From the NCBI GenBank assembly GCA_009693115.1, contig SHXW01000002.1, positions 62,001 through 126,000 on the forward strand: a stretch of DNA of 64,000 nucleotides, given 5' to 3'. A model generated the notes under the pieces. The model searched no databases. It was not told the DNA's origin and saw nothing but the letters and a program-made list of their open reading frames with translations. Source of the stretch: Dehalococcoidia bacterium. GTDB taxonomy: Bacteria > Chloroflexota > Dehalococcoidia > Lucifugimonadales > Lucifugimonadaceae. Every line of letters begins with the position of its first letter. The stretch's first letter is position 1. Below are positions 1-64,000 of the stretch, in pieces. The translations under genes were made by a program, and so were the position numbers.

Positions 1-439
1 GGCCGGGGCCATACCGCCTCTTGTGGGTTGGGCCGCGGCGACGGGGTCGCTAGCGCTGCCTGCCTGGTATCTCTTCGCCATCATCTTCTTCTGGACTCCG
101 CCGCACTTCTGGGCGCTCGCCATCGTGATACGCGACGACTACGCCCGCGCTGGCGTGCCGATGATGCCGGTGATAGAAGGCGAAGCGCGGACGCGGGTGC
201 AGATCGTGCTGTATTCAATCCTGCTCGCCGGCCTGGCCGTGCTGTTCGTCGTGGCGGACCCTGCGCTGGGGTTGGTTTACGGCGTGGGGGCAGCAGTCCT
301 GAGCGCGGGGCTGATTTACTTCGCCGTGCGCCTGCTGCGGGACGGCACGAAGGCGAGGGCGTGGGCCCTCTATCGCTTCTCTCTGATCTACCTGGCGCTG
401 CTGTTTGTCCTTGTGATGGTGGACGGAAGCGTCATTTGA
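1..439 (+). CDS. ctaB: Protoheme IX farnesyltransferase (heme O synthase), 3' part
   Basis: The C-terminal 145 residues of a UbiA-type prenyltransferase run off the left edge; the reading frame starts at base 2. The enzyme transfers a farnesyl group from FPP to heme b in the cytoplasmic membrane, giving heme O for haem-copper oxidases. The visible start (GAIPPLVGWAA) is the conserved segment before the second half of the protein, followed by PPHFWALAI, another family hallmark, and about four hydrophobic helices. The product would serve the cytochrome c oxidase encoded at 27.7-33.7 kb, although the two loci are not adjacent. The first aspartate-rich motif is outside the window, so the call rests on the C-terminal half only. 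Confidence 0.93.
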   Translation, partial: AGAIPPLVGWAAATGSLALPAWYLFAIIFFWTPPHFWALAIVIRDDYARAGVPMMPVIEGEARTRVQIVLYSILLAGLAVLFVVADPALGLVYGVGAAVLSAGLIYFAVRLLRDGTKARAWALYRFSLIYLALLFVLVMVDGSVI

Positions 440-665
440 CCTGCTGCACATGGCAGCAAGACTTGTCATGCTGAAACTGGTCGGCACCGGTTTGTTCGAG
501 CGCGGGCATTCCTTGCCAGGGAGCAGGGAATCGGCGTGACAGGCGAGCGAGCGATCTCCGCCCATGTCCCTCGGCGGCCTGACTGCGGCGGGCGGCCCTG
601 TCTGGGGATGTCGGACAGCCGCCGACGGCGAATGAAGCCGGCCAGTCTTAACCCAGTGACGCGAA

Positions 666-694
666 CAGGGGCCCGGGTTCAACCCGGGCCCCTG
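666..694. terminator. Strong GC hairpin in the ctaB/rplT convergent gap
   Basis: A 14-bp perfect inverted repeat (666-679 with 681-694) lies between the converging ends of ctaB and rplT. On the plus strand it is followed by GCATTT, a weak T-rich stretch. It probably serves as a bidirectional terminator. A second small hairpin (TGCTGAA/TTCAGCA, 739-757) sits directly behind the rplT stop. The rest of the 440-773 gap shows no gene. Confidence 0.6.
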
Positions 695-773
695 GCATTT
701 CAGACTGTTGAAAACCCGGCAGGCGCCTGCCGTGGCGATGCTGAAATCAGTTCAGCAGTCATCCGTGTGACTT

Positions 774-1133
774 CTAAGCGGTCAGTGCGGACTTCGCCGT
801 GGTCAGAACCTGGCCAAAGGCGACAGGCTCGCGGATGGCAAGTTCTGCCAGAGACTTGCGGTCGATCGTCACGCCGGCGAGCTTGAGCCCGTGTATGAGG
901 TCCCTGTATGTCATGCCGGCCGCTCGAGCCGCCGCGTTTATGCGGACGATGGCGAGCGAGCGCATGTCGCTCTTCTTCTCGCGGCGGTGGACTGTTGCAT
1001 AGTCCATCGCGTGCATGACGGCTTCGTGCGCGACCTTGTAGCGGCGGCTGCGTGACCCGATATAGCCGCTGGCGGCCTTCATTACTTTATTGTGCCGTCG
1101 GCGGGACTTTACTCCACCCTTTACCCTGGGCAT
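774..1133 (-). CDS. rplT: 50S ribosomal protein L20
   Basis: This is a full-length L20 of 119 residues. L20 binds 23S rRNA early in large-subunit assembly. The basic N-terminus (MPRVKGGV, then RRRHNKVMKAASGY) and the C-terminal block (MTYRDLIHGLKLAGVTIDRK) are diagnostic. It is the last gene of infC-rpmI-rplT, an order conserved across bacteria. The 118-bp spacer to rpmI is longer than usual and shows no clear structure, so internal regulation by L20 itself cannot be judged from sequence. Confidence 0.97.
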   Translation of the reverse strand: MPRVKGGVKSRRRHNKVMKAASGYIGSRSRRYKVAHEAVMHAMDYATVHRREKKSDMRSLAIVRINAAARAAGMTYRDLIHGLKLAGVTIDRKSLAELAIREPVAFGQVLTTAKSALTA

Positions 1134-1251
1134 TTCATCCTCCCGGATGTTTCCTTAAGAAGGCAGCGCTCGGGCGCGCCCTGTTCGGTACTGACCGTGT
1201 TTGCGAGCGTGAAGTTGCAGGCGGTTCGTCCTGCACGTGGGCCACTTCATA

Positions 1252-1449
1252 TCAGGCGTAGGGCATGAGGGCCTTGATGCGCCTGGCGAAGGATTTTGAG
1301 ACGCCTACTTTTCCGGCCAACTTGCTTTTCACGCGGTCGGACTTGCGACGGCGCAGGTGGCTTTTGGGCCCCTTCGTACGCAGGACCTTGCCCCCGGCGG
1401 TGATGTGGAACCGGCGCTTGGCACCGGAATGTGTCTTGATCTTCGGCAT
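1252..1449 (-). CDS. rpmI: 50S ribosomal protein L35
   Basis: A 65-residue, very basic protein beginning MPKIKTHSGAKRRFHITAGGK, the standard L35 N-terminus, and ending KALMPYA. It is a small large-subunit protein. It starts 6 nt after the infC stop codon, so it should be co-transcribed and translationally coupled with IF-3, as in most bacteria. Confidence 0.96.
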   Translation of the reverse strand: MPKIKTHSGAKRRFHITAGGKVLRTKGPKSHLRRRKSDRVKSKLAGKVGVSKSFARRIKALMPYA

Positions 1450-1455
1450 TTGCTT

Positions 1456-2187
1456 CTAATTTCCGCCGGGCTGTTGAGCCGGCACGCTTGTCTGTCTGGC
1501 ACCTGCCGCCCCTGCAGGCGTGGTAGGTGTGGGCACCGGGCCCGACTGTTGGGCCGGCCCGCTAGTCTGTCTGATGCCTGCCGCTCCGGCAGGTCTGGCA
1601 ACTGTAGGTGCCGGGCCAGACTGTTGGGTCGGTACCTCTGCCTGTCCGTCATCTGCCGCCCCGGGGGCCTTGATTGCAGCTGGCGACAGGATGATGCTCA
1701 GGGAACGCTGTTCCATTGTCGGTGGTTTTTCGAGTTTTGCCTTGGAGGCCACGCCCTCTGCCACCCTGCGAAGAACCCTTATCGCCAGTTCCGGGTGGGT
1801 TATCTGCCGACCTCTGAAGAATACAGCCACCCTTACTTTGGAGCCGTCATCCAGAAGCCCGCTTACCGAGCGGATTTTTGATTGTATGTCGTGTTCCGCG
1901 ATATTCGGGGTCAGGCGCACTTCGCGCATGTCGCTTGAGTGGACTTTCTGGGTCCGCCTGGCCTCGCGCGCCTTCTTGTCCTGAACAAACTGAAATTTTC
2001 CATAATCGAGGAGGCGGCAGACCGGAGGGGTCTGGTTCGGCGCCACCTCCACTAGGTCGAGCCCTTCCTGTTCGGCGAGGCGCAACGCGTCGTAGATCTG
2101 CATCACGACCGCGTCCGCGCCTTCGGTGCGAATGACACGCACAACGGTCGCCCTAATCTGGCGGTTGACCCGGTAATCTTTTGCTAT
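1456..2187 (-). CDS. infC: Translation initiation factor IF-3, probable ATA start and repeat-bearing C-terminal tail
   Basis: IF-3 binds the 30S subunit, blocks premature 50S joining and checks start codons. The conserved N-terminal segment (KDYRVNRQIRA) lies upstream of the first standard start codon, GTG at 2142. The frame is open upstream only to a stop at 2218-2220, with no ATG, GTG or TTG in between. The best start is ATA at 2185-2187, with GAAAGG ending 8 nt before it. This fits the known habit of infC of starting at a non-canonical codon that IF-3 itself discriminates against. The protein would be 243 aa, against about 180 for the family. The excess is a Pro/Ala/Gln-rich tail of about 70 residues with a 25-residue repeat. 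The IF-3 N domain (LAEQEGLDLVEVAP) and C domain (VRVAVFFRGRQ) are both intact. Confidence 0.93.
   Translation of the reverse strand: MAKDYRVNRQIRATVVRVIRTEGADAVVMQIYDALRLAEQEGLDLVEVAPNQTPPVCRLLDYGKFQFVQDKKAREARRTQKVHSSDMREVRLTPNIAEHDIQSKIRSVSGLLDDGSKVRVAVFFRGRQITHPELAIRVLRRVAEGVASKAKLEKPPTMEQRSLSIILSPAAIKAPGAADDGQAEVPTQQSGPAPTVARPAGAAGIRQTSGPAQQSGPVPTPTTPAGAAGARQTSVPAQQPGGN
1490..1639 (-). repeat. 75-bp tandem repeat inside infC
   Basis: Two imperfect 75-bp copies (1490-1564 and 1565-1639) encode a 25-residue unit of the form QQSGPxPTxxxPAGAAGxRQTS in the IF-3 tail, followed by degenerate partial copies. The period is an exact multiple of three, so copy-number change keeps the frame. Confidence 0.8.
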
Positions 2188-2482
2188 GCCGGAGACCTTT
2201 CGAGTTCGGCTCCGCGTTTACAGGCGAGCACACGCCCGCCCAGAACGGGGCCTGAAATTGCGCGAACCTCGAATATATCAGCCGCCGAGATTGAGCGTCA
2301 ACGAAACCCGGCGCAGCCTGCGCCCGGAGCACCGTGATGATGGGGGCGGCCTCGGCCCGGAACGGAGATACCATATACTGGGATTTGATCTTCTGGAACA
2401 CCTTTGGATATAGCGTGCACTTCGCCCGCGCGAAAGGTGCTGCAGACCCCAGGCTTTTATAGAGGGCTCACGGACAGCAAGA
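2188..2482. promoter_or_regulatory. Divergent control region between infC and ftsH
   Basis: About 295 bp separate the two diverging genes, so both promoters should lie here. I see no convincing -35/-10 pair and no conserved RNA leader. A stop codon in the infC frame at 2218-2220 bounds how far infC can extend upstream. Confidence 0.4.
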
Positions 2483-4408
2483 ATGCAAAACAACCGTTTT
2501 CTCCGCAATAGCCTCCTTTACCTTGTGATCGTGTTGGCCGCCTTCGGGATCTTCTACCTGTTCCTGAACAGCCCCGGGGATGTCAAGCCGATTTCCATCA
2601 GCGAGGTCGTTCAACTGGCCCGCAGCCCTGGATCGGACCCGGTGGTCATTGAGGTACGCGGGGACCTGCTGACCATCAAGGACCACAACAAGACGTACAG
2701 CTCCCGCAAGGAGCCAGGGTCGAGCCTGCTCCAGGTGATGACCCAGAGTGACGTTGACCCTGCGCGGTACGTGATTGATGTGAAGGGTTCGAGCGGGTTT
2801 TCGAGCGTCTTCTCAGTCCTGATCAATTTCCTGCCGCTCATCCTGTTCGGTGGCGTGCTCATCTTCATGATGAGGCAGGCGCAGGGCAGCAATAGCCAGA
2901 CCATGAGTTTTGGTCGGAGCCGGGCGCGCATGTTCGTGGGGACGAAGGCCACGGTGACGTTCTTTGATGTGGCGGGCGTACCGGAAGCCAAGCAGGAGTT
3001 GGAAGAGGTCGTAGAGTTTCTGAAGTACCCGGAACGGTTCCAGGCGCTCGGCGCGCGCATCCCGCGCGGCGTGCTGCTGGTGGGCCCGCCCGGTACGGGT
3101 AAGACACTCCTGGCGCGCGCTGTCGCCGGCGAGGCGGGTGTGCCGTTCTTCTCGATCTCTGGTTCCGAGTTTGTGGAAATGTTCGTGGGCGTGGGTGCGA
3201 GCCGTGTGCGCGACCTGTTCGACCAGGCGAAGCGCCACGCGCCTTGCATCATCTTCGTGGACGAGATTGACGCTGTCGGCCGGCACCGCGGCGCAGGTCT
3301 GGGTGGCGGGCACGATGAGCGCGAGCAGACGCTTAACCAGATCCTCGTCGAAATGGACGGGTTCGATACGTCCACCAATGTGATCGTGATAGCCGCGACG
3401 AACCGTCCTGACATCCTCGACCCCGCGCTCTTGCGCCCGGGCCGCTTCGACCGCCGGGTGATCCTGGACAACCCGGACATCCGCGGCCGGACAGCCATCT
3501 TGGACGTCCACTCGAAGGGCAAGCCGATAGACAAGGACGTTGATCTGGCGAGGATCGCCAAGCAGACGCCGGGCTTCTCCGGCGCAGACCTTGCGAACCT
3601 GATCAATGAGGCCGCCATCCTGGCTGCGCGGCGCGGCAAAAAGTCGATAGCGTTCGACGAGATAGCCGAGGCCATTGACCGCGTCGTGGCAGGCCCGGCT
3701 CGCAAGAGCCGCGTGATCACGCCACGCGAACGCGAAATGACTGCGTACCACGAAGCGGGCCACGCTCTGGTCGCCTACCACACGCCGGGTGCGGACATGG
3801 TCTGGAAGATCTCGATAGTGTCCCGCGGGCAGATGGGCGGCTACACCCGCTACCTGCCAGAGGAGGACCGTTACCTCCAGACGCGGAAGCAGTTCGAGGC
3901 GATGCTTGCCACTGCCATGGGTGGGCGCTCCGCAGAGTTTTTGAAATTCAACGAGTTCACGACGGGCGCCTCCAACGATATAGAGGTGGCTACCCGCATA
4001 GCGCGCCAGATGGTGACGCGCTACGGCATGAGTGACAAGCTCGGCCCGCGTACCTTCGGCAAGAGGCAGGAGACGATCTTCCTGGGCCGCGAGATGTCAG
4101 AAGAGCGCGACTATTCGTTCAAGACCGAAAACGTCATTGACGCCGAGGTTGACCGCCTGCTTGACGAGGGCAAGCAGAACGCCGGACGCATCCTGTCTAT
4201 GCACATTGACCAGTTGGACAGGATTGCTGCCTACCTGCTTGAGAACGAGACGGTTGAGGGCGACGAAATGAAGGCGCTGGTGGAAGGCAGGATCCCTTCG
4301 CCGGCCCGTTCGTCTGCCCCGGCGACCACACCGCCGCCCGCCGCCGCGTCGTCCGTGCCGGAGCCGAAGCCGCCCATGGTGGCAGGCCCTGAGCCACAAA
4401 CGCTGTGA
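2483..4408 (+). CDS. ftsH: ATP-dependent zinc metalloprotease FtsH
   Basis: Membrane-bound AAA+ protease of 641 residues that degrades unassembled membrane proteins and regulatory proteins. Order of parts: first transmembrane helix (about 11-29), small extracytoplasmic domain, second helix (about 109-130), AAA module with Walker A GPPGTGKT (201-208), Walker B IIFVDEID (256-263) and the second region of homology [20 protein letters not shown] (305-324). The M41 protease domain carries the zinc motif HEAGH (423-427). The tail after about residue 605 is Pro/Ala-rich and disordered, as is common for FtsH. Length and motifs are normal. The ATG at 2483 is preceded only by a weak Shine-Dalgarno sequence. 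Confidence 0.97.
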
Positions 4409-4452
4409 CGCCTGCTCCCGGCGCGTTCACGCATTGATTGAAAGGCGCCTGT

Positions 4453-4489
4453 CACCGGCCCGCCCAGTGTTCATCGGGGCGGGCCGGTG
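4453..4489 (+). terminator. 13-bp hairpin after ftsH
   Basis: A perfect 13-bp stem (4453-4465 with 4477-4489) encloses an 11-nt loop just downstream of ftsH. There is no T tract, so it may be a factor-assisted or imperfect terminator. It covers the GTG at 4487, which argues that the next gene starts at the downstream ATG instead. Confidence 0.6.
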
Positions 4490-4504
4490 CGCGCAGATGA
4501 CGCG

Positions 4505-5215
4505 ATGATGGAACATTCTCGAGTTCCGTTTGTCCCATGGAAGCCGTCGGATGTTCTGTGGGCGGTCGCGCCCCTGGTCGCCCTGGTCGTGTACGGGCTG
4601 GTCGCTGGTGGCAGAGGGCAGGACCGGGCTTCCACAGTGGTAACGGTAGTGGCGATTGTCTTGCAGGGTGTCCTCTTCCTGGCGATCGCTGCGGGTTTTT
4701 CGATAGTCAGGTACAAAGCCCGGATTGGTGATCTGGGGTTGCGGCGCCCTTCATTTCCGCGTGCATATTCCTATGCCCTCAAAGCCTGGGCGCTGGCCCT
4801 GGGCGCGGTCATCGCCTACTCGCTTCTGGTCACGCAGTTCGGCATCAGCTTTTTGGAACCGCCTGCCACAGCTGACGAGTTGATCGACAGCACCGGCGGA
4901 TTTGTGATCGCCTGGGTGCTCGCCGGTTTGTGGGCGCCGCTGACGGAGGAGATTTTCTTCCGGGGGTTTGTGCTTCCGGGGCTGGTCCACAAATATGGCA
5001 TCGGCATCGGTGTGGTCATGGTGAGCGGTGTATTCGCCCTGGTGCACGTACAGCCCGGCACGGCCGGGGCCGTCGTGCCAACGTTCGCGCTGGGAGTGGC
5101 GCTGGCGATGGCTTATGTACGTAGCGGGTCCCTGCTGCCATGTGTGTTCATCCACGCGCTTCACAATACTGTTGCTATCCTTCTCGCCCGGTATGCCGGT
5201 GGTCTGAACGTCTGA
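4505..5215 (+). CDS. CPBP-family (CAAX-type) intramembrane metalloprotease
   Basis: A polytopic membrane protein of about 236 residues with six or more hydrophobic segments. The CPBP/Abi glutamate motif EEIFFRG is present, followed by the two histidine motifs (LVHVQPG and FIHALHN) that complete the metal-dependent site of this family. Bacterial members are used in bacteriocin immunity, processing of membrane peptides or signalling; the substrate cannot be inferred here. ATG at 4505 (or 4508) is preferred over GTG at 4487 because the latter lies inside a terminator-like hairpin. The gene stands alone between ftsH and trpA. Confidence 0.85.
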   Translation: MMEHSRVPFVPWKPSDVLWAVAPLVALVVYGLVAGGRGQDRASTVVTVVAIVLQGVLFLAIAAGFSIVRYKARIGDLGLRRPSFPRAYSYALKAWALALGAVIAYSLLVTQFGISFLEPPATADELIDSTGGFVIAWVLAGLWAPLTEEIFFRGFVLPGLVHKYGIGIGVVMVSGVFALVHVQPGTAGAVVPTFALGVALAMAYVRSGSLLPCVFIHALHNTVAILLARYAGGLNV

Positions 5216-5330
5216 GGTGTTCAGGCCTCGCACAGGTCCTTGAACACGAGCGTCAATCCGATCCCGGCCCGTCGGGAGAAGACGGATATTTCAAACTAGG
5301 ATTCCATGGCGGCAAGGGGCGCTGATACCG

Positions 5331-6146
5331 ATGGCAGACAGGACAAGACAGGCATTTGAAAAGGCGAAGGCACAGGGACGTATTGCGCTCGCGCCCTTTG
5401 TGACCGTCGGATACCCATCCCCTGCGGCGACCCCGGGCATCGTGAAGGCCATAGTCGAAGCCGGTGCTGATGTGGTGGAATTGGGGGTGCCGTTCAGCGA
5501 CCCTCTGGCTGAGGGGCCGACGATCCAGAAGTCGAGCTTCGCCGCGCTGGAACAGGGCGTGACGCCGCAGGTGTGCATAGACATCGCTGCTGGCCTGCGC
5601 AGGGACGGCGTCAAGACGCCGTTCATCTTCATGGGCTACTACAATCCGGTGCTCGCCTTCGGCATGGAACGGTTCTGCGACAGGGCGGCCGCAGCAGGCG
5701 TGGACGGGCTGATTGTGGCAGACCTGCCGCCAGAGGAGGCCGGGCCGCTGACGGATATCGCGGACAGGAGGGGCCTCATCGTCGTGCCGCTGTTGGCGCT
5801 CACTTCGACCGATGAGCGCATCGCCCTGGGGTGCAGGCGCGCCGGCGGGTTCGTCTATTGCGTGAGTGTGCTGGGTGTGACGGGAGCGCGGACGGCGATG
5901 TCTGAACGGGTACGCGGGCTTGCGGGCAAGGTGCGGGCGCACACCGCCCTGCCGGTGGGGGTCGGGTTCGGAATCTCCAAGCCCCAGCATGTGGCGGATG
6001 TGGCCATGTTCGCAGATGGCGCGATCGTAGGGAGCGCGCTGATAGATGCAATAAGCGCCGGGCCGGAGAGCGGCGCGGCAGAGCGGGCGGGAGCGTTCAT
6101 CAGGTCACTAGCATCGGGAACGAAGAGGATTGGGGCCTCAAAGTGA
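5331..6146 (+). CDS. trpA: Tryptophan synthase alpha subunit
   Basis: Cleaves indole-3-glycerol phosphate to indole and glyceraldehyde 3-phosphate, normally in complex with TrpB. The 271-residue TIM barrel carries the TrpA signature VELGVPFSDPLAEGPTIQ. The catalytic glutamate of the ELG motif is residue 50. The position matching the second catalytic acid of the E. coli enzyme (Asp60, usually in a PLADG context) is Glu61 here, a conservative change. No trpB is adjacent or elsewhere in the window, and the rest of the trp genes lie near 38-46 kb. The gene is followed by aroH and a DAHP synthase, forming a small aromatic cluster. Confidence 0.96.
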   Translation: MADRTRQAFEKAKAQGRIALAPFVTVGYPSPAATPGIVKAIVEAGADVVELGVPFSDPLAEGPTIQKSSFAALEQGVTPQVCIDIAAGLRRDGVKTPFIFMGYYNPVLAFGMERFCDRAAAAGVDGLIVADLPPEEAGPLTDIADRRGLIVVPLLALTSTDERIALGCRRAGGFVYCVSVLGVTGARTAMSERVRGLAGKVRAHTALPVGVGFGISKPQHVADVAMFADGAIVGSALIDAISAGPESGAAERAGAFIRSLASGTKRIGASK

Positions 6147-6252
6147 CAGCTTCCGGTAACATCTCCGGGTTATGCGGCCCTGTCTTTGTCTCCTTGTCCG
6201 CCAGATTTGAATGGACAGAGTGCCCGTTGTGTCTTCACTAATAAACCTGGCT

Positions 6253-6271
6253 CCCCTCTCGCGGAGAGGGG
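6253..6271. repeat. Short palindrome of the CCCTCTC/GAGAGGG family
   Basis: An 8-bp perfect stem with a 3-nt loop lies between trpA and aroH, one of many copies in the window's gaps. It lies upstream of the AroH homology, so the longer frame open from 6186 is probably not translated. Confidence 0.6.
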
Positions 6272-6305
6272 GCGCCTTCCGAAAGTTGTACTCAGCACCT
6301 TGGGC

Positions 6306-6686
6306 ATGATGAGAGTCAGAGGCGTAAGAGGAGCGACGACGGCCGGCGCGAATGAGCGCGGGGCAATCATTGATGCCACCGAAGAGTTACTGCGGAAGAT
6401 GGTGGATGAGAACGGGATAGACCCCGAAGACCTGGCAGCGGTGCAGTTCACGACCAGCCCGGACCTGGTTGCAGAGTTCCCTGCGGTGGCGGCGCGCGAG
6501 AGGCTCGGTTGGGTCTATGTGCCGCTGCTGAACAGCCACGAGATGTTCGTGCCGCATGCCCAGGCGCGCTGCATACGGGCGCTGATGCTCTGGAACACCG
6601 AGAAGTCGCAACGCGAAGTCCGTCACGTATACTTGCGGGACGCGGTAAACCTCCGCAAAGACCTGCCCAACACGGCGAAACATTGA
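6306..6686 (+). CDS. aroH: Chorismate mutase, AroH type
   Basis: Converts chorismate to prephenate for phenylalanine and tyrosine synthesis. The 126-residue product aligns from its first residues with monofunctional Bacillus-type AroH: RGVRGATT at the N-terminus (catalytic Arg7 region), PDLVAEFPA, then a SHEM glutamate (Glu78 equivalent), RCIRALM (Arg90 equivalent) and RHVYLRDAVNLR with the Tyr108 equivalent. The frame is open upstream to 6186, but that part is a repeat-bearing spacer, so ATG at 6306 or 6309 is the start. Sitting between trpA and the DAHP synthase, it completes a set acting around the chorismate branch point. Confidence 0.93.
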   Translation: MMRVRGVRGATTAGANERGAIIDATEELLRKMVDENGIDPEDLAAVQFTTSPDLVAEFPAVAARERLGWVYVPLLNSHEMFVPHAQARCIRALMLWNTEKSQREVRHVYLRDAVNLRKDLPNTAKH

Positions 6687-7029
6687 TGATACCGAGCAGA
6701 GCGAATACGCCCCTGGCACCCAGTTCATCTGGGTCCCCGTCCTTTTCGTGGAGCGGGTTATCTTCGTGTCAGGGAGAGGGACAGGGCGCAGTCAGGCCCG
6801 TCGCCCGCGGCGCGCACTCTTCGCCGGTTTTCTCCTTTACGTGCGGGCGTCTGTATAGCAGCTATACGAGCTAGCTGCGCAGGCGTCCGTCTCATCGCCG
6901 ATCCACGCAGCGTGTTCCTACTTTGATTCCCCGCGGCCTGTGTCCCTGCTCAACATCCACAGGATTTTGCGGAAACCGGCAAGACCGTGGCTTGAACCGC
7001 CCGGACCATGTAGAGGTAGCCTTACAGCC
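6687..7029 (+). promoter_or_regulatory. Leader region of the DAHP synthase gene with overlapping inverted repeats
   Basis: This 343-bp gap holds no gene. It contains GTATAGC-A-GCTATAC (6853-6867), a perfect 7-bp inverted repeat. Overlapping it is a mutually exclusive hairpin GCAGCTA/TAGCTGC (6858-6878). They could form an operator or a switching leader for the downstream gene. No T-box consensus or leader peptide is visible, so the regulatory role is only a suggestion. Confidence 0.35.
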
Positions 7030-8115
7030 ATGAAACAGACATCCAACCTCCATATAGAGTCAATGGTCCCCCTTGAGCCGCCGGACGCCTTTGTGAAGCG
7101 CATCCCGATCACAGACTCCGTCGCGGAAGTGGTCTACAACAGCCGCGAGGACATCAAAAAGATCGTCAGCGGCCGGGACAGCCGGCTGCTCATGCTTGTC
7201 GGTCCGTGCTCGATCCATGACGAGAAGGCCGGGCTTGAGTATGCAGGCCGCCTCGCGCGTCTGGCTGACAGGGTCCGTGACCGTGTGATGATCGTCATGC
7301 GCGTGTACTTTGAAAAGCCTCGCACGACCGTCGGCTGGAAGGGGTTCATCAACGACCCCCACCTGAACGGCTCCTTTGACATGGCGACGGGCCTTGAGCG
7401 GGGGCGGAAGTTTCTGTTGAACGTGCTGCAGACGGGCCTGCCTGCGGCGACAGAGTGGCTTGATCCGGTCACGCCGCAGTACCTTGCAGACGTAATTTCA
7501 TGGGGTGCGGTGGGCGCCCGTACGGTCGAAAGCCAGACGCACCGTGAACTGGCCTCTGGGCTGAGCATGCCGATCGGTTTCAAGAACGGCACTGGCGGGA
7601 CGCTGCATTCGATCCAGATCGCTGCTGACGCCATAGTGTCATCGCGCGCAGCGCACACTTTCCTCTCTGTGGACGGTTACGGACGTGTCTGCATCATCAA
7701 GACGACTGGCAACCCGGACGGGCACATCATCCTGCGTGGCGGCGTCAATGGCCCGAACTACGGCGCCGAGCATGTAGGGAACGCAGTTGAGCGCATGAAA
7801 AAGGCGGGGCTCCAGCCGTCTGTCGTGGTTGACTGCTCCCACGGGAACTCCGGCAAGGACCACCGCAACCAGCCGGTCGTGTTCCGCAACGTGATGGGGC
7901 AGAGGCTTGGAGGCAACACGAACATCACTGGCATGATGCTGGAGAGCCACCTGTTCGAGGGTAGCCAGAAGCTCGGCGCCGACCCGTCGCAGCTGAAGTA
8001 CGGCGTATCGATCACCGACGCCTGCGTCGACTGGGAGACGACAGAGGAACTGATGCTGGAGGCGTATCACGGCCTGAAACAGCCCCGGCCAGCCGCAGCC
8101 CCTGCCCGCGCATGA
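7030..8115 (+). CDS. aroF: 3-deoxy-7-phosphoheptulonate (DAHP) synthase, class I
   Basis: First enzyme of the shikimate pathway, condensing phosphoenolpyruvate with erythrose 4-phosphate. The 361-residue protein is the long class I-alpha (AroF/G/H) form. Seen are the LMLVGPCSIHD motif, the MRVYFEKPRTTVGWKG block, the GFKNGTGG substrate loop and the metal-ligand segment VVDCSHGNSGKDH. The frame opens at 6940, but ATG at 7030 matches the family N-terminus. Class I-alpha enzymes are usually feedback-controlled by a single aromatic amino acid; which one applies here cannot be read from sequence. It follows trpA and aroH. Confidence 0.93.
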   Translation: MKQTSNLHIESMVPLEPPDAFVKRIPITDSVAEVVYNSREDIKKIVSGRDSRLLMLVGPCSIHDEKAGLEYAGRLARLADRVRDRVMIVMRVYFEKPRTTVGWKGFINDPHLNGSFDMATGLERGRKFLLNVLQTGLPAATEWLDPVTPQYLADVISWGAVGARTVESQTHRELASGLSMPIGFKNGTGGTLHSIQIAADAIVSSRAAHTFLSVDGYGRVCIIKTTGNPDGHIILRGGVNGPNYGAEHVGNAVERMKKAGLQPSVVVDCSHGNSGKDHRNQPVVFRNVMGQRLGGNTNITGMMLESHLFEGSQKLGADPSQLKYGVSITDACVDWETTEELMLEAYHGLKQPRPAAAPARA

Positions 8116-8146
8116 CCGGGGACGCAGACTAATCAGACAACTTCCG

Positions 8147-8178
8147 CAGGGGCGTCCCGGTCTATCGGGACGCCCCTG
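8147..8178 (+). terminator. 13-bp hairpin between the DAHP synthase gene and ribF
   Basis: A perfect 13-bp stem (8147-8159 with 8166-8178) and a 6-nt loop, without a T tract. It separates the aromatic cluster from ribF and probably ends the upstream transcript. Confidence 0.55.
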
Positions 8179-8196
8179 TCGCGCTGAGAGTCCACT

Positions 8197-9180
8197 TTGA
8201 CAGATAACCTCGAACGAGAACTGGCCTCGGCAAACCCGTCAGGGCGGCCGGCTGCCGTGGCCGTCGGCACGTTTGATGGTGTTCACCTGGGGCACAGGAA
8301 GCTGCTCGGATTGGTGCGGGACGAGGCGCGTGAGCGCGGGCTGGCCTCAGTTGCTCTCACATTCAGGCAGCAGCCCCGATCAGTAATCAGGCCTGACCTG
8401 CCCTTTTCATACCTGTGTGAGTTTGACGAGAGGCTGGAACTCTTGCGCGGTTTGGGACTGGACGCGCTCGCCGTGGCTGACTTTGATGAAAACGTCCGCC
8501 GTCTGAGCGCGGAGCAGTTCCTGACCATAGTCCAGAGTGCGCTGAAGCTCAAGCTGCTTGTGCTGGGACCGAATGCAAAACAAGGCCATGACCAGCTTGG
8601 TGGCGCTGCGCTGCGGGGGCTGGGCCGTAGGCTCGGATTCGACGTCATCAGCGCAGAGCCGGCGGTAGTGGACGGCGGGCCCGTGTCCAGTTCCGCCATC
8701 AGGAAGGCTCTGGCCGAAGGGCATGTGGGCGGCGCGGCGGAAATGCTCGGCCGGCTCTTCTCGCTCACCGGCGACGTGCAGCCGGGGGACCGGCGAGGCC
8801 GGGAGCTCGGGTTCCCGACGGCCAACCTGGGCCCGTTCGCGCACGCCACCGTGCCCATGGACGGCATCTATGCGACGTGGGCCTGGCTCGACGGGGAAAG
8901 GCACCAGGCAGCGACGAGCATCGGCGTTCGGCCCACGTTCGGCCAGGGCAATGAGCGGCGCGTCGAGGCATACATCCTGGATTTCGAGGGTGACATTTAC
9001 GGGCGGCGGCTGCGGTTGGAGTTTGCCGAACGGCTACGAGGTGAGATCGCGTACACAGGGCCCGGGCCGCTCATCGAGCAGATCAAGAAGGACGTGAGCA
9101 TGACCCGGGCGGTCCTCGGCCAGCCGGACTCGGCCCGGTCGGACGGCCCGAAGCGCGGAAGCCGGAGCGGGGGGGCCTGA
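8197..9180 (+). CDS. ribF: Bifunctional riboflavin kinase / FAD synthetase
   Basis: Converts riboflavin to FMN and then FAD. The 327-residue protein has both standard domains. The N-terminal nucleotidyltransferase shows GTFDGVHLGH and the SSSAIRKAL segment. The C-terminal flavokinase shows GRELGFPTANL. The likely start is TTG at 8197, since the family N-terminus is only a few residues before the first motif. No FMN riboswitch is visible upstream. The last 25 residues are charged and outside the conserved fold. Confidence 0.95.
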   Translation: MTDNLERELASANPSGRPAAVAVGTFDGVHLGHRKLLGLVRDEARERGLASVALTFRQQPRSVIRPDLPFSYLCEFDERLELLRGLGLDALAVADFDENVRRLSAEQFLTIVQSALKLKLLVLGPNAKQGHDQLGGAALRGLGRRLGFDVISAEPAVVDGGPVSSSAIRKALAEGHVGGAAEMLGRLFSLTGDVQPGDRRGRELGFPTANLGPFAHATVPMDGIYATWAWLDGERHQAATSIGVRPTFGQGNERRVEAYILDFEGDIYGRRLRLEFAERLRGEIAYTGPGPLIEQIKKDVSMTRAVLGQPDSARSDGPKRGSRSGGA

Positions 9181-9230
9181 AGGCCACAGGCGCAACGTTA
9201 TGATCGGAGCAGGAGTGAGAACTCCTGATT

Positions 9231-10607
9231 GTGATGACTCACACAACCTTTCCAAATGTCTTCGAAGAACTCAAATGGCGCGGCATGGTGTTTGACTCCA
9301 CGCCCGGCTGCGCGGAGGCGCTCATCTCTGACAAGGTGACGTGCTACATAGGGTTCGATCCCTCGGCCAGGTCTCTGCACATCGGCAACCTGATCCCGAT
9401 CATGGGCCTGGTCAACATGCAGCGACACGGCCACTCCCCCATTGCCATCGTTGGTGGCGGGACGGGCATGATCGGCGACCCCGGAGGTCGCAAGGATGAA
9501 CGCCAGCTCCTCACGAAGGAAACGATCGAGGAGAATGTCGAAGGCATCCGAACCCAGCTCGCGAAATTCCTGGACTTCAATACGAAAACCAACCCGGCGA
9601 AGCTCATCAACAATGCCGACTGGCTGCTGAAGCTCGGCCTCATTGACTTCCTGCGTGACACGGGCAAGTACTTCACGGTCAACTACATGCTGGACAAGGA
9701 GTCCGTGAAGGGCCGCCTCGCCAGGGAGTCAGGGATCTCCTACACCGAGTTCAGCTACATGCTCCTGCAGGCGTATGACTCGTGGAAGCTGTACACGGAT
9801 TACGGATGCCGTTTGCAGATGGGCGGGTCGGACCAGTGGGGCAACATACTGGCGGGCGTGGACCTGATAAAACGCGTCGAGCAGGTGGCGGACGCGCAGG
9901 GCAATGTCACCGGTTACACCCGGGGCGAGCCGCATGCCTTGGTCTACCCGCTTGTGACGATGGCTTCGGGAGAGAAGTTTGGCAAGAGCATCGGCGGCGC
10001 GCCTACGCTGGACGCCGCCCAGACTTCGCCCTACCGGCTGTATCAATTCTTCCTGAACACAGACGACCGCGATGTCATCGGCTATCTCAAGCGGTTCACG
10101 CTTCTTGGCCCGGCGGACACAGCGCCCCTCGAGGAGGCCGCGAAAACGGAGCCCGCGAAGCGCGAGGCGCAGCGGAGGCTCGCTTCCGAAGTGACGTCGC
10201 TGGTGCACGGGCAGTCCGGGCTCGACCAGGCGCGGCGCGTGACGGAGGCTGTCTTTCAAGGCAAGATCAGGGATTTGGATCCCCGCGAGATGGAGGATGC
10301 TCTCCAGGGAGCGCCGGGCGCGACGCTGCCGCGGCGCGACTTCATGGGCGAGGGGACGACGGTGCAAAACCTGGCGCTGCAAGCCGGGATCACAGGGTCG
10401 GCGGGTGAGGCCAGGCGGTTGATTGCACAGGGTGGTTTGAATCTGAACGGAGAGCGTGTGACCGATGCCAACGCAAGAGTCACAGAAAGTGATCTGATTG
10501 GCGGCAGAGTCGTGGTATTGAGGCGCGGAAACAAGACCTATTACATGGTCAGGGTCACTGATGAAGAGCTATCTTCACCGACTCTTTACAACGAGAAGCC
10601 ACAATGA
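9231..10607 (+). CDS. tyrS: Tyrosine--tRNA ligase
   Basis: Class I aminoacyl-tRNA synthetase of 458 residues. The HIGH motif appears as LHIGN in FDPSARSLHIGNL. The tyrosine pocket block LLQAYD precedes QMGGSDQWGNI, and the KMSKS loop appears as KFGKS. The C-terminus carries an S4-type RNA-binding domain (about 395-445). GTG at 9231 and ATG at 9234 are adjacent possible starts. No T-box leader is seen in the 50 bp upstream. Confidence 0.96.
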   Translation: MMTHTTFPNVFEELKWRGMVFDSTPGCAEALISDKVTCYIGFDPSARSLHIGNLIPIMGLVNMQRHGHSPIAIVGGGTGMIGDPGGRKDERQLLTKETIEENVEGIRTQLAKFLDFNTKTNPAKLINNADWLLKLGLIDFLRDTGKYFTVNYMLDKESVKGRLARESGISYTEFSYMLLQAYDSWKLYTDYGCRLQMGGSDQWGNILAGVDLIKRVEQVADAQGNVTGYTRGEPHALVYPLVTMASGEKFGKSIGGAPTLDAAQTSPYRLYQFFLNTDDRDVIGYLKRFTLLGPADTAPLEEAAKTEPAKREAQRRLASEVTSLVHGQSGLDQARRVTEAVFQGKIRDLDPREMEDALQGAPGATLPRRDFMGEGTTVQNLALQAGITGSAGEARRLIAQGGLNLNGERVTDANARVTESDLIGGRVVVLRRGNKTYYMVRVTDEELSSPTLYNEKPQ

Positions 10608-10725
10608 GAACCCTCTCAGTCGTAAACTGAACCTCGGCCGTCCTGGCTGTAATAGCCGGGCTGTTCCATGATCACCCACCTGTGGCCGGTACCCGCCCTC
10701 TCCCGCTGGGAGGTGGGTTGAGATA

Positions 10726-11904
10726 GTGACCAGGTCCCGCGTCCGAATTGCGAACGCTGACCATCTGGAGACTCCGTTGACCGCTAACGTCTACAAGACC
10801 ACCGCTGCGAAGCTCGCGCACGAGAACCTCCGCATTCCCGGCCCGGTGCCCCTGCCGGACGACATCCTGGAGGCGGTGGGTACGCAGATGATGAACCACC
10901 GCGGGCCGGAGTATGCCGACATGCTGGCCCGCATGACGGTGGACCTGAAGACCGTCTTCATGACAAAGGGTGATGCCTACTTCATCACCTCGTCCGGGAC
11001 GGGCGCCATGGAGACGGCCATCGTCAACACCCTTTCGCCGGGAGACAAGGTCCTGTCTCTGACGATCGGGTTCTTCGGTGACCGTTTCGCAGACATCGCC
11101 AAGGCCTACGGGGCGCAGGTCGAGAGCATGTCCTTCCCGTATGGGAAGCCTGTGGACCCCGACGCGCTCGGCAAGAAGCTGCGGGAGTCAAAAGGCGTCA
11201 AGGCGGTCATCCTCACGCACAACGAAAGCTCGACGGGCGTTTCCAACCCGCTGCAGGCCATCGCGCATGCCGTCCACGCCAACTCCGACGCGCTTGTGCT
11301 CGTGGACGCGGTATCAAGCGCAGCGGCCATGCCAATAGCTGTTGACGCGTGGGGTCTGGACGTCGTGGCAACTGCTGCGCAGAAGGCGTGGATAGCCCCG
11401 CCAGGCATCGCCATGGTGACGTTCAGCCAGAAGGCATGGAAGGCGCAGGAGACGGCGAAGATGCCGCGGTACTACTTCGACATAGTGCAGTACCGGGACT
11501 ATCTCAAGATTGGGCAGCCGCCGTTCACACCGTGCCTCCCGGCAATGTATGCGCTCGAAATCTCACTGCGGCGGATTGTGGAGGAGGGCATTGAAAACGT
11601 CTTCGCCCGCCACCACGCCATTGCAGACCGCACGCGCAACGGCGCGCTCAAATTGGGGCTGTCGCTCTTCCCGGACAGGCAGTTCGCATCGGACACGGTT
11701 ACGGCGATCAGGCTGCCGGAAGGGCTCGACGGCAAGGCGCTCGTGGCGAAGGTGCGTAAGGACTCCGGAATTGTGATCGGCGGCGGACAGGGACCGATGA
11801 CAGGCAAGATCGTCCGCATAGGCCACATGGGGTGGGTGGAGCCCGCGCACGTGGACGCCGCCCTGGATGCCGTGGGTAAGGCGATCAACGGGATGCGCCC
11901 GTAA
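10726..11904 (+). CDS. Class V PLP aminotransferase (alanine/serine--glyoxylate type)
   Basis: A 392-residue fold-type I enzyme of the class V family that includes alanine-glyoxylate and serine-glyoxylate aminotransferases. Visible landmarks are SSGTGAMETAI (PLP phosphate loop), HNESSTGV, VDAVSSAAAMP (PLP-binding aspartate) and AAQKAWIAPPG with the Schiff-base lysine. Transfer of an amino group between alanine or serine and glyoxylate is the best guess; aspartate or a phosphonate substrate is also possible. GTG at 10726 begins the open frame, but homology to the family only starts about 30 residues in, so TTG at 10777 is an alternative start. A short palindromic repeat (10691-10719) lies just upstream. 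Confidence 0.85.
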   Translation: MTRSRVRIANADHLETPLTANVYKTTAAKLAHENLRIPGPVPLPDDILEAVGTQMMNHRGPEYADMLARMTVDLKTVFMTKGDAYFITSSGTGAMETAIVNTLSPGDKVLSLTIGFFGDRFADIAKAYGAQVESMSFPYGKPVDPDALGKKLRESKGVKAVILTHNESSTGVSNPLQAIAHAVHANSDALVLVDAVSSAAAMPIAVDAWGLDVVATAAQKAWIAPPGIAMVTFSQKAWKAQETAKMPRYYFDIVQYRDYLKIGQPPFTPCLPAMYALEISLRRIVEEGIENVFARHHAIADRTRNGALKLGLSLFPDRQFASDTVTAIRLPEGLDGKALVAKVRKDSGIVIGGGQGPMTGKIVRIGHMGWVEPAHVDAALDAVGKAINGMRP

Positions 11905-12031
11905 GGGATTCTTAAGATCTGCCCGGACCTGACAGGTGGAAACGGGGCTATCCTCAAATATGCCGATGCTTCCGCCGGCCTCGCGCCCCGGAGCGAACAG
12001 CGCAGGCAGTCGCGCAGGCGGTGTAGTCCGT

Positions 12032-12751
12032 TTGACCAGCGTCAGAAATAGAAAAACGGTATGGTCGGCCCTGTCGTTGCTGCTGGGGGTCGTGCTCTTG
12101 GCCGCGGCCTGCGGCAGCGACTCCAGACCGGGGCAGGTGTCTACTCCCCTGCCCGGCTTCCCAACGACGACTGTGCCCCCAGCTTCCCCGCAAGGCGCAA
12201 AAGCACCCTCGGCTGTGCCGACTTTTGACGCAACGTCCCCATTGCTGCCTGCTGCGACAGCCGCTGCGACGTCTTCAACGGTGGCAAAGGAGCTATCGTT
12301 TGGGCCGGGGCTGACAGACTTCACACTGCCGAATGCCAACGGCGACGCGAGCGTGAAACTGAGCAGCTACCTGGGCAAAAAGAATGTCGTGCTTGTCTTC
12401 TACCGGGCCTACTGGTGAAGCCACTGCAGAGCTCAGTTGGATGACTTGAGCAAGAGCTATGCGACGATCACCGGCCTGGATGCGGAGGTCGTGGCGGTGA
12501 GTGTCGACGACCTGTCCGGCGTGGCCGAACTGGTAAGGCAGTACGGACTCCCCTTCCCGGTGCTGTATACGGCGGGCAGCCCCGATGTGCCCAGGGCCTA
12601 CGGGGTGTGGGCGTTGCACGAGCCGGGGACAGCGGCTGCCAGCGTGTTTCTGATAGATAAGTCGGGCAAACTCCGCTGGAAATACATAAGCTCCGGCCTG
12701 TACGACCGCGCTAAGGCGAGCGAGATCATCGTGCAGTTGCGGAAGCTGTAA
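12032..12751 (+). CDS. Putative selenoprotein: peroxiredoxin/thioredoxin-fold lipoprotein with in-frame TGA (UxxC)
   Basis: Two open segments in the same frame are joined by a single TGA at 12416-12418. Reading it as selenocysteine gives FYRAYW-U-SHCRAQL, the place where AhpC/TSA-like proteins have their CxxC or peroxidatic cysteine (usually YWCPxCRxQ). Homology continues without a break on both sides: a thioredoxin fold with VVAVSVDD, the PFPVLYT region and VFLIDKSGKLRW. TTG at 12032 gives a 239-residue protein with a lipoprotein signal (LLLAAAC-like lipobox, Cys27) and a Pro/Ala/Ser linker, so the active site U129/C132 would face the cell exterior. The frame is open back to 11936. Role: thiol peroxidase or disulfide reductase in the envelope. 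The alternative is a nonsense pseudogene, which the lack of any other lesion argues against. Confidence 0.75.
12431..12451 (+). promoter_or_regulatory. Candidate bacterial SECIS hairpin
   Basis: The stem GCTCA/TGAGC starts 12 nt after the TGA at 12416-12418. It can be extended by GT/AC across a single bulged T, leaving a TGGATG apical loop. The loop begins about 19-20 nt from the TGA and has a G in its first two positions, matching published bacterial SECIS rules. A competing stem (12430-12434 with 12454-12458) exists, so folding should be computed. Confidence 0.5.
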
Positions 12752-12887
12752 AAACCGTCAGACCGGACAGGATGCCGGGGGAGCGCGAAGCTAGCAGCCC
12801 CTGCCCCACTGTCTCCCTGCCGGTTGCGCTACGCTTTGGGCCGGCCACTATTGCGCCCGCAAAGAGGGCGGTCTATCAGAGGTTTAT

Positions 12888-13682
12888 ATGCCAGCGAAGA
12901 AGAAGGTCATGGTCACGGGCGGCGCAGGCCGTATCGGCCGCGTCATCGGTCAAGTCCACGGTGACAGGTACGACATCACGTCCTACGACCTCAAGGAGTC
13001 TCCGGGCCTCCGGTCTATTGTCGGCAACCTGACCGACCTCGCCGCGCTGGAACAGGCGTTCAAGGGCCAGGATGCCGTCGTCCACCTTGCCGCGGACATA
13101 AGGGTGGAAAGCCCCTGGGAGTCTGCGTTGCCGAACAACTTCATCGGCACGTACAACGTCTTCGAGGCTGCGAAGAGGGCGGGCGTCAAGCGCGTCGTCT
13201 TTGCGAGCTCGCAGCACGCGACCGGCGGCTTCTACCTGGACGAGCCGTACAAGTCCATAGTTGACGGCCGTTTCAAAGACCTGCCCAAGGGATATGAACC
13301 TCTGGACGAGACCTGCCCCATCCGGCCCGACGGCTATTACGGGGCGTCGAAGGCCTTCGGCGAGGCGCTGGGCAGCTACTACAAGGACTACCACGGGCTG
13401 TCGTCACTGCACCTGCGCATCGGGTGGGTGATCACGGCGGATGACCCCACGTTCTCGCCGTTTGCGCTGTCGCTTTGGCTTTCGCACAGGGACATCGCGC
13501 AAATAGTCGGGTTGTGCGTGGACGCCCCTGCGTCGCTGAAATACGACATCTTTTACGCCACATCTGACAACAAATGGAAGATCTGGTCAATTGAGAAGGC
13601 GAAGAGGGTGCTCGGCTACAAGCCGCAGGATGCCGCGGGAGAAAAATGGACACAGAAACCCATCCCCGCCGCTGACAGATGA
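12888..13682 (+). CDS. NAD-dependent epimerase/dehydratase, uronate-dehydrogenase-like
   Basis: An extended short-chain dehydrogenase of 264 residues. It has a Rossmann glycine motif TGGAGRIG near the N-terminus, the VVHLAADI segment, a FASSQH catalytic-serine block and YYGASK with the Tyr/Lys pair. The pattern FASSQH, RPDGYYGASKAFGE, LRIGWV and LWLSHRD resembles uronate dehydrogenases, which oxidise galacturonate or glucuronate to aldarolactones. That would fit the sugar-acid enzymes elsewhere in the window, but a nucleotide-sugar epimerase cannot be excluded. ATG at 12888 has AGAGG 7 nt upstream. Confidence 0.8.
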   Translation: MPAKKKVMVTGGAGRIGRVIGQVHGDRYDITSYDLKESPGLRSIVGNLTDLAALEQAFKGQDAVVHLAADIRVESPWESALPNNFIGTYNVFEAAKRAGVKRVVFASSQHATGGFYLDEPYKSIVDGRFKDLPKGYEPLDETCPIRPDGYYGASKAFGEALGSYYKDYHGLSSLHLRIGWVITADDPTFSPFALSLWLSHRDIAQIVGLCVDAPASLKYDIFYATSDNKWKIWSIEKAKRVLGYKPQDAAGEKWTQKPIPAADR

Positions 13683-13833
13683 CAACACCGCCCAGTTCCC
13701 GCCGCCGTTCACCCTGTCCCTGTCGAGAGGTTCCGCCGCGGCGGTAGTGGGGCTTCGAACAACACCCTGACCCCATCATAAAATTCAGGACGACGCCTCT
13801 CCATGAAACGGAGAGAGAAGGACCGAGGGGACC

Positions 13834-14748
13834 GTGGACCTTTCATGGGTGGCCCCGGCCATCGGCAGCCCGATGATTTACGCCGCGGTCAGCGTCGGTG
13901 ACAAGTTGATCCTCTCCCGCACGCGCATCATGCTGGCGAGCTTCTATTTTTACGTCGGCTTCAGCCAGCTCGCCATAGCCGCGATCATCCTTGTCGTGAA
14001 CCCTCTGCCTGCGACGCATTGGGACGTGATCATGCGCGCGCTGGGTGGTGGGTTCTTGTGGGGCCTGGGGTTGACCGTGATGTTCTGGGTGTTGCAGAGA
14101 GAAGAGGTCTCGAGGGTCACGCCGGTTTGGCAGAGTTCACCCCTGTTCGTGGCGATATTGGCGGTGATCTTCCTTGACGAGGCGCTTGCATGGCAGCACT
14201 GGCTTGCGGTCGGACTGGTAGTAGGGGGCGCAGCCGCAGTCTCGGTGCGTAGAGGCCAGGGAGGGGGAATCGGCGGGTTCGCGCTGCGGCCTACATTCTT
14301 CCTGTTGCTGTTCGGCGCGCTCCTCATAGGCATCGCCCAACTATTTCTGAAATCAGTCGCGGACGACCTGTCGGTCTGGCACTCGATGGCGATAAGAGGC
14401 GTGGGCCTGTTCTTGTCGCTTGCTCTGCCCAACATGAGGCCGGACGCCCTGCGAGGGTTGGTGAAGTTCTTGTCCGTGCCGAAGCAGGCAGGGGCGATCT
14501 TCTGTGTTGAGACTGCGGCGCCGTTTTTCGGTAACTTGCTGCTTCTGACGGCCCTGGCGAACGGGCAGGTATCGCTGGTTAGCGCGCTCCTGGGGACGAG
14601 GCCCATATTCGTGCTGGGCATTACGCTCGTGCTGGGTTTTGCGGCGAAGGGGCTGCTGGACGACAAACTAGGCCGTGGCGATGTCATGGTGAAGGTGTTT
14701 TCGACGGTGGCGGTCGTGGGCGGAGTGGCCCTGATCGCGCTTTCATAG
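13834..14748 (+). CDS. EamA/DMT-superfamily membrane transporter
   Basis: A 304-residue protein made almost entirely of hydrophobic segments, consistent with ten transmembrane helices in two EamA-type halves. Features are PVWQSSPLFVAILAVIFLDE at the end of the first half and the matching SLVSALLGTRPIFVLGITLVL in the second. These proteins export metabolites or take up small solutes; the substrate cannot be predicted. The start is GTG at 13834, preceded by the purine-rich stretch GGACCGAGGGGACC. The 151-bp upstream gap has no clear structure. Confidence 0.85.
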   Translation: MDLSWVAPAIGSPMIYAAVSVGDKLILSRTRIMLASFYFYVGFSQLAIAAIILVVNPLPATHWDVIMRALGGGFLWGLGLTVMFWVLQREEVSRVTPVWQSSPLFVAILAVIFLDEALAWQHWLAVGLVVGGAAAVSVRRGQGGGIGGFALRPTFFLLLFGALLIGIAQLFLKSVADDLSVWHSMAIRGVGLFLSLALPNMRPDALRGLVKFLSVPKQAGAIFCVETAAPFFGNLLLLTALANGQVSLVSALLGTRPIFVLGITLVLGFAAKGLLDDKLGRGDVMVKVFSTVAVVGGVALIALS

Positions 14749-14860
14749 GCCGCTCTCGGGCCGTCGTGAGGTATAGTTTGCCTTTCGTGCGGGCGGACGG
14801 TCCGCGGTGTTTTCAGTTGTGTGAGCCACGGTTCGACGTGGCCCGTCAGGAGACAGTCCC

Positions 14861-16081
14861 ATGTCACCGGTAAAGAAGACGACCGCAGAGTGGAAGGCGC
14901 TTGAGGCCAGGTACTACATGCAGGTCGTGCGCCGCATGCCGCCGGTGATCGTGCGCGGCCTGGGCACGAAGGTGTGGGACAACGACGGTAAGGAGTACCT
15001 GGACTTCACCGCCGGGTGGGCCGTGATGAACGTGGGGCATTCTCACCCGAAGGTCGTAGAGGCGGTCCGTGAGCAGGCCGGGCTCATCACGCAGATGACG
15101 AACCTGTTCTACACGACGCCGCAGCTTGAACTGGCGCAAATCCTCGTTGACAACTCCTGCCTTGACCGGGTGTTCTTCTGCAACTCCGGCGCAGAGGCGA
15201 ACGAGGGCGCAAGCAAGGTCGCTAAAAAGTGGGGCCGCCTGAAGCTGAACGGCGCGTACGAGATCATCACCGCCAACAACTCGTTCCACGGCCGCACACA
15301 GGCCATGATGGCGGCGACCGGGCAGCCGCACTACCAGGAAAAGTGGATGCCGCTCATGCCCGGCTTCGTCAACGTGGACTTCAACGACGTTGACGCCATC
15401 AAGAAGGCCACGAACGAGAAGACGTGCGCCGTGCTTGTCGAGCCGGTCCAGGGCGAGGGCGGAGTGAACATGCCCGCGCCGGACTATCTGAAGAGAGTTC
15501 AAGACTGGTGCAAGAGCAAGAACATCCTGTTTATGCTCGATGAGGTCCAGACGGGCATGGGTCGCCTCGGCACGATGTTTGGCTACCAGCGCTTTGCGGG
15601 CGTCGAGCCGGACGTGATGACGCTGGCGAAGGCCCTGGGCGCGGGCACACCGCTGGGCGCGTTTATGACAAAAGAGTTCTGCTCCGTGCTGGAGCCGGGC
15701 GACCACGGCTCGACCTTCGGCGGGAACGCACTCGCGACCGCGGCGGGCGCAGCGGCGGCGAAGGTCATAGTCGAGGAGAAGGTGGCGGACAAGGCGATGA
15801 AGGCGGGGGCGTATCTCACCGGCAAGCTGAACGCCTTGAAGGAGAAACATCACTTCATCAAGGAGGTCCGCGGGATGGGCGTCCTGATCGGTCTTGAGAT
15901 GAAGGACAACCGCTCCGCGCCTGTCGTGCGCGAGTGTCTGGACAACGGCCTGTTGCTTAACGCCGTGCGCCCGAACACGATCCGCTTCATGCCGCCCCTG
16001 ACGGTGTCGAACGCCGAGATCGACCAGGCCGTGAAGGTGCTGGACGCCGCGCTATCGAAGATCCCTGCCCCGGCGGCGTAA
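14861..16081 (+). CDS. argD: Class III aminotransferase, acetylornithine-type
   Basis: A 406-residue fold-type I PLP enzyme. It shows the FFCNSGAEANE phosphate-binding block, NSFHGRT, VEPVQGEGG, LDEVQTGMGR and LAKALGAGTPLGA with the PLP lysine. N-acetylornithine aminotransferase (arginine synthesis) is the best fit by motif spacing. 4-aminobutyrate or other omega-aminotransferase activity is the main alternative. argH at 57 kb supports an arginine pathway in this genome. No other arg gene is adjacent. Confidence 0.82.
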   Translation: MSPVKKTTAEWKALEARYYMQVVRRMPPVIVRGLGTKVWDNDGKEYLDFTAGWAVMNVGHSHPKVVEAVREQAGLITQMTNLFYTTPQLELAQILVDNSCLDRVFFCNSGAEANEGASKVAKKWGRLKLNGAYEIITANNSFHGRTQAMMAATGQPHYQEKWMPLMPGFVNVDFNDVDAIKKATNEKTCAVLVEPVQGEGGVNMPAPDYLKRVQDWCKSKNILFMLDEVQTGMGRLGTMFGYQRFAGVEPDVMTLAKALGAGTPLGAFMTKEFCSVLEPGDHGSTFGGNALATAAGAAAAKVIVEEKVADKAMKAGAYLTGKLNALKEKHHFIKEVRGMGVLIGLEMKDNRSAPVVRECLDNGLLLNAVRPNTIRFMPPLTVSNAEIDQAVKVLDAALSKIPAPAA

Positions 16082-16266
16082 CCCCTCACCCTCGCCCTCT
16101 CCCGGTGGGGGCCGTGCCCCAAAAATGTGGATAAGTCGGAAAAGAGGATCTTCCTGACCGCTGTTTGAGTTGCGGACTCCCCATCCTGCGACCCGCTTTC
16201 GCGGGTGCCCCGTCCCGCAAGGGGAGAAGGGACTTTTGAGGCAAAGCCCCCCCAGGGAGAGGGGAT
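16082..16266. repeat. Gap with two copies of the CCCTCTCCC/GGGAGAGGG repeat
   Basis: The convergent gap between argD and the GNAT gene contains a CCCTCACCC-CCCTCTCCC copy (16082-16112). A second, longer degenerate copy lies at about 16190-16265, with internal stems such as ACCCGC/GCGGGT. No gene is visible. The repeats may double as terminators for both genes. Confidence 0.6.
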
Positions 16267-17085
16267 TTACCCCTCGGGGCGCGGGAGGATGTCCTGGTTC
16301 ATGGCCCAGCGAGGGTACTGGTCATAGACCTCGGCGTCAGGCAAGGGCCTGCCGAGCGCCTGCGGCGGCACTCGAAAGGGGCCGGGCCGGGCGGTCATCG
16401 TGCTGAACACGTACTGCATGCCGACGGAGCGCAACGTCCGGCTCGAAGGCACGTTCCAGAAGGCTGCAGTGGCGTGGACCGTCTGCCCGCTTTCGAGTAT
16501 CCAGTCGCCCGCCGCGCTGACCACCGCCCTGCCGAGGCCGCGGCTCTTCAGGTCCGGCAGCACGTCCACGCCGATCTCCCACATGGACTCGCCGTGGTCG
16601 GCGACGGTCGCCAGCGCTTCGAGCCGGCCCGCCTCGTAGATGCCAAATGCGCCGAGGGGCTTCTTGTCGCAGTGCCAGAAGGTGTCCCAGTCCACCGCGG
16701 CGATTTGTCTCTTTGAGAGGCGGACCGGGCGGCTGTCTTTAGCAGGCTGCCATGTGGACTCGTCTGCGATGTAGTTCGGCACGGGGCCCCAGACGGCTGC
16801 GCCGTGCGGCAGCATGACGCGACTGAGTTCGTATGTGCCGAGGACTGAGAAGAGCTGGTCGGGGTGCAGGCCGAGGACGACTCTGCGGGCTTCGGCCTCG
16901 ATCTCAGGCCGGACTGAGACGGCGACGACTGCGCCGACGCGGATGGCCCACAGGGGCGCGGGTTTTTCGCGACCCGGTACGGCCCTGATTATGGGGAGAC
17001 CGCGCGGCGCACGCAGTGGCAGCGGGAAGCCGAGTTGCTCTTCGATCCAGGGTCTTGCCCGGTCTATCAGGCGGGAGTTGAGCAT
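16267..17085 (-). CDS. GNAT-family N-acetyltransferase
   Basis: A 272-residue protein whose C-terminal half is a GNAT domain. It has WEIGVDVLPDLKSRGLGRAVV with the acetyl-CoA pyrophosphate loop (SRGLGRA), followed by the typical AFWNVPSSRTLRSVGM segment. The N-terminal half is unassigned. Substrate unknown. It starts 3 nt after the reconstructed stop of the phospholipase-D-like gene, so the two were probably co-translated. Confidence 0.82.
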   Translation of the reverse strand: MLNSRLIDRARPWIEEQLGFPLPLRAPRGLPIIRAVPGREKPAPLWAIRVGAVVAVSVRPEIEAEARRVVLGLHPDQLFSVLGTYELSRVMLPHGAAVWGPVPNYIADESTWQPAKDSRPVRLSKRQIAAVDWDTFWHCDKKPLGAFGIYEAGRLEALATVADHGESMWEIGVDVLPDLKSRGLGRAVVSAAGDWILESGQTVHATAAFWNVPSSRTLRSVGMQYVFSTMTARPGPFRVPPQALGRPLPDAEVYDQYPRWAMNQDILPRPEG

Positions 17086-17088
17086 GGA

Positions 17089-17831
17089 CTACCCGTGGAG
17101 CCTCTTATAACAAGAGCCGCAGAGGGGGCGGGCGTAGCTGGTGTCGGCTGGTTTGCCGCAGGCATGGCAGTGGTTCTCTTCGTAATCTTCGTTTTCATAT
17201 TGGGCCCACGATTCATAGCAGGAGTCACAGAGGGGCTTCGACGGGTTGGGGGGATAGGCCGGTCGCAGCGGATGCAGTGACCTAAGGCGGTCGGCGCGTA
17301 TTTCGCTCGCGGTTCATTGACGCTGTACGTGATCGATGGAGCGGGCTGACTGGAACCACGTCCCATTTGTTCGACGGTCGGAGGAGCCGTCGGTAATCGT
17401 TCGAGACCAGTACGGGGAACAAGCACTTCATTTACATATTTGCGTATCTCCGCGGATAACCGCGGCTCTCGGATGAGCAACCCGAATTCATAGGAATTCT
17501 GCGAGGAGTATTGATATAGGTTCATCGAGCTTACGAGTAGCGACTTCTCATTGAGGTAGATCTTGGCGTGTAGCCCTTCAAGTGGGTAAACCCAGGCCGT
17601 AGTGGTTTGAAGCCACCCTCCCGCAGATGTCTGGAGTGCCTCCGGCCTGACAATGATTGTCACCGGCACGTTTCGCCTTGTCGTCTGCTCGATTTCATCT
17701 TCAACATGACGCCACGATTGAACAAACGGGCTCACCAGAACCACGTATTCTCGCGCTTCTCGGATGACCCGTTCGACGCGCGGAGCGATGTCGCCATCGA
17801 AGAAGGCTTCGTTTTCGCTCTGAGTGTTCAC
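17089..17831 (-). pseudogene. Phospholipase-D-like protein with zinc-ribbon tail, frameshifted
   Basis: Starting at GTG 17831, the product shows a single PLD-type half-site: HAKIYLNEKSLLVSSMNLY (HxKx..N variant) followed by SYEFG. Close relatives pair this domain with a C-terminal double zinc ribbon. Here the frame reaches GHCIRCDRPIPP. The continuation (NPSKPLCDSCYESW, then HCHACGKP and LCGSCYKRL) is in another frame and ends at TAG 17089-17091. The switch falls at a run of six G on the plus strand (17248-17253). In the uninterrupted frame the protein runs on to 17067 as random sequence. Either a real mutation, a homopolymer consensus error or slippage would explain it. Such proteins are predicted nucleases or DNA-binding factors. 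Confidence 0.8.
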
Positions 17832-17999
17832 CACGCTAGACCCCTCTCTTCGCTCGGGATGACGGCTGTCCCCTCTCCCGCCCTTCGGGCATCCTAGCCC
17901 AAAGGGCACCCGAACGAGGGGGAGGGGACACACGACCCCTCACCCCAACCCTCTCTCCTTCGGCACGCTCAGGACAACGCCGCAAAGGGAGAGGGGGAA
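17832..17999. repeat. Clustered palindromic repeats
   Basis: This gap between the PLD-like gene and the enolase-superfamily gene is filled with CCCTCTCCC/GGGAGAGGG-type copies, one of them expanded by an insert between its arms (about 17929-17999). Translation upstream of the PLD-like start is repeat-derived and should not be treated as protein. Confidence 0.6.
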
Positions 18000-19115
18000 C
18001 TACTTCAGCACGGCGACCTGCTTCTTCTTGATGAGGTCAAAATCTATCTTTGCGCCGAGGCCGGGGACGTTGAACGGCGCGATGCGGACCATGCCGTCGC
18101 GGCCGACCTCTATGTCCTCGACCAGCCCGTACTTCTGCGCGCCCGAGGGCAGCAGCACCTCGAAGTATTCGCAATTGCGTATGGCCATGATCATGTGCAG
18201 GCCGGCCACGTTGTTCAGCGAGTTGCCGCCGTGGTGGACCTCATAGTTCATGTGGAACGCCTCGGCCAGGTGCGCCGTCTTCATGCACGAGGTCAGACCA
18301 CCCTTCACCGCAACGTCGCCGCGCAGATAGTCGGTGCAGCGGGCCATGAGCCACGGCGCGTACGTCGTCAGGCCGCCGGGGTGGGCCTCGGTGGCCATGA
18401 GCGGGATGTGGAGCTGCTGCTTGAGCTTGACGTAGCCCTCGATGTCGTCCTCGGCGAGGGGGTCCTCGTACCAGTAGTAGCCGAGGTCCTGGATGGCGAG
18501 GCCGACCTTCACCGCGGCCGGGTAGTCGTAGGCCCAGGTGGAGTCGAGCATGAGCACCATGTCGTCGCCGACGGCCTTGCGGACGGCCGCGCAGACCTTG
18601 ATGTCCTCGTCGGGGTCCGTCGGCGGGTGGATCTTGTACGCCTTCCAGCCCTGCGACTTGAACATGGCGGCTTCTTCGCCATATTCGCCCGGCGTAGCGT
18701 GGACCGACGAGCTAGCGTAGGCGGGGACGGTGTCACGGTAGGAGCCGAGGAGTTTGTGCAGGGGCATGTTGGCGGCCTTGCCTGCTATGTCCCACAGGGC
18801 CACGTCCACCGCGCCGAGGCAGCGCAACGTCGTGTTGCGGCCCCGCTGCCATGTGGCGTGGTAGAGCTTTTCGCGGTCGAGAGGGTCCTGGCCCATGATG
18901 ATGGGCTTCAGGACGCCGATGAGCGTCCCGGCGTCGGTGCTGCCCCCGCGGCCCACCCCGCCGAGGAAGGCGTGGCCCTCGATGCCCGCGTCGGTCTGGA
19001 CCGTGACGAGGCCAATGTCGGTCTTGCTGGGGATGCGGCCTGTGTGCCTGCCGTAGGTCGTCGGCGGGATGTTGTCCCAGGCGAAGATGGTGACCGTGAC
19101 GTCTGTGATTTTCAT
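18000..19115 (-). CDS. Enolase-superfamily enzyme (mandelate racemase / sugar-acid dehydratase group), paralogue 1
   Basis: The start MKITDVTVTIF at 19115 matches the family; the open frame upstream is repeat sequence. The 371-residue protein has an N-terminal capping domain and a TIM barrel. The expected metal ligands are seen as LMLDSTWAYD, YWYEDP and MATEAHPG, plus a late histidine in VHHGGNSLNN. The first catalytic motif, KxK in mandelate racemase, reads AYKIHP here (K-x-H). This suggests a dehydratase or epimerase of unknown acid-sugar specificity, not a racemase of the classic type. The neighbour is an aldo/keto reductase on the same strand, separated by repeats. Confidence 0.85.
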   Translation of the reverse strand: MKITDVTVTIFAWDNIPPTTYGRHTGRIPSKTDIGLVTVQTDAGIEGHAFLGGVGRGGSTDAGTLIGVLKPIIMGQDPLDREKLYHATWQRGRNTTLRCLGAVDVALWDIAGKAANMPLHKLLGSYRDTVPAYASSSVHATPGEYGEEAAMFKSQGWKAYKIHPPTDPDEDIKVCAAVRKAVGDDMVLMLDSTWAYDYPAAVKVGLAIQDLGYYWYEDPLAEDDIEGYVKLKQQLHIPLMATEAHPGGLTTYAPWLMARCTDYLRGDVAVKGGLTSCMKTAHLAEAFHMNYEVHHGGNSLNNVAGLHMIMAIRNCEYFEVLLPSGAQKYGLVEDIEVGRDGMVRIAPFNVPGLGAKIDFDLIKKKQVAVLK

Positions 19116-19363
19116 GGCGTGGCTCCGGCTTGCAGTGCCCTCTCCCACCGGGAGAGGGTTCGGGTGAGGGCATCTAGACCAACGCCCGCCGTCGCCGACG
19201 GCGCAGAGCGGGCCGTTACAGGACGTGACCGACGCAATAGTGACTGAGCGCAGGGGCGAGGGCAAGCGCGCGTCTGAGACCCCTCACCCTTGGCCCCCTC
19301 CCGCCGCGAGAGGAGGGACTTTTGAAGCAAGGCTCCCACAGGGAGAGGGGATGCCGGCTACGG
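19116..19363. repeat. Palindromic repeats between the enolase-superfamily and aldo/keto reductase genes
   Basis: Two copies of the CCCTCTCCC/GGGAGAGGG family lie here: a clean one at 19134-19171 and a longer, degenerate one at about 19280-19350. No gene is visible in the 248-bp gap. Confidence 0.6.
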
Positions 19364-20293
19364 CTACGACTGCGTCCGCCAGTCCTTGCCGAGCTTCTCG
19401 AAACGTCGGTGCATCTCCTCGACGGCGTGGGAGTCCAGTTTCAGCCCGGCGTCCATGAGTTTCAGGTTGGACTCCATGTGCTTCGGGTTCTTCGTGCCGA
19501 CGATGGCCACGTCCGGCTCCGGGTGCGAGAACAGGAACCCAAGTGCGAAGGCGACGGGGTCCGCCGGCTCGCCTGGGATGGGGCCCAAGTCGGCCATTTC
19601 CTTGTTGCGGTTGAAGTACGTGTCGTCGTAGCCGCGGACGTGCTGCTCTGTCTTTCCGCGGCGCACCGCGCCCCACGTGCCGCCCGCGATGGGACGCTTG
19701 ATGATGATGCCCATGCCGCGGGCCTCGGCTTTCTTGAGCAGGCCGGAGACGCGCGCCCCCTGATCGGCGATGTTGAAGCTGGTCTGGAGGGTGTCGAACA
19801 AGCCGGAGTCCACGGCCCAGTGCGCCGACTCGTTGTCGCCGGAATAGCCGATGAAGCGGGTCTTGCCGGCCTTGCGGGCATCCTGCAGGACGCGGATGAC
19901 GTCGCCCTGTTCGAGCACGTCTATGCCGCATGAGTGGAGCTGGACCAGGTCAACGTGGTCAACCTTCATGCGCTGGAGGCTGTTGTTGACGTTGCCAGCC
20001 ACGGTCTCCGGTGTCCAGGCTGTGCCCGACTGGCCGCCCAGATGGCCACCCTTTGTTGCCAGGAAGAACTCCTTGCGCCTGCCTGTGACGGTGCGGCCGA
20101 TGAGTTCTTCGCTGATGCCATAGCACTCGGCGGTATCGAGGAAGTTGATCCCGGAGTCCAGGGCGCGGTTGAGGACGTCCCCGGCCTGCTTGACGTCGCC
20201 GTCCGACATGGAGAGTTCGTAGCCGATTTCGGCCAGTCCCACGCCGAGAGCGCTGACCTTCGCCCCAGTCTTCCCGAATGTCGTGGTCTTCAT
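19364..20293 (-). CDS. Aldo/keto reductase
   Basis: A 309-residue (beta/alpha)8 NADPH-dependent oxidoreductase. The start MKTTTFGKTG at 20293 matches the family; an upstream in-frame ATG at 20326 is less likely. The catalytic set is visible: Asp in FLDTAECYG with the Tyr, Lys in LATKGG, and His in LVQLHS. Late elements IVGTKNPKH resemble the cofactor-binding end. It likely reduces or oxidises a sugar or hydroxy-acid carbonyl and sits upstream of the enolase-superfamily gene, so a shared pathway is plausible. Confidence 0.88.
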   Translation of the reverse strand: MKTTTFGKTGAKVSALGVGLAEIGYELSMSDGDVKQAGDVLNRALDSGINFLDTAECYGISEELIGRTVTGRRKEFFLATKGGHLGGQSGTAWTPETVAGNVNNSLQRMKVDHVDLVQLHSCGIDVLEQGDVIRVLQDARKAGKTRFIGYSGDNESAHWAVDSGLFDTLQTSFNIADQGARVSGLLKKAEARGMGIIIKRPIAGGTWGAVRRGKTEQHVRGYDDTYFNRNKEMADLGPIPGEPADPVAFALGFLFSHPEPDVAIVGTKNPKHMESNLKLMDAGLKLDSHAVEEMHRRFEKLGKDWRTQS

Positions 20294-20693
20294 TGCTTTC
20301 TCCTGCAAGTAGTTAACAAACCGCATGGTAACTCGCAGGGTGGGAAGCGGATGCAGGCGCGTGAATGGGTGCGCGCAAACGGGACCGTGGTGACGATTCA
20401 GTTAGCGGAGCCGCGGCTGTGACAGTTTTCAGACGTGGGCTACACGCTCGTCCATGGGGCCTGGCGCAGAGGGGTTGTCGTGGCGCCTGCGGGGGCGAAG
20501 ATGCCCTTGGATTCGCTCTATGTGGCTCCAGACATCCTTCACCCCCACTGCCAGAAAAGAGGGTTAAAACCCGAAGTCCGCACCGGACAGCGCGGACTTC
20601 GGGTGGAGGGAGGGTGCCGATCCTAAGCGAGACATTTCTTCGGACCGGCGGACCACTCAGCCGGAGCGTGCGAGATTCAGCTCCGGCCGTGGA
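20294..20693. other. 400-bp gap without recognisable gene
   Basis: The gap lies upstream of the aldo/keto reductase and downstream of the DUF5679 gene. Apart from the terminator at 20569-20604 I see no coding pattern or tRNA. The promoter for the aldo/keto reductase should lie near 20300-20400. Confidence 0.4.
20569..20604 (-). terminator. Rho-independent terminator of the DUF5679 gene
   Basis: A perfect 13-bp stem (20569-20581 with 20592-20604) is followed on the minus strand by TTTTAACCC. It lies about 90 nt beyond the stop of the small zinc protein. Confidence 0.75.
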
Positions 20694-20837
20694 TCACTTC
20701 GAGGCGCCGATCTTGAACATCTTGGTCGTGCATATCGGGCACGTACCCTGGGTGGCCGGGCGACCGTTCTTCATCTTGATGGCCTTGGCGGCCTTCATTT
20801 CCCGCTTGGCTTTGCACTTCATGCAGTATGCCTGCAT
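20694..20837 (-). CDS. Small DUF5679 zinc-ribbon protein
   Basis: A 47-residue protein with two CxxC knuckles (C5/C8 in YCMKCKAK and C33/C36 in CPICTTKMF) around a basic stretch, KNGRPATQG. This is the DUF5679 pattern, common in Chloroflexota and Actinobacteria and of unknown function; a zinc ribbon bound to nucleic acid is a reasonable idea. ATG at 20837 is chosen because the longer frame from 20894 adds non-conserved residues. It is monocistronic with its own terminator. Confidence 0.85.
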   Translation of the reverse strand: MQAYCMKCKAKREMKAAKAIKMKNGRPATQGTCPICTTKMFKIGASK

Positions 20838-21370
20838 AGACTCTTCTCCTCGGACCGAATAGTCCTTTGCGAGACCCGACAGCCGGGTTCGCATCTCGAA
20901 CGCGAAAAAACGTTAGTACGAAGGGCGCGAGTTTGTCCAGACCCCTGACCTGAGTTCAGGCTGAACTTGGGGCACGCGCACGGCCCTGAAAACGGCTGAT
21001 CGTGGGGTGAATTTCCGCCGGCAACCCGCGGACGCACAAGGCGTTTTTCGTATTCAGAGAGCGGGTCTGAGGCGGCCCCGAAGCCGCAGTTGAGATACGG
21101 TTGAGATCCCACGGCGTGCACCCATCATGCAAAGCCGCGCAATGTCCAATCTGCGGCATCTCGCAGACGGGAAGTTTCCCAAGTGTGATCTCCGGGATAT
21201 AGCCCGCGAGATTGGCCGGAAGTCAAGCCCATCGCCGATATAATTGCCTTCCTGCACCTGCACAAGCCCGTCCAGCGGTCGCAGTCCTCTCTCACTTCAG
21301 GAATAGAGGGGAGAGTATGAATCGGGCGTCGCGGCCATACAGGCACGATTAGGACACGGCCAGACACCAT
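20838..21370. promoter_or_regulatory. Divergent gap upstream of pheS and the DUF5679 gene
   Basis: This 533-bp gap is one of the longest in the window. It holds a TATAAT at 21239-21244, but no -35 at normal spacing, so a pheS promoter there is only possible. No T-box motif is present, in contrast to trpS. No tRNA or protein gene is visible. Confidence 0.35.
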
Positions 21371-22432
21371 ATGACAGAACCTTTGCCCACTACAGACCTC
21401 AAACAACTGAGCGAAGACGCGCTGTCTGCGCTTCAAGTGCTGGACACTTCAGACCCCGGGGCCGTTGAAAAGTGGCGCGTGGAGTTCCTGGGTCGCAATG
21501 GGCGGCTCACCACGGTCCTGCGCGGGCTGGGGGCGCTCCCTGCCGAACAACGCAGGGAGGCGGGCGCGGCTGCCAACTCTCTGAAAGAGCAGCTGGAGCA
21601 ACGCCTCGAAGAGAAGCGCACACAGACCCTTGCCGCGCAAGCGGCGCGGGCAGAGTCCCTCGACATTTCGCTGCCCGGCCGCAGGATGCGCCGGGGCAGG
21701 CTGCACCCTTCAACTCAGATAATCAGGGAGATATGCAGCGCCTTCAACGAGATGGGATTCCAGACCGTCGAAGGGCCGGAGGTCGAGTGGGAGAGATACA
21801 ACTTCGACCTTCTGAACATCCCCCGCGACCACCCGGCCCGAGATAAGTGGGACACGATCTGGATAGAGCAGCCGGAATCCCGCCGCCCGCCGGACGGCCA
21901 GCGCATCCTGCTCCGCACGCACACATCGCCGATGCAGGGGCGCGTCATGGAAAGGCAGCAGCCCCCGGTGCGGGTCATTGTGCCGGGCAAGTGCTACCGC
22001 TTCGAGGCGACGGACGCCACGCACGAATGGCAGTTCCACCAGGTCGAGGGTCTCGTTGTTGATGAGGGGGTGACCTTCGCCGACCTGAAGGGCACGCTCT
22101 ATGAGTTCGCCCGCCGCATCTTTGGCGCAAACCGAAGGGTGCGGTTCAGGTGCGACTTCTTCCCGTTCGTCGAGCCGGGCGTGGATATGTCCATAGACTG
22201 CTTCGGGTGCGACGGGAAGGGCTGCCGGATATGCAAGAACTCGGGCTGGATAGAGATCATGGGCGCAGGCATGGTCCACCCGAAGGTGCTCGCGGCTGTC
22301 GGCTATGACACGGCCCGGTACACGGGCTTCGCCTTCGGCATGGGGCCGGAGCGGATAGCGATGCTCCGATACGGCATCGAGGACATCCGGCACTTCTTTT
22401 CTAACGACCTGCGGTTTCTGAGTCAGTTTTGA
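21371..22432 (+). CDS. pheS: Phenylalanine--tRNA ligase alpha subunit
   Basis: The catalytic subunit (353 residues) of the alpha2-beta2 synthetase. It has an N-terminal coiled-coil tRNA-binding arm (about 1-95), then class II motif 2 (the TSPMQGRVM to CYRFEATDATHEWQFHQVEG region). Class II motif 3 is near the end (GFAFGMGPERIAMLRYGI). A zinc-like CFGCDGKGCRIC insertion is present at about 277-288. ATG at 21371 is the first plausible start. It is followed by pheT after a 241-bp spacer, unusually long for this pair. Confidence 0.96.
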   Translation: MTEPLPTTDLKQLSEDALSALQVLDTSDPGAVEKWRVEFLGRNGRLTTVLRGLGALPAEQRREAGAAANSLKEQLEQRLEEKRTQTLAAQAARAESLDISLPGRRMRRGRLHPSTQIIREICSAFNEMGFQTVEGPEVEWERYNFDLLNIPRDHPARDKWDTIWIEQPESRRPPDGQRILLRTHTSPMQGRVMERQQPPVRVIVPGKCYRFEATDATHEWQFHQVEGLVVDEGVTFADLKGTLYEFARRIFGANRRVRFRCDFFPFVEPGVDMSIDCFGCDGKGCRICKNSGWIEIMGAGMVHPKVLAAVGYDTARYTGFAFGMGPERIAMLRYGIEDIRHFFSNDLRFLSQF

Positions 22433-22673
22433 GTAACGCATTGATTTTGTATTGCGCCGCTTACCCGCTGCCACCTTCATCCCGGGCGAAGCCGAGGAAG
22501 CTGACATTCGCGATCAGCAACGGCTCGCCGGTTTCAACAGACGATGGTCCAAGGCGACCTGACAGATCCCTCCGCTCCGTCCCGCTGCGCCGGGACCGTG
22601 TACCCGGCGAGGCCGGGTGGCGGGATGTGGGGATCTCAGGAAGTGCGCTGTTCGGCAAGGCCGGGGCTGTGCG

Positions 22674-25136
22674 ATGAAAGTCCCTCTGTCATGGATGAAG
22701 GAATACGTCCCGGTCGAACTGCCTGCCGAGGAGATCGCACGGCGGCTGACGATGGCCGGCGTCGAGGTGACCGGCATCGAGCGTACGCACACGTGGAACG
22801 GCATCATCGTCGGCCATGTCAGGAGCGTGCGGCCTCACCCGAATGCAGACAGGCTGCGCCTCGTTACGGTTGACCGCGGAAGCGCGGGCGAGATTGAAGT
22901 CGTTTGCGGCGCGCCGAACGTGGCCGAGGGCCAGAGAATAGCGTTCGCGGGCGTCGGCGCGGACGTGATAGATGGCCACACCGGCAAGGCCTCGAAGCTC
23001 AAGGCCGGAAAGATCAGGGGCGTTGAGTCTCCGGGCATGGTGTTGTCCGAGAAAGAACTGGGTATGTCCGGGGACCACGAGGGCATCGTGGTGCTTGACC
23101 CTGCAGCACCGGTCGGCAGACCCCTGAGTGAAGTGCTGGGCGAAACCGTGCTGGACCTTGAACTGTCACCCAACCGGCCGGACTGCCTGGGCGTGCTGGG
23201 CGTGGCAAGAGAGGTGGGCGCTCTTGTGGGTCTTGGCGCGACGGAGCCCGCGCTCGGTTACAGGGAGTCTGGGCCGGACGCGCACTCGCTCGCTCGCGTG
23301 ACCATCGAGGCTGCGGACCTGTGTCCGCGGTATACCGCCACCGTGATTCGCGGTGTGAAGGTGGGGCCGTCGCCGAATTGGCTCCAGGACAGGCTCAGAG
23401 CCCTGGGCGAGAGGCCTGTAAACAACGTCGTGGACGCCACGAACTACGTCATGTTTGAACTAGGCCAGCCCCTGCACGCCTTTGACTTTGACCTTGTCGC
23501 CGGCCGCCACGTGATCGTGCGGCGGGCGCGCTCCGGAGAGAAGCTGGCCACGCTCGACGGTGTCGAGCGCACGCTGACGGACGAGATGCTTGTCATCGCA
23601 GACCCGGAGCGGGCCATCGGCCTGGCCGGAGTGATGGGCGGCGCGAACTCTGAGATCACCGAGCGCACGGTGAATGTTCTGCTGGAGTCTGCGAACTTCC
23701 ACGCGGTGAACAACAGGAAGACGGCGCGCGGGTTGGGCCTCGCTTCGGAAGCTACCGTGCGCTTCGAGAAGGGTTTGCGTGCCGGTCTGGCTGAGGTTGG
23801 CCTGCGCCGCTGCGTGGGGATGATCCTTGAAGTGGCGGGTGGAGATGCGGCGCGGGGGGTCATAGACGAGTGGCCGGGGCGCGGCAATGAGGTGAACGAG
23901 ATTTTCCTTACCCAGCAGCGGGTCCAGGCTGTGCTGGGCGTCGAATGGCCCGCCGCGCAGGTGGTGAACACTCTGCGATCGCTGGGGTTTGAGCCTGTCC
24001 CGGCCCTTGCTGCGGCCGGCGGGCAGGGGGCCGCAATGGGCGATAGGTCCGCGTCCTGGAGCGTTCGCGTGCCCTACTGGCGGCCTGACATTACGATCCC
24101 GGAGGACCTGTGCGAGGAGCTTGCACGAGTCATTGGGTACGACCAGATACCGCAGACGGTGGTTTCAGGCCGGGTGCCGCGCTGGGAGCCGCAGGCGGGT
24201 CTGAACCTGCGTGAAAAGGTGCGGGACGCGCTCGTGGCCGCTGGGATACAGGAGATGATCTCTTACACAGCCACCTCAGAGCGTAACGAGGAGCGCGTGC
24301 GCCTGAGCGAAAAGACGCCCGGTCATGTGAAACTCGCGAACCCGCTGTCGGCGGACTGGGCGGTCATGCGCCGCACGCTGCGCGAAAACGCTCTCAGGAC
24401 CTTCTCGGACAATGCACGCACATGGCGCGGCCCGGTGGCCATGTTCGAGATCGGCAAGGTCTTCCTCGACCACGGCGAAGGCCTGCCGGAAGAGCGAGAA
24501 ATGGTGGTGGGTGTGCTCGGCGGCCTGCGTTCAGAGACGCACTGGGCCGGTGAACAGACGCGCTTGGACTTCTTTGACGCCAAAGGCGCGGTCGAGGCCG
24601 TCCTTGAGGCGCTGCGAGTCGAGGGCGCGTTCTCGCCCGGTGCGGACTCCACGCTGGCGGCGGGGCGCGTCGCAGCGGTGACATCACCGCGGGCGGGCGG
24701 GCTGAGAGTCGGCATAGTGGGCGAGGTTGACCCGCAGGTGATGACCGCGTTCGGCATCGACGCCGGGCCGGTCGCGATGTTTGAACTCGACCTCGAAGCC
24801 CTTGGCAAGGCGGTTGACGCATCGAGGTCGTCGGCCAGCCCATACAAGCCCTTTGGGCGGTTCCCGGCATCGCCGCGTGACCTGGCGCTGCTCCTGGATG
24901 ATGGTGTGCCAGCAGGCGAGGTGCTGCGCATGATTGAGCGCAACAGACTGGTGGCGTCTGCGAGCGTATTTGACGTCTACCGCGGCAAGGGTGTGGCGAC
25001 GGGCAGGAAGTCTCTCGCCGTACGAGTGGTCTATCAGGCCGCGGACCGCACGCTCACATCGGAGGAGGTTGACGCCGCTGAGAAATCCATCCTGAACGCC
25101 CTATCGTCTCAGCTTGGCGCGGAACTGCGGAAGTAG
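22674..25136 (+). CDS. pheT: Phenylalanine--tRNA ligase beta subunit
   Basis: The 820-residue beta subunit, with the expected series of domains. It has MKVPLSWMKEYVP at the start, a tRNA-binding OB-fold (about 40-150), the B3/B4 editing domain, B5 repeats, a catalytic-like core and a C-terminal anticodon-binding FDX-ACB domain (FPASPRDLALLLDD onward). The subunit binds tRNA-Phe and edits Tyr-tRNA-Phe. The frame is open back to 22617, but ATG at 22674 matches the conserved N-terminus. The 22433-22673 spacer has no obvious gene. Confidence 0.96.
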   Translation: MKVPLSWMKEYVPVELPAEEIARRLTMAGVEVTGIERTHTWNGIIVGHVRSVRPHPNADRLRLVTVDRGSAGEIEVVCGAPNVAEGQRIAFAGVGADVIDGHTGKASKLKAGKIRGVESPGMVLSEKELGMSGDHEGIVVLDPAAPVGRPLSEVLGETVLDLELSPNRPDCLGVLGVAREVGALVGLGATEPALGYRESGPDAHSLARVTIEAADLCPRYTATVIRGVKVGPSPNWLQDRLRALGERPVNNVVDATNYVMFELGQPLHAFDFDLVAGRHVIVRRARSGEKLATLDGVERTLTDEMLVIADPERAIGLAGVMGGANSEITERTVNVLLESANFHAVNNRKTARGLGLASEATVRFEKGLRAGLAEVGLRRCVGMILEVAGGDAARGVIDEWPGRGNEVNEIFLTQQRVQAVLGVEWPAAQVVNTLRSLGFEPVPALAAAGGQGAAMGDRSASWSVRVPYWRPDITIPEDLCEELARVIGYDQIPQTVVSGRVPRWEPQAGLNLREKVRDALVAAGIQEMISYTATSERNEERVRLSEKTPGHVKLANPLSADWAVMRRTLRENALRTFSDNARTWRGPVAMFEIGKVFLDHGEGLPEEREMVVGVLGGLRSETHWAGEQTRLDFFDAKGAVEAVLEALRVEGAFSPGADSTLAAGRVAAVTSPRAGGLRVGIVGEVDPQVMTAFGIDAGPVAMFELDLEALGKAVDASRSSASPYKPFGRFPASPRDLALLLDDGVPAGEVLRMIERNRLVASASVFDVYRGKGVATGRKSLAVRVVYQAADRTLTSEEVDAAEKSILNALSSQLGAELRK

Positions 25137-25228
25137 GGCCACAGAGTCCGATGTCATCTTGCGTCCGGGCCCGCTGTGCATGTGGCCGATAGAATCTGGG
25201 GACGGATGCAGAATCACTTGAAGGTCGC

Positions 25229-26554
25229 GTGATGCCTCCACCCCCGTCAAAGCCCGCCGCTCCACGGCACCATTACCACGCAGACATGCTCTCCGTGGAG
25301 GATGCGCGCGAGCGCATCCTGTCCCATTTCAGTGTGCTGTCCGTGGAGGCGCGGCCCATCCTCGAAACGCTGGGCATGACGCTGGCCGAAGACCTGCGCG
25401 CCCTGTTCGATGTCCCTCCGCTCGCCAACTCGGCGATGGACGGGTATGCGGTGCGCTCGCACGATGTGGCGAAGGCGAGCGATGCCTCGCCGGTCTCACT
25501 GCCCGTAATTTCTACCGTCGCAGCAGGACAACTGCCCGACAGGCCGGTGGGGCCCGGGACCGCCGTGCGCATCATGACAGGCGCGCCCATGCCGGAGGGG
25601 GCAGACGCCGTTGTGCCGTTTGAGGACACTGACGAGGAGGAGCGGCGCAAACGTGGCGACGGGCTGAAGAGCATTTCCGTACGCGTGCCTGCTACGGCCG
25701 GAGGCAACGTGCGGCCAGCGGGAGAAGACATCCGCAAGGGCGCACTCGTCCTGGCAGAAGGCGTGACGATGCGGCCCGGCGAGATCGGCGTGGCGGCGTC
25801 GCTCGGCAGGAAGGCTGTGAGGGTGGTCAGGAGACCCGTCGTGGCGATCATCTCGACCGGCGATGAGCTGATCGAACCCGGCCAGCTGCATGAGCCGGGC
25901 AAGATTTACAACTCCAACGCCTACTCAATTGCCGCCGCGGTACAGAAGTACGGCGGCGTGGCTCGGGTCGTGGGGATAGCTCGGGACACCGTCGAGGCCT
26001 TGCAGGCGGCGTTGGACGAGGCTATTGGCGGCGAACCTGACATGGTGGTCACGACGGCGGGCGTGTCCAAGGGCGACTATGACGTTGTGAAGGACGTGCT
26101 GTCAAAGCGCGGCAAGATAACGCTGTGGTCAGTGAGGATGCGTCCTGCCAAACCCCTCGCCTTTGGCACGCTCGATGCGCCGGACGGGCGCAAGGTCCCG
26201 CACCTTGGCCTGCCCGGCAACCCGGTGAGCGCCATGGTGGCCTTCGAACAGTTCGGTCGTCCCGCGATCCAAAAAATGTCGGGGCGCAAACCGTCGCCCA
26301 GACCTTCGGTCCAGGCTGTGCTGGAGGACCCGATCACTAACCTTGACGGGCGGAGGGTGTATGCCCGCGTCATTGTGTACCGGGACGGGGCAGGCGTGTA
26401 CCGCGCGCGGACGACGGGGACGCAGAGTTCGGGCGCGCTGACATCAATGGCGCTCGCGAATGGACTGGCGGTCTGTCCGGACGACGTCGCCCGGATCGAT
26501 CCTGGTGAAATGGTGACTGTGGAAATGCTCGACTGGCCGGAGGAAGTGTTTTAA
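25229..26554 (+). CDS. moeA: Molybdopterin molybdotransferase MoeA
   Basis: Inserts molybdate into adenylylated molybdopterin. The 441-residue protein shows the MoeA order: N-terminal domain I/II with ANSAMDGYAV, then VRIMTGAPMPEGADAVVPFE. The MogA-like domain has ISTGDELIEPG and TTAGVSKGDYD, followed by LPGNPVSAMVAFEQFGRP. The C-terminal barrel is present. GTG at 25229 and ATG at 25232 are adjacent; ATG is more likely. moaA and moaC are 9-12 kb away, so the Moco genes are split. It may share a transcript with pheT (92-bp gap). Confidence 0.95.
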   Translation: MMPPPPSKPAAPRHHYHADMLSVEDARERILSHFSVLSVEARPILETLGMTLAEDLRALFDVPPLANSAMDGYAVRSHDVAKASDASPVSLPVISTVAAGQLPDRPVGPGTAVRIMTGAPMPEGADAVVPFEDTDEEERRKRGDGLKSISVRVPATAGGNVRPAGEDIRKGALVLAEGVTMRPGEIGVAASLGRKAVRVVRRPVVAIISTGDELIEPGQLHEPGKIYNSNAYSIAAAVQKYGGVARVVGIARDTVEALQAALDEAIGGEPDMVVTTAGVSKGDYDVVKDVLSKRGKITLWSVRMRPAKPLAFGTLDAPDGRKVPHLGLPGNPVSAMVAFEQFGRPAIQKMSGRKPSPRPSVQAVLEDPITNLDGRRVYARVIVYRDGAGVYRARTTGTQSSGALTSMALANGLAVCPDDVARIDPGEMVTVEMLDWPEEVF

Positions 26555-26738
26555 CGGCCGGGGCGAACGAGTGCACCAGATATTCGGGGTTCGGTGTCCC
26601 CGACACCTCGCCGCCCCTTCACTAACGCAGAGCGTGATCTCAGCCGGGCAGGAATGCTGGACACTTTCTGGAACTCCGGGGTACTGTGTCAGATATTGTG
26701 CAGGTTGGCGTGTGATCAGTGGGAGGGCGCGAAATTCT

Positions 26739-27197
26739 ATGGCAGCGCGAATTTCCAGTAAGCAGTCTCCAAAGTCCGGTTCGGCTCAGGAATCGAACGA
26801 GCCCAAGTACTCGATTGACTTCAAGGCGATTGAAGCGTCACGGCGGTCAGCCTCGTTCATGATCGCTTCAAGAATGTGCGGACGCTGTGCCGCCTGTGCA
26901 AAGCTGTCCAAGGATGGACCGGCATTCAACCGCCCCTCGCGGGAACTCATGAAGCATGTGGTGGCCAACTGCGCCCTGGAGCCGGCGTTTCTGCTCCCAA
27001 ACACGCCCGTAACCGAGGCGGTTTTCAGGCTGTTGCTGGGATCCGGCAACCGCCCAATGACGGTGCCGGAAATTCTGGACGGGCTGAACCAGGCCTGGGC
27101 GAGCGTGATGTACCTGAAAAACATTAACGACGAGGTCATCCGCCGGATGGTGGATCGGCCCAACGAGTACTTCATCCGCAAGGTTGCCAAGAGCTAG
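26739..27197 (+). CDS. Conserved-looking hypothetical protein with cysteine cluster
   Basis: A 152-residue protein that I do not recognise. From ATG at 26739 it has a polar N-terminus, then MCGRCAACAKL (C-x2-C-x2-C) and a further cysteine in VANCALEP, which could bind zinc or an iron-sulfur cluster. The C-terminal half (MTVPEILDGLNQAW, then IRRMVDRPNEYFIRKV) has the look of a winged-helix DNA-binding domain. The frame is open upstream to 26571, but that stretch is compositionally different. It sits alone between moeA and the convergent acylphosphatase gene. Confidence 0.65.
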   Translation: MAARISSKQSPKSGSAQESNEPKYSIDFKAIEASRRSASFMIASRMCGRCAACAKLSKDGPAFNRPSRELMKHVVANCALEPAFLLPNTPVTEAVFRLLLGSGNRPMTVPEILDGLNQAWASVMYLKNINDEVIRRMVDRPNEYFIRKVAKS

Positions 27198-27293
27198 AGG
27201 CGCCTACCGGTCTGCACTGACACAGAAGCGGAAGCGCAAAGGTGCGCCCTCTTTCTTGCGGCCCGATGTCCGGATCGTTCGGCGCGCAGGCGT

Positions 27294-27593
27294 TCAGCCT
27301 CGGACTTCTAAACCGGTCTCGTCGTCAGGCCCCTTCGTCCAGTCAAGTTCCAATTCGGCCACGTCTGCCAGCGGCGGGCCGGAGCCCAGGGCCAACACCA
27401 GGAGTCCGAGCTCCTTCCTGCGCCCGCGGAATGCGAATGCCACCCGGCCATCAGGCAGGTTTCTCACCCACCCGTGCAGGCCCAAACTTGATGCGATTCC
27501 TGCCGCGAAGGCCCGGTAGCCCACACCCTGCACATGCCCTGAAGCCGTCCCTGTGAAGGAAGCATCCGAATCCGGATCGCCTGTTTCCTCCAT
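27294..27593 (-). CDS. acyP: Acylphosphatase
   Basis: A 99-residue enzyme that hydrolyses acyl phosphates. It carries the catalytic arginine in GHVQGVGYR (R27) and asparagine in WVRNLPDGR (N45). ATG at 27593 is preceded by GGGGGAAGAG, a strong Shine-Dalgarno sequence, so it is preferred over the in-frame starts at 27689 and 27749. The latter overlap the ctaG end. It is the last gene of the minus-strand oxidase operon by position; a functional link to the oxidase is not evident. Confidence 0.9.
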   Translation of the reverse strand: MEETGDPDSDASFTGTASGHVQGVGYRAFAAGIASSLGLHGWVRNLPDGRVAFAFRGRRKELGLLVLALGSGPPLADVAELELDWTKGPDDETGLEVRG

Positions 27594-27672
27594 CACTCTT
27601 CCCCCTCCCCCCTGATCGTGGAATGGCGGCACCAGATCGCCGGGCGTGCTTGACTCTTCGGGCTGATGCGAT

Positions 27673-28569
27673 TCAACTGCCGCGCTCATCTGCGCCGCGC
27701 CCTGCTGACGAGGGAGGCTGGCCTGAAATGGGGCCCTCTTCCTTTTCATACCACTTGAAAAACAGGATCGTCAGCGCGCCGAGAAAGACAAGGTTGCCGG
27801 GTATCCACATCAACAGCCCGGCGATGACCTGATCTTCCGCGTCAGAGATGCCCCACAGGTCTGGTGTGGAGAGGTAGTGCCCGTACAGGACGTGACCTGA
27901 GAGCGTGATGATGGCGGCGAGCATCGCCTTGGGCGTGACGACGAGCAGCAGGTATAGCAGGCGCTGCGGGTAGGTGAGTTCAGTCTTGATTGGCGCAGGG
28001 CCCATGATGGGCCACCAGAAAAGCACGCCCGAGGCAAACATGGTCAGGTGTTGCAGGAAATGGATGCCGCTATTGTTCAGGGCTGCGCCGTACAGAGGTG
28101 GGAGGTGCCACAGGTAGAAGGTGAGTACGAATGCAAGGAGCGCAACGGGGGGTTTGACGAGCAGCGCTCCTGCCCGCCGCAGCACGCCTTGTCTCGCAAG
28201 CGATGCCCCGAGTCCGAGGCGCACAGGTTCAGGCAGGGCCCATAGATATACGGATATGGGGCTGGCTGCGAGCAGGAGAGGCGCGGCGAACATTGCCAGC
28301 ACCAGGTGCTGGGACATGTGAATGAAGAAGGCGCGCTCGGCAAAGACGTCCAGCGGGCCCACCAGGGTTACGGCCAGGAGGGCCAGGCCCGAGAAAGCGT
28401 AGACGCGCCGGACTCGGGGCACTGCCTGCCCCCCGCTGCGCTTTTGCAGGCGGAAGAGGCCGATGGCGTAGGCGGCGATGGCGACGCACGTGAGCGCCGC
28501 CACCGGGTTGAAGAAGTTCCAGGCGGTGATGAAGTTGACGAAGGAGTCGCTGGAGGCGGGTGTGGTCAT
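27673..28569 (-). CDS. ctaG: Cytochrome c oxidase assembly factor CtaG (caa3 type)
   Basis: A 298-residue polytopic protein with about seven hydrophobic helices. It contains the caa3_CtaG landmarks HMSQHLVLAMFAAPLLLA, YLWHLPPLYGAAL with paired histidine/aromatic residues, and HFLQHLTMFASGVLFWWP. CtaG of this type helps deliver copper or assemble the Bacillus-type caa3 oxidase. It lies downstream of the cox structural genes on the same strand, as expected for that role. Confidence 0.9.
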   Translation of the reverse strand: MTTPASSDSFVNFITAWNFFNPVAALTCVAIAAYAIGLFRLQKRSGGQAVPRVRRVYAFSGLALLAVTLVGPLDVFAERAFFIHMSQHLVLAMFAAPLLLAASPISVYLWALPEPVRLGLGASLARQGVLRRAGALLVKPPVALLAFVLTFYLWHLPPLYGAALNNSGIHFLQHLTMFASGVLFWWPIMGPAPIKTELTYPQRLLYLLLVVTPKAMLAAIITLSGHVLYGHYLSTPDLWGISDAEDQVIAGLLMWIPGNLVFLGALTILFFKWYEKEEGPISGQPPSSAGRGADERGS

Positions 28570-28710
28570 TCTGGTCGCTGTAGAAACATGTGCAGCCCCC
28601 GGATGAACTTCACGCGCGCTTCGTCTGTGTTGTCAGTGTGTACGCGCCACACGGCAAGGCCCCTTCTGGCTGAAAGGTGGGGCCCTGGCAGGCGTTTCAG
28701 GCCGGGTGCT

Positions 28711-29154
28711 CTAGCCGCTCAGCTTGGAGAACAGTGTCAGCAAGACCAGAAAGACGGTGACACCAAGGCCCATGCCAGCAGCGAAAATGTAGGTGAAGCC
28801 CTTGGGGTCGAACCTGAGGTGCATGAAGAACCCGATGACCATCACAAACTTTACGACAGACAGGAACAGCAGCAGGGGGACGAAAAGGGCACCCAGTGAT
28901 GTGACGGTGAAGAGCCAGACTTCGACGAGCGTCAGGATGGTCAGGATGATGGCCACGGCCACGTAAAAGCCCGGGGTGGCGTGGCGCCCGCCATACGTGA
29001 TGCGCGTGAGCCACGAGGCGGTCTTCGCCTTCATTGGTCCGAACGGGCCCTCGTGCGGCGGCAGCGCTTCAGTTTGGTGCGTCCGGGGAAGGTCGAACCA
29101 TCCGTTGCCGCGGTGGAAGAAGATCGCGTTCCAGAGTTTTGCGATTGCGCTCAT
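28711..29154 (-). CDS. Cytochrome c oxidase subunit IV family protein
   Basis: A 147-residue protein with three hydrophobic helices in its C-terminal two-thirds (about 60-140). It includes VVKFVMVIGFFMHLRFDP, the conserved stretch of prokaryotic subunit IV, where the FMHL histidine and the following acidic end are typical. The first 50 residues are hydrophilic and atypical. It lies between the subunit III gene and ctaG. Such subunits stabilise the CuB site during assembly. Confidence 0.85.
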   Translation of the reverse strand: MSAIAKLWNAIFFHRGNGWFDLPRTHQTEALPPHEGPFGPMKAKTASWLTRITYGGRHATPGFYVAVAIILTILTLVEVWLFTVTSLGALFVPLLLFLSVVKFVMVIGFFMHLRFDPKGFTYIFAAGMGLGVTVFLVLLTLFSKLSG

Positions 29155-29243
29155 GTGGTGTTGTCCTGAAGTTGAACCCTGGCTTTTGTTGCTTCTGCTT
29201 GTCAGGTGACTATCCCAGAACGAAACCGCCGGGGTTTTCCAGG

Positions 29244-30113
29244 CTAGCCTCCGTGCAGCGCCGCCCCGACGGGCAGCGGGTCGCTGGCGGAGATCAGGTA
29301 GATAACTGTGAATATGACGATCCAGACAATGTCAACGAAGTGCCAGTACAGGCCGGAAATCTCAAGGTCCAGCGAGCTGATCGGCGTCTTCTGGGCCTTG
29401 TCCGCCGTGATGAGGTTGTACGAACCTGCAATGGCGATCACCGAACCCGCAAGGAACATCACAAGGCCGACCGCGTTATCGAGGGGGGGGATGCTCCCGG
29501 CGAAGATGGCGAGAGCGCCCACCGCCGCTGTGTAGAACCCGCCGACGCCCAGGAGGAGGCCCATGCGCTCGCGCCGCCCGGGTGTGGCTACGATGGCCAT
29601 CGCCAGCAACCATGCCACGCCGAATGTGACGTGTGCGCCGTGGAAGCCAGTCAGGGTGAAGAACGTGGTGCCGAATAGGTTCGTGCGGGGCGTCAGGCCC
29701 TCGTGGACGAATGCGTTGAACTCATAGACCTGGAAGCATAGGAAAACCGAGCCCAGAGCGGCGGTCGCCAGTATCCAGAGGCGGCCAGTGCGGCTTTCAC
29801 CCGCCTTTATGTAGTGCAGAGCCAGGACCATCGACAGCGAGGACATCAGCAGTACGAAGGTGCTGATGGACGTGATGGGTATGTCCAGGACTTCAGGCGG
29901 ATATGGGCCGACCAGGCTCTGGTTGCGGTAGATCAGGTACGCGGCGATCAGGGACCCGAAGAACATGACGTCGGACGCCAGAAACGTCCACATGAGGAGC
30001 TTGCGGGTGTTCAGCCCGGTTGACGTGTCCTCGTGAGCCGGCGCCTCGTGGGCGGCCGGGTGTGCCTGAGCGGTCGAGGCTGTGTGAGCTTGCGCCAAGT
30101 CTTTCTTCCTCAT
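29244..30113 (-). CDS. coxC: Cytochrome c oxidase subunit III
   Basis: A 289-residue protein with seven membrane segments after a 33-residue Ala/His-rich N-terminal extension. Subunit III hallmarks are LLMWTFLASDVMFFGSL (helix with the conserved Glu/Asp region), GFHGAHVTFGV and the terminal YWHFVDIVWIVIFTVIY. Like relatives, it supports proton uptake and stability of the catalytic core. It follows coxA after a 52-bp gap. Confidence 0.95.
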   Translation of the reverse strand: MRKKDLAQAHTASTAQAHPAAHEAPAHEDTSTGLNTRKLLMWTFLASDVMFFGSLIAAYLIYRNQSLVGPYPPEVLDIPITSISTFVLLMSSLSMVLALHYIKAGESRTGRLWILATAALGSVFLCFQVYEFNAFVHEGLTPRTNLFGTTFFTLTGFHGAHVTFGVAWLLAMAIVATPGRRERMGLLLGVGGFYTAAVGALAIFAGSIPPLDNAVGLVMFLAGSVIAIAGSYNLITADKAQKTPISSLDLEISGLYWHFVDIVWIVIFTVIYLISASDPLPVGAALHGG

Positions 30114-30165
30114 CCCGGTCGCCTCGTCCCTTGATAGGGGGAGGAAGCGGCAGGGCCTTGTCTCT

Positions 30166-32112
30166 TTAGTGGTGCGCTCCGGGAGCGGGTTCGGTTGCTG
30201 GCTCGAACGCCCAGCCGAGCAGGCCCCAGACCATGATTGCGCCGCCTATGGCCGAGAGGACGATCGTGCTGACCAGGCCGCCGAATGCCAGCGCCAGGCC
30301 GATGGAGATGATGATCGGGTAGTAGGACAGGCCAGGCAGGTGCACGCCAGCGCCGCCGTGGCCCGCCGGAGCATGTGCTGCAGCGCCATATCCACCTTCG
30401 CTGTGGTGCCCGTCTGCCTGAGCGCCGTGGGGGACGCCAAGCGGCTTCGCCGTGTCGTGCCCCTCTTCATGGAGCAGCTCCGGGTGTTTCTTGTACCAGA
30501 AGTCGTCCCGGTGTTTGACCACGGGGATCTGGTCGAAGTTGTGTTCCGGCGGCGGTGATGGAATGGTCCATTCAAGAGTGCGCGCATCCCACGGGTCAGC
30601 GGCGGCCTTTTCCTTTTTCAAGCGTGAGTACAGGACGTTGATCATGAAGATCAGGACTGAAAGGGCGATCAGGAACGCGCCTGCAGTGGCGGCAAGGTTG
30701 GCATCGTCCCATCCCATCCCCTCGGCATATGTGTAGACGCGCCTCGGCATGCCGTCCAGACCGATCCAGTGCATGGGCGCGAAGGTCAGGTTGAACCCGA
30801 TGAGCATCAAGAAGAAGTGGACCTTGCCGAACCTTTCGTTGAGGAAATGGCCGGTCATCTTGGGCCACCAGTAGTAGATGCCCGAGAAGATGCCGAACAT
30901 GGCGCCGCCGAAAAGGACGTAGTGGAAGTGGGCGACGATGTAGTAGGTGTCCTGCTGTTGTGCATCCGTGGGCGGCGAGGCGTGCGTGACCCCGCTGAGA
31001 CCGCCGATGGTGAACATGGCGATGAAGCCCAGCGAAAAGAGCATGGGCGTGTTGAGAGTGATGTGGCCCTTCCAGATGGTGGCGAGCCAGTTGAAGATCT
31101 TTACTCCCGTTGGCACGGCGATGAGCATTGTCGAGATGGTGAAGGCCGTGTTGGCGGCAGGGCCCAGGCCTACAGTGAACATGTGGTGGCTCCAGACGAA
31201 CCACCCCAGGAAGCCGATTGTGATGCCTGAGAACACGACGAACGGGTAGCCGTACAGGGGCTTCTTTGAGAACGTGGGAAGGACTTCGGACACGATGCCC
31301 ATGGCAGGCAGGATGAGGATATAGACCTCCGGGTGGCCGAAGAGCCAGAACATGTGCTGCCAGAGGATGGGGTCGCCGCCCTTGGCGGTGTTGTAGAAGT
31401 TCATGCCGAACAGACGGTCGAACTGGAGCTCGATCAGGGCGACGGTGATGACGGGCATGGCTGCGACCAAAAGAACGGATGTGACGAGCGTCATCCAGGT
31501 GAACAGGGGCATCTTGAACATAGTCATGCCCGGCGCACGCATGTTGAAAATGGTGACGATGAAGTTGAACGCCGCAGCCAGCGACGCCACTCCGAGCACC
31601 TGCAGGCCCAGTATCCAGTACGTGACGCCGTCTCCCAGGCTGTACGCGTTCGCGGTCAGCGGCGAGTAGCCGAACCACCCCGCGTCGGGCGCTCCTCCCA
31701 CCAGCCAGCTCACGTTCAAGAGGATGCCGCCGAAGAGGAAGGTCCAGTACGAGAAGGCGTTGAGGCGCGGGAAGGCCACATCACGCGCTCCCAACTGGAG
31801 CGGGATGAGCCAGTTGAAGAAGGCCGCGCCCAGGGGCATGATGACCAGGAAGACCATGGTCGTGCCGTGCATGGTGAAGAGCTGGTTGTAGACCTCCGGA
31901 GTGATGGCCTCGCTCTCGGGCATTGCAAGCTGCCAGCGCATGACAAGGGCTTCAACGCCGCCCACGAGGAACCACAGGAACGCCGTCACCCCGTACAGGG
32001 TGCCGATCCGCTTGTGGTCAACGGTCGTGATCCAACTCCAGATGCCCCAATGCCGCTCGGTGGGCCTGGGGATCAGGCGGGGTATCGAAATTGCGACTGT
32101 GTTGCTGCTCAA
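30166..32112 (-). CDS. coxA: Cytochrome c oxidase subunit I
   Basis: The catalytic subunit with haem a, haem a3 and CuB. It has twelve-helix core landmarks: WITTVDHKRIGTLYG at the N-terminus, FGHPEVYILILPAMG with the cross-linked His-Tyr and the A1-type glutamate, WSHHMFTVG with the CuB histidine pair, and the C-terminal haem histidines in YIVAHFHYVLFGG. The start is probably TTG at 32112, preceded by GGAG. The open frame upstream to 32211 is palindromic-repeat sequence. The C-terminal extension beyond the core (about residue 560 on) is His/Gly/Ala-rich and ends with two more helices, so the protein (648 aa) is longer than most. Confidence 0.95.
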   Translation of the reverse strand: MSSNTVAISIPRLIPRPTERHWGIWSWITTVDHKRIGTLYGVTAFLWFLVGGVEALVMRWQLAMPESEAITPEVYNQLFTMHGTTMVFLVIMPLGAAFFNWLIPLQLGARDVAFPRLNAFSYWTFLFGGILLNVSWLVGGAPDAGWFGYSPLTANAYSLGDGVTYWILGLQVLGVASLAAAFNFIVTIFNMRAPGMTMFKMPLFTWMTLVTSVLLVAAMPVITVALIELQFDRLFGMNFYNTAKGGDPILWQHMFWLFGHPEVYILILPAMGIVSEVLPTFSKKPLYGYPFVVFSGITIGFLGWFVWSHHMFTVGLGPAANTAFTISTMLIAVPTGVKIFNWLATIWKGHITLNTPMLFSLGFIAMFTIGGLSGVTHASPPTDAQQQDTYYIVAHFHYVLFGGAMFGIFSGIYYWWPKMTGHFLNERFGKVHFFLMLIGFNLTFAPMHWIGLDGMPRRVYTYAEGMGWDDANLAATAGAFLIALSVLIFMINVLYSRLKKEKAAADPWDARTLEWTIPSPPPEHNFDQIPVVKHRDDFWYKKHPELLHEEGHDTAKPLGVPHGAQADGHHSEGGYGAAAHAPAGHGGAGVHLPGLSYYPIIISIGLALAFGGLVSTIVLSAIGGAIMVWGLLGWAFEPATEPAPGAHH

Positions 32113-32240
32113 CTTGGTGGCTCCGCGTCTTTCGTGCCTAACCCATCTCCATCCGGGAGAGGGGCCTTTCTGGGAGAGGGCCTTACCGGGAGAGGGCCTG
32201 AGTGCGGGCATCTCCGGGCCGCCCGCGGGTCTGCCTGCTT
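32113..32240. repeat. Palindromic repeats between coxB and coxA
   Basis: The 128-bp gap inside the oxidase operon carries three consecutive degenerate GGGAGAGGG-type units (about 32145-32205). They may act as an mRNA-stabilising or attenuating structure. Confidence 0.5.
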
Positions 32241-33713
32241 TTACTTCAGCGTCTTCATGTACTCGATGATATCTGTGATGTCCTTGTCGGACAGCCCTGC
32301 AAACGGCGGCATGATGGGGCCGAAGCCGGGTACGAGGAAGGCCGCCGGCGTTTTGATGGACTCCTTGATGTAGGCGTCAGCGGACAGGCCGGGCCTGCGC
32401 GTGGCCGCTATCTCGTATATGCCCTTCCAGCCCGGCCCGACGACCGTGTTGTCGCCGGTTGAGTGGCAGGCCGTGCAGCCGTTGGCCGCGGCCAGTTGCC
32501 TGCCCTTTTCGGCGCCGGTCGCGCCGCCGGCGTCGGGTGTTTCAACCACTGCGCCTTCACCGGGCTTGAGGGAGAGCAGGTAGTCGGCGATCTCCCCGAT
32601 CTCCACATCGGTCAGCTTCGCAGTGTTGTCGTCTGTTTCTTGATAAACGGCGGCGTGGGCCTGCATGTGCGTGCCCTGCTTGATGGAGGACGGGTCTCTG
32701 ATCCACTCGACCAGGCTGTCCCTTGTCAGGTCCCGCAGGCCGGCGGCGAACGTTATGCGCTCGCCGAAGTTGGTCAGGTTGGGCGCAGACACGATGCGCG
32801 ATGCGGTGGGGCCCTCCGGGTCGGGGTTGGCGAGCCAGGCTGCAAAACGGTTGTCCTGCTGGGTGATTTCGGCGGCGTATGCGCCGTCGCGGTAAGAGTC
32901 GCTGGTGTGGCATGTCGAGCAGTTGCCGGCAAAGAGCGTGCGCCCTTCTGCCGCCGTCCCGGCCGGGGCGTCAGGCGGGGTGCGCATGCCCTTGATCCAG
33001 GCTGCGTACTTTTCGGGCTCTTCCGCGATGACCCGGAAGCGCATCTTGGCATGGGAAATGCCGCAGAACTCGGCACACTGGCCGAAGTACACGCCAGCCT
33101 CGTCCGCCTGGAACCACAGGTGGTTCTCGCGGGTCGGGACCATGTCAACCTTGCCGGCGAGCTTGGGGATCCAGAAGCTGTGGATCACGTCCTGAGAGCG
33201 CAGCTTCACGACCACCGGGCGGCCGGTCGGCACGTGAAGTTCGTTGGCGGTGATCACTTCGCTGTCCGGGTAGCGGAACTCGAACCACCACTGGTGGCCG
33301 ATGGCCTGGATTTCAAGGACATCCTTCGAGCCTGACGGCGGCTCTGCGGTTTCGTAGATGCCTTTGATGGTGGGGATGGCGATGGCGACCAGGATCAGCG
33401 CAGGGATGATGGTCCATGTGAGTTCAAGCTTCGTATTGCCGTGCGTTTGCTCCGGCAGGCCCTCACCCCGTTTGGCACGGAACTTCAGGGAGAAGATAAT
33501 GACGGCGGCCTCGACTATTACGAAGACGGCGACCGCTATCCAGAAGATGAACTTGAAAAGATCGGCCTGAAGTTTGGCGACCGGCCCGGCGGTACCAAAT
33601 GTTGACTGCGGGTTGTCCGGATAGCATGCGGAGGCGGCCAAGGCCGCCACCGTCAGGACAAGCCCTAATAGGGCCGGATTGAGCCGGCGCGTGTGTTTGC
33701 GGACAGAATGCAT
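32241..33713 (-). CDS. coxB: Cytochrome c oxidase subunit II fused to two cytochrome c domains
   Basis: A 490-residue lipoprotein (lipobox ending at Cys30) with two membrane helices (about 54-76 and 98-118) and the CuA domain. CuA ligands are H178, C213, E215, C217, H221 and M224, in VIHSF and GQCAEFCGISHAKM. After it come two c-type haem domains: CSTCH (265-269) with a larger loop-rich domain, and CTACH (413-417) with a likely Met ligand in GPIMPPFAG. One fused cytochrome is normal for caa3 oxidases; two is unusual. ATG at 33713 is preferred to 33731. It heads the minus-strand coxB-coxA-coxC-subunit IV-ctaG operon. Confidence 0.95.
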   Translation of the reverse strand: MHSVRKHTRRLNPALLGLVLTVAALAASACYPDNPQSTFGTAGPVAKLQADLFKFIFWIAVAVFVIVEAAVIIFSLKFRAKRGEGLPEQTHGNTKLELTWTIIPALILVAIAIPTIKGIYETAEPPSGSKDVLEIQAIGHQWWFEFRYPDSEVITANELHVPTGRPVVVKLRSQDVIHSFWIPKLAGKVDMVPTRENHLWFQADEAGVYFGQCAEFCGISHAKMRFRVIAEEPEKYAAWIKGMRTPPDAPAGTAAEGRTLFAGNCSTCHTSDSYRDGAYAAEITQQDNRFAAWLANPDPEGPTASRIVSAPNLTNFGERITFAAGLRDLTRDSLVEWIRDPSSIKQGTHMQAHAAVYQETDDNTAKLTDVEIGEIADYLLSLKPGEGAVVETPDAGGATGAEKGRQLAAANGCTACHSTGDNTVVGPGWKGIYEIAATRRPGLSADAYIKESIKTPAAFLVPGFGPIMPPFAGLSDKDITDIIEYMKTLK

Positions 33714-33943
33714 CTGGTAGAGCTCTGGCACCGAAACGGCCCGGCTGGAGGACTATCTCAGCGCAGAAGCCGCATCTTGAGTCAAGATGAAAGGCACATT
33801 CTTTATGCCTTTTGTAACAAACGTGATGAGCATACCATCGGCCAGATCTCCGGCGCAACGATCTGTCGGCACGCGACTACGGATTTCGTAGGTGGTGTGC
33901 CGGTTGTCCGGCAGGCCGACGACGCAGATACAGGAACATTGAA
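33714..33943. promoter_or_regulatory. Divergent gap between coxB and rdgB
   Basis: The 230-bp gap should hold promoters for the oxidase operon and for rdgB. A TTGACT on the minus strand (33780-33785) is a possible -35 for coxB, but no -10 lies at normal spacing. Nothing else is recognisable. Confidence 0.35.
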
Positions 33944-34546
33944 ATGAAGCTGCTTGTCGCCACGCGTAACCCGGGCAAGCTCCGGGAGTTTGCCCGGTTG
34001 CTGGGGGGCCTCCCCTGTCAGCTCCTGGACCTGCGCGAGGCGGGCGTGATATTGGAAGTAGAGGAGACGGGCAGGTCTTTCGAGGAGAACGCGCGCCTTA
34101 AGGCTCAGGAGTATGCATCGGCGTCCGGATTGTTGACACTGGCGGACGACTCTGGCCTTGAGGTGGATGCGCTTGGTGGAGAGCCCGGGGTGATGTCGGC
34201 GCGTTACGGCGGACCCGGGCTGTCTGACGAGCAGCGCGTGCAATTCCTGCTCGAAGGAATGAAAGCTGTGCCGGGGCATAGGCGTCAGGCGCGGTTCCGG
34301 GCTGCCATAGCGCTCGCCGGGCCGGGCGTCCCAGGCGGTGTGATAGTCACAGAGGGCGCAGTGGAGGGGGCGATAGCGCACGGACCCATTGGCAGGAACG
34401 GCTTCGGTTACGACCCCGTGTTCTGGTTGAAGGAGCGGGCCAAGACAATGGCCGAACTGACAGACGAGCAGAAGGACGCGGTCAGCCACCGCGGTCAGGC
34501 AGCGCGCAATATCACTGAGCCGCTGCGCAGCGTGCTCGCCGGGTAG
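33944..34546 (+). CDS. rdgB: XTP/dITP diphosphatase (RdgB/HAM1)
   Basis: A 200-residue pyrophosphatase that removes ITP, dITP and XTP from the nucleotide pool. The N-terminus MKLLVATRNPGKLREF is the substrate-binding signature. LADDSGLEVDAL contains the metal-binding acidic residues, GRNGFGYDPVFW follows, and SHRGQAARN closes the family pattern. Length is normal. It stands about 190 bp upstream of moaA. Confidence 0.95.
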   Translation: MKLLVATRNPGKLREFARLLGGLPCQLLDLREAGVILEVEETGRSFEENARLKAQEYASASGLLTLADDSGLEVDALGGEPGVMSARYGGPGLSDEQRVQFLLEGMKAVPGHRRQARFRAAIALAGPGVPGGVIVTEGAVEGAIAHGPIGRNGFGYDPVFWLKERAKTMAELTDEQKDAVSHRGQAARNITEPLRSVLAG

Positions 34547-34739
34547 CGCGTGACGAAGCAATACACGCCACCATGATTGTCCGTCGCTCGTCCCGGGCGT
34601 ATTCGAGGGACCCGGCTATTCCCCTCTCGGCCTGGCGGTAGACGGGAGCGGGTGAAGGTTTAAAGTCTCGCTTTCCTCCCCGGCTGCGCCCCAGCTCCTT
34701 GCCGCACCCGTTTCCTGAGCGATAGACTTTGACATAGAT

Positions 34740-35792
34740 ATGACCATCGCCGTCTCATCGCAAAGCACGGTCGCCGACAGGCTCGGCAGGCCGTTGCGTG
34801 ACCTCCGCATTTCGGTCACCGACCGTTGTAACTGGCGCTGCCCCTATTGCATGCCCGCCGAGGTCTTTGGCGAACGCTACGAGTTTCTGCCACGGCCAGA
34901 GATCCTTACGTTCGAGGAGACAGAGCGGCTGGCCCGCATCTTCGCCGGGCTGGGCGTACGAAAACTCCGCATCACAGGCGGGGAGCCCCTCGTCCGCACG
35001 CAACTGCCTCGCCTGATTGAATTGCTGGCGCGCATACCTGCCATCGAGGACGTGGCCCTGACGACCAACGGGTATCTACTGGGGGGCATGGCGAACTCGC
35101 TCAAGGGCGCCGGCCTGAACCGCGTGACCGTCCACCTCGACAGCCTGGAGGAAGAGACCTTCAAGAAAATGTCCGGCAGGCCCTACGGCCCGCAGAAGAC
35201 GCTCGAGGGAATCGAGGCCGCGGCGCGCGCCGGACTGACGCCGGTCAAGGTCAACTGCGTTGTGCAGCGCGGCATGAACGACGGCCAACTGGTGGACATG
35301 GCGCGCCGATTCAAGGGCACGGGTCACGTTCTGCGCTTCATCGAGTTCATGGATGTAGGCACCCGGAACGCCTGGAACATGAAGCAGGTCGTGCCGGCGA
35401 AGGAGATCTTCGAAAAGATCAACGCCGAGTTTCCGATTGAACCGGCTGACCGGGAGTATCGCGGCGAGGTGGCGGAACGGTATCGCTACAAGGACGGGTC
35501 CGGCGAGATTGGCATCATCGCCTCGGTGTCCAACCCCTTCTGCGGCGACTGCACCCGCGCCCGCCTGACCACTGACGGCCGCCTTGTGACCTGTCTGTTC
35601 GCAGCAGGCGGCAAGGATTTGAAGACCCCGCTGCGAGCCGGGGCGACTGACGGCGACCTGAGCGACATGATTACCGGAGTGTGGTCAAAGCGCTCCGACC
35701 GCTACTCGGAACAACGCGCCGCCAACACGGGCGCGGACGGCTCCGTGAAGCTCCCCCGCCGCAAGCTCGAGATGTACCAATTGGGTGGGTGA
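34740..35792 (+). CDS. moaA: GTP 3',8-cyclase MoaA
   Basis: Radical-SAM enzyme that starts molybdenum-cofactor synthesis from GTP. The 350-residue protein has the N-terminal CxxxCxxC cluster (C30, C34, C37 in DRCNWRCPYC) and the second cluster cysteines C268, C271 and C285 (FCGDCTRARL...VTC). It ends with the double glycine (QLGG) needed for activity in MoaA. It opens a compact operon with the HExxH membrane protein 14 nt downstream and the RNase H-MoaC fusion after that. Confidence 0.96.
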   Translation: MTIAVSSQSTVADRLGRPLRDLRISVTDRCNWRCPYCMPAEVFGERYEFLPRPEILTFEETERLARIFAGLGVRKLRITGGEPLVRTQLPRLIELLARIPAIEDVALTTNGYLLGGMANSLKGAGLNRVTVHLDSLEEETFKKMSGRPYGPQKTLEGIEAAARAGLTPVKVNCVVQRGMNDGQLVDMARRFKGTGHVLRFIEFMDVGTRNAWNMKQVVPAKEIFEKINAEFPIEPADREYRGEVAERYRYKDGSGEIGIIASVSNPFCGDCTRARLTTDGRLVTCLFAAGGKDLKTPLRAGATDGDLSDMITGVWSKRSDRYSEQRAANTGADGSVKLPRRKLEMYQLGG

Positions 35793-35806
35793 GACGCTTG
35801 GCAAAT

Positions 35807-36523
35807 GTGCCATCGCCGGGTCGAGCGGAAGTGATCTCAGGAGGTGCGCGCCAGGTTCCGGACAGTGCTGGTGAGCGAGACGGGATAACAGGTGCGGCAA
35901 CAAGAACGGCCCGGCGAGACGTCTTGCTGTCAGTGGCGTTGTTTGCGTTGGTGGTGTGGCTGCATGAGGTCTCTCACGCCGTGATCTATGTCCTTCTGAC
36001 TGGCGAGGTTGCTGTCCCACTTCCCATTCGGACCATCCCACTGGGGTTTCTGCGTGGTGGGCATGCCCCTGTGCCCGGGTTGGGTGATGCGGTCGGTTAC
36101 AAGATGGCGGGTGTGGTGTTTGAGATATGCCTCGCGATCATCGTGATGGTCGTTCTTGTGATCCGGGGCCGCACTGGAGGCGCCGGCTACCGCGTCACCC
36201 TTGCGCTGGCAGCTGCGCTGGGGGTCGTGTTGATGCCATTGCGGATGTTCGAGACGGTCGAGATGGTGTTTCGGGGCACGCGGGCCGGTGGCGACCTAAG
36301 CGACATCTGGCTGCGCGCCAATCTGTCGAACACTCTCCTGCCGTTCGCCCAATTGCTCTGGGCAGTTATCCTTCTGGCTGCTGGCTGGCTGTGGTGCCGG
36401 GGCATGCGGGTTAAGGACCGCCGGCCAGTCGTTGCGATAACTGGAATTGCGCTCTCTCTGGCCGGTTGGAGCGTATTCGCACTAATGGCTGTTGCCACGG
36501 GATGGCTCGAACGCGTACTTTGA
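35807..36523 (+). CDS. Membrane protein with HExxH motif in the moa operon
   Basis: About 238 residues with five or six hydrophobic segments; I do not recognise the family. The first helix contains WLHEVSHAVIY (HEVSH at 53-57 from GTG 35807), an HExxH motif inside a membrane segment, as in site-2 (M50-like) proteases. A later GYKMAGVVFEICLAI may correspond to the second conserved helix of such enzymes, but a clear NxxPxxxxD motif is not visible. The start is uncertain (TTG 35798, GTG 35807 or GTG 35831). The gene is packed between moaA and the RNase H-MoaC fusion (14 and 22 nt). It could be a processing protease or an inactive relative. Confidence 0.7.
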   Translation: MPSPGRAEVISGGARQVPDSAGERDGITGAATRTARRDVLLSVALFALVVWLHEVSHAVIYVLLTGEVAVPLPIRTIPLGFLRGGHAPVPGLGDAVGYKMAGVVFEICLAIIVMVVLVIRGRTGGAGYRVTLALAAALGVVLMPLRMFETVEMVFRGTRAGGDLSDIWLRANLSNTLLPFAQLLWAVILLAAGWLWCRGMRVKDRRPVVAITGIALSLAGWSVFALMAVATGWLERVL

Positions 36524-36545
36524 GAGGGTAAGACGAGGTGACGGG

Positions 36546-37577
36546 ATGATCGAAATCTACACAGATGGCGCGTGCCTTGGGAACCCGGGGGGGCCGGGAG
36601 GCTGGGGCGCGGTCGTAGTCGAAGACAGCCGGCAGCAAGAGTTCTCGGGCTACGAGCCGGGTACCACGAACCAGCGCATGGAGGTTCTCGCTGCCATCAA
36701 GGGATTGGAGCAGACGCCGCCGGGCTCGCAGATCAAAGTCATCTCGGACAGCCAGTATGTGGTCAAGACGATGTCCAGCGGCTGGCAGCGCAACGCGAAC
36801 CGGGATCTCTGGGCGAGGCTCGACGCCGTTGTGGCTGACAGGCGTGTCAGATGGGAGTGGGTCAAGGGGCACAGCGGCCACCCGTTCAATGAACTGGCTG
36901 ACAGGCTGGCGACCGGTGCGGCGAAAGACGGCGCAGCACGTGGGGCCCAACCCACGATCGCCCCGGTTTCGGATGGGATCAGTCAGGACACCAAACCGCA
37001 TGAGGGAGAGCGGCCTGCCGCCCCGCCCGTTCGCGCTGCGTCGCAGGAAGGGACAGCGGCCCCTGCACCGCGCCGCCGCGCCGCTGTTGCGAAGGCGCCA
37101 CCCTCCGGTCTGACTCACATAGACGGGTCGGGCAAGGCCCGCATGGTAGGCGTGGGAGCAAAGGATGTGACGGAGCGAGAGGCGGTGGCGAAGGGCGCGG
37201 TCATGATGCAGCCGGAGACCCTCGCGATGATCAGAGCCAACGCCTTCGAGAAGGGCGATGTGCTGGGCATCGCCCGCGTCGCGGGGGTCATGGCTGCGAA
37301 GAAGACGCACGAACTCATCCCACTCTGCCACCAGATCCCGCTAACTCAAATCGTCGTGGAGATTGATTCAGGTCCTACGGACGATTGCGTTGTGATCACC
37401 GCGACGGCACGCGCGTCATGGAAAACGGGTGTGGAGATGGAGGCGCTGACGGCCGTGACTGTGGCAGCACTCACCGTCTATGACATGTGCAAGGCCGTGG
37501 ACCGGGGGATGCGCATCGAGGGCGTGCGGCTCGTCAAGAAGGTGGGCGGCAAGAGTGGAGACTTTTCGGCCGAATGA
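36546..37577 (+). CDS. RNase HI - MoaC fusion protein
   Basis: A 343-residue protein made of two complete enzymes. Residues 1-125 are RNase HI with catalytic acids D7 (YTDGAC), E46 (RMEVLAA), D68 (SDSQYV) and D119 (NELADR). Residues 187-343 are MoaC, cyclic pyranopterin monophosphate synthase: GLTHIDGSGKARMV, KTHELIPLCHQIPL and TGVEMEALTAV...YDMCKAVD...KVGGKSG. A Pro/Ala/Arg-rich linker (about 128-186) joins them with no internal start codon near the MoaC boundary, so two separate products are unlikely unless processed. ATG at 36546 fits RNase H. The context (moaA two genes upstream) supports the MoaC role in Moco synthesis. Confidence 0.93.
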   Translation: MIEIYTDGACLGNPGGPGGWGAVVVEDSRQQEFSGYEPGTTNQRMEVLAAIKGLEQTPPGSQIKVISDSQYVVKTMSSGWQRNANRDLWARLDAVVADRRVRWEWVKGHSGHPFNELADRLATGAAKDGAARGAQPTIAPVSDGISQDTKPHEGERPAAPPVRAASQEGTAAPAPRRRAAVAKAPPSGLTHIDGSGKARMVGVGAKDVTEREAVAKGAVMMQPETLAMIRANAFEKGDVLGIARVAGVMAAKKTHELIPLCHQIPLTQIVVEIDSGPTDDCVVITATARASWKTGVEMEALTAVTVAALTVYDMCKAVDRGMRIEGVRLVKKVGGKSGDFSAE

Positions 37578-37639
37578 TGGACCGATTGTCCCTCTCCCAC
37601 TGGGGGGAGGGACGTGAGCGCCCGATGAGAGCGTTGGCC
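37578..37639. repeat. Palindromic repeat between converging genes
   Basis: A CCCTCTCCC/GGGGAGGG copy lies at 37590-37611 between the converging ends of the RNase H-MoaC gene and the Gfo/Idh gene. It may act as a terminator. Confidence 0.5.
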
Positions 37640-38632
37640 CTACGCGGGCAGCTTGCTGGTGGCCCTGAGCAGCGTTTCCTGGACAAGCAGTTCGTGATCC
37701 AGCGTACGGTCGGGCTGTTTGTCGCCTCGAAGATCTCTTACAAAGGCGGCGAGTGACGCCACATAGCGCGGCCGGTCCTCGATCTTGATGACATTCTCCC
37801 CGGCCCCGTAACCGCCGCGGGCCTCGTCAAGGCACAGGCGCAGCGTGCCGGCCGGTTCAAACGGCTCCATGATCGCCGAGCCGCGGGTGCCATAGACCTC
37901 GAAGCGGCGGGCCATCGGGCGGGCCTCCATCGCAGCGATGTCAACGAACGCCAGCGCGTTCTCGTATTCGAACACTGCGAGGGTGTTGTCCCGGAAATTG
38001 GGGCTGCGGGTGTTCACGTTCTGGAAAAAGCTCGTCACCTTGCGCGGGCGGCCCAGGATCCAGACAACCTGGTCGAGCATATGCCCGGCGAGGTCGTAAA
38101 AAATGCCGCCGTCATGATCAGCGATGACCGTCCGCTGCTCCTCGGTGATGTACGTGGACATATGGGCGCGGACGGAGAAAACGTCGCCCAAAAATCCGGA
38201 ACGTGACCAGTCGGCGATGCGGCAAAAACCGTCGTGGTGGCGGAACATGTAGCCGAGTTGGATGAGCAGACCTTTCGTGCGCGCCTTCTCGATGACTCGC
38301 GCCCACTGCGGCCAGTTGTCGCCCGCGGGTTTGTCATAGAAGACGTGCTTGCCAGCCTCGATTATCTCTTCCGTCTGGGCGAGGCTTTCGATGTTCCGGC
38401 CCTCTGACGAGACGGCGACAATTGAGGGATCGTCAAGAAACTCTTTTGGAGAGCCGTACCAGCGGACCTTCGACCAGGTCTTCTGGCCGCTCTTTTCAAG
38501 CTCCCTGCGCCGCTCCCGGTCCGGCTCGTATACACCAGCGACCTCAACGTCCGGGTTGGCGAACATTACGGCCAGCACACCCTCGGCGTGGCCGTGTTTC
38601 GTGCCGTACTGGGCCATCTTTATCTTCTGCAT
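37640..38632 (-). CDS. Gfo/Idh/MocA-family oxidoreductase at the end of the trp operon
   Basis: A 330-residue NAD(P)-dependent dehydrogenase from ATG 38632. It has an N-terminal Rossmann domain (KMAQYGTKHGHAEGVLAV, an atypical nucleotide-binding loop), the DKPAGDNWPQW region with the conserved Lys-Pro, and a C-terminal substrate domain with a GHMLDQVVWI histidine segment. Its start is 2 nt beyond the trpF stop, so it is co-transcribed with the tryptophan genes. It has no known role in that pathway. Substrate likely a sugar, inositol or related alcohol. Confidence 0.85.
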   Translation of the reverse strand: MQKIKMAQYGTKHGHAEGVLAVMFANPDVEVAGVYEPDRERRRELEKSGQKTWSKVRWYGSPKEFLDDPSIVAVSSEGRNIESLAQTEEIIEAGKHVFYDKPAGDNWPQWARVIEKARTKGLLIQLGYMFRHHDGFCRIADWSRSGFLGDVFSVRAHMSTYITEEQRTVIADHDGGIFYDLAGHMLDQVVWILGRPRKVTSFFQNVNTRSPNFRDNTLAVFEYENALAFVDIAAMEARPMARRFEVYGTRGSAIMEPFEPAGTLRLCLDEARGGYGAGENVIKIEDRPRYVASLAAFVRDLRGDKQPDRTLDHELLVQETLLRATSKLPA

Positions 38633-38634
38633 GG

Positions 38635-39321
38635 TTATCGGTTTTCTCCAGTGTTTGCGACGCCCTTCGCCGCAACGACAAACGCCATAATCCTGGCTGC
38701 GTCCTTTACGCCGTCCGTCTCGACGCCGCTGGACACGTCCACACCCCAGGGGTGAAGCCGGTCGATGGCGGAGCGCACGTTGTCCGGTGTCAGGCCACCC
38801 GCCAGAAGCACGCGCTCGGTCGAGGCGACGCCCTCCGCAGCGGCCCAGTCGAACGTCAGGCCCGCCCCGCCGGGGGTGGTTTCGTCGTAGCGGTCGAGCA
38901 CGACGGTTCGCCCGGACGCGATGTGGGGCCGCACGATGGCGTCCAGTGCGGCAGGCGTCGTCCCGGCCTTGACGCGCACCTGCCGGAAGACGGGCTTCCA
39001 CATGCGGCGGATGTACGCCTCGTCCTCGTCGCCGCAAAGCTGCACGTAGTCGAGGTCCGCGGCGCGGGCCACATCGTTGACAAATTCAGCACGCTGGTTA
39101 CGGAAGAGGCCGACCATTCCGGGCGCACGCCTGCTGCGCGGGATGCCTCGGACCCGGAGGTCGCGGACGATCATCACGCCCTTGTCGGGCGCGAGTTGGC
39201 GGCGGACGCCTTCGACGAAGACGAACCCGAGTAAATCTGCGCCTGCGCGGGCGGCAACCATGGCGTTCTCGGCGTCACGGAGCCCGCAGACTTTGACTTT
39301 TGGTGTGTATTCGGAGGTCAT
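38635..39321 (-). CDS. trpF: Phosphoribosylanthranilate isomerase
   Basis: Third step after anthranilate in tryptophan synthesis (Amadori rearrangement). The 228-residue TIM barrel has KVKVCGLRDAENA with the catalytic cysteine, GFVFVEGVRR, VQLCGDED and the C-terminal phosphate site LAGGLTPDNV...GVDVSSGVETDGVKD. Start ATG at 39321. It follows trpC after a gap filled by a long dispersed repeat. Confidence 0.95.
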   Translation of the reverse strand: MTSEYTPKVKVCGLRDAENAMVAARAGADLLGFVFVEGVRRQLAPDKGVMIVRDLRVRGIPRSRRAPGMVGLFRNQRAEFVNDVARAADLDYVQLCGDEDEAYIRRMWKPVFRQVRVKAGTTPAALDAIVRPHIASGRTVVLDRYDETTPGGAGLTFDWAAAEGVASTERVLLAGGLTPDNVRSAIDRLHPWGVDVSSGVETDGVKDAARIMAFVVAAKGVANTGENR

Positions 39322-39342
39322 TTGTTTAGGTGGGCTCCCGCC

Positions 39343-39472
39343 CTGTCATTCTGAGCGAAGCCCCGATCGCATCGGGGCGGAGGGATGAATCTAGCTCGGA
39401 CGTCAACGCGTGGCTCTTTGAGCTGGATTCTTCGCTTCTGCCTTCGGTCTGCGCTCAGAATGACACGGTCAT
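39343..39472. repeat. Long dispersed repeat with GTCATTCTGAG ends
   Basis: The element starts TGTCATTCTGAGCGAAG and ends GCTCAGAATGACA, so the termini are inverted repeats. Its interior shares GCGTGGCTCTTTG and GATTCTTC with the copy at 58689-58816. It fills most of the trpF-trpC gap. Related copies or fragments lie at about 42206, 57037 and 60057. Confidence 0.7.
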
Positions 39473-40296
39473 CGCGCCTGAATCTTGGACATCTCGTTGA
39501 CCAGCCTTCCGGCCTCACTTCCGGAACGCATGAGCCACTCCCCTACCAGGACAGACTTCGCCCCGGCTGCGGCCATGCGCTTCACGTCATCAATGGACTT
39601 CATGCCGCTTTCGGCAACGGCCAGTCTATTGCCTGGGATGCGCTTCCCTACGCGCTCGAACACGTCGAGGGAAGTGACGAGCGTCTTGAGGTTGCGGTTG
39701 TTCACGCCGACGATGCGTGCGTCCTCAACGAGCGCTTTGTCCAGCTCCCGCTCGTCGAACACCTCCACAAGCGCCTGCATGCCGAGTTCGTGTGTGAGCG
39801 CGAGCAGCCCGCGGTAGAGTTCGGCGTCGAGCATCGCGATGATGAGCAGAATGGCATCGGCCCCGTGGGCGCGGGCTTCATAGACCTGGTACTCGTCGAA
39901 TACGAAGTCCTTTTCCAGTACCGGGACGTCCTCCGGGCGGGCGACGGCGTGGACCGCGGCGAGGTCAGCCACGGTGCCAAAGAAGTAGTCCTGCTCTGTC
40001 AGGACAGAGATGGCAGCGGCGCCGGACTTGCAGTACGAGATCGCCTGGCGCTCCGGATTCATGTCTTCGGCCAGAGACCCGGCTGACGCTGAGGCGCGTT
40101 TCATTTCGGCGATGACCGCGATGCCTGGCTTTGCCCGCAGCGCGGCTTCCAGCGAGAGCGGCTCTGGCATGGCCTCGGCCATCTCGCGGGCGGCTTTGAG
40201 GGGTACGCGCCCCTTCGCCGCGTCTAGGCGTTTCCGCTTGGCGGCGGCGATGTCATCCAGGACGGTGCCCGTCTGTTGTGGTGTGGGTGATGGCAT
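39469..40296 (-). CDS. trpC: Indole-3-glycerol phosphate synthase
   Basis: Converts carboxyphenylaminodeoxyribulose phosphate to indole-3-glycerol phosphate. The 275-residue TIM barrel shows VIAEMKRASASAG with the catalytic lysine, VLTEQDYFFG, VLEKDFVFDEYQV, VGVNNRNLKTL, AESGM and the final VGEWLMRSG. Its ATG overlaps the trpD stop (TAATG), implying translational coupling. Confidence 0.96.
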   Translation of the reverse strand: MPSPTPQQTGTVLDDIAAAKRKRLDAAKGRVPLKAAREMAEAMPEPLSLEAALRAKPGIAVIAEMKRASASAGSLAEDMNPERQAISYCKSGAAAISVLTEQDYFFGTVADLAAVHAVARPEDVPVLEKDFVFDEYQVYEARAHGADAILLIIAMLDAELYRGLLALTHELGMQALVEVFDERELDKALVEDARIVGVNNRNLKTLVTSLDVFERVGKRIPGNRLAVAESGMKSIDDVKRMAAAGAKSVLVGEWLMRSGSEAGRLVNEMSKIQAR

Positions 40297-41342
40297 TACG
40301 TTTGCGACTGGCTCAGCGCAGTCAACTGTTCCAACTTCTGTCGCGCCTTGCCGGAGTCTATCGACTCCTGCGCCATTTCAGCGCCGTCATTAAAGCTGTT
40401 GGCTCTGCCCGCAGCGACAAGCGCGGCTGCGGCGTTCATCACGACCACGTTGCGGGCGGACCGTTCTACCGATGGCGGCATGTTGTGCTGCCCGCCCTTG
40501 CCTGCGAGCACGCCGCGGATGACGGTCACGCTCTGATCAACGGACGGCACGACGAGGTGGTCGCGCGACCCTTCGGGCAGGCCGAAATCCGCCGGGCGTG
40601 TGCGACGGCGCTTCAGGGCGTCGGGCGTGACCTGATAGATCAGCGTTTCGCCCTCGACGTCTATCTCGTCCGCGCCGGACATGGCGTGCACGATCATGGC
40701 GTAGTCGGTTCCGAGCAGGGCCAGCGCCTTCGCGACTTTCTCCGCCATCGCCTCGTCCGCGATGCCGATTATCTGCCGTTTCGCTCCGGCCGGGTTGGTG
40801 AGTGGGCCGAGGACGTTGAATACGGTGCGGATGCCGATCTCGCGCCGCACCGGGCCGGCGTGTTTCATGGCCGGGTGGAAGGCCTGGGCGAACATGAAGC
40901 CGACGCCCGCCTCTTCGATGCACCGCTTCACGCCCTCGGGCGAAAGCGTGATTTTGACACCGAGCTTTTCCAGGGCGTCGGCGCTTCCAGAGGACCCGGA
41001 CATGGCGCGGTTTCCATGCTTGGCGACGGCGACACCCGCGCCTGCCACGACGAACGCCGCGCAGGTTGAAATGTTGAACCACTTCTTGCCGTCGCCGCCG
41101 GTGCCGCATGTGTCCACGACGGGGACGTTTACTTCGACGTGGAGTGACTTTTCTCGCATGGCGCGGGCCATCCCGGCGATCTCCTCCGGTGTCTCACCCT
41201 TCATGCGGAGGGCGGTGATGAACGCGGCGGTCTGCGCGGGGGTGGCCTGGCCGTCCATGATCTGACTCATGACCGATGCTGCGCCGTCAAGGTCGAGGCT
41301 CTTGCCCTCAACGATGGCCTGTATGCCTTGCTGGATGTTCAT
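40296..41342 (-). CDS. trpD: Anthranilate phosphoribosyltransferase
   Basis: Joins anthranilate to PRPP. The 348-residue protein has the PRPP-binding loop VDTCGTGGDG, the AKHGNRAMSGSSGSADALEKLG segment and NVLGPLTNPAGA, all standard. ATG at 41342 matches the family N-terminus; the longer frame to 41456 is spacer with repeat-like sequence. It is separated from trpG by 198 bp. Confidence 0.96.
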   Translation of the reverse strand: MNIQQGIQAIVEGKSLDLDGAASVMSQIMDGQATPAQTAAFITALRMKGETPEEIAGMARAMREKSLHVEVNVPVVDTCGTGGDGKKWFNISTCAAFVVAGAGVAVAKHGNRAMSGSSGSADALEKLGVKITLSPEGVKRCIEEAGVGFMFAQAFHPAMKHAGPVRREIGIRTVFNVLGPLTNPAGAKRQIIGIADEAMAEKVAKALALLGTDYAMIVHAMSGADEIDVEGETLIYQVTPDALKRRRTRPADFGLPEGSRDHLVVPSVDQSVTVIRGVLAGKGGQHNMPPSVERSARNVVVMNAAAALVAAGRANSFNDGAEMAQESIDSGKARQKLEQLTALSQSQT

Positions 41343-41540
41343 GTTGGTTATCGTAATTCCTTCTCCCGTTGATACGTGAGGCCCGGGCAAACTTCGACGT
41401 TGGAGTACCGGCAGATGTTCCCTCCCTCCCCGAGAGAAAGGGAATGGGAGCACCATCGCGCTTGCGTCTTGGCACAGGTCTGCCGACCAGCGGTCACCGG
41501 AATCACCAGAAAACCGGCGCTCCCCCGGCGCAGTGCAAGG

Positions 41541-42116
41541 TCATCGCGTCATCTTCATGTTGAGGAAGTTCTGAAGCAGTTGTTTGCCGGGGCCGGTGAG
41601 GATGCTCTCCGGGTGGAACTGGACGCCTTCAACGAGCAATGTCTTGTGCCTGACGCCCATGATGACGCCGCTTTCCGACCTCGCCGTGACTTCCAATACG
41701 TCAGGCACCGTGTCCGGCAGGATCGCCAGCGAGTGATAGCGCACTGCCTCGAACGGGTTCGGCAGCCCGGCGAATACACCCTTGCTGTCGTGGGTGATCA
41801 TCGAGGTCTTGCCGTGCTTGATTTCGCCTGCGCCCGCCACGGTCCCGCCGTAAACCTCGCCTATGCACTGATGGCCCAGACACACGCCCAGGACGGGAAC
41901 CCTGCCTGCAAAGTGCCTGATCGCGTCCATGGAGATTCCGGCTTTGGCCGGGCGCGAAGGGCCGGGCGATATGACGACACGGGCAGGCCGCATCAGGTCC
42001 AGGTCCTCGACGGATGCCTGATCGTTGCGTACGACCTTAACCTCCTCGCCCAGTTCGGACAGGTACTGGTAAAGGTTGTATGTGAAGCTATCGTAGTTGT
42101 CTATCAGCAAGAGCAT
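41541..42116 (-). CDS. trpG: Anthranilate synthase, glutamine amidotransferase subunit
   Basis: A 191-residue class I amidotransferase that supplies ammonia to anthranilate synthase. It has LLIDNYDSFTYNL at the start, the nucleophile in GVCLGHQCIGE, and the HPESI histidine-glutamate pair near the C-terminus. It could also serve aminodeoxychorismate synthase (PabA role), which is relevant because two component-I genes lie upstream. Confidence 0.94.
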   Translation of the reverse strand: MLLLIDNYDSFTYNLYQYLSELGEEVKVVRNDQASVEDLDLMRPARVVISPGPSRPAKAGISMDAIRHFAGRVPVLGVCLGHQCIGEVYGGTVAGAGEIKHGKTSMITHDSKGVFAGLPNPFEAVRYHSLAILPDTVPDVLEVTARSESGVIMGVRHKTLLVEGVQFHPESILTGPGKQLLQNFLNMKMTR

Positions 42117-42302
42117 GACTGTGTCCTTCAGCGTTGCGAGGCTTTCTGAGAATCCCCTCTCCCGGCTGGAGAAGGGTGAGGGTGGGAGAAAACTCCCGTC
42201 CTTGTTAGCGGGATTCTTCGCTCCGTGTCATCCCTTCGCTACTTCCGTCCTGATGCACCGGGACTAAGAGACGGGGGCCTCCACGCACAGTGAAAAGGCG
42301 AA
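42117..42302. repeat. Gap with pieces of both dispersed repeat families
   Basis: Between trpG and the second trpE are a CCCCTCTCCC...GGGTGAGGG copy (42152-42181) and a stretch resembling one end of the longer repeat (GGATTCTTCGCTCCGTGTCATCC, in part; 42221-42243). They separate the otherwise tight trp operon. No promoter is obvious. Confidence 0.5.
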
Positions 42303-43856
42303 TCATCCCATGTCCTCTTCGGCGTGTTCAATGGCGCGGATGAGGGCGCTCATCTTCTGAAGCGACTCCTGATATTCGTCTTCAGGCGTGGATTCCATGA
42401 CGATGCCACCGCCCGCCTGCAGATGTGCCAGGCCGTCTTTCAACACTACGGATCTTATGACCGTCCCCGTGTCCATATCTCCGTTGGCCGAAAACCACCC
42501 GGCCGCGCCGCAGTAGGGGCCTCGGCCCTCCCTTTCGAGCTCGCTGACCAGTTTCATCGCCCTCACCTTCGGGGCTCCCGTCAACGTGCCTGCCGGGAAG
42601 CCCGCACGGAACGCGTCGAGAGCATCGCAGCCCTTCCTCAACCTGCCAGTCACACGCGAGACTAGGTGCATCACGTGCGAATAACGCTCTACACCCATCA
42701 GTGACGGGACGGTCACGCTGCCGGGGTCGCACACCCGGCCCAGGTCGTTTCGCGCGAGGTCCACGAGCATGATGTGCTCAGCTCGCTCCTTCTCACTGGC
42801 CCTCAGTTGACGCTCCAGCATGGCGTCCGCGTCAGGAGTAGGCCCACGCTTCCGTGTGCCGGCGATGGGGTGTATCGACGCTGAGCCGTCCTTCACTCTG
42901 ACCATCAGTTCGGGTGATGCGCCAATGATCTGGAAGCCGCCAGTCGTCCCCGGAGCCTCGAAATCGAACAGGAACATATATGGCGACGGGTTCAGGCCTC
43001 TCAGGGAGCGGTAAATATCGAGTGGCCGCGCGCGCGTCTGGCGTTCGATGCGCTGCGAGACCACGACCTGAATGAGTTCGCCTTCCAAGACCGCCTGTTG
43101 CGCTTTCCGCACCATCTCCTCGTATTCATCCCGCGATGTGACGTACCGCGCCGCGGCCTGTCCCGGCGCGCCCCGTGTGCCTGTCTCCGCTTCTGGTTGA
43201 GGCGGGGCGTTGAAGAGCCTCGTCGCCACGTTCCGCAAGCGTCCTTCGGCATCCTGCCGCGCTACTGCCCATCCGCCGGTGCAAAGCGTGTCGGCGAGAG
43301 CGACCACAGACACAACGTCGCGGGCGCTATCGAACACAACCAGGCTGTCCGGCACTATGAAAGCCGATTCCGCCACGCCGGTGGGGTCAGGCGCCAGGGG
43401 AGCGATGGACGGTTCAATCCACCGTGCCGCTTCATATGCCACGTACCCAGCCGCGCCCGCGCAGAACTCTGGCGCTCCTTCCGGCCTGGCGACGCGCTCG
43501 GAATAAATGCGACGCCTCAGGAGCGTAATCGGGTCCGTATCGCCGTCCCGTTGTCCATTTCCAGTGAAGATGACCTCCCGCACACCCGCGCTGACGTACG
43601 AGTACCTCGACGCTCCCGGCTCCTGCGACACGCCTTCAAGCAGGAAACGCCTCCCGGGCTCTGAGACGCGCTCGTAGGCGTCCGCTGGCGTCAGGCCGTG
43701 GGCGGGGTACTCCGCCCACACAGGTACGACGGTGTGCTCCGATGCAAGGCGGTCGAATTCGGCCATGGTCGGAAAGGTCCGAGCGCTTCCAACGCCAGTG
43801 AGGCTCACTGATGTAGCCGCGGCGCCGCGAGCGATCATGGAGACGTAGGCGGTCAC
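42303..43856 (-). CDS. trpE: Anthranilate synthase component I-like protein (second copy, LLEG variant)
   Basis: A 517-residue chorismate-utilising enzyme. The C-terminal catalytic domain is intact: PIAGTRKRG, EKERAEHIMLVDLARNDLGRV, ERYSHVMHLVSRVTG and GFPAGTLTGAPKVRAM. The N-terminal regulatory motif LLES, whose Ser contacts bound tryptophan in characterised TrpE, reads LLEG (72-75), and the following GGE is lost. It may therefore be less sensitive to tryptophan, or act as the PabB-like component for folate. It starts at GTG, overlapping the upstream trpE stop by 4 nt (GTGA), and both paralogues end in the same EYQESLQKM-type tail. A tandem duplication is the simplest origin. Confidence 0.85.
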   Translation of the reverse strand: MTAYVSMIARGAAATSVSLTGVGSARTFPTMAEFDRLASEHTVVPVWAEYPAHGLTPADAYERVSEPGRRFLLEGVSQEPGASRYSYVSAGVREVIFTGNGQRDGDTDPITLLRRRIYSERVARPEGAPEFCAGAAGYVAYEAARWIEPSIAPLAPDPTGVAESAFIVPDSLVVFDSARDVVSVVALADTLCTGGWAVARQDAEGRLRNVATRLFNAPPQPEAETGTRGAPGQAAARYVTSRDEYEEMVRKAQQAVLEGELIQVVVSQRIERQTRARPLDIYRSLRGLNPSPYMFLFDFEAPGTTGGFQIIGASPELMVRVKDGSASIHPIAGTRKRGPTPDADAMLERQLRASEKERAEHIMLVDLARNDLGRVCDPGSVTVPSLMGVERYSHVMHLVSRVTGRLRKGCDALDAFRAGFPAGTLTGAPKVRAMKLVSELEREGRGPYCGAAGWFSANGDMDTGTVIRSVVLKDGLAHLQAGGGIVMESTPEDEYQESLQKMSALIRAIEHAEEDMG

Positions 43857-45436
43857 CCCATGTTCTCCTCGGCGTGGTCTATGGCGCGGACGAGCGCGCG
43901 CATCTTCTGGAGCGACTCCTGATATTCGCCTTCAGGCGTGGAGTCCATTACGACGCCGCCGCCCGCCTGCAAGTGTGCGACGCCATCTTTCAGGACGATC
44001 GTACGGATGGCGATGGCGGTGTCCATGTTTCCGGTGTTCACGTGGCGGGAGGCAGGTTCTGCGGGCGGGTACGCAAAATAGCCAACTGCGCCTGAATAGA
44101 CGCCGCGCTTGTCAGGTTCCAGCCCGGCGATGATCTCCATCGCCCGCACCTTGGGCGCTCCCGAGACTGTGCCAGCGGGGAACCCGGCGCGCAGTACATC
44201 AAAGGCGTCCAGGCCGGGCCGGAGAGCGCCGGTGACGTGCGATACCAGGTGCATGACGTGTGAATAGCGTTCGATGTCCATTTGCTGTGTGACCTTCACC
44301 GTGCCGGGCACGGACACGCGGCCAACATCGTTGCGGCCCAGATCGAGGAGCATCACGTGTTCGGCGCGCTCCTTCTCATCTGATGCCAGTTCCTTCGCCA
44401 TTTCGGCGTCCTCACCCGGCGTGGCGCCGCGTGGGCGCGTCCCCGCTATGGGGTGGACGGCCACCTGACCGTCTATGACCTGCACGAGGAGTTCCGGCGA
44501 TGCGCCGACGATCTGAAAGTCCTCTAGGTCCAGAAAGAACATGTACGGCGAGGGGTTGATCGCCCGGAGCGACCGGTATAAATCGAAGGGGCGTACGTCT
44601 GTCCGTCGGGACAGGCGGTGCGAAAGCACGACTTGAATAACCTCGCCTTCGAATATGTCCCTCTTGGCCTTCTCGATCATGTCCACGAACTGCTCTTTGC
44701 GCATGTTCGGGACGATGGGTTGCCCCTTCAGCCCCGGCAGGCGTGGATTCCGGGCGCCTGCCTCCGGCTGGCCGGCATAATCCATGGCTGCCTGCGTTGC
44801 TACTACCGCCGCCTCTCTGGTGGGGGCACGGCGTTGCGCCCCGGGTGGCAGCGGGCCGTCAAGGCGGCGGACCAGATCCTCGATGGTTTCCGTGGCCTGC
44901 CTGTAGGCGGCCTCGGCGTCGCCCTCAATGCGGGCGTGCGACAGCACGGTGATGGTGTGACGGACGTGGTCGAAGATGAGCAGGGCGTCTGTGAACAGGA
45001 AGATTGCCTCAGGCACGCCGACGCCCTTGCCCTGCAGCGGCGGGACGCGCGGCTCGAAGTAACGGATGGCGTCGTATGAGATGTAGCCGACTGCGCCGCC
45101 GTGGAACTTTGGCAGGCCGGGCAGCGAGGCGTGCCGGATGTGGGCAAACCGGTCCCGGAGGAGTGTCAGGGGGTCTGTCTCGCCGTCTTTCTGGCCGGGG
45201 CCGGTGCGGATGACAAGCGAGGGGTGCGCGCCGATGAAACTGTACCGGGCGAGGTTCTCGCCGCCTTCGACGGACTCCAGCAGGAATGAGTAGCTCTGCC
45301 TGCCGGGGCCGGGCCGGGCGATCTTCAGGTAGGCGGAGACGGGGGTTTCGAGGTCGGCGCTGATCTCGCGACACACTGGAATCAGGTTGGCGCCCTGTGC
45401 GAGCTTCTTGAATGTTTGCAGGTCTGGCGTGTACAT
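43853..45436 (-). CDS. trpE: Anthranilate synthase component I (LLES copy)
   Basis: Uses chorismate and ammonia from TrpG to make anthranilate. The 527-residue protein has the complete tryptophan-binding motif LLESVEGGE (52-60) followed by ARYSFIG, so it should be feedback inhibited. The catalytic domain shows PIAGTRPRG, EKERAEHVMLLDLGRNDVGRV and GFPAGTVSGAPKVRAM. The start is ATG at 45436; upstream frame to 45523 is repeat-derived. It lies 142 bp behind trpS, with no clear terminator between them, and is followed by the overlapping second copy. Confidence 0.94.
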   Translation of the reverse strand: MYTPDLQTFKKLAQGANLIPVCREISADLETPVSAYLKIARPGPGRQSYSFLLESVEGGENLARYSFIGAHPSLVIRTGPGQKDGETDPLTLLRDRFAHIRHASLPGLPKFHGGAVGYISYDAIRYFEPRVPPLQGKGVGVPEAIFLFTDALLIFDHVRHTITVLSHARIEGDAEAAYRQATETIEDLVRRLDGPLPPGAQRRAPTREAAVVATQAAMDYAGQPEAGARNPRLPGLKGQPIVPNMRKEQFVDMIEKAKRDIFEGEVIQVVLSHRLSRRTDVRPFDLYRSLRAINPSPYMFFLDLEDFQIVGASPELLVQVIDGQVAVHPIAGTRPRGATPGEDAEMAKELASDEKERAEHVMLLDLGRNDVGRVSVPGTVKVTQQMDIERYSHVMHLVSHVTGALRPGLDAFDVLRAGFPAGTVSGAPKVRAMEIIAGLEPDKRGVYSGAVGYFAYPPAEPASRHVNTGNMDTAIAIRTIVLKDGVAHLQAGGGVVMDSTPEGEYQESLQKMRALVRAIDHAEENMG

Positions 45437-45578
45437 GGCCGGCTCCTTGAAGGAAGGCTGCAAGTCCGCTCCCACAGGGAGGGGGCCCGGGTGAGGGTCG
45501 CGCCTGTCAGGCGTTGGCTTCACCAGCTTCGCCAGCGGAAGAGAGCGGTTGCGTATCCGGTTGTCGTCATAGGTGTGG

Positions 45579-46643
45579 TCACTTCCATGTCTTTGTATAG
45601 GTGCTTATGCGCATGGCGTCCCGCACCATCGTCATGGTCTCTGCCGCGATGACGCGGGCGCGACGCGTGCCCTCCATCAGCGCGTCCTCTACCTCACCCA
45701 TGTGCTGCTGATAGTGGGCGCGGCGTTCTCTGATGGGGCCGAGAAAGTCGTTCAGCGCCTTGGCTAGGGCGCGTTTCACCTCAACGTCGCCGATCTTGCC
45801 TGCCCGGTAACGGGCCTTGAAGTCCTCAACTTGCGCTGTGTCCGGGTTGAAGGCGTCGTGGTACTGGAAGACGGGGTTGCCCTCGACCTTGCCGGGTATG
45901 TCAGCGCGCACTCGCGCCGGGTCCGTATACATGTTGCGGACCTTTTCGTTGACCGACTTTTCATCGTCCGAAAGCATGATCACGTTGCCCCGCGACTTGG
46001 ACATTTTGCCCTGGCCGTCAGTGCCAGCCAGGCGGCCCACCTTGCCGATGAGGGTTGCCGGTTCCGGAAAGACCTCGCCGAACATGCGGTTGAACTTGCG
46101 GGCGACCTCGCGCGTCATTTCGATGTGGGGAGCCTGGTCCTCGCCCACGGGCACCAGGTGAGCGCGGGGCAGGAGGATGTCGGCCACCTGTGACATCGGG
46201 TAGTTGTAAAAGCCCACGCTCCGCCTCTCCACGGGCAGTGCGTCCAGCTCCGCCTTGAGTGTGGGGTTGCGTTCGAGGATCCCGAGGGGCGTTATGAAGC
46301 TCAGGAGCATGGTTAGTTCGGCATGCTCCGGCACATAACTCTGGATGACGAACGCTGACTTCTCCGGGTCAAGGCCAACTGCCAGCCAGTCGAGCGTGAC
46401 TTCGAGCACGGACTGGCGTATCAGGTCAATTTCGTGAAAGTGGTCGCCCAACGCCTGGTAGTCGGCGATGAGGAAGTAGCACTCGTACCTGTCCTGGAGT
46501 TTGAGCCAGTTGTCCAGAGCGCCGACATAGTGGCCCACATGCAGGGCGCCTGTCGGCCGTATACCAGTGAGGATGCGCGGCCTGGCGTCCGGGCGGGCCG
46601 GAACTGTTGCTGGGTTAGGCTGGGTCGTCATCATGCGGGTCAT
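45579..46643 (-). CDS. trpS: Tryptophan--tRNA ligase
   Basis: A class I synthetase of 354 residues with [17 protein letters not shown] (HIGH motif as HVGH) and the KMSKS loop (GKMSKSRGN). [19 protein letters not shown] is a TrpRS hallmark. It is the first gene after a T-box leader, and its end is 142 bp from trpE on the same strand. Its expression should rise when tRNA-Trp is uncharged. ATG at 46643 is the first start; ATG codons four and five residues later are also possible. Confidence 0.96.
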
Positions 46644-46721
46644 CGCCTATCCTTCCTGTCGGCCCCTCCCCTTCCATCAGGCGCCCTGTGGGCGCGGCGG
46701 GACTGAGGGGTTTTCGGGGCA

Positions 46722-47045
46722 ACAAAAAACCTCGCTCCCTGTGCAGGGGCGAGGTTCGTCGCGGTGCCACCCTGATTACCCACGGCTGGCCGCGGGCATC
46801 TCTGTATCAGGCGCTCACGGCAAGCCGTGAAGGCCATGGGCTCTGATAACGGTGCCCGTTCCGGCAAGGGCTAGTTGCGGCAGACAGGGCGGGACTTCTC
46901 CCACACCCTGCGCCCTCTCCTGAGAGAGGGCACTGCTTTCGCCCTGCGGCTCACGGGTCCATTCAGTCCCGGCCGTGGAACCGGGTCACACCAACCCCCG
47001 GCTCTCTCGATCCCGTGCCAGAACGTACTAGTCCCGGTCGCTGCC
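46722..47045 (-). ncRNA. T-box leader (tRNA-Trp responsive)
   Basis: On the minus strand the leader shows T-box landmarks in order: an AGTA motif (about 47025), AGAGAG, the apical GGTTGGTG, and a specifier loop GAATGGACC with TGG (Trp) at 46959-46961. The antiterminator sequence AGGGTGGCACCGCG (46760-46773) follows. Behind it comes a terminator whose CCTCGC/GCGAGG stem runs into TTTTTT (46724-46754). A GCCCTCTC/GAGAGGGC hairpin (46912-46931) sits in the middle and resembles the window's palindromic repeat. Uncharged tRNA-Trp should allow readthrough into trpS and perhaps the trp genes. Confidence 0.92.
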
Positions 47046-47066
47046 TTTGATATTCAGTTATCGTTC

Positions 47067-47096
47067 AGTCTATGCGGCGGGGCGGGGACACGTCAA
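47067..47096 (-). promoter_or_regulatory. Likely promoter of the T-box/trpS/trp transcript
   Basis: Minus-strand TTGACG (47091-47096) and TAGACT (47067-47072) with an 18-bp spacer. The predicted transcription start is close to 47060, just before the T-box stem I, which supports the assignment. Confidence 0.5.
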
Positions 47097-47187
47097 CGCA
47101 GTGTGGTGAGGGTTGAACCTTCGAGTTGACCCTCAACTGTTGAGCAGCGTCTGTTGACCCCCCTGTGGATGCTGGAGCCTTTGCTGG

Positions 47188-47826
47188 ATGCCTGACATCG
47201 TTTCCGGGGCCATCGAAAAGTACGCCCTTGAACATACGAAATCGCCCGGACAGCTCTTTGAAGAGCTGGTGAAAGCCACGCGGGAGATGACGGGGTCGGC
47301 CGGGATGATGTCCGGCCCCACTGTGGGCTGGCTGTTGAACATGCTCGTTTTCGCCACAGGGACAAAGCGCGTCCTTGAGATCGGCACGTTCACCGGCTAC
47401 AGCGCTCTCATGATGGCGTCGGCCCTGCCCGAGGATGGCAGGCTTGTCACCTGCGACGTTGACCCGGAGGCGACAGGAATAGCGAAGTCGTTCTGGGCGC
47501 GTTCTCCGCATGGGTACAAGATTGAATTGAAGCTGGGCCCGGCGCTGGACACGTTGAAGGCGCTTAAAGGCCCGTTCGGCCTCATCTTCATCGACGCCGA
47601 CAAGGAGAACTATCCCGGCTATTACCGCCGGGCTGTTGACCTGTTGGACGAGCGCGGTGTGATCGTCGTTGACAACGTCCTCTGGGGAGGCGGTGTGCTG
47701 CACCCTAAAACGGCAAGCGACAGGGTGATCGCCGAACTCGCGGACATCGTCCAGGCAGACGTGCGTGTTGAAAACGTGCTGCTGACGGTGCGGGACGGCC
47801 TGATGGTGGTCAGGAAGAAGGGGTAG
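47188..47826 (+). CDS. Class I SAM-dependent O-methyltransferase (caffeoyl-CoA type)
   Basis: A 212-residue methyltransferase with the COMT/CCoAMT pattern: VLEIGTFTGYSALMMA (SAM-binding motif I), LVTCDVDPEA, the metal-binding IFIDADKENYPGYY and VVDNVLWGGGV. Such enzymes methylate catechol-type hydroxyls with a divalent cation. The bacterial substrate is not predictable. It is divergent from the trp operon and converges on the HpcH aldolase gene, whose end is 7 nt away. Confidence 0.9.
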   Translation: MPDIVSGAIEKYALEHTKSPGQLFEELVKATREMTGSAGMMSGPTVGWLLNMLVFATGTKRVLEIGTFTGYSALMMASALPEDGRLVTCDVDPEATGIAKSFWARSPHGYKIELKLGPALDTLKALKGPFGLIFIDADKENYPGYYRRAVDLLDERGVIVVDNVLWGGGVLHPKTASDRVIAELADIVQADVRVENVLLTVRDGLMVVRKKG

Positions 47827-47832
47827 GCGGGT

Positions 47833-48606
47833 TCACTTCCGTCTGATCTCCGTCACGGCCGCTGCGTAGGCGTTCTTGAGCACCGCCACTTCCGCGGAGT
47901 AGGTGACGATGGTCGCTCCCAGTTCGATCATCCGGCGCGATGCATCGATGCTGTCCGCAAGGAATGCCACCTGTTTGCCGTGCCGGCGAGCCGCTTCAAC
48001 CAGCCTCTCCCGATATTCGTTGACCACCTTTTGCTGATCAGGTCTGCCGAGTACGCCAAGATCCTGCGCGAGGTCTGACGGGCCGAGCGTCAATGCGTCT
48101 ATGCCCTGCACTGACGCGATCTCGTCCAGATGGTCGAATGCCTGTTTGCTTTCGAGCATGATGGTGATGTGGACCTGAGAGTTGGCGTGAGCGGTGTGCT
48201 CGACAACGGGCCTTGATTCGTAATCGGTGTTCGGCCCGAATCCGCTCATGCCGCGCAGCCCTGCCGGAGCGTAGCGGGCGTGTTTCGCCACTTCGTGCGC
48301 CTGTTCCGGTGTGTCCACCTGGGGCACGTGGAGGTTCCAGACGCCGGTGTCCAGAAGCCGGGCGATCCACTCCCTGCTGCCCGCGGGCGGGCGGACGACC
48401 ATGGGGAAATCGAGCGCGCGGGATAGGGCCGCCATGTCAGCGATGGTCTCCATCGAGAATGGCGAGTGCTCCATATCGACGCGCACGAAGTCCAGCCCGG
48501 CGGCCTTTAGAAGGGTCAGGATGCCGGGGCTGCGGATCATGTTGACCCAGGTGCCGATCTGGACTTCGCCCCTGGCCGCTCTGGACTTGTACTTGTTGTC
48601 GTTCAC
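47833..48606 (-). CDS. HpcH/HpaI-family aldolase
   Basis: A 257-residue class II pyruvate aldolase fold. It has GTWVNMIRSPG, VRVDMEHSPFSMETIA with the catalytic histidine, VVRPPAG with the substrate arginine, MLESKQAFDHLDEI with a metal-ligand glutamate and LGPSDLAQDLG with the aspartate. Members split 2-keto-3-deoxy acids into pyruvate and an aldehyde. That is a natural last step after sugar-acid dehydratases of the enolase superfamily. GTG at 48606 is chosen over the longer frame because AAAGGA lies 9 nt before it. Confidence 0.88.
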   Translation of the reverse strand: MNDNKYKSRAARGEVQIGTWVNMIRSPGILTLLKAAGLDFVRVDMEHSPFSMETIADMAALSRALDFPMVVRPPAGSREWIARLLDTGVWNLHVPQVDTPEQAHEVAKHARYAPAGLRGMSGFGPNTDYESRPVVEHTAHANSQVHITIMLESKQAFDHLDEIASVQGIDALTLGPSDLAQDLGVLGRPDQQKVVNEYRERLVEAARRHGKQVAFLADSIDASRRMIELGATIVTYSAEVAVLKNAYAAAVTEIRRK

Positions 48607-48725
48607 GTCGGCGTTCCTTTCGTTCAGGGTTTCACCAAGAACCAGCCAGACATTGTGAGAACCGGGTTTCTGCATACTCTCCCACACGCTTTCTGGTCGA
48701 GCGGGTGGGACTGTTCGGGTGATCT

Positions 48726-50765
48726 CTACTTGATGCGTCTGGGGTCGCGTGTCGAGGAACGGGGTACTGGCGGATCGGCCAACCACCGGTCGAACCAGTC
48801 GAGCATCCGCTGGAAATATTCGCGTCTGATCGCCGGGTTTTTGGCTCGGAATATGCCGTGGCTGGTCTTTGGCAGGCGCACGAACTCGACGGTCTTGCCG
48901 GCCCGCATCAGGGCTGTGAAGTACTGTTCTGACTGCTCGATAGAGACCCGCATGTCGTCCTCGCCATGCATGAGCAGGACGGGCGTGGACACATTGCCGG
49001 CGTATGTGAGGGGCGAGTGGCGTATGTACCAGGCCAACTCGTCGGACATCCTGCCTCCGAACTGGATTTCACTGAACAGCACGCCTATGTCGGAGGTGCC
49101 GTAAAAGCTCGGCAGGTACGTCACGGGCGCGGCGATCACGGCCGCCTTGAACCGCTCGGTGTGGCCGACGGCCCAGCTCGCCATGTATCCGCCGTAGCTG
49201 GAGCCGTGGATGACCACACGCGACTCGTCTATGTATTGCCGCTTCACGGCCTCCGTGACCGCCGACATCACGTCTCCGTAGTCACCCCCGCCCCAGTCGC
49301 CATGTACCGCCGCGGCGAAGTCCATCCCGTAAGTACATGAGCCGCGCGGGTTGGGCGCGAGGACCACGTAACCGTTTGTCGCTCCCACCTGGTGGATCGG
49401 GTAAAAGGCATCGTAAAAGACGCTGTGCGGTCCGCCGTGCACGTCGAGCATGAGCGGGTACTTCCGGGCGGGGTCGAAGTCCGGCGGGAGCCAGAGTCGG
49501 CACTCGATGTCAAACCCGTCCTGCTTGAAGGTGAACTTTTCGAGCTTCGCCGGCGGGTGCTCCGAGAAATAAGCATCATTGAACCAGGTCAGCCGCCTCT
49601 GCGCGCCTATCGTCAGGTCCACGGCGTAGAGGTCGCCCGGCGATGACGGGGTCGCCGCTGCGATGACGGCGGTCTTGCCCGCGCCGTCGCACGACCAGCC
49701 CGTGATCTGGCAGCCGCCTTCCGTGATGCGTCGCGCCAGCCCTCCCGTTGCCGGGACCTCGCACACATACGACTGGCCGCGCGAATCGGCGAGGAAGACG
49801 ATGCGGCCGTCTCGCGTCCACGTGAGGGCGGGGTAGTCTGCGCTGACGGGGAACCCGGACGCCGTCGAGGCAGGGCGCAGTGAGTCGTCGGTGAGCCTTG
49901 CCGGATACGAGCCGGGCTCGAGAGCATAGACCCAGTTCTGGCACAACAGTCCGTAACCGCCGACCTCTTCCGCCCGTTCTGCTCCTGTCACTGCGAGCTT
50001 CTCGCCGTCGGGTGACCATGCGATGCTGCCTGACATGAATAGTCCGCCGGAGCGTCTGTCCGGCGGGCCACCAGCCGCGGGGATGACGTTCACATCCGTG
50101 CGGGCAGTGGTTTCGCGGAACGGGTTGAAGTCCGAGATGAAGGCGATGCTGTGGCCGTCGGGCGACCAGACGGGCGCGCCGTCGTTGCCCTCACCGAAGG
50201 TGACCTGCCTGATTGCGCGGCTGCGGACGTCCGCGATGAAGATATGGCGGAAGCGGTCGCCCCGCCAGCCATAGCCGTCCTCCCGGTAGCGGAGGCGGCG
50301 GGCGACGGAGATCAGGGGTTCCCTTTCAAGGTCCCTGTCCGGTTCCGGCAGATCGGGCGCGACGTCCGCCCTGAAGGCGATGCGTGTGCCGTCCGGTGAC
50401 CATGCCAGCGCGTCCACGCCGCCGGGCTCGTCTGTCAGCTGCTTCGCCTCGCCTCCGGTTGCGTTTATTGTCCAGACCTGCCTCCGGCCCTGGTTGTCCG
50501 GGCGGAGCATGGCGATGGCGTGGCCATCGGGTGACCAGGCCGGCATCTCCGAGTCCGACTCGTGCGTAAGTTGCCTGGGCTTGGCGCCAGTTGGTCCCGG
50601 CAGGCCGGGACCGAGGTCAATGACAAATATCTCTGATCGCGGCTTGACCGTGTCCGGATCAAACCACCGCAGGCTGAAGGCCACGCGGGCGCCGTCTGCG
50701 CTGAGCGCAGGGTCCGAGACGAGTTTGATATGGATGTGATAGTCGGGTCCGATGGGTAGTGGCAT
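48726..50765 (-). CDS. S9-family (prolyl oligopeptidase/acylaminoacyl) peptidase
   Basis: A 679-residue serine peptidase with an N-terminal beta-propeller built from repeats of the WSPDG type (at least five are visible). The C-terminal alpha/beta hydrolase domain carries the nucleophile in GSSYGGYMAS, the aspartate in LMHGEDDMRV and the histidine in LPKTSHGIF. The start is ATG at 50765. No signal peptide is visible, so it is probably cytosolic, removing acylated or short peptides. It is divergent from the enolase-superfamily gene at 50875. Confidence 0.92.
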   Translation of the reverse strand: MPLPIGPDYHIHIKLVSDPALSADGARVAFSLRWFDPDTVKPRSEIFVIDLGPGLPGPTGAKPRQLTHESDSEMPAWSPDGHAIAMLRPDNQGRRQVWTINATGGEAKQLTDEPGGVDALAWSPDGTRIAFRADVAPDLPEPDRDLEREPLISVARRLRYREDGYGWRGDRFRHIFIADVRSRAIRQVTFGEGNDGAPVWSPDGHSIAFISDFNPFRETTARTDVNVIPAAGGPPDRRSGGLFMSGSIAWSPDGEKLAVTGAERAEEVGGYGLLCQNWVYALEPGSYPARLTDDSLRPASTASGFPVSADYPALTWTRDGRIVFLADSRGQSYVCEVPATGGLARRITEGGCQITGWSCDGAGKTAVIAAATPSSPGDLYAVDLTIGAQRRLTWFNDAYFSEHPPAKLEKFTFKQDGFDIECRLWLPPDFDPARKYPLMLDVHGGPHSVFYDAFYPIHQVGATNGYVVLAPNPRGSCTYGMDFAAAVHGDWGGGDYGDVMSAVTEAVKRQYIDESRVVIHGSSYGGYMASWAVGHTERFKAAVIAAPVTYLPSFYGTSDIGVLFSEIQFGGRMSDELAWYIRHSPLTYAGNVSTPVLLMHGEDDMRVSIEQSEQYFTALMRAGKTVEFVRLPKTSHGIFRAKNPAIRREYFQRMLDWFDRWLADPPVPRSSTRDPRRIK

Positions 50766-50874
50766 GAGTGTTCTCGCGGACTGTCTCTTTGGGATTTGGT
50801 TCGCCGATTGTAGCGAGGACACGACGGGGCGAAGTGCTACGCTCTGCTTCCGCCATAACGGAATCGGAGGATCG

Positions 50875-52017
50875 ATGAAAATCACAGACGTGCGCACCGT
50901 CGTCGTGGGCAACCCGTGGAAGAACTGGGTCTTCGTCATCGTGGATACGGACGAAGGTATCAAGGGTGTCGGAGAGGCCACTGGTGGGCTATCCACACAG
51001 CCCCAGGTCGCTGCGGTCGAAGAGGTCAAACATCTCATCATTGGCAGGGACCCGCGGGACGTCCACGCCATCTGGAACCACCTTTACCTGTCGCAGTTCC
51101 TGAACCATTCGTCCGCCACGAGCGGCATAGAAATGGCGTGCTGGGACATCCTGGGCAAGTCACTCGGGCAACCGGTGTGGCGGTTGCTCGGCGGCAGGGT
51201 TCGCGACCGCGTGCGCGTCTATGCCAACGGTTGGTACACCGGCCCGCACACGCCGGAGGGCTTCGCCGCCAAGGCAAAGGAAGTGGTGGCGAAGGGCTAC
51301 ACCGCTTTGAAGTTCGACCCCTTCGGCGGCGCGTACATGAAGCTGTCCCGCCCGGAGACACGCCAGTGCCGTGCCATCGTCGCTGCGGTGCGAAAGGCCG
51401 TCGGCCCGGATGTGGACGTACTGATCGAGGGTCACGACCGCTTCAGCGTGTCGGCGGCGATAGAGATCGCGAACTGGCTGGCGGAGTACGAGCCGACATG
51501 GTTCGAGACGCCTGTGAACTCGAACGACCTTGAGGCGACGGTCGCGGTGGCGAGGGCATCGCCCGTGCGGATCATCACCGGCGAACGGTGGAAAGACCCG
51601 CGCCTGTTCGCGCGGTTCCTTGCCGAGGACGTGACGGACATCGTGAACCCGGAGCCGCTCGGCGTCGGCGGCATCTGGCGGACCCTGGAAGTGGCGGCGA
51701 TAGCCCGTGCGCACGACTGCGACCTTGCGTTGCACAACGCAGAGTCGCCGTTCAAGACGATGGTCGCGCTGCACATCTGCGCCGTGACGCCGAACATCTT
51801 CATCCAGGAGTGCTTCGACGACTTTCTGGAGCCGTGGACCTCAAGGGTGCTGAAGGGCTACATGCGTGTCAAGGACGGGCACCTTGAGATGCCGACTGCG
51901 CCCGGCATCGGCGTGGAGCTTGACGAGAAGGAAGCGAAGAAGCACCCCTACTCGCCCAAGAATTTCATGCGTCTCTTCGAGCCGGGCTGGGAACGGCGCG
52001 AGAAGGCAAAGAGTTAG
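50875..52017 (+). CDS. Enolase-superfamily enzyme, paralogue 2
   Basis: A 380-residue member of the mandelate racemase/dehydratase group, start MKITDVRTVVVG. The first catalytic motif reads ALKFDPFG (K-x-D), unlike the KxK of mandelate racemase. Ligand and catalytic positions follow as LIEGHDRFS, TWFETPVN, ITGERW and LALHNAESP. The substitution pattern is closer to galactonate- or mannonate-type dehydratases than to racemases, but the substrate is unknown. It shares the first residues MKITDV with the copy at 18.0-19.1 kb. It stands between the S9 peptidase gene and a convergent SDR gene. Confidence 0.85.
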   Translation: MKITDVRTVVVGNPWKNWVFVIVDTDEGIKGVGEATGGLSTQPQVAAVEEVKHLIIGRDPRDVHAIWNHLYLSQFLNHSSATSGIEMACWDILGKSLGQPVWRLLGGRVRDRVRVYANGWYTGPHTPEGFAAKAKEVVAKGYTALKFDPFGGAYMKLSRPETRQCRAIVAAVRKAVGPDVDVLIEGHDRFSVSAAIEIANWLAEYEPTWFETPVNSNDLEATVAVARASPVRIITGERWKDPRLFARFLAEDVTDIVNPEPLGVGGIWRTLEVAAIARAHDCDLALHNAESPFKTMVALHICAVTPNIFIQECFDDFLEPWTSRVLKGYMRVKDGHLEMPTAPGIGVELDEKEAKKHPYSPKNFMRLFEPGWERREKAKS

Positions 52018-52149
52018 CAGGTGAAAGATTCGTGGCCTGGCTCGCTGTCCCCTGTCTCATGCTTCACGGGCAAGAACCCGATCAGACGCCACAATCGAGT
52101 TCGGCACCGTCACTCCAGCAGGTGAATAACCATTGCCGCGCTCCCCATG

Positions 52150-52896
52150 TCATCGCGTAAACACGGTCCCGCGCACATAGTCCGCCTCGTCGCTCGCCAG
52201 CCACGCGTACACCTTCGAGACGCCGTCCGGAGTCACAAGCGAGGCCATTGCCGCGTCATAGGCCGTCTTGTCCCCGGTCAGGGCGTAGGTCTGCTTGATC
52301 TGGCCGGTCTTAAGGGGCGTGTCCACCGCGCCGGGCGCGACGTCGTTAACCCTGATCCCGTGCTTGGTCAGATAACCCTGCATGACGAGCGCGAGGCCGT
52401 GAACGCCGCCCTTGCTTGAGCCATAGGCGTACGACGACGACCCGCCGATGACGCCTGCGCCGGAGGCGGTGAGGATGATCACGCCCTTCTTCTGCTTCTT
52501 CATCACGCCGGAGACGTGCTTGGCGATGAGGAACGAGCCCTTCATGTTGATGTCCACCACGCTGTCCCAGGTCGCCTCGGGGAACTCGTCCAGTTCGACG
52601 TTTGCGCCCTTGAGGACACCGGCGAAGTGCAGGAGCACGTCCACGCCGCCGAGCCACCCTGCCGCCGCGGACACGGCGCCGTTGACCTGGACCTCGTCCG
52701 CGACGTCAACGTGCCAGTAGCGGGCGTCGCCTGCGGCCTCGTTGAGGTCGTTGACGGTGTTGATGCCCTCGGCATCGTTCACGTCGAAGGCGGCGACGCG
52801 TGCGCCGTACGCGCTGACGCGCAGCGCGGTGGCCCGGCCTATGCCTGTGGCTGCGCCTGTGACTATGATCCGTTTGCCCTTGAGGTCTGCTGGCAT
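52150..52896 (-). CDS. Short-chain dehydrogenase/reductase
   Basis: A 248-residue classical SDR. It has the cofactor loop VTGAATGIGRA, a LLHFAGV motif (NAG variant), a LTASGAGVIGG segment with the catalytic serine, and YGSSKGGVHG with the Tyr-x3-Lys pair (SYAYGSSKGG). VNDVAPGAVDTPL is also typical. An alcohol, hydroxysteroid or sugar derivative is oxidised or reduced with NAD(P). It may act with the neighbouring TIM-barrel isomerase, which lies upstream on the same strand. Confidence 0.88.
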   Translation of the reverse strand: MPADLKGKRIIVTGAATGIGRATALRVSAYGARVAAFDVNDAEGINTVNDLNEAAGDARYWHVDVADEVQVNGAVSAAAGWLGGVDVLLHFAGVLKGANVELDEFPEATWDSVVDINMKGSFLIAKHVSGVMKKQKKGVIILTASGAGVIGGSSSYAYGSSKGGVHGLALVMQGYLTKHGIRVNDVAPGAVDTPLKTGQIKQTYALTGDKTAYDAAMASLVTPDGVSKVYAWLASDEADYVRGTVFTR

Positions 52897-53003
52897 TGGC
52901 TTGTCAACTCCTGATTAAAGCACTATGTCGAAGCGAAAACGCTGGTGATCCAGAGGCTGTCTTTTGGATGCGGACTTCGCCCTCATCGAGGGGGAGGGGA
53001 GGG

Positions 53004-53870
53004 TCAGACCGTGTCCCACTTGATGCCGGCCGTTTGCGCGAACTTCCGCAGGCCGTCCGCGGCCACCCCGAGCTTTTCAGCCGGGTAGTGTTCGACGAGG
53101 ACGTGCCCCTTCGGACAGGCCTTCTCCATCCCCTTCAGGAAGGCGACCTCGTCCAGCATCGCCCTCGGCGCGCCGATCACCTCTTCCTCAAAATGCGGCA
53201 GGAGCGCGTCAACGAGTGTGAAGTCCTTGGCGTGCGCGCCGAGGATGCGCCCGTCGAGCAGCCTGTAGAAACGTTCGAGGAGGCCCGTTGTGTTGTACGC
53301 GTCCTCGATGCTCCCCACGAAGTTCACCGGGTCCATGTTGAGGCCGATCATCTTCGACCCCACGGCATCGAGGAAGTCCCTGACCCGTTCCGGAGAGTAG
53401 AGGGGGCAGACGACGCCGCCTTCGACAGCCAGCGGTACGCCCTCGTTCTCCGCCACCTTGCAGATCTGCTTCGCGCTGTCCACCAGACGGTCGAACACGG
53501 CCTGAGAGCGGTTGGCGGAGTGCGGCAGCCAGGCGCCCCTGGGGTTCATGCTGCCCGGCCGGAAGTAGGTGTTTGGCCCGCCGAGCCGTTTCGTGACGTT
53601 GACCATGCGCTTTACAAACTTGATCGCCGAGGCGCGTTCGTCTGCGTCTGCGGAACACAGCCCGCCGCCGTAGTTGCCGACCGTCTGCCCGACTATCAAG
53701 CCCGTCTCTGTGAACAGGTTCTTGATGCGGGTCACGTCCTTGTCTGAGATGGCGAGAGGGTCGTTGACTCGGATCTGCCAGACGGAGAAGCCAGTCTCCC
53801 TGACCTGCTTCGCCGTGGGCCCGCTTATCTGCTTGATCTCTGAATTGAAACCTGCAACGCCTAGAAACAT
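53004..53870 (-). CDS. Sugar phosphate isomerase/epimerase (xylose-isomerase-like TIM barrel)
   Basis: A 288-residue AP-endonuclease-2/xylose-isomerase-like barrel. Likely metal ligands are seen in LAVEGGVVCPLYSPERVRDF, GLNMDPVNFVG, GAHAKDFTLVD and HVLVEHYPAE. Proteins of this type isomerise or epimerise sugars and inositols. Substrate unknown. It is 107 bp upstream of the SDR gene on the same strand. Confidence 0.82.
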   Translation of the reverse strand: MFLGVAGFNSEIKQISGPTAKQVRETGFSVWQIRVNDPLAISDKDVTRIKNLFTETGLIVGQTVGNYGGGLCSADADERASAIKFVKRMVNVTKRLGGPNTYFRPGSMNPRGAWLPHSANRSQAVFDRLVDSAKQICKVAENEGVPLAVEGGVVCPLYSPERVRDFLDAVGSKMIGLNMDPVNFVGSIEDAYNTTGLLERFYRLLDGRILGAHAKDFTLVDALLPHFEEEVIGAPRAMLDEVAFLKGMEKACPKGHVLVEHYPAEKLGVAADGLRKFAQTAGIKWDTV

Positions 53871-54140
53871 GCTGGTGCCGACCCTCCCGAGTCCCTGTTT
53901 GTTGTGTCCTCTCCCAACGGCGAGAGGTTGAAGTCAGAGCGCCCGCCAACATTCTCCCGCGGGCGTCGCCCGCGGCGCCTGTTACATCTTGCCTGCCCAG
54001 CGCGGCCTCTGCCACCTTTCGCACCGGGCAGCGCAGTCAGGTTCGCCCTGAAGTTCCCCGGCGAGCCTGAAACCACCTCCGGCAAGAGAGCGGGCCGTCC
54101 ATTGGCACGGCCCTTACGCAGGCGGCCTTTCCACCATGTC
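53871..54140. other. 270-bp gap with one degenerate palindromic repeat
   Basis: A weak CCTCTCCC/GAGAGG copy lies at about 53910-53928. No coding pattern or RNA gene is visible. Confidence 0.4.
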
Positions 54141-54608
54141 CTAAGAGCGGTCCCGCCCCTTGAACTTCTCCGACTCCAGCCTGGTCTTTAGTGCGCCAAG
54201 CCATAGATCGTTCGTCCGGGCCACCTGCCCGCTGATAAGAGCCCGCAGGGGTGCGAACCCGCATCCGGAACCTTCGACGGATGCCTCCGACAGGACGCGG
54301 GTTCTGCGGAAATCACCGTCCAACCTGAACACATGGCGCAGCGTCGTGGACCAGACCTGCCCGCTGAAGCCCAGCTCGCGCCGTTCTTCCCACGACTCTA
54401 TTCGAGATGTGATGTCAAGGACAGCCCGCAGCCGCCACTTGAACTCTGCGTTCATACCGGGCCGGTTGAGCCAGCGGGAGTTTGTGATCTCGGGGTGCCA
54501 GTCCTGCCAGAGATCAACCCTGCTGAGCCAGTCCCAGACCATTTCGGGCGGGGCGAAGAGTTCGATTTCGCCCCTGACCCTGACCGGGGCATTGTGGTTG
54601 ATTTCCAT
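54141..54608 (-). CDS. SRPBCC-family (START-like) protein
   Basis: A 155-residue helix-grip protein, probably binding a small hydrophobic ligand. It has an N-terminal VRGEIELFAPPEMVWDWLSRVDLWQDWHPEI (polyketide-cyclase/SRPBCC start) and the long C-terminal helix FAPLRALISGQVARTNDLWLGALKTRLE typical of the fold. The start is ATG at 54608; the longer frame to 54707 is spacer sequence. Function unknown. A perfect inverted repeat lies 22 nt upstream. Confidence 0.8.
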   Translation of the reverse strand: MEINHNAPVRVRGEIELFAPPEMVWDWLSRVDLWQDWHPEITNSRWLNRPGMNAEFKWRLRAVLDITSRIESWEERRELGFSGQVWSTTLRHVFRLDGDFRRTRVLSEASVEGSGCGFAPLRALISGQVARTNDLWLGALKTRLESEKFKGRDRS

Positions 54609-54911
54609 CGCCTCGTCCTGCTCTCCAGGATCATGGCGCGGCGCCATGAACAGTGACGGGGTACGCCAAGCGAGCCCGAGATTACGTGCGAGGGCGCGCC
54701 CCGTCAAACATGGGAAGCCGCCGCGGTGTCATGCCCAAAGGCAGCAGCGGCTCCGGGCTGCGACAATGTCCCGCCAGCGCCCCTGCCCTCCCGGCCGTTC
54801 GGGCGTCACGCGGGCGCGGGACGAAGGCGATAACCTGCACAGCGGTTTGTATCTCGTGGCAGCCTGTGTCACCGCGACCTGCCCGCGGCTCTGGAAGATC
54901 CGTTTCACACC
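54609..54911. promoter_or_regulatory. Divergent gap with a perfect palindrome
   Basis: TCATGGCGC-G-GCGCCATGA (54631-54649) is a 9-bp inverted repeat just upstream of the SRPBCC gene and could be an operator. The remaining bases up to the pentapeptide gene show nothing recognisable. Confidence 0.35.
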
Positions 54912-55322
54912 ATGAACCCACGACACCTCGAAATTGTGCAGGCTGGCGCAGAAAAGCTCGACCGCTGGCGTTCGGCCAACCCTGAGGTCAGACTCGACCT
55001 CAGCGGCGCAAAACTCGCCGGGGCCAACCTTTCAGGACTGAACCTGGCGCAGTCTCACTTGGAAAACGTAGATCTGACGGGGGCGGACCTCGAAGAGACG
55101 GAGTTTACGCAGGCGAACATGCTGAGGGCGAAGCTAAGGGGTGCGAACCTGAAGCGGGCGATACTATTCCGCACCGTGCTGGTAGATGCAGATGCACGCG
55201 ACGCGGACTTCACGGGCGCAATGATGTACCGCACGAACCTGCGTGGCGCAGATATCACCGGGGCGAAGTTCGCCCGCGCCACAACGCTCAAGACCGTGTG
55301 GCCTGACACCCGCGTGCCGTGA
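54912..55322 (+). CDS. Pentapeptide-repeat protein
   Basis: A 136-residue protein whose residues about 28-125 are A(D/N)Lxx repeats (for example LSGAKLAGANLSGLNL, then VDLTGADLEE and TNLRGADITGAKF). They would form a right-handed quadrilateral beta-helix of about 20 repeats. Functions in the family range from gyrase protection to scaffolding, and nothing here decides. It ends 18 nt before the GMC oxidoreductase gene, so the two are likely co-transcribed. Confidence 0.9.
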   Translation: MNPRHLEIVQAGAEKLDRWRSANPEVRLDLSGAKLAGANLSGLNLAQSHLENVDLTGADLEETEFTQANMLRAKLRGANLKRAILFRTVLVDADARDADFTGAMMYRTNLRGADITGAKFARATTLKTVWPDTRVP

Positions 55323-55340
55323 CGGGCGGAGTAGCAAACC

Positions 55341-57029
55341 GTGGATGCTCGTTCGCACTATGACGTGATCGTGATCGGCGCAGGGTCGGCCGGAGCCACG
55401 GCCGCGGCGCGCCTCTCGGAAGACCCGCGCCGGTCGGTGTTGCTTCTGGAGGCTGGGCCGGACTACCCGGACTTCGACCAGCTGCCCGAAGATATCAAGC
55501 AAGGCCACGCCACAGGCGCGGACAACGTCATCGGCGGCCAGCACGACTGGCAGATGACGGCCCGGGCCACCGACCTTAACCCGAACATGCCCGTCCCGCG
55601 TGGCTACGTCATGGGCGGCACGAGCGCGATCAACGGGCAGGTGTTCCTGCGCGGCCTGCCCGAGGACTTTGACCAGTGGGCCGCATATGGCAACACGGAC
55701 TGGTCATGGCGGAATGTGCTGCCTTACTACCGGAAGCTGGAGACGGACCTCAACTATCCCGGCGGCGACTTCCACGGCACGGACGGGCCGATACTTGTGC
55801 GGCGCTACCAGCCGGACGAGTTGATGCCTGACCAGACGGCGTTCATCGAGGCATGCCACACCGCAGGGTTCACGGACTCGCCAGACCACAACGACCCTTC
55901 CTCCACGGGCGTCGGCCCGCTGCCCCTGAACAACCCCAACGGCATCAGGTGGTCAACGTCGCTCGGCTACCTCGGCCCGGCCCGGCACAGGCTCAACCTC
56001 ACCATCCGCGGCAACAGTCTCGTCCACCGCATCCTGTTCGACCGTCCGGAGGGACGGGGCGCGCCGCGTGCGATCGGCGTCGAAGTCGAGTCGCCGTACC
56101 GCAGGTGGGGCGACAACCCTGCATCTGGGGCTCCCGAAGGGCCGCACGCAGGCGCCAAGGCGGGCGGTCTCCGGACCGAACCGGACGGTTCGGCCTCGCC
56201 GACTCGCGCAGCGGGCGTCCTGCCAACCCGCGGGGAGACCTTCCGCGTGTATGCGGACGAAATCGTCCTTTCCTCCGGGCCGATAGGTTCCCCGCAACTG
56301 CTCATGCTCTCCGGCATCGGGCCTGCTGGCCACCTCAAGCAGCAGGGCATCGCGGTCGTGACGGATGCGCCCGGCGTGGGCCGGAACCTGCGCGACCACC
56401 CGACCCTCCACGTCCGCTATGCCGCGAAAGACGGCTACCCGATGCCTGACGTCAAGGTCGGCCCGCAAAAAGTCGCGCTGCGCTACACCGCGCCGGGGTC
56501 GTCCCTGAGAAACGACATGATGACTGTCATGCGCTGGTGGACGCCCACGCGCATGTTCCTGATCACGGCGGCGATAGAGCTTGCGAAGTCTTCGGGCACG
56601 ATCAGGCTGGTGTCGACGGACCCGCACGCGCAGCCGGACATTGACTACAACCTGCTCGACCATCCCTACGACCGCGAGCGTTTGCGGGAGGGTGTGCGTC
56701 TGAACATCAGACTTGGCGGGCACCCTGCGTATCGGGACATCCTGGGCGAACTTGTTGACCCCAAACCAGCAGACCTTGCCAATGACGCCTCCCTCGACAC
56801 ATGGCTGCTCCGCAACGTTCAGACCATGCAGCACATATCGGGCACCGCTAAGATGGGGCCGGACTCCGACCCTCTGGCCGTCCTGGACCAGCAGTTGCGG
56901 GTGCGAGGCACTGAGGGCCTGCGGGTGGCGGACTGCTCCGTCATGCCGGACTGCATCCGGGCCAACACCAACGCCACGGCCATCATGATCGGCGAGCGCG
57001 TTGCGGAGTTTGTAAAGGGAATCGGCTAG
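55341..57029 (+). CDS. GMC-family FAD oxidoreductase
   Basis: A 562-residue flavoprotein of the choline-dehydrogenase/glucose-oxidase family. It shows the FAD-binding GAGSAGATAAARL, the MGGTSAINGQVF signature and VLSSGPIGSPQLLMLSGIG. The C-terminal HISGTAKMG histidine block and NTNATAIMIGERVA are also present. It oxidises an alcohol to an aldehyde or ketone. Between the IGVEVES strand and ETFRVYADE there is an extra stretch of about 45 residues rich in Gly, Ala and Pro. This is absent from typical members, so it may be an inserted element or a surface loop. Confidence 0.9.
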   Translation: MDARSHYDVIVIGAGSAGATAAARLSEDPRRSVLLLEAGPDYPDFDQLPEDIKQGHATGADNVIGGQHDWQMTARATDLNPNMPVPRGYVMGGTSAINGQVFLRGLPEDFDQWAAYGNTDWSWRNVLPYYRKLETDLNYPGGDFHGTDGPILVRRYQPDELMPDQTAFIEACHTAGFTDSPDHNDPSSTGVGPLPLNNPNGIRWSTSLGYLGPARHRLNLTIRGNSLVHRILFDRPEGRGAPRAIGVEVESPYRRWGDNPASGAPEGPHAGAKAGGLRTEPDGSASPTRAAGVLPTRGETFRVYADEIVLSSGPIGSPQLLMLSGIGPAGHLKQQGIAVVTDAPGVGRNLRDHPTLHVRYAAKDGYPMPDVKVGPQKVALRYTAPGSSLRNDMMTVMRWWTPTRMFLITAAIELAKSSGTIRLVSTDPHAQPDIDYNLLDHPYDRERLREGVRLNIRLGGHPAYRDILGELVDPKPADLANDASLDTWLLRNVQTMQHISGTAKMGPDSDPLAVLDQQLRVRGTEGLRVADCSVMPDCIRANTNATAIMIGERVAEFVKGIG

Positions 57030-57178
57030 CCTGCGGTATGTCATCCTGAGTTCCGGTGCACCCGTGGACGAAGGATGCCGTCCGAAAGTGCAGTGTTGGC
57101 CGTCTGAGCCGGACTCTTCGCTCCTCTCAGTCCTTCGACAGGCACAGGACGCTTGTTCAGCCCACGCACGGAGCACAT
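57030..57178. repeat. Degenerate copy of the long dispersed repeat
   Basis: The gap between the GMC gene and argH contains GTCATCCTGAG at its left end and ACTCTTCGCTCCTCTCAG at its right, a decayed copy of the family described at 39343 and 58689. Translation of the argH frame upstream of 57179 runs through this repeat. Confidence 0.5.
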
Positions 57179-58687
57179 ATGCCCGCCAGAACTTCCACTA
57201 GACAGGCAAAACAGCAGGATCCCGCGGCCGCGCCGCGCGGCGCGGGACTGGCGTCCCAGTTCACGGAGTCACTGCACTACGACCGGCGGCTGTTCAAAGA
57301 GGACATAGCCGGGTCGGCAGCGCACGCCAGGATGCTCGGCAGGCAGGGCATCATCTCGAAGCAGGACGCAGAGAAGATTGTGAGTGGTCTGGGGCAGATC
57401 GAGAAGGAAATCGAGGCTGGCGCGTTCAAATGGAGGCCGGAACTCGAAGACATACACATGAACATCGAGTCCCGCCTATACGAAGTAATTGGCGATGCCG
57501 CAGGCCGACTGCACACAGCCCGTTCGCGCAATGACCAGGTCGCCACTGACACCCGGCTGTGGGTCAAGAAGCAGGCGACCGAGGCCGTCACCCGCCTGCG
57601 TTTGCTCCAGCGCGCCTTCGTAGATGTGGCTGACGGTCACGGCGGGCTGGCTGGCACGCAGGTTTCACCCACACCCGCGCCCGCCCCTGGAGGGCACCCG
57701 TCTCCATCGAAGGGAGAGGGGGTGTGGAACGTCGATGCCGTCCTGCCCGGCTACACGCACATGCAGCGCGGCCAGCCCGTCACGCTCGGCCACCACATGC
57801 TGGCCTATTTCGAGATGTTCGGGCGGGACGCAGCGCGCTTCGCAGCGGCGCGGGCCGCCGCGGACGTGATGCCCCTCGGCTCGGGAGCGATGGCTGGCCT
57901 GCCCTACCCGCTCGACCGCGCGTCCGTCGCCGCAGAACTCGGTTTCTCGCACGTCAGCGCGAACTCCATGGACGCCGTGTCAGACCGCGACTACATGCTC
58001 GAATTCATACACGCTGCCGCCGTTTGCCAGGTGCACCTGTCGCGGTTGGGCGAGGAGCTTGTCATCTGGTCATCGGAGGAGTTCGGCTTCGTGCGGCTCC
58101 CGGACGAATACACCACCGGGTCGAGCATCATGCCGCAGAAGCGTAACCCGGACTTCGCCGAGTTGGTGCGCGGCAAGACCGGACGCATACTCGGCCACTA
58201 TGTGGGCCTGCTGACCACGCTCAAGGGCCTGCCTCTCACCTACAACCGGGACCTTCAGGAGGACAAGGAGGCCCTGTTCGACGCCGCTGACACGGTGCTG
58301 GCGTCGCTGGAAGCCGCAGCCGGCATGGTGCGTGGCGCGAGGTTCGACACTGCGCGGATGCGGGCCGCGGCCGAGAAGTCCTACGTCCTGGCCACGGACA
58401 TAGCCGACTATCTTGTCCGCAAGGGCGTGCCCTTCCGCGAGGCGTATATCACCGTCGCTGCGCTTTCGAAGCAGGCGAAGTCCGCCGGGAAGGGCTTTGG
58501 CGAGCTTTCGCTGAAGGACTATCAAAAGGCCTCGCCGAAGTTCGCGAAAGACGTCATGAAGATCACCGTGGACTCAGCCGTCGCCGCACGGGACACGCCC
58601 GGGGGCACGGCCCCTGGCCGCGTCCGCGAAGCCCTGCAGGACGCCTATCGTCGCCTGTCGATCGCGCAGCAGGCCGGGGAGTGGTGA
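57179..58687 (+). CDS. argH: Argininosuccinate lyase with in-frame repeat insertion
   Basis: Splits argininosuccinate to arginine and fumarate. The 502-residue protein has the superfamily signature GSSIMPQKRNP, the ARSRNDQVATDTRLW block and GYTHMQRGQPVTLGHH. Two oddities: the usual N-terminal WGGRF segment is missing and replaced by a Pro/Ala/Gln stretch. Also, about 24 residues (about 159-182) sit between FVDVADGHGG and VDAVLPGYTH where relatives have a few. The inserted DNA (57653-57725) resembles the palindromic intergenic repeat. The catalytic core appears intact, so it is probably functional. ATG at 57179 is chosen because upstream frame is repeat sequence. Confidence 0.92.
   Translation: MPARTSTRQAKQQDPAAAPRGAGLASQFTESLHYDRRLFKEDIAGSAAHARMLGRQGIISKQDAEKIVSGLGQIEKEIEAGAFKWRPELEDIHMNIESRLYEVIGDAAGRLHTARSRNDQVATDTRLWVKKQATEAVTRLRLLQRAFVDVADGHGGLAGTQVSPTPAPAPGGHPSPSKGEGVWNVDAVLPGYTHMQRGQPVTLGHHMLAYFEMFGRDAARFAAARAAADVMPLGSGAMAGLPYPLDRASVAAELGFSHVSANSMDAVSDRDYMLEFIHAAAVCQVHLSRLGEELVIWSSEEFGFVRLPDEYTTGSSIMPQKRNPDFAELVRGKTGRILGHYVGLLTTLKGLPLTYNRDLQEDKEALFDAADTVLASLEAAAGMVRGARFDTARMRAAAEKSYVLATDIADYLVRKGVPFREAYITVAALSKQAKSAGKGFGELSLKDYQKASPKFAKDVMKITVDSAVAARDTPGGTAPGRVREALQDAYRRLSIAQQAGEW
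57653..57725. repeat. Palindrome-like insertion inside argH
   Basis: The segment includes CACCCGTCTCC-ATCGA-AGGGAGAGGGGG, a decayed form of the CCCTCTCCC/GGGAGAGGG repeat. It is read in frame and encodes a Pro/Gly/Ser-rich loop. Confidence 0.6.
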
Positions 58688-58688
58688 A

Positions 58689-58816
58689 GCACTGTAATTC
58701 TGAGTGGGGCGCGAAGCACGGAACGAAGAATCCATCTCAGTCGATGGCGCGTGGCTCTTTGCGCTAGATTCTTCACTTCGTCCCGAACCATCCGTGACTT
58801 CGCTCAGAATGACATG
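58689..58816. repeat. Long dispersed repeat between argH and an enolase-superfamily gene
   Basis: About 128 bp running from an AATTCTGAG left end to TTCGCTCAGAATGACA. It shares GCGTGGCTCTTTG and GATTCTTC with the copy at 39343-39472. It lies between two converging genes. Confidence 0.7.
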
Positions 58817-58827
58817 CTTGCGCCGTC

Positions 58828-60000
58828 CTAATACTCCCGCAGGCTCCCGTCAGGGTTGATCAGAGGCGGGCGGGTGTACGGCTTCGGCGGATACTTCCTG
58901 AAGGCATCCTCGTTCAGTTCAATGCCCAGGCCCGGCGTCTTCGGCACTATCAAATACCCGCCCTCGCGCTTCATCGGAGCGTTCACAAGGTCCCGCTTCA
59001 CGCCCGAGTCGTCATCGTGCGGGTACTCCTGCACGGCGATGTTGTGCACCGCTGCGCACAGGTGCACGCAGGCCGCAGTAAGCACTGCTGATAGAGGGTT
59101 GTGCGGCGCGACGCCGATGTAGTTCGCCTCGGCAATGGCGGCGATCTTCTTGATGTTGGTGATGCCGCCCGCGAGTGACAGGTCGGGCCGGACGTACTTC
59201 GCGCCCTTGTGGTTGATCAGGTCCTGGAACTGGTAGATCGTGTAAAGCCGTTCGCCCATCGCCACCGGCATCGGCACGTTCGCCGCCACGTCGCCCCAGG
59301 CGTCCATGTTCTCCGGCTCGATGGGGTCTTCGAAGAAGTACAGGTTGTACGGCTCGAGGGCGCGCCCGACGGCTATGGCCTCTGCGGGCGTGAGGCGGTT
59401 CACGGTGTCTATCATCAGGTCCACGTCCGGGCCGACGGCCTGGCGGACAGCAGCGACGCGCTCCACGGCGTTGCGCTGCATGGCGGTGAAGGACATGGTT
59501 TCGAGGCCCATGCCCTCTTCGAAGGAGTGCCCGCCGCCGAAGTCGCCGAACGGGTAGAGCCGGAGCGCGGTGAAGCCCTCCTTCACCCTGGCCTTCGCCT
59601 CTGCCGCAAGGTCGTCCGTCGTCTTGCCGCCCAGGTGGGTGTAGAGCCGGACCTTTTCGCGCGTCGGGCCGCCGAGGAGTTCATAAACCGGCTTGCCAGC
59701 CTCCTTGCCTTTGATGTCCCATAACGCCTGGTCTATCGCGCCGATGGCGGCCATCACGTCCGCGCCGCCGCGGAAGAGACAGCGCCGGAACATGTGCTGC
59801 CAGTGCCGCTCGATCTGGAGCGGGTCCTTGCCGGTGAGATATTCGGCGCAGTATTCGACGCCCGCGATGGGCAGGAACGGCGTGCCGCCGGTGCCCGAGC
59901 CGGGGTGAAGCTCTCCGATGCCCGTGATACCGGCGTCGGTGCTGACCTTGACATACATGAAGCGGTCCGCCCGCAGCGTCTGGACCTTCGTGACTTTCAT
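58828..60000 (-). CDS. Enolase-superfamily enzyme, paralogue 3 (galactonate-dehydratase-like)
   Basis: A 390-residue member with start MKVTKVQTLRAD. (ATG at 60000.) The first motif reads ALRLYPFG (R-x-Y) in place of KxK. Ligands appear as LMIDTVNRL, FFEDPIEPEN and AMGERLYT, followed by a late catalytic histidine in VAPHNPLSAVLTAACVH. The APHNPL motif and ligand spacing resemble D-galactonate and mannonate dehydratases. Water elimination from a sugar acid is the most likely activity. It is divergent from a Gfo/Idh gene that starts 485 bp away. Confidence 0.86.
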   Translation of the reverse strand: MKVTKVQTLRADRFMYVKVSTDAGITGIGELHPGSGTGGTPFLPIAGVEYCAEYLTGKDPLQIERHWQHMFRRCLFRGGADVMAAIGAIDQALWDIKGKEAGKPVYELLGGPTREKVRLYTHLGGKTTDDLAAEAKARVKEGFTALRLYPFGDFGGGHSFEEGMGLETMSFTAMQRNAVERVAAVRQAVGPDVDLMIDTVNRLTPAEAIAVGRALEPYNLYFFEDPIEPENMDAWGDVAANVPMPVAMGERLYTIYQFQDLINHKGAKYVRPDLSLAGGITNIKKIAAIAEANYIGVAPHNPLSAVLTAACVHLCAAVHNIAVQEYPHDDDSGVKRDLVNAPMKREGGYLIVPKTPGLGIELNEDAFRKYPPKPYTRPPLINPDGSLREY

Positions 60001-60056
60001 CTGTAGTTGGCCTTTCGGAGATGACGAGGAGCGGTTCACAGAGGACACTCTTCGAT

Positions 60057-60182
60057 GTCATTCTGAGTCGCGGCGAAGCCGTGGACGAAGAATCCCGGTT
60101 GGGACTCTTCGCTTCGCTCAGAGTGACATCGCGCCGCCACGGATCCCTCACCCGCTCGCTTCGTTCGGGGTTCGGGATGACA
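60057..60182. repeat. Copies of the long dispersed repeat
   Basis: GTCATTCTGAGTCGCGG at 60058 and CTTCGCTCAGAGTGACAT near 60127 form inverted ends about 75 bp apart. A further CGCTTCGTTCGGGGTTCGGGATGACA end lies just downstream, in part. Confidence 0.6.
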
Positions 60183-60349
60183 GGGAGCCTGCGGTATTCA
60201 ACGCCCGCGCGGGCGGCGCGTCAACCGGGCGTCCCCGGTTCGTGAGACTTTGAAAGCCGGTCAGTGATGACGGGAGCCTGCGGTATTCAACGCCGGCGAG
60301 AATGGCACGTCAACCGGGCGTCCCCGGTTCGTGAGACTTTGAAAGCCGG
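60183..60349. repeat. 89-bp period direct repeat (two copies)
   Basis: Two copies of about 78 bp (60183-60260 and 60272-60349) repeat with an 89-bp period. Both begin GGGAGCCTGCGGTATTCAAC and end GACTTTGAAAGCCGG. They differ mainly in an internal GC stretch. The repeat ends about 135 bp before the Gfo/Idh start and might hold control sites for it. Confidence 0.8.
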
Positions 60350-60485
60350 GCCGGGTGCTAAACTCAACCTTCGTTCAATTTGAGATGGGTGTTGCCAGCG
60401 GGAACGCCCTCATCACCCGTCCATGACGGGTACCCGCCCTTTCCCACCGGGAGAGGGTGTGATTGTCCCAAGCAAGGAACAACAA

Positions 60486-61667
60486 ATGCCGGGAGCGTTG
60501 AGAGTAGGCGTCGTAGGGGTCGGGCAGCGCGGGCTGAACCATGTCAAGGCGCTGACGGAGTTGCAGCAGGACGAGGTCGTTCAACTCGCCGCGCTCTGCG
60601 ACCCGTGGTCCGACAACCTGGCCGAGGACAAGATCAAAAAGGGCGCACCGCTCTATTCCCCGCTCGGCGTGAAGCTGTTCAGCAGCGTTGATGACCTGAT
60701 TGCGAGCAGGGCCGTTGACGCCGTGTGGTTCGTAATGCCGCCCAACCAGCACAAGGGTGAGATCATCCGCGCCGCGAAGGCGGGACTGGCGGTCATGGCC
60801 GAGAAGCCGCAGACGCTCTTTTTCGACGAGGCGAAGGAGATGGCGGACGCCATCGACGCCGCGGGCGTACCCAGCACCGTCGGTTTCCAGATGCGCTACG
60901 ACCCCTGGTACATCAAGCTGCGGGAGTATCTGGCCGACAAGTGGACGGCCTCGATGACCATGCTGGTGGAAAGCGACGTCGCCTCACATGGCCGCAAACA
61001 CACCCACACGGAGGAGAAGGGCGGCCCTGCGAACCGCGTCTGGACGGCGAACCGCGCCTGGTCGGGCACGACCATGGTGGAGGCGGGCATCCACCAGACG
61101 GACCTGATGCGCTACTGGACGGACGATGACGTGAAATGGGTGCAGGCGGCGTATGTAGAGCGGCCCGAAAACCTGTGGGCCGCAGAGGGCGACAACCCGG
61201 TCGCCTACACCGTCACCTACGGGTTCAGGAAGGGCGGCGTGGGCAACATCATCTTCACACGGCCTGCACGCGTCTACTACTCGGGCCGGTTCGACTATGT
61301 GCTGTCACTGCACGCGCTCGTGAAGTTCGAGGATGACCTGGTGGCCTACGCGTACGAGGGCAGGGAGTACCCGCCTGCACAGAGGCCGGATGTGGGTTCG
61401 CTCCGCAAGGTCCTCGCCCGGGGACCGCACGCCGACGCCATGGGCGACCACAACACGAAGGCTCTGGGGAAGGCGTTTGCCGAGTCTGTGACGATGAAGA
61501 AGCCGGGCATGTCGAGGGCGACGTTCCGGTCGGGCCTGAACTCGCTGGCCGCGGTGCTGGCAGCGAACGTTTCGCACGAGCGCGGAGGAGAGCGCATAGA
61601 CCTGGACCGCTTCACGGGGTCGGAGGAGTACGCCCGTTACCGTCGCCGGCCGGCCGGGATGGCGTAG
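60486..61667 (+). CDS. Gfo/Idh/MocA-family oxidoreductase (second)
   Basis: A 393-residue NAD(P)-dependent dehydrogenase starting at ATG 60486. It has the Rossmann loop RVGVVGVGQRGLNHV, a AVMAEKPQTL segment with the conserved Glu-Lys-Pro, GFQMRYDPWY and the GIHQTDLMRYW histidine motif in the substrate domain. It probably oxidises a sugar or polyol. It lies among enolase-superfamily genes and is not close in sequence to the Gfo/Idh protein at the trp operon end. A palindromic repeat (60432-60458) sits just upstream. Confidence 0.88.
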   Translation: MPGALRVGVVGVGQRGLNHVKALTELQQDEVVQLAALCDPWSDNLAEDKIKKGAPLYSPLGVKLFSSVDDLIASRAVDAVWFVMPPNQHKGEIIRAAKAGLAVMAEKPQTLFFDEAKEMADAIDAAGVPSTVGFQMRYDPWYIKLREYLADKWTASMTMLVESDVASHGRKHTHTEEKGGPANRVWTANRAWSGTTMVEAGIHQTDLMRYWTDDDVKWVQAAYVERPENLWAAEGDNPVAYTVTYGFRKGGVGNIIFTRPARVYYSGRFDYVLSLHALVKFEDDLVAYAYEGREYPPAQRPDVGSLRKVLARGPHADAMGDHNTKALGKAFAESVTMKKPGMSRATFRSGLNSLAAVLAANVSHERGGERIDLDRFTGSEEYARYRRRPAGMA

Positions 61668-61856
61668 CGCGGTCTTCACCTGCTGTCCTGCCCTTCCCCC
61701 TTGATGGGCGAGGCGATCCCGGGGTTGCCGCGCCGATATTTGGCCGCGGGGCATAGACGGCGCCGATGGCAAACAGCGACACTGCAAGCGCCAGCCTCCA
61801 ACCCTTGTTCCGGAATGGCGCCAGGTGTTGGTTGGGCTTGCAGAGCATTACCACTC
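61668..61856. other. 189-bp gap, no gene seen
   Basis: The spacer contains a degenerate palindromic-repeat remnant near 61690-61712 and nothing else recognisable. The open frame from 61701 through here is not supported as coding. Confidence 0.4.
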
Positions 61857-62681
61857 ATGGCCCAGGCCGAACCCGCATGGTTCTACTCGTCCGTGGCTCA
61901 GTCCGCGTCAACAATCGTGGGCCTGCTCGGCGCGCTCCAGATAACCCGGCTTGCAGATCATGCGACGCGCCTCAGGCGCGACAGGTCTTCTCTCGACAGC
62001 CAGCTGGTGAAGGTCATGGAAGCCTACCGGCGGCGCACTGGCCACTGGCAGGACCTCGAGGACTTTTGGGCGGCGGAGCTTGCCCTGGGCCAGCAGGCCA
62101 CGGAACGGCGCGAAATCACTCGCAGGCCTACCGCCACGCTGGACTGGGCAAACCCGCGTTCCCGTGGCGCCAGGGCTGGCAAGCCAGGGGAGCAGGCCGG
62201 CGAATCGGGCATCGTTGAACTTGATTCCGCCCTGCGCCAAAAGCTGAGCGTGCTCGGATCCGTGCGCGAGGTCTATGAACCACTGCCTCAACGTGTATCG
62301 GTCGAGTGGTTCCTCAGCTTCTCGGAGCGGGCGCTGTTTCTGGCGGAAACTGTGGAACCCCAACTGGCAGAAGCCCTTAAGACCGATGCCGCCTCGTTCG
62401 ACCAGATCAGCGCAGCCATTCAGAGGCTCCAGGCCGACCTCGTCTCAAGGGCCACTTTCGTTCTCGTCTCGCTTCTGACGTTCTTCACCATCGTATGTAT
62501 CATCGTGCCCACGGCATGGCTCTGGTGGAACACAGACCCGATCGAGAAGACCAGAGGCATCTGGCTGCTGTCGACGTTCGCAGCCGCCCTCTCTTTCATG
62601 AACGGGTACTTCTGGTTCCAGATATCTGAAATCCAGAGGTATGGGCGGGTGCGCTGGCCTTCCGGCCCGGGGTTGAGTTGA
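61857..62681 (+). CDS. Membrane protein of unknown function with coiled middle
   Basis: A 274-residue protein that I do not recognise. The N-terminus (about 7-27) is a first hydrophobic helix, followed by a long polar, helix-rich middle. Two strong helices near the C-terminus (about 200-225 and 236-258) read FVLVSLLTFFTIVCIIVP and WLLSTFAAALSFMNGYF. A signalling or scaffold role in the membrane is possible. ATG at 61857 is the first start with protein-like sequence. It ends 1 nt before the start of the last gene. Confidence 0.6.
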   Translation: MAQAEPAWFYSSVAQSASTIVGLLGALQITRLADHATRLRRDRSSLDSQLVKVMEAYRRRTGHWQDLEDFWAAELALGQQATERREITRRPTATLDWANPRSRGARAGKPGEQAGESGIVELDSALRQKLSVLGSVREVYEPLPQRVSVEWFLSFSERALFLAETVEPQLAEALKTDAASFDQISAAIQRLQADLVSRATFVLVSLLTFFTIVCIIVPTAWLWWNTDPIEKTRGIWLLSTFAAALSFMNGYFWFQISEIQRYGRVRWPSGPGLS

Positions 62682-62682
62682 A

Positions 62683-64000
62683 GTGACGGTGCTCACAGAC
62701 GCATGGTTCGCCCCTCGCAGCCTCACCTGCTACGAGGTCAAGGCGCGTCCCATGACGACGTGGACGTTCATTGAACTGCGGGATGACGCAGGCCTGGCCG
62801 GGCTGGCCGAAATCACGTACGGGCAGGGCCAGGACAGGGTCATCTCAATGCTGGGACGGCTCGCGGGGAGGCTGCGCGGTGAAAGGCTGCGGTCGGACTC
62901 GGACGTCATGTCAAGGCTGGGGCTCAGTCCCGCCGATGTGGCGAAGGACATCGTGCTGGCAACCGCTGTGAGCGGTATCAGGTCTGCGCTGGCGGACGCG
63001 CTAGCAAGGCGGGCTGCGCTGCCGCTTTCGGACTTCCTGTCGCTTGGAGAGGCGCGCTCGAAGCCCGCTGGTGCGGGTGGTCTGCTGGCCGCCCCGGCGC
63101 ACCCTGCGCCTCCTTCCGCCGCCCCCCGTGTTGAACTGTACGCCAACATCAACAGATCCCTCCTGCCTGAGTTCCCTGAGAAGATCCTGATGCCGCCGGA
63201 ACCCTCAGACAGGTCGGCGCGCGGCTTTGCTGCGATGGCGAAGAGGGCCATGGATGCCGGGTTCAAGACCATCAAGTGCGCCCCGTTCGACGAATGCCGG
63301 GCGCCCTTCCGCGCCGCGGGCGTGCCCAGAGAGGCCGAAAAGGGCCTCGAACGGGTGCAGGCGGCGAAGGCGGCGATAGGCCCTGAGCGCAAGCTGTACG
63401 TTGACTGTCACAGCAGGTTTGACCTCGCCTCCGCCCTCGCCCTGGAGCCGGAACTGCGGGCGGCCGGCGCGGCGTGGTACGAAGAGCCGCTCGACCCTCT
63501 GGCTGACCCTGACAATATGCGACGTGTGCATGAGAAGGCCCATCTCCCCATCGCGGGCGGTGAACACGGATTCGGTCTGGACACATTCGCCCGGCTGCTC
63601 GGAGACGGCGTGGTGGACATCGTCATGCCGGATGTAAAGCATTGCGGGGGAGCGGCCGAGGCGTACAGGACGGGCGTCGAGATGGAACGGAACAGGGCGA
63701 TGGAACTTTCGACCGGCTCAGGCTGGCTCCGCATCGCGTCCGGGTGCGTCTCGATGCACTGCCCGTCCGGGCCGGTGTCGCTGCTGACAAGCGCGCACGT
63801 CACGCACGCCTTTTCGCAAGCCATGAACTGGGGCGGAGGCGGCCCGCTGCCTCTAGAACATGCGGTGTACGAAGTCGCATGGCGGAGGGACGTGCTCGGG
63901 CCTGCGGAACGAATCGAGGGCGGCTCTCTGGTGCTTCCCGGCGGCCCGGGACTGGGCGCGAGCCTCGACTATTCGGCCGTCCTCGCGCACGGCCGCAGGT
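62683..64000 (+). CDS. Enolase-superfamily enzyme, paralogue 4 (runs off the right edge)
   Basis: An open frame from GTG 62683 to the window end (439 codons visible). It encodes a mandelate-racemase/muconate-cycloisomerase-type protein. Catalytic positions read TIKCAPFDEC (a K at the first lysine, no second K), LYVDCHSRFD, AWYEEPLDP, IAGGEHGFG and MPDVKHCGG. It has an Ala/Pro-rich insertion between the capping domain and barrel (about 130-150). The start overlaps the upstream gene's end closely, suggesting coupling. Function unknown; muconate/succinylbenzoate-type or dehydratase chemistry are both possible. Confidence 0.85.
   Translation, partial: MTVLTDAWFAPRSLTCYEVKARPMTTWTFIELRDDAGLAGLAEITYGQGQDRVISMLGRLAGRLRGERLRSDSDVMSRLGLSPADVAKDIVLATAVSGIRSALADALARRAALPLSDFLSLGEARSKPAGAGGLLAAPAHPAPPSAAPRVELYANINRSLLPEFPEKILMPPEPSDRSARGFAAMAKRAMDAGFKTIKCAPFDECRAPFRAAGVPREAEKGLERVQAAKAAIGPERKLYVDCHSRFDLASALALEPELRAAGAAWYEEPLDPLADPDNMRRVHEKAHLPIAGGEHGFGLDTFARLLGDGVVDIVMPDVKHCGGAAEAYRTGVEMERNRAMELSTGSGWLRIASGCVSMHCPSGPVSLLTSAHVTHAFSQAMNWGGGGPLPLEHAVYEVAWRRDVLGPAERIEGGSLVLPGGPGLGASLDYSAVLAHGRR

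Follow-up and report, generated by a model that had tools for sequence, protein, structure and literature searches.

We conclude, on the basis of sequence, that positions 12032-12751 of the window (the whole stretch of Dehalococcoidia DNA that was analyzed, 64,000 nucleotides) are a selenoprotein gene in which the UGA at 12416 is predicted to be decoded as selenocysteine (Sec). Our best explanation, with a probability of about 0.85, is that the product is a selenolipoprotein with a SECIS element, a UxxC redox motif, a lipobox and a peroxiredoxin fold, and that it has an extracytoplasmic redox role. The features of the locus, in window coordinates, are as follows.

10726-11904, + strand: upstream aminotransferase-like gene, outside the selenoprotein gene; a conserved neighbor (six other genomes have a 63-82% identical gene adjoining their Sec gene)
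12032-12751, + strand: selenolipoprotein gene; one frame with a single TGA, from a TTG start at 12032 (inferred) to a TAA stop at 12749-12751
12032-12112, + strand: predicted signal peptide and lipobox LLAAA-C27 (Cys codon 12110-12112), from the sequence, the lipobox pattern in 51/57 homologs, and Lgt
12113-12289, + strand: Pro/Thr/Ala/Ser-rich linker, residues 28-86, from the translation; homologs have P/T-rich linkers, many of them much longer
12290-12748, + strand: AhpC/TSA domain with a predicted peroxiredoxin fold, from Pfam, AlphaFold2 and matches to peroxiredoxins in the PDB
12416-12427, + strand: UxxC redox motif, Sec129 (TGA 12416-12418) and Cys132 (12425-12427); all 106 distinct homologous domains have the TGA and the second Cys
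12431-12451, + strand: putative SECIS hairpin, arms 12431-12438 and 12444-12451, loop GGAUG 12439-12443; conserved register and covariation in relatives

Conservation of the in-frame TGA

The TGA at 12416-12418 is the sole interruption of one continuous frame (12032-12751), with no frameshift, and homology runs across it, both as described in the original prediction. The read-through protein matches Pfam AhpC-TSA (PF00578) over residues 95-216 (8.5e-25; 87.5 bits compared to a gathering score of 26), with Sec at residue 129 in UxxC. There is no obvious Shine-Dalgarno sequence for the TTG start at 12032.

A scan of the whole collection with the window protein alone gave distant relatives only. 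Homologs were found by searching the read-through protein against related genomes (76 from the family of the window genome and 250 from its order). Among the matches listed above 64 bits in these genomes, all have an in-frame TGA. It is located at residue 129 in 57 of the 57 homologs first examined (including the window gene) and at the Sec column of every one of the 106 distinct homologous domains from the order, in which the second Cys of UxxC is also invariant. The pattern used to collect the 106 domains demanded U and C, and no domain above 100 bits was lost by that demand. Because identity to the window domain is 31-50%, with a maximum of ~50%, the TGA has been conserved over the long term. 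Cys at the Sec column was restricted to more distant homologs, which is the distribution that the original prediction anticipated, and no close relative had another sense codon there, with the exception of degenerate paralogs that lack the whole motif. Twelve genomes of genus g9 have kept an adjoining paralog without the UxxC redox motif (e.g., VFIPSTTSELDRTQL).

The genome from which the window comes (a 2.0-Mb draft, 95.6% completeness) has the machinery for Sec insertion that the original prediction called for: a tRNA-Sec with anticodon TCA (UCA), SelA, SelB and SelD. SelD itself contains Sec, in the active site ACAGUAGK. SelB scored above the curated cut-off in 208/247 genomes of the same order, so Sec use is a trait of the group.

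The SECIS hairpin and the reading of UGA

A hairpin had been predicted 12 nt after the TGA, and the stem does begin at 12431. In the window, the stem consists of G12431-C12451, C12432-G12450, U12433-A12449, C12434-G12448, A12435-U12447, G12436-U12446, a U12437/C12445 mismatch and U12438-A12444. Numbered with the TGA as 1-3, the family hairpin has a stem of 18-23/29-34 and a five-base loop, and its register, 15-31 nt after the TGA, is fixed. The window copy differs from it in a U-A at 18-34, which is compensatory, in two additional outer pairs and in the one U/C mismatch. The expectation that folding would reveal a SECIS element was borne out by conservation and covariation in the family, but not by the window copy alone, which was not significant: 7% of synonymous recodings of the window fold as well, and 24% keep as many register pairs. 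Rfam had no match on the window. The significance of the window hairpin comes from its conservation in relatives and not from its own folding.

Across the family, 19-33 is almost always C-G and 20-32 almost always A-U. Pair 21-31 varies, being A-U in 43 of the 106 domains, G-C in 42, G-U in 18, U-U in 2 and A-C in 1, with 33 changes on the tree. A Gln codon (CAA/CAG) has its third base at column 21 and a Leu codon (UUG/CUG) its first base at column 31, so compensatory changes at this pair are silent in the protein. Codon use in the 3' arm was strongly skewed. The Glu codon was GAG in 77 cases and GAA in 0, and the Lys codon was AAG in 13 and AAA in 0; both pairs of codons are used near 50:50 elsewhere in the same domains. 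The Leu codon was UUG or CUG in 105/106 domains, compared to 48% elsewhere, and the residue at the loop-G codon was Val, Gly or Asp in 104/106, all with GNN codons. In 69 non-redundant sequences, 94.2% of cells were paired and the covariation score was above that of 500/500 shuffles; when the partner was slid along, pairing fell to 5-39%. Because the shuffles ignore relatedness, our case relies jointly on the slides, the number of changes on the tree and the codon bias. These comparisons indicate that the SECIS element is under RNA-level selection at the level of the family. Selection was also specific to position: at least five of the six pairs were present at 105/106 catalytic TGAs, compared to 2/27 terminal TGA stops. 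In four Cys homologs the stem was imperfect; one (L159) lacked pair 21-31 only, and in the three others the stem was more extensively broken.

The position-specific selection bears on two other readings of the TGA. The 27 terminal TGA codons demonstrate that TGA also ends homologous genes in the group, as would be expected if the TGA at 12416 were a genuine stop, whether through gene disruption, through a sequencing error or as the boundary of two ORFs, but the presence of the same TGA in all 106 domains despite their divergence, together with selection on the SECIS element, makes this reading extremely improbable. Alternatively, UGA might be read as Trp or Cys, through a change of code or near-cognate readthrough, which would likewise yield a full-length protein and would be compatible with Cys at this column in distant homologs. 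The use of TGA to end homologous genes in the same group, the position-specific SECIS selection and the presence of the Sec machinery all argue against it, and we consider its probability to be negligible. On the strength of TGA conservation and SECIS selection, we rejected a pseudogene, a sequencing error and a change of code. In the reading that we prefer, SelB and Sec-tRNA would decode the UGA at 12416 as Sec, directed by the hairpin at 12431-12451.

Predicted location, fold and chemistry

The lipoprotein signal claimed for the protein was found, with VRNRK, a hydrophobic core and LLAAA-C27-GSD. The N-terminus is VRNRKTVWSALSLLLGVVLLAAA-C27-GSD, and ~60 Pro/Thr/Ala/Ser-rich residues follow up to the domain. 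Members of the class Dehalococcoidia have a single membrane, so the window protein would face outward. The assignment to this class agrees with another of its families (f42), with genomes of 1.4-2.1 Mb; the seven f42 genomes searched encode 19-52 reductive dehalogenases each, a hallmark of Dehalococcoidaceae. The lipobox Cys27, where lipidation is predicted, and the presence of Lgt in the window genome (156.7 bits) support surface anchoring via the P/T/A-rich linker. After export, the product would carry a lipid on Cys27, and this flexible linker would keep it outside the membrane.

AlphaFold2, run on 46 aligned domains, gave a mean pLDDT of 95.5. The best matches in the PDB were peroxiredoxins (Prx4, Prx1 and AhpE; Z ~21, rmsd ~2 A over 145-147 residues), and the nearest solved proteins by sequence were BCP-type and AhpE peroxiredoxins, followed by ResA. 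The original prediction placed the TGA exactly at the catalytic Cys of AhpC/TSA-like proteins. This is correct for the N-terminal Cys of the ResA/TlpA-type CxxC, but in true peroxiredoxins the column corresponds to the Thr of TxxC, and it is Cys132 that aligns with the peroxidatic Cys. Of the peroxiredoxin PxxxTxxC motif and catalytic Arg, only the Cys is kept: the family has FYR and not FYP, and Sec is at the position of the Thr. The catalytic Arg column has Pro in 34 of the 46 domains and Ala in 9, including the window; the same counts (Pro 34/46, Ala 9/46 including the window) apply to the cis-Pro-like position before the FxID strand, where the ResA/TlpA type has a cis-Pro. The predicted fold suggests that the domain is a peroxiredoxin in its body but has a redox motif of the thioredoxin/ResA type.

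The fold, with Prx4, Prx1 and AhpE as best matches, and the alignment of Cys132 with the peroxidatic Cys are consistent with a Sec-dependent peroxidase, in which hydroperoxides would be attacked by Sec129 or by Cys132, the latter at the peroxidatic position, and the other residue would resolve. This is less likely, in our view, given that the peroxiredoxin active-site Pro, Thr and Arg are replaced family-wide. Because these catalytic residues are replaced, we favor a Sec-dependent oxidoreductase of the thiol:disulfide type, working through a U-C bond. The proposed function derives from motif and fold: the peroxiredoxin-fold domain would bear a Sec-x-x-Cys redox center, and the Sec129 selenolate would most likely reduce an oxidized extracytoplasmic substrate, either a disulfide or, possibly, a peroxide. 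Sec129 would then form an intramolecular Se-S bond with Cys132, and a donor would re-reduce the protein. No DsbD_TM electron donor was found in the window genome (95.6%-complete draft).

Tandem and fused relatives and known selenoproteins

The six other genomes in which the Sec gene adjoins the same aminotransferase gene are of the same family as the window genome, and five of the six have also kept tyrS- and ribF-like genes. At this locus, one of them (G005) has three separate tandem Sec genes, and another (G008:C1:2060236-2062350; L078, L133) encodes a ~700-residue lipoprotein with three UxxC AhpC/TSA domains and no unread bases. Fusions with two Sec are present in G098 and in 8/8 genomes of genus g7.

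Several other arrangements were observed. In the g7 fusion (eight loci), the Sec domains have the motifs FYRGxFUGxC and FFxxWWUxxC. In two-domain lipoproteins of genus g8 (L039, L043, L044), the N-terminal domain is of the Cys type (FFYGGAxCxxC) and the second is a Sec domain. Elsewhere in the phylum (L159, L162, L163), an N-terminal CxxC thioredoxin-like domain precedes the Cys-form domain in one protein. In the window genome itself, an NHLRC2-like thioredoxin protein (G000:C34:49279-49635, L139) has an in-frame TGA within DFWTYC-U-INC, with a hairpin downstream, and is probably another selenoprotein. A peroxiredoxin in the same genome (G000:C5:50774-51151, L135) has TGA at the peroxidatic position (TGGU) and a hairpin with the loop CGUGA.

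UxxC Prx-like selenoproteins from marine metagenomes have been on record at least since the Sargasso Sea survey, in agreement with the original prediction, and Prx-like thiol:disulfide oxidoreductase selenoproteins (PF00578, UxxC/UxxU) are included in Table 1 of a 2026 review (PMC13188914). The Sargasso Sea and GOS proteins resemble the window family in having an AhpC/TSA domain and UxxC, with Sec first. The window family differs from them in its lipoprotein form, long P/T-rich linker, tandem arrays and two- and three-Sec fusions, although the GOS entries may include the same proteins.

The lipoprotein form had been thought less documented. We recognized no matching paper, but a 'thioredoxin-like (seleno)lipoprotein' family, NF041057, is known; this family (Rcas_1661) has been listed as DsbG-like UxxC (PMC13188914). 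Rcas_1661 is similarly a thioredoxin-fold lipoprotein with a Sec form and UxxC, but the window protein scores 17.5 bits compared to the NF041057 cut-off of 190 and belongs to another family. A literature search for SAR202 and selenoprotein found no paper, and among the titles and abstract openings retrieved for selenoprotein with lipoprotein or lipobox, none was recognized as being of this kind.

No NCBIfam model reached its cut-off on the window protein. The best NCBIfam match for 46/46 domains was NF040769 (SelL and SelL-related redox proteins), for which the window protein scores 52.4 bits compared to a cut-off of 120; the SelL motif is UxxU, whereas that of the window is UxxC. AhpE and BCP-type peroxiredoxins are alike in fold and overall sequence, but their PxxxTxxC...R active site is not kept in the family. 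ResA and TlpA are extracytoplasmic members of the AhpC/TSA superfamily with CxxC at the same columns. In contrast, the window family has Sec for the first Cys, and the window genome yielded no DsbD_TM partner; the score against ResA (NF002854) is 44.8 bits, with a cut-off of 170.

Prx-like selenoproteins with UxxC were already known, as was one (seleno)lipoprotein family. What is new, as judged from the gene sequences, is a clade-wide, nearly Cys-free lipoprotein family that has expanded into tandem arrays and into fusions with two or three Sec per polypeptide. Three Sec per protein is not a record, because a small subset of selenoprotein families has 2-3 Sec (PMC13188914).

Where TGA is annotated only as a stop, each of these genes is split, and a surface redox family that is widespread in this lineage may be miscalled as fragments. 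We suggest, speculatively, that selenium might be a cell-surface theme in this Dehalococcoidia lineage, in which obligately Sec-dependent lipoproteins, multiplied by tandem duplication and by fusions that place two or three Sec domains in one polypeptide on P/T-rich stalks, would form a surface redox system (an electron relay or a scavenger) without counterpart among described selenoproteins. The family, nearly Cys-free across the order, is a natural test of the retention of Sec where Cys could serve, to which its single, tandem and multi-Sec fused forms add. With more than 100 aligned SECIS elements, selection at the RNA level and at the protein level can be separated.
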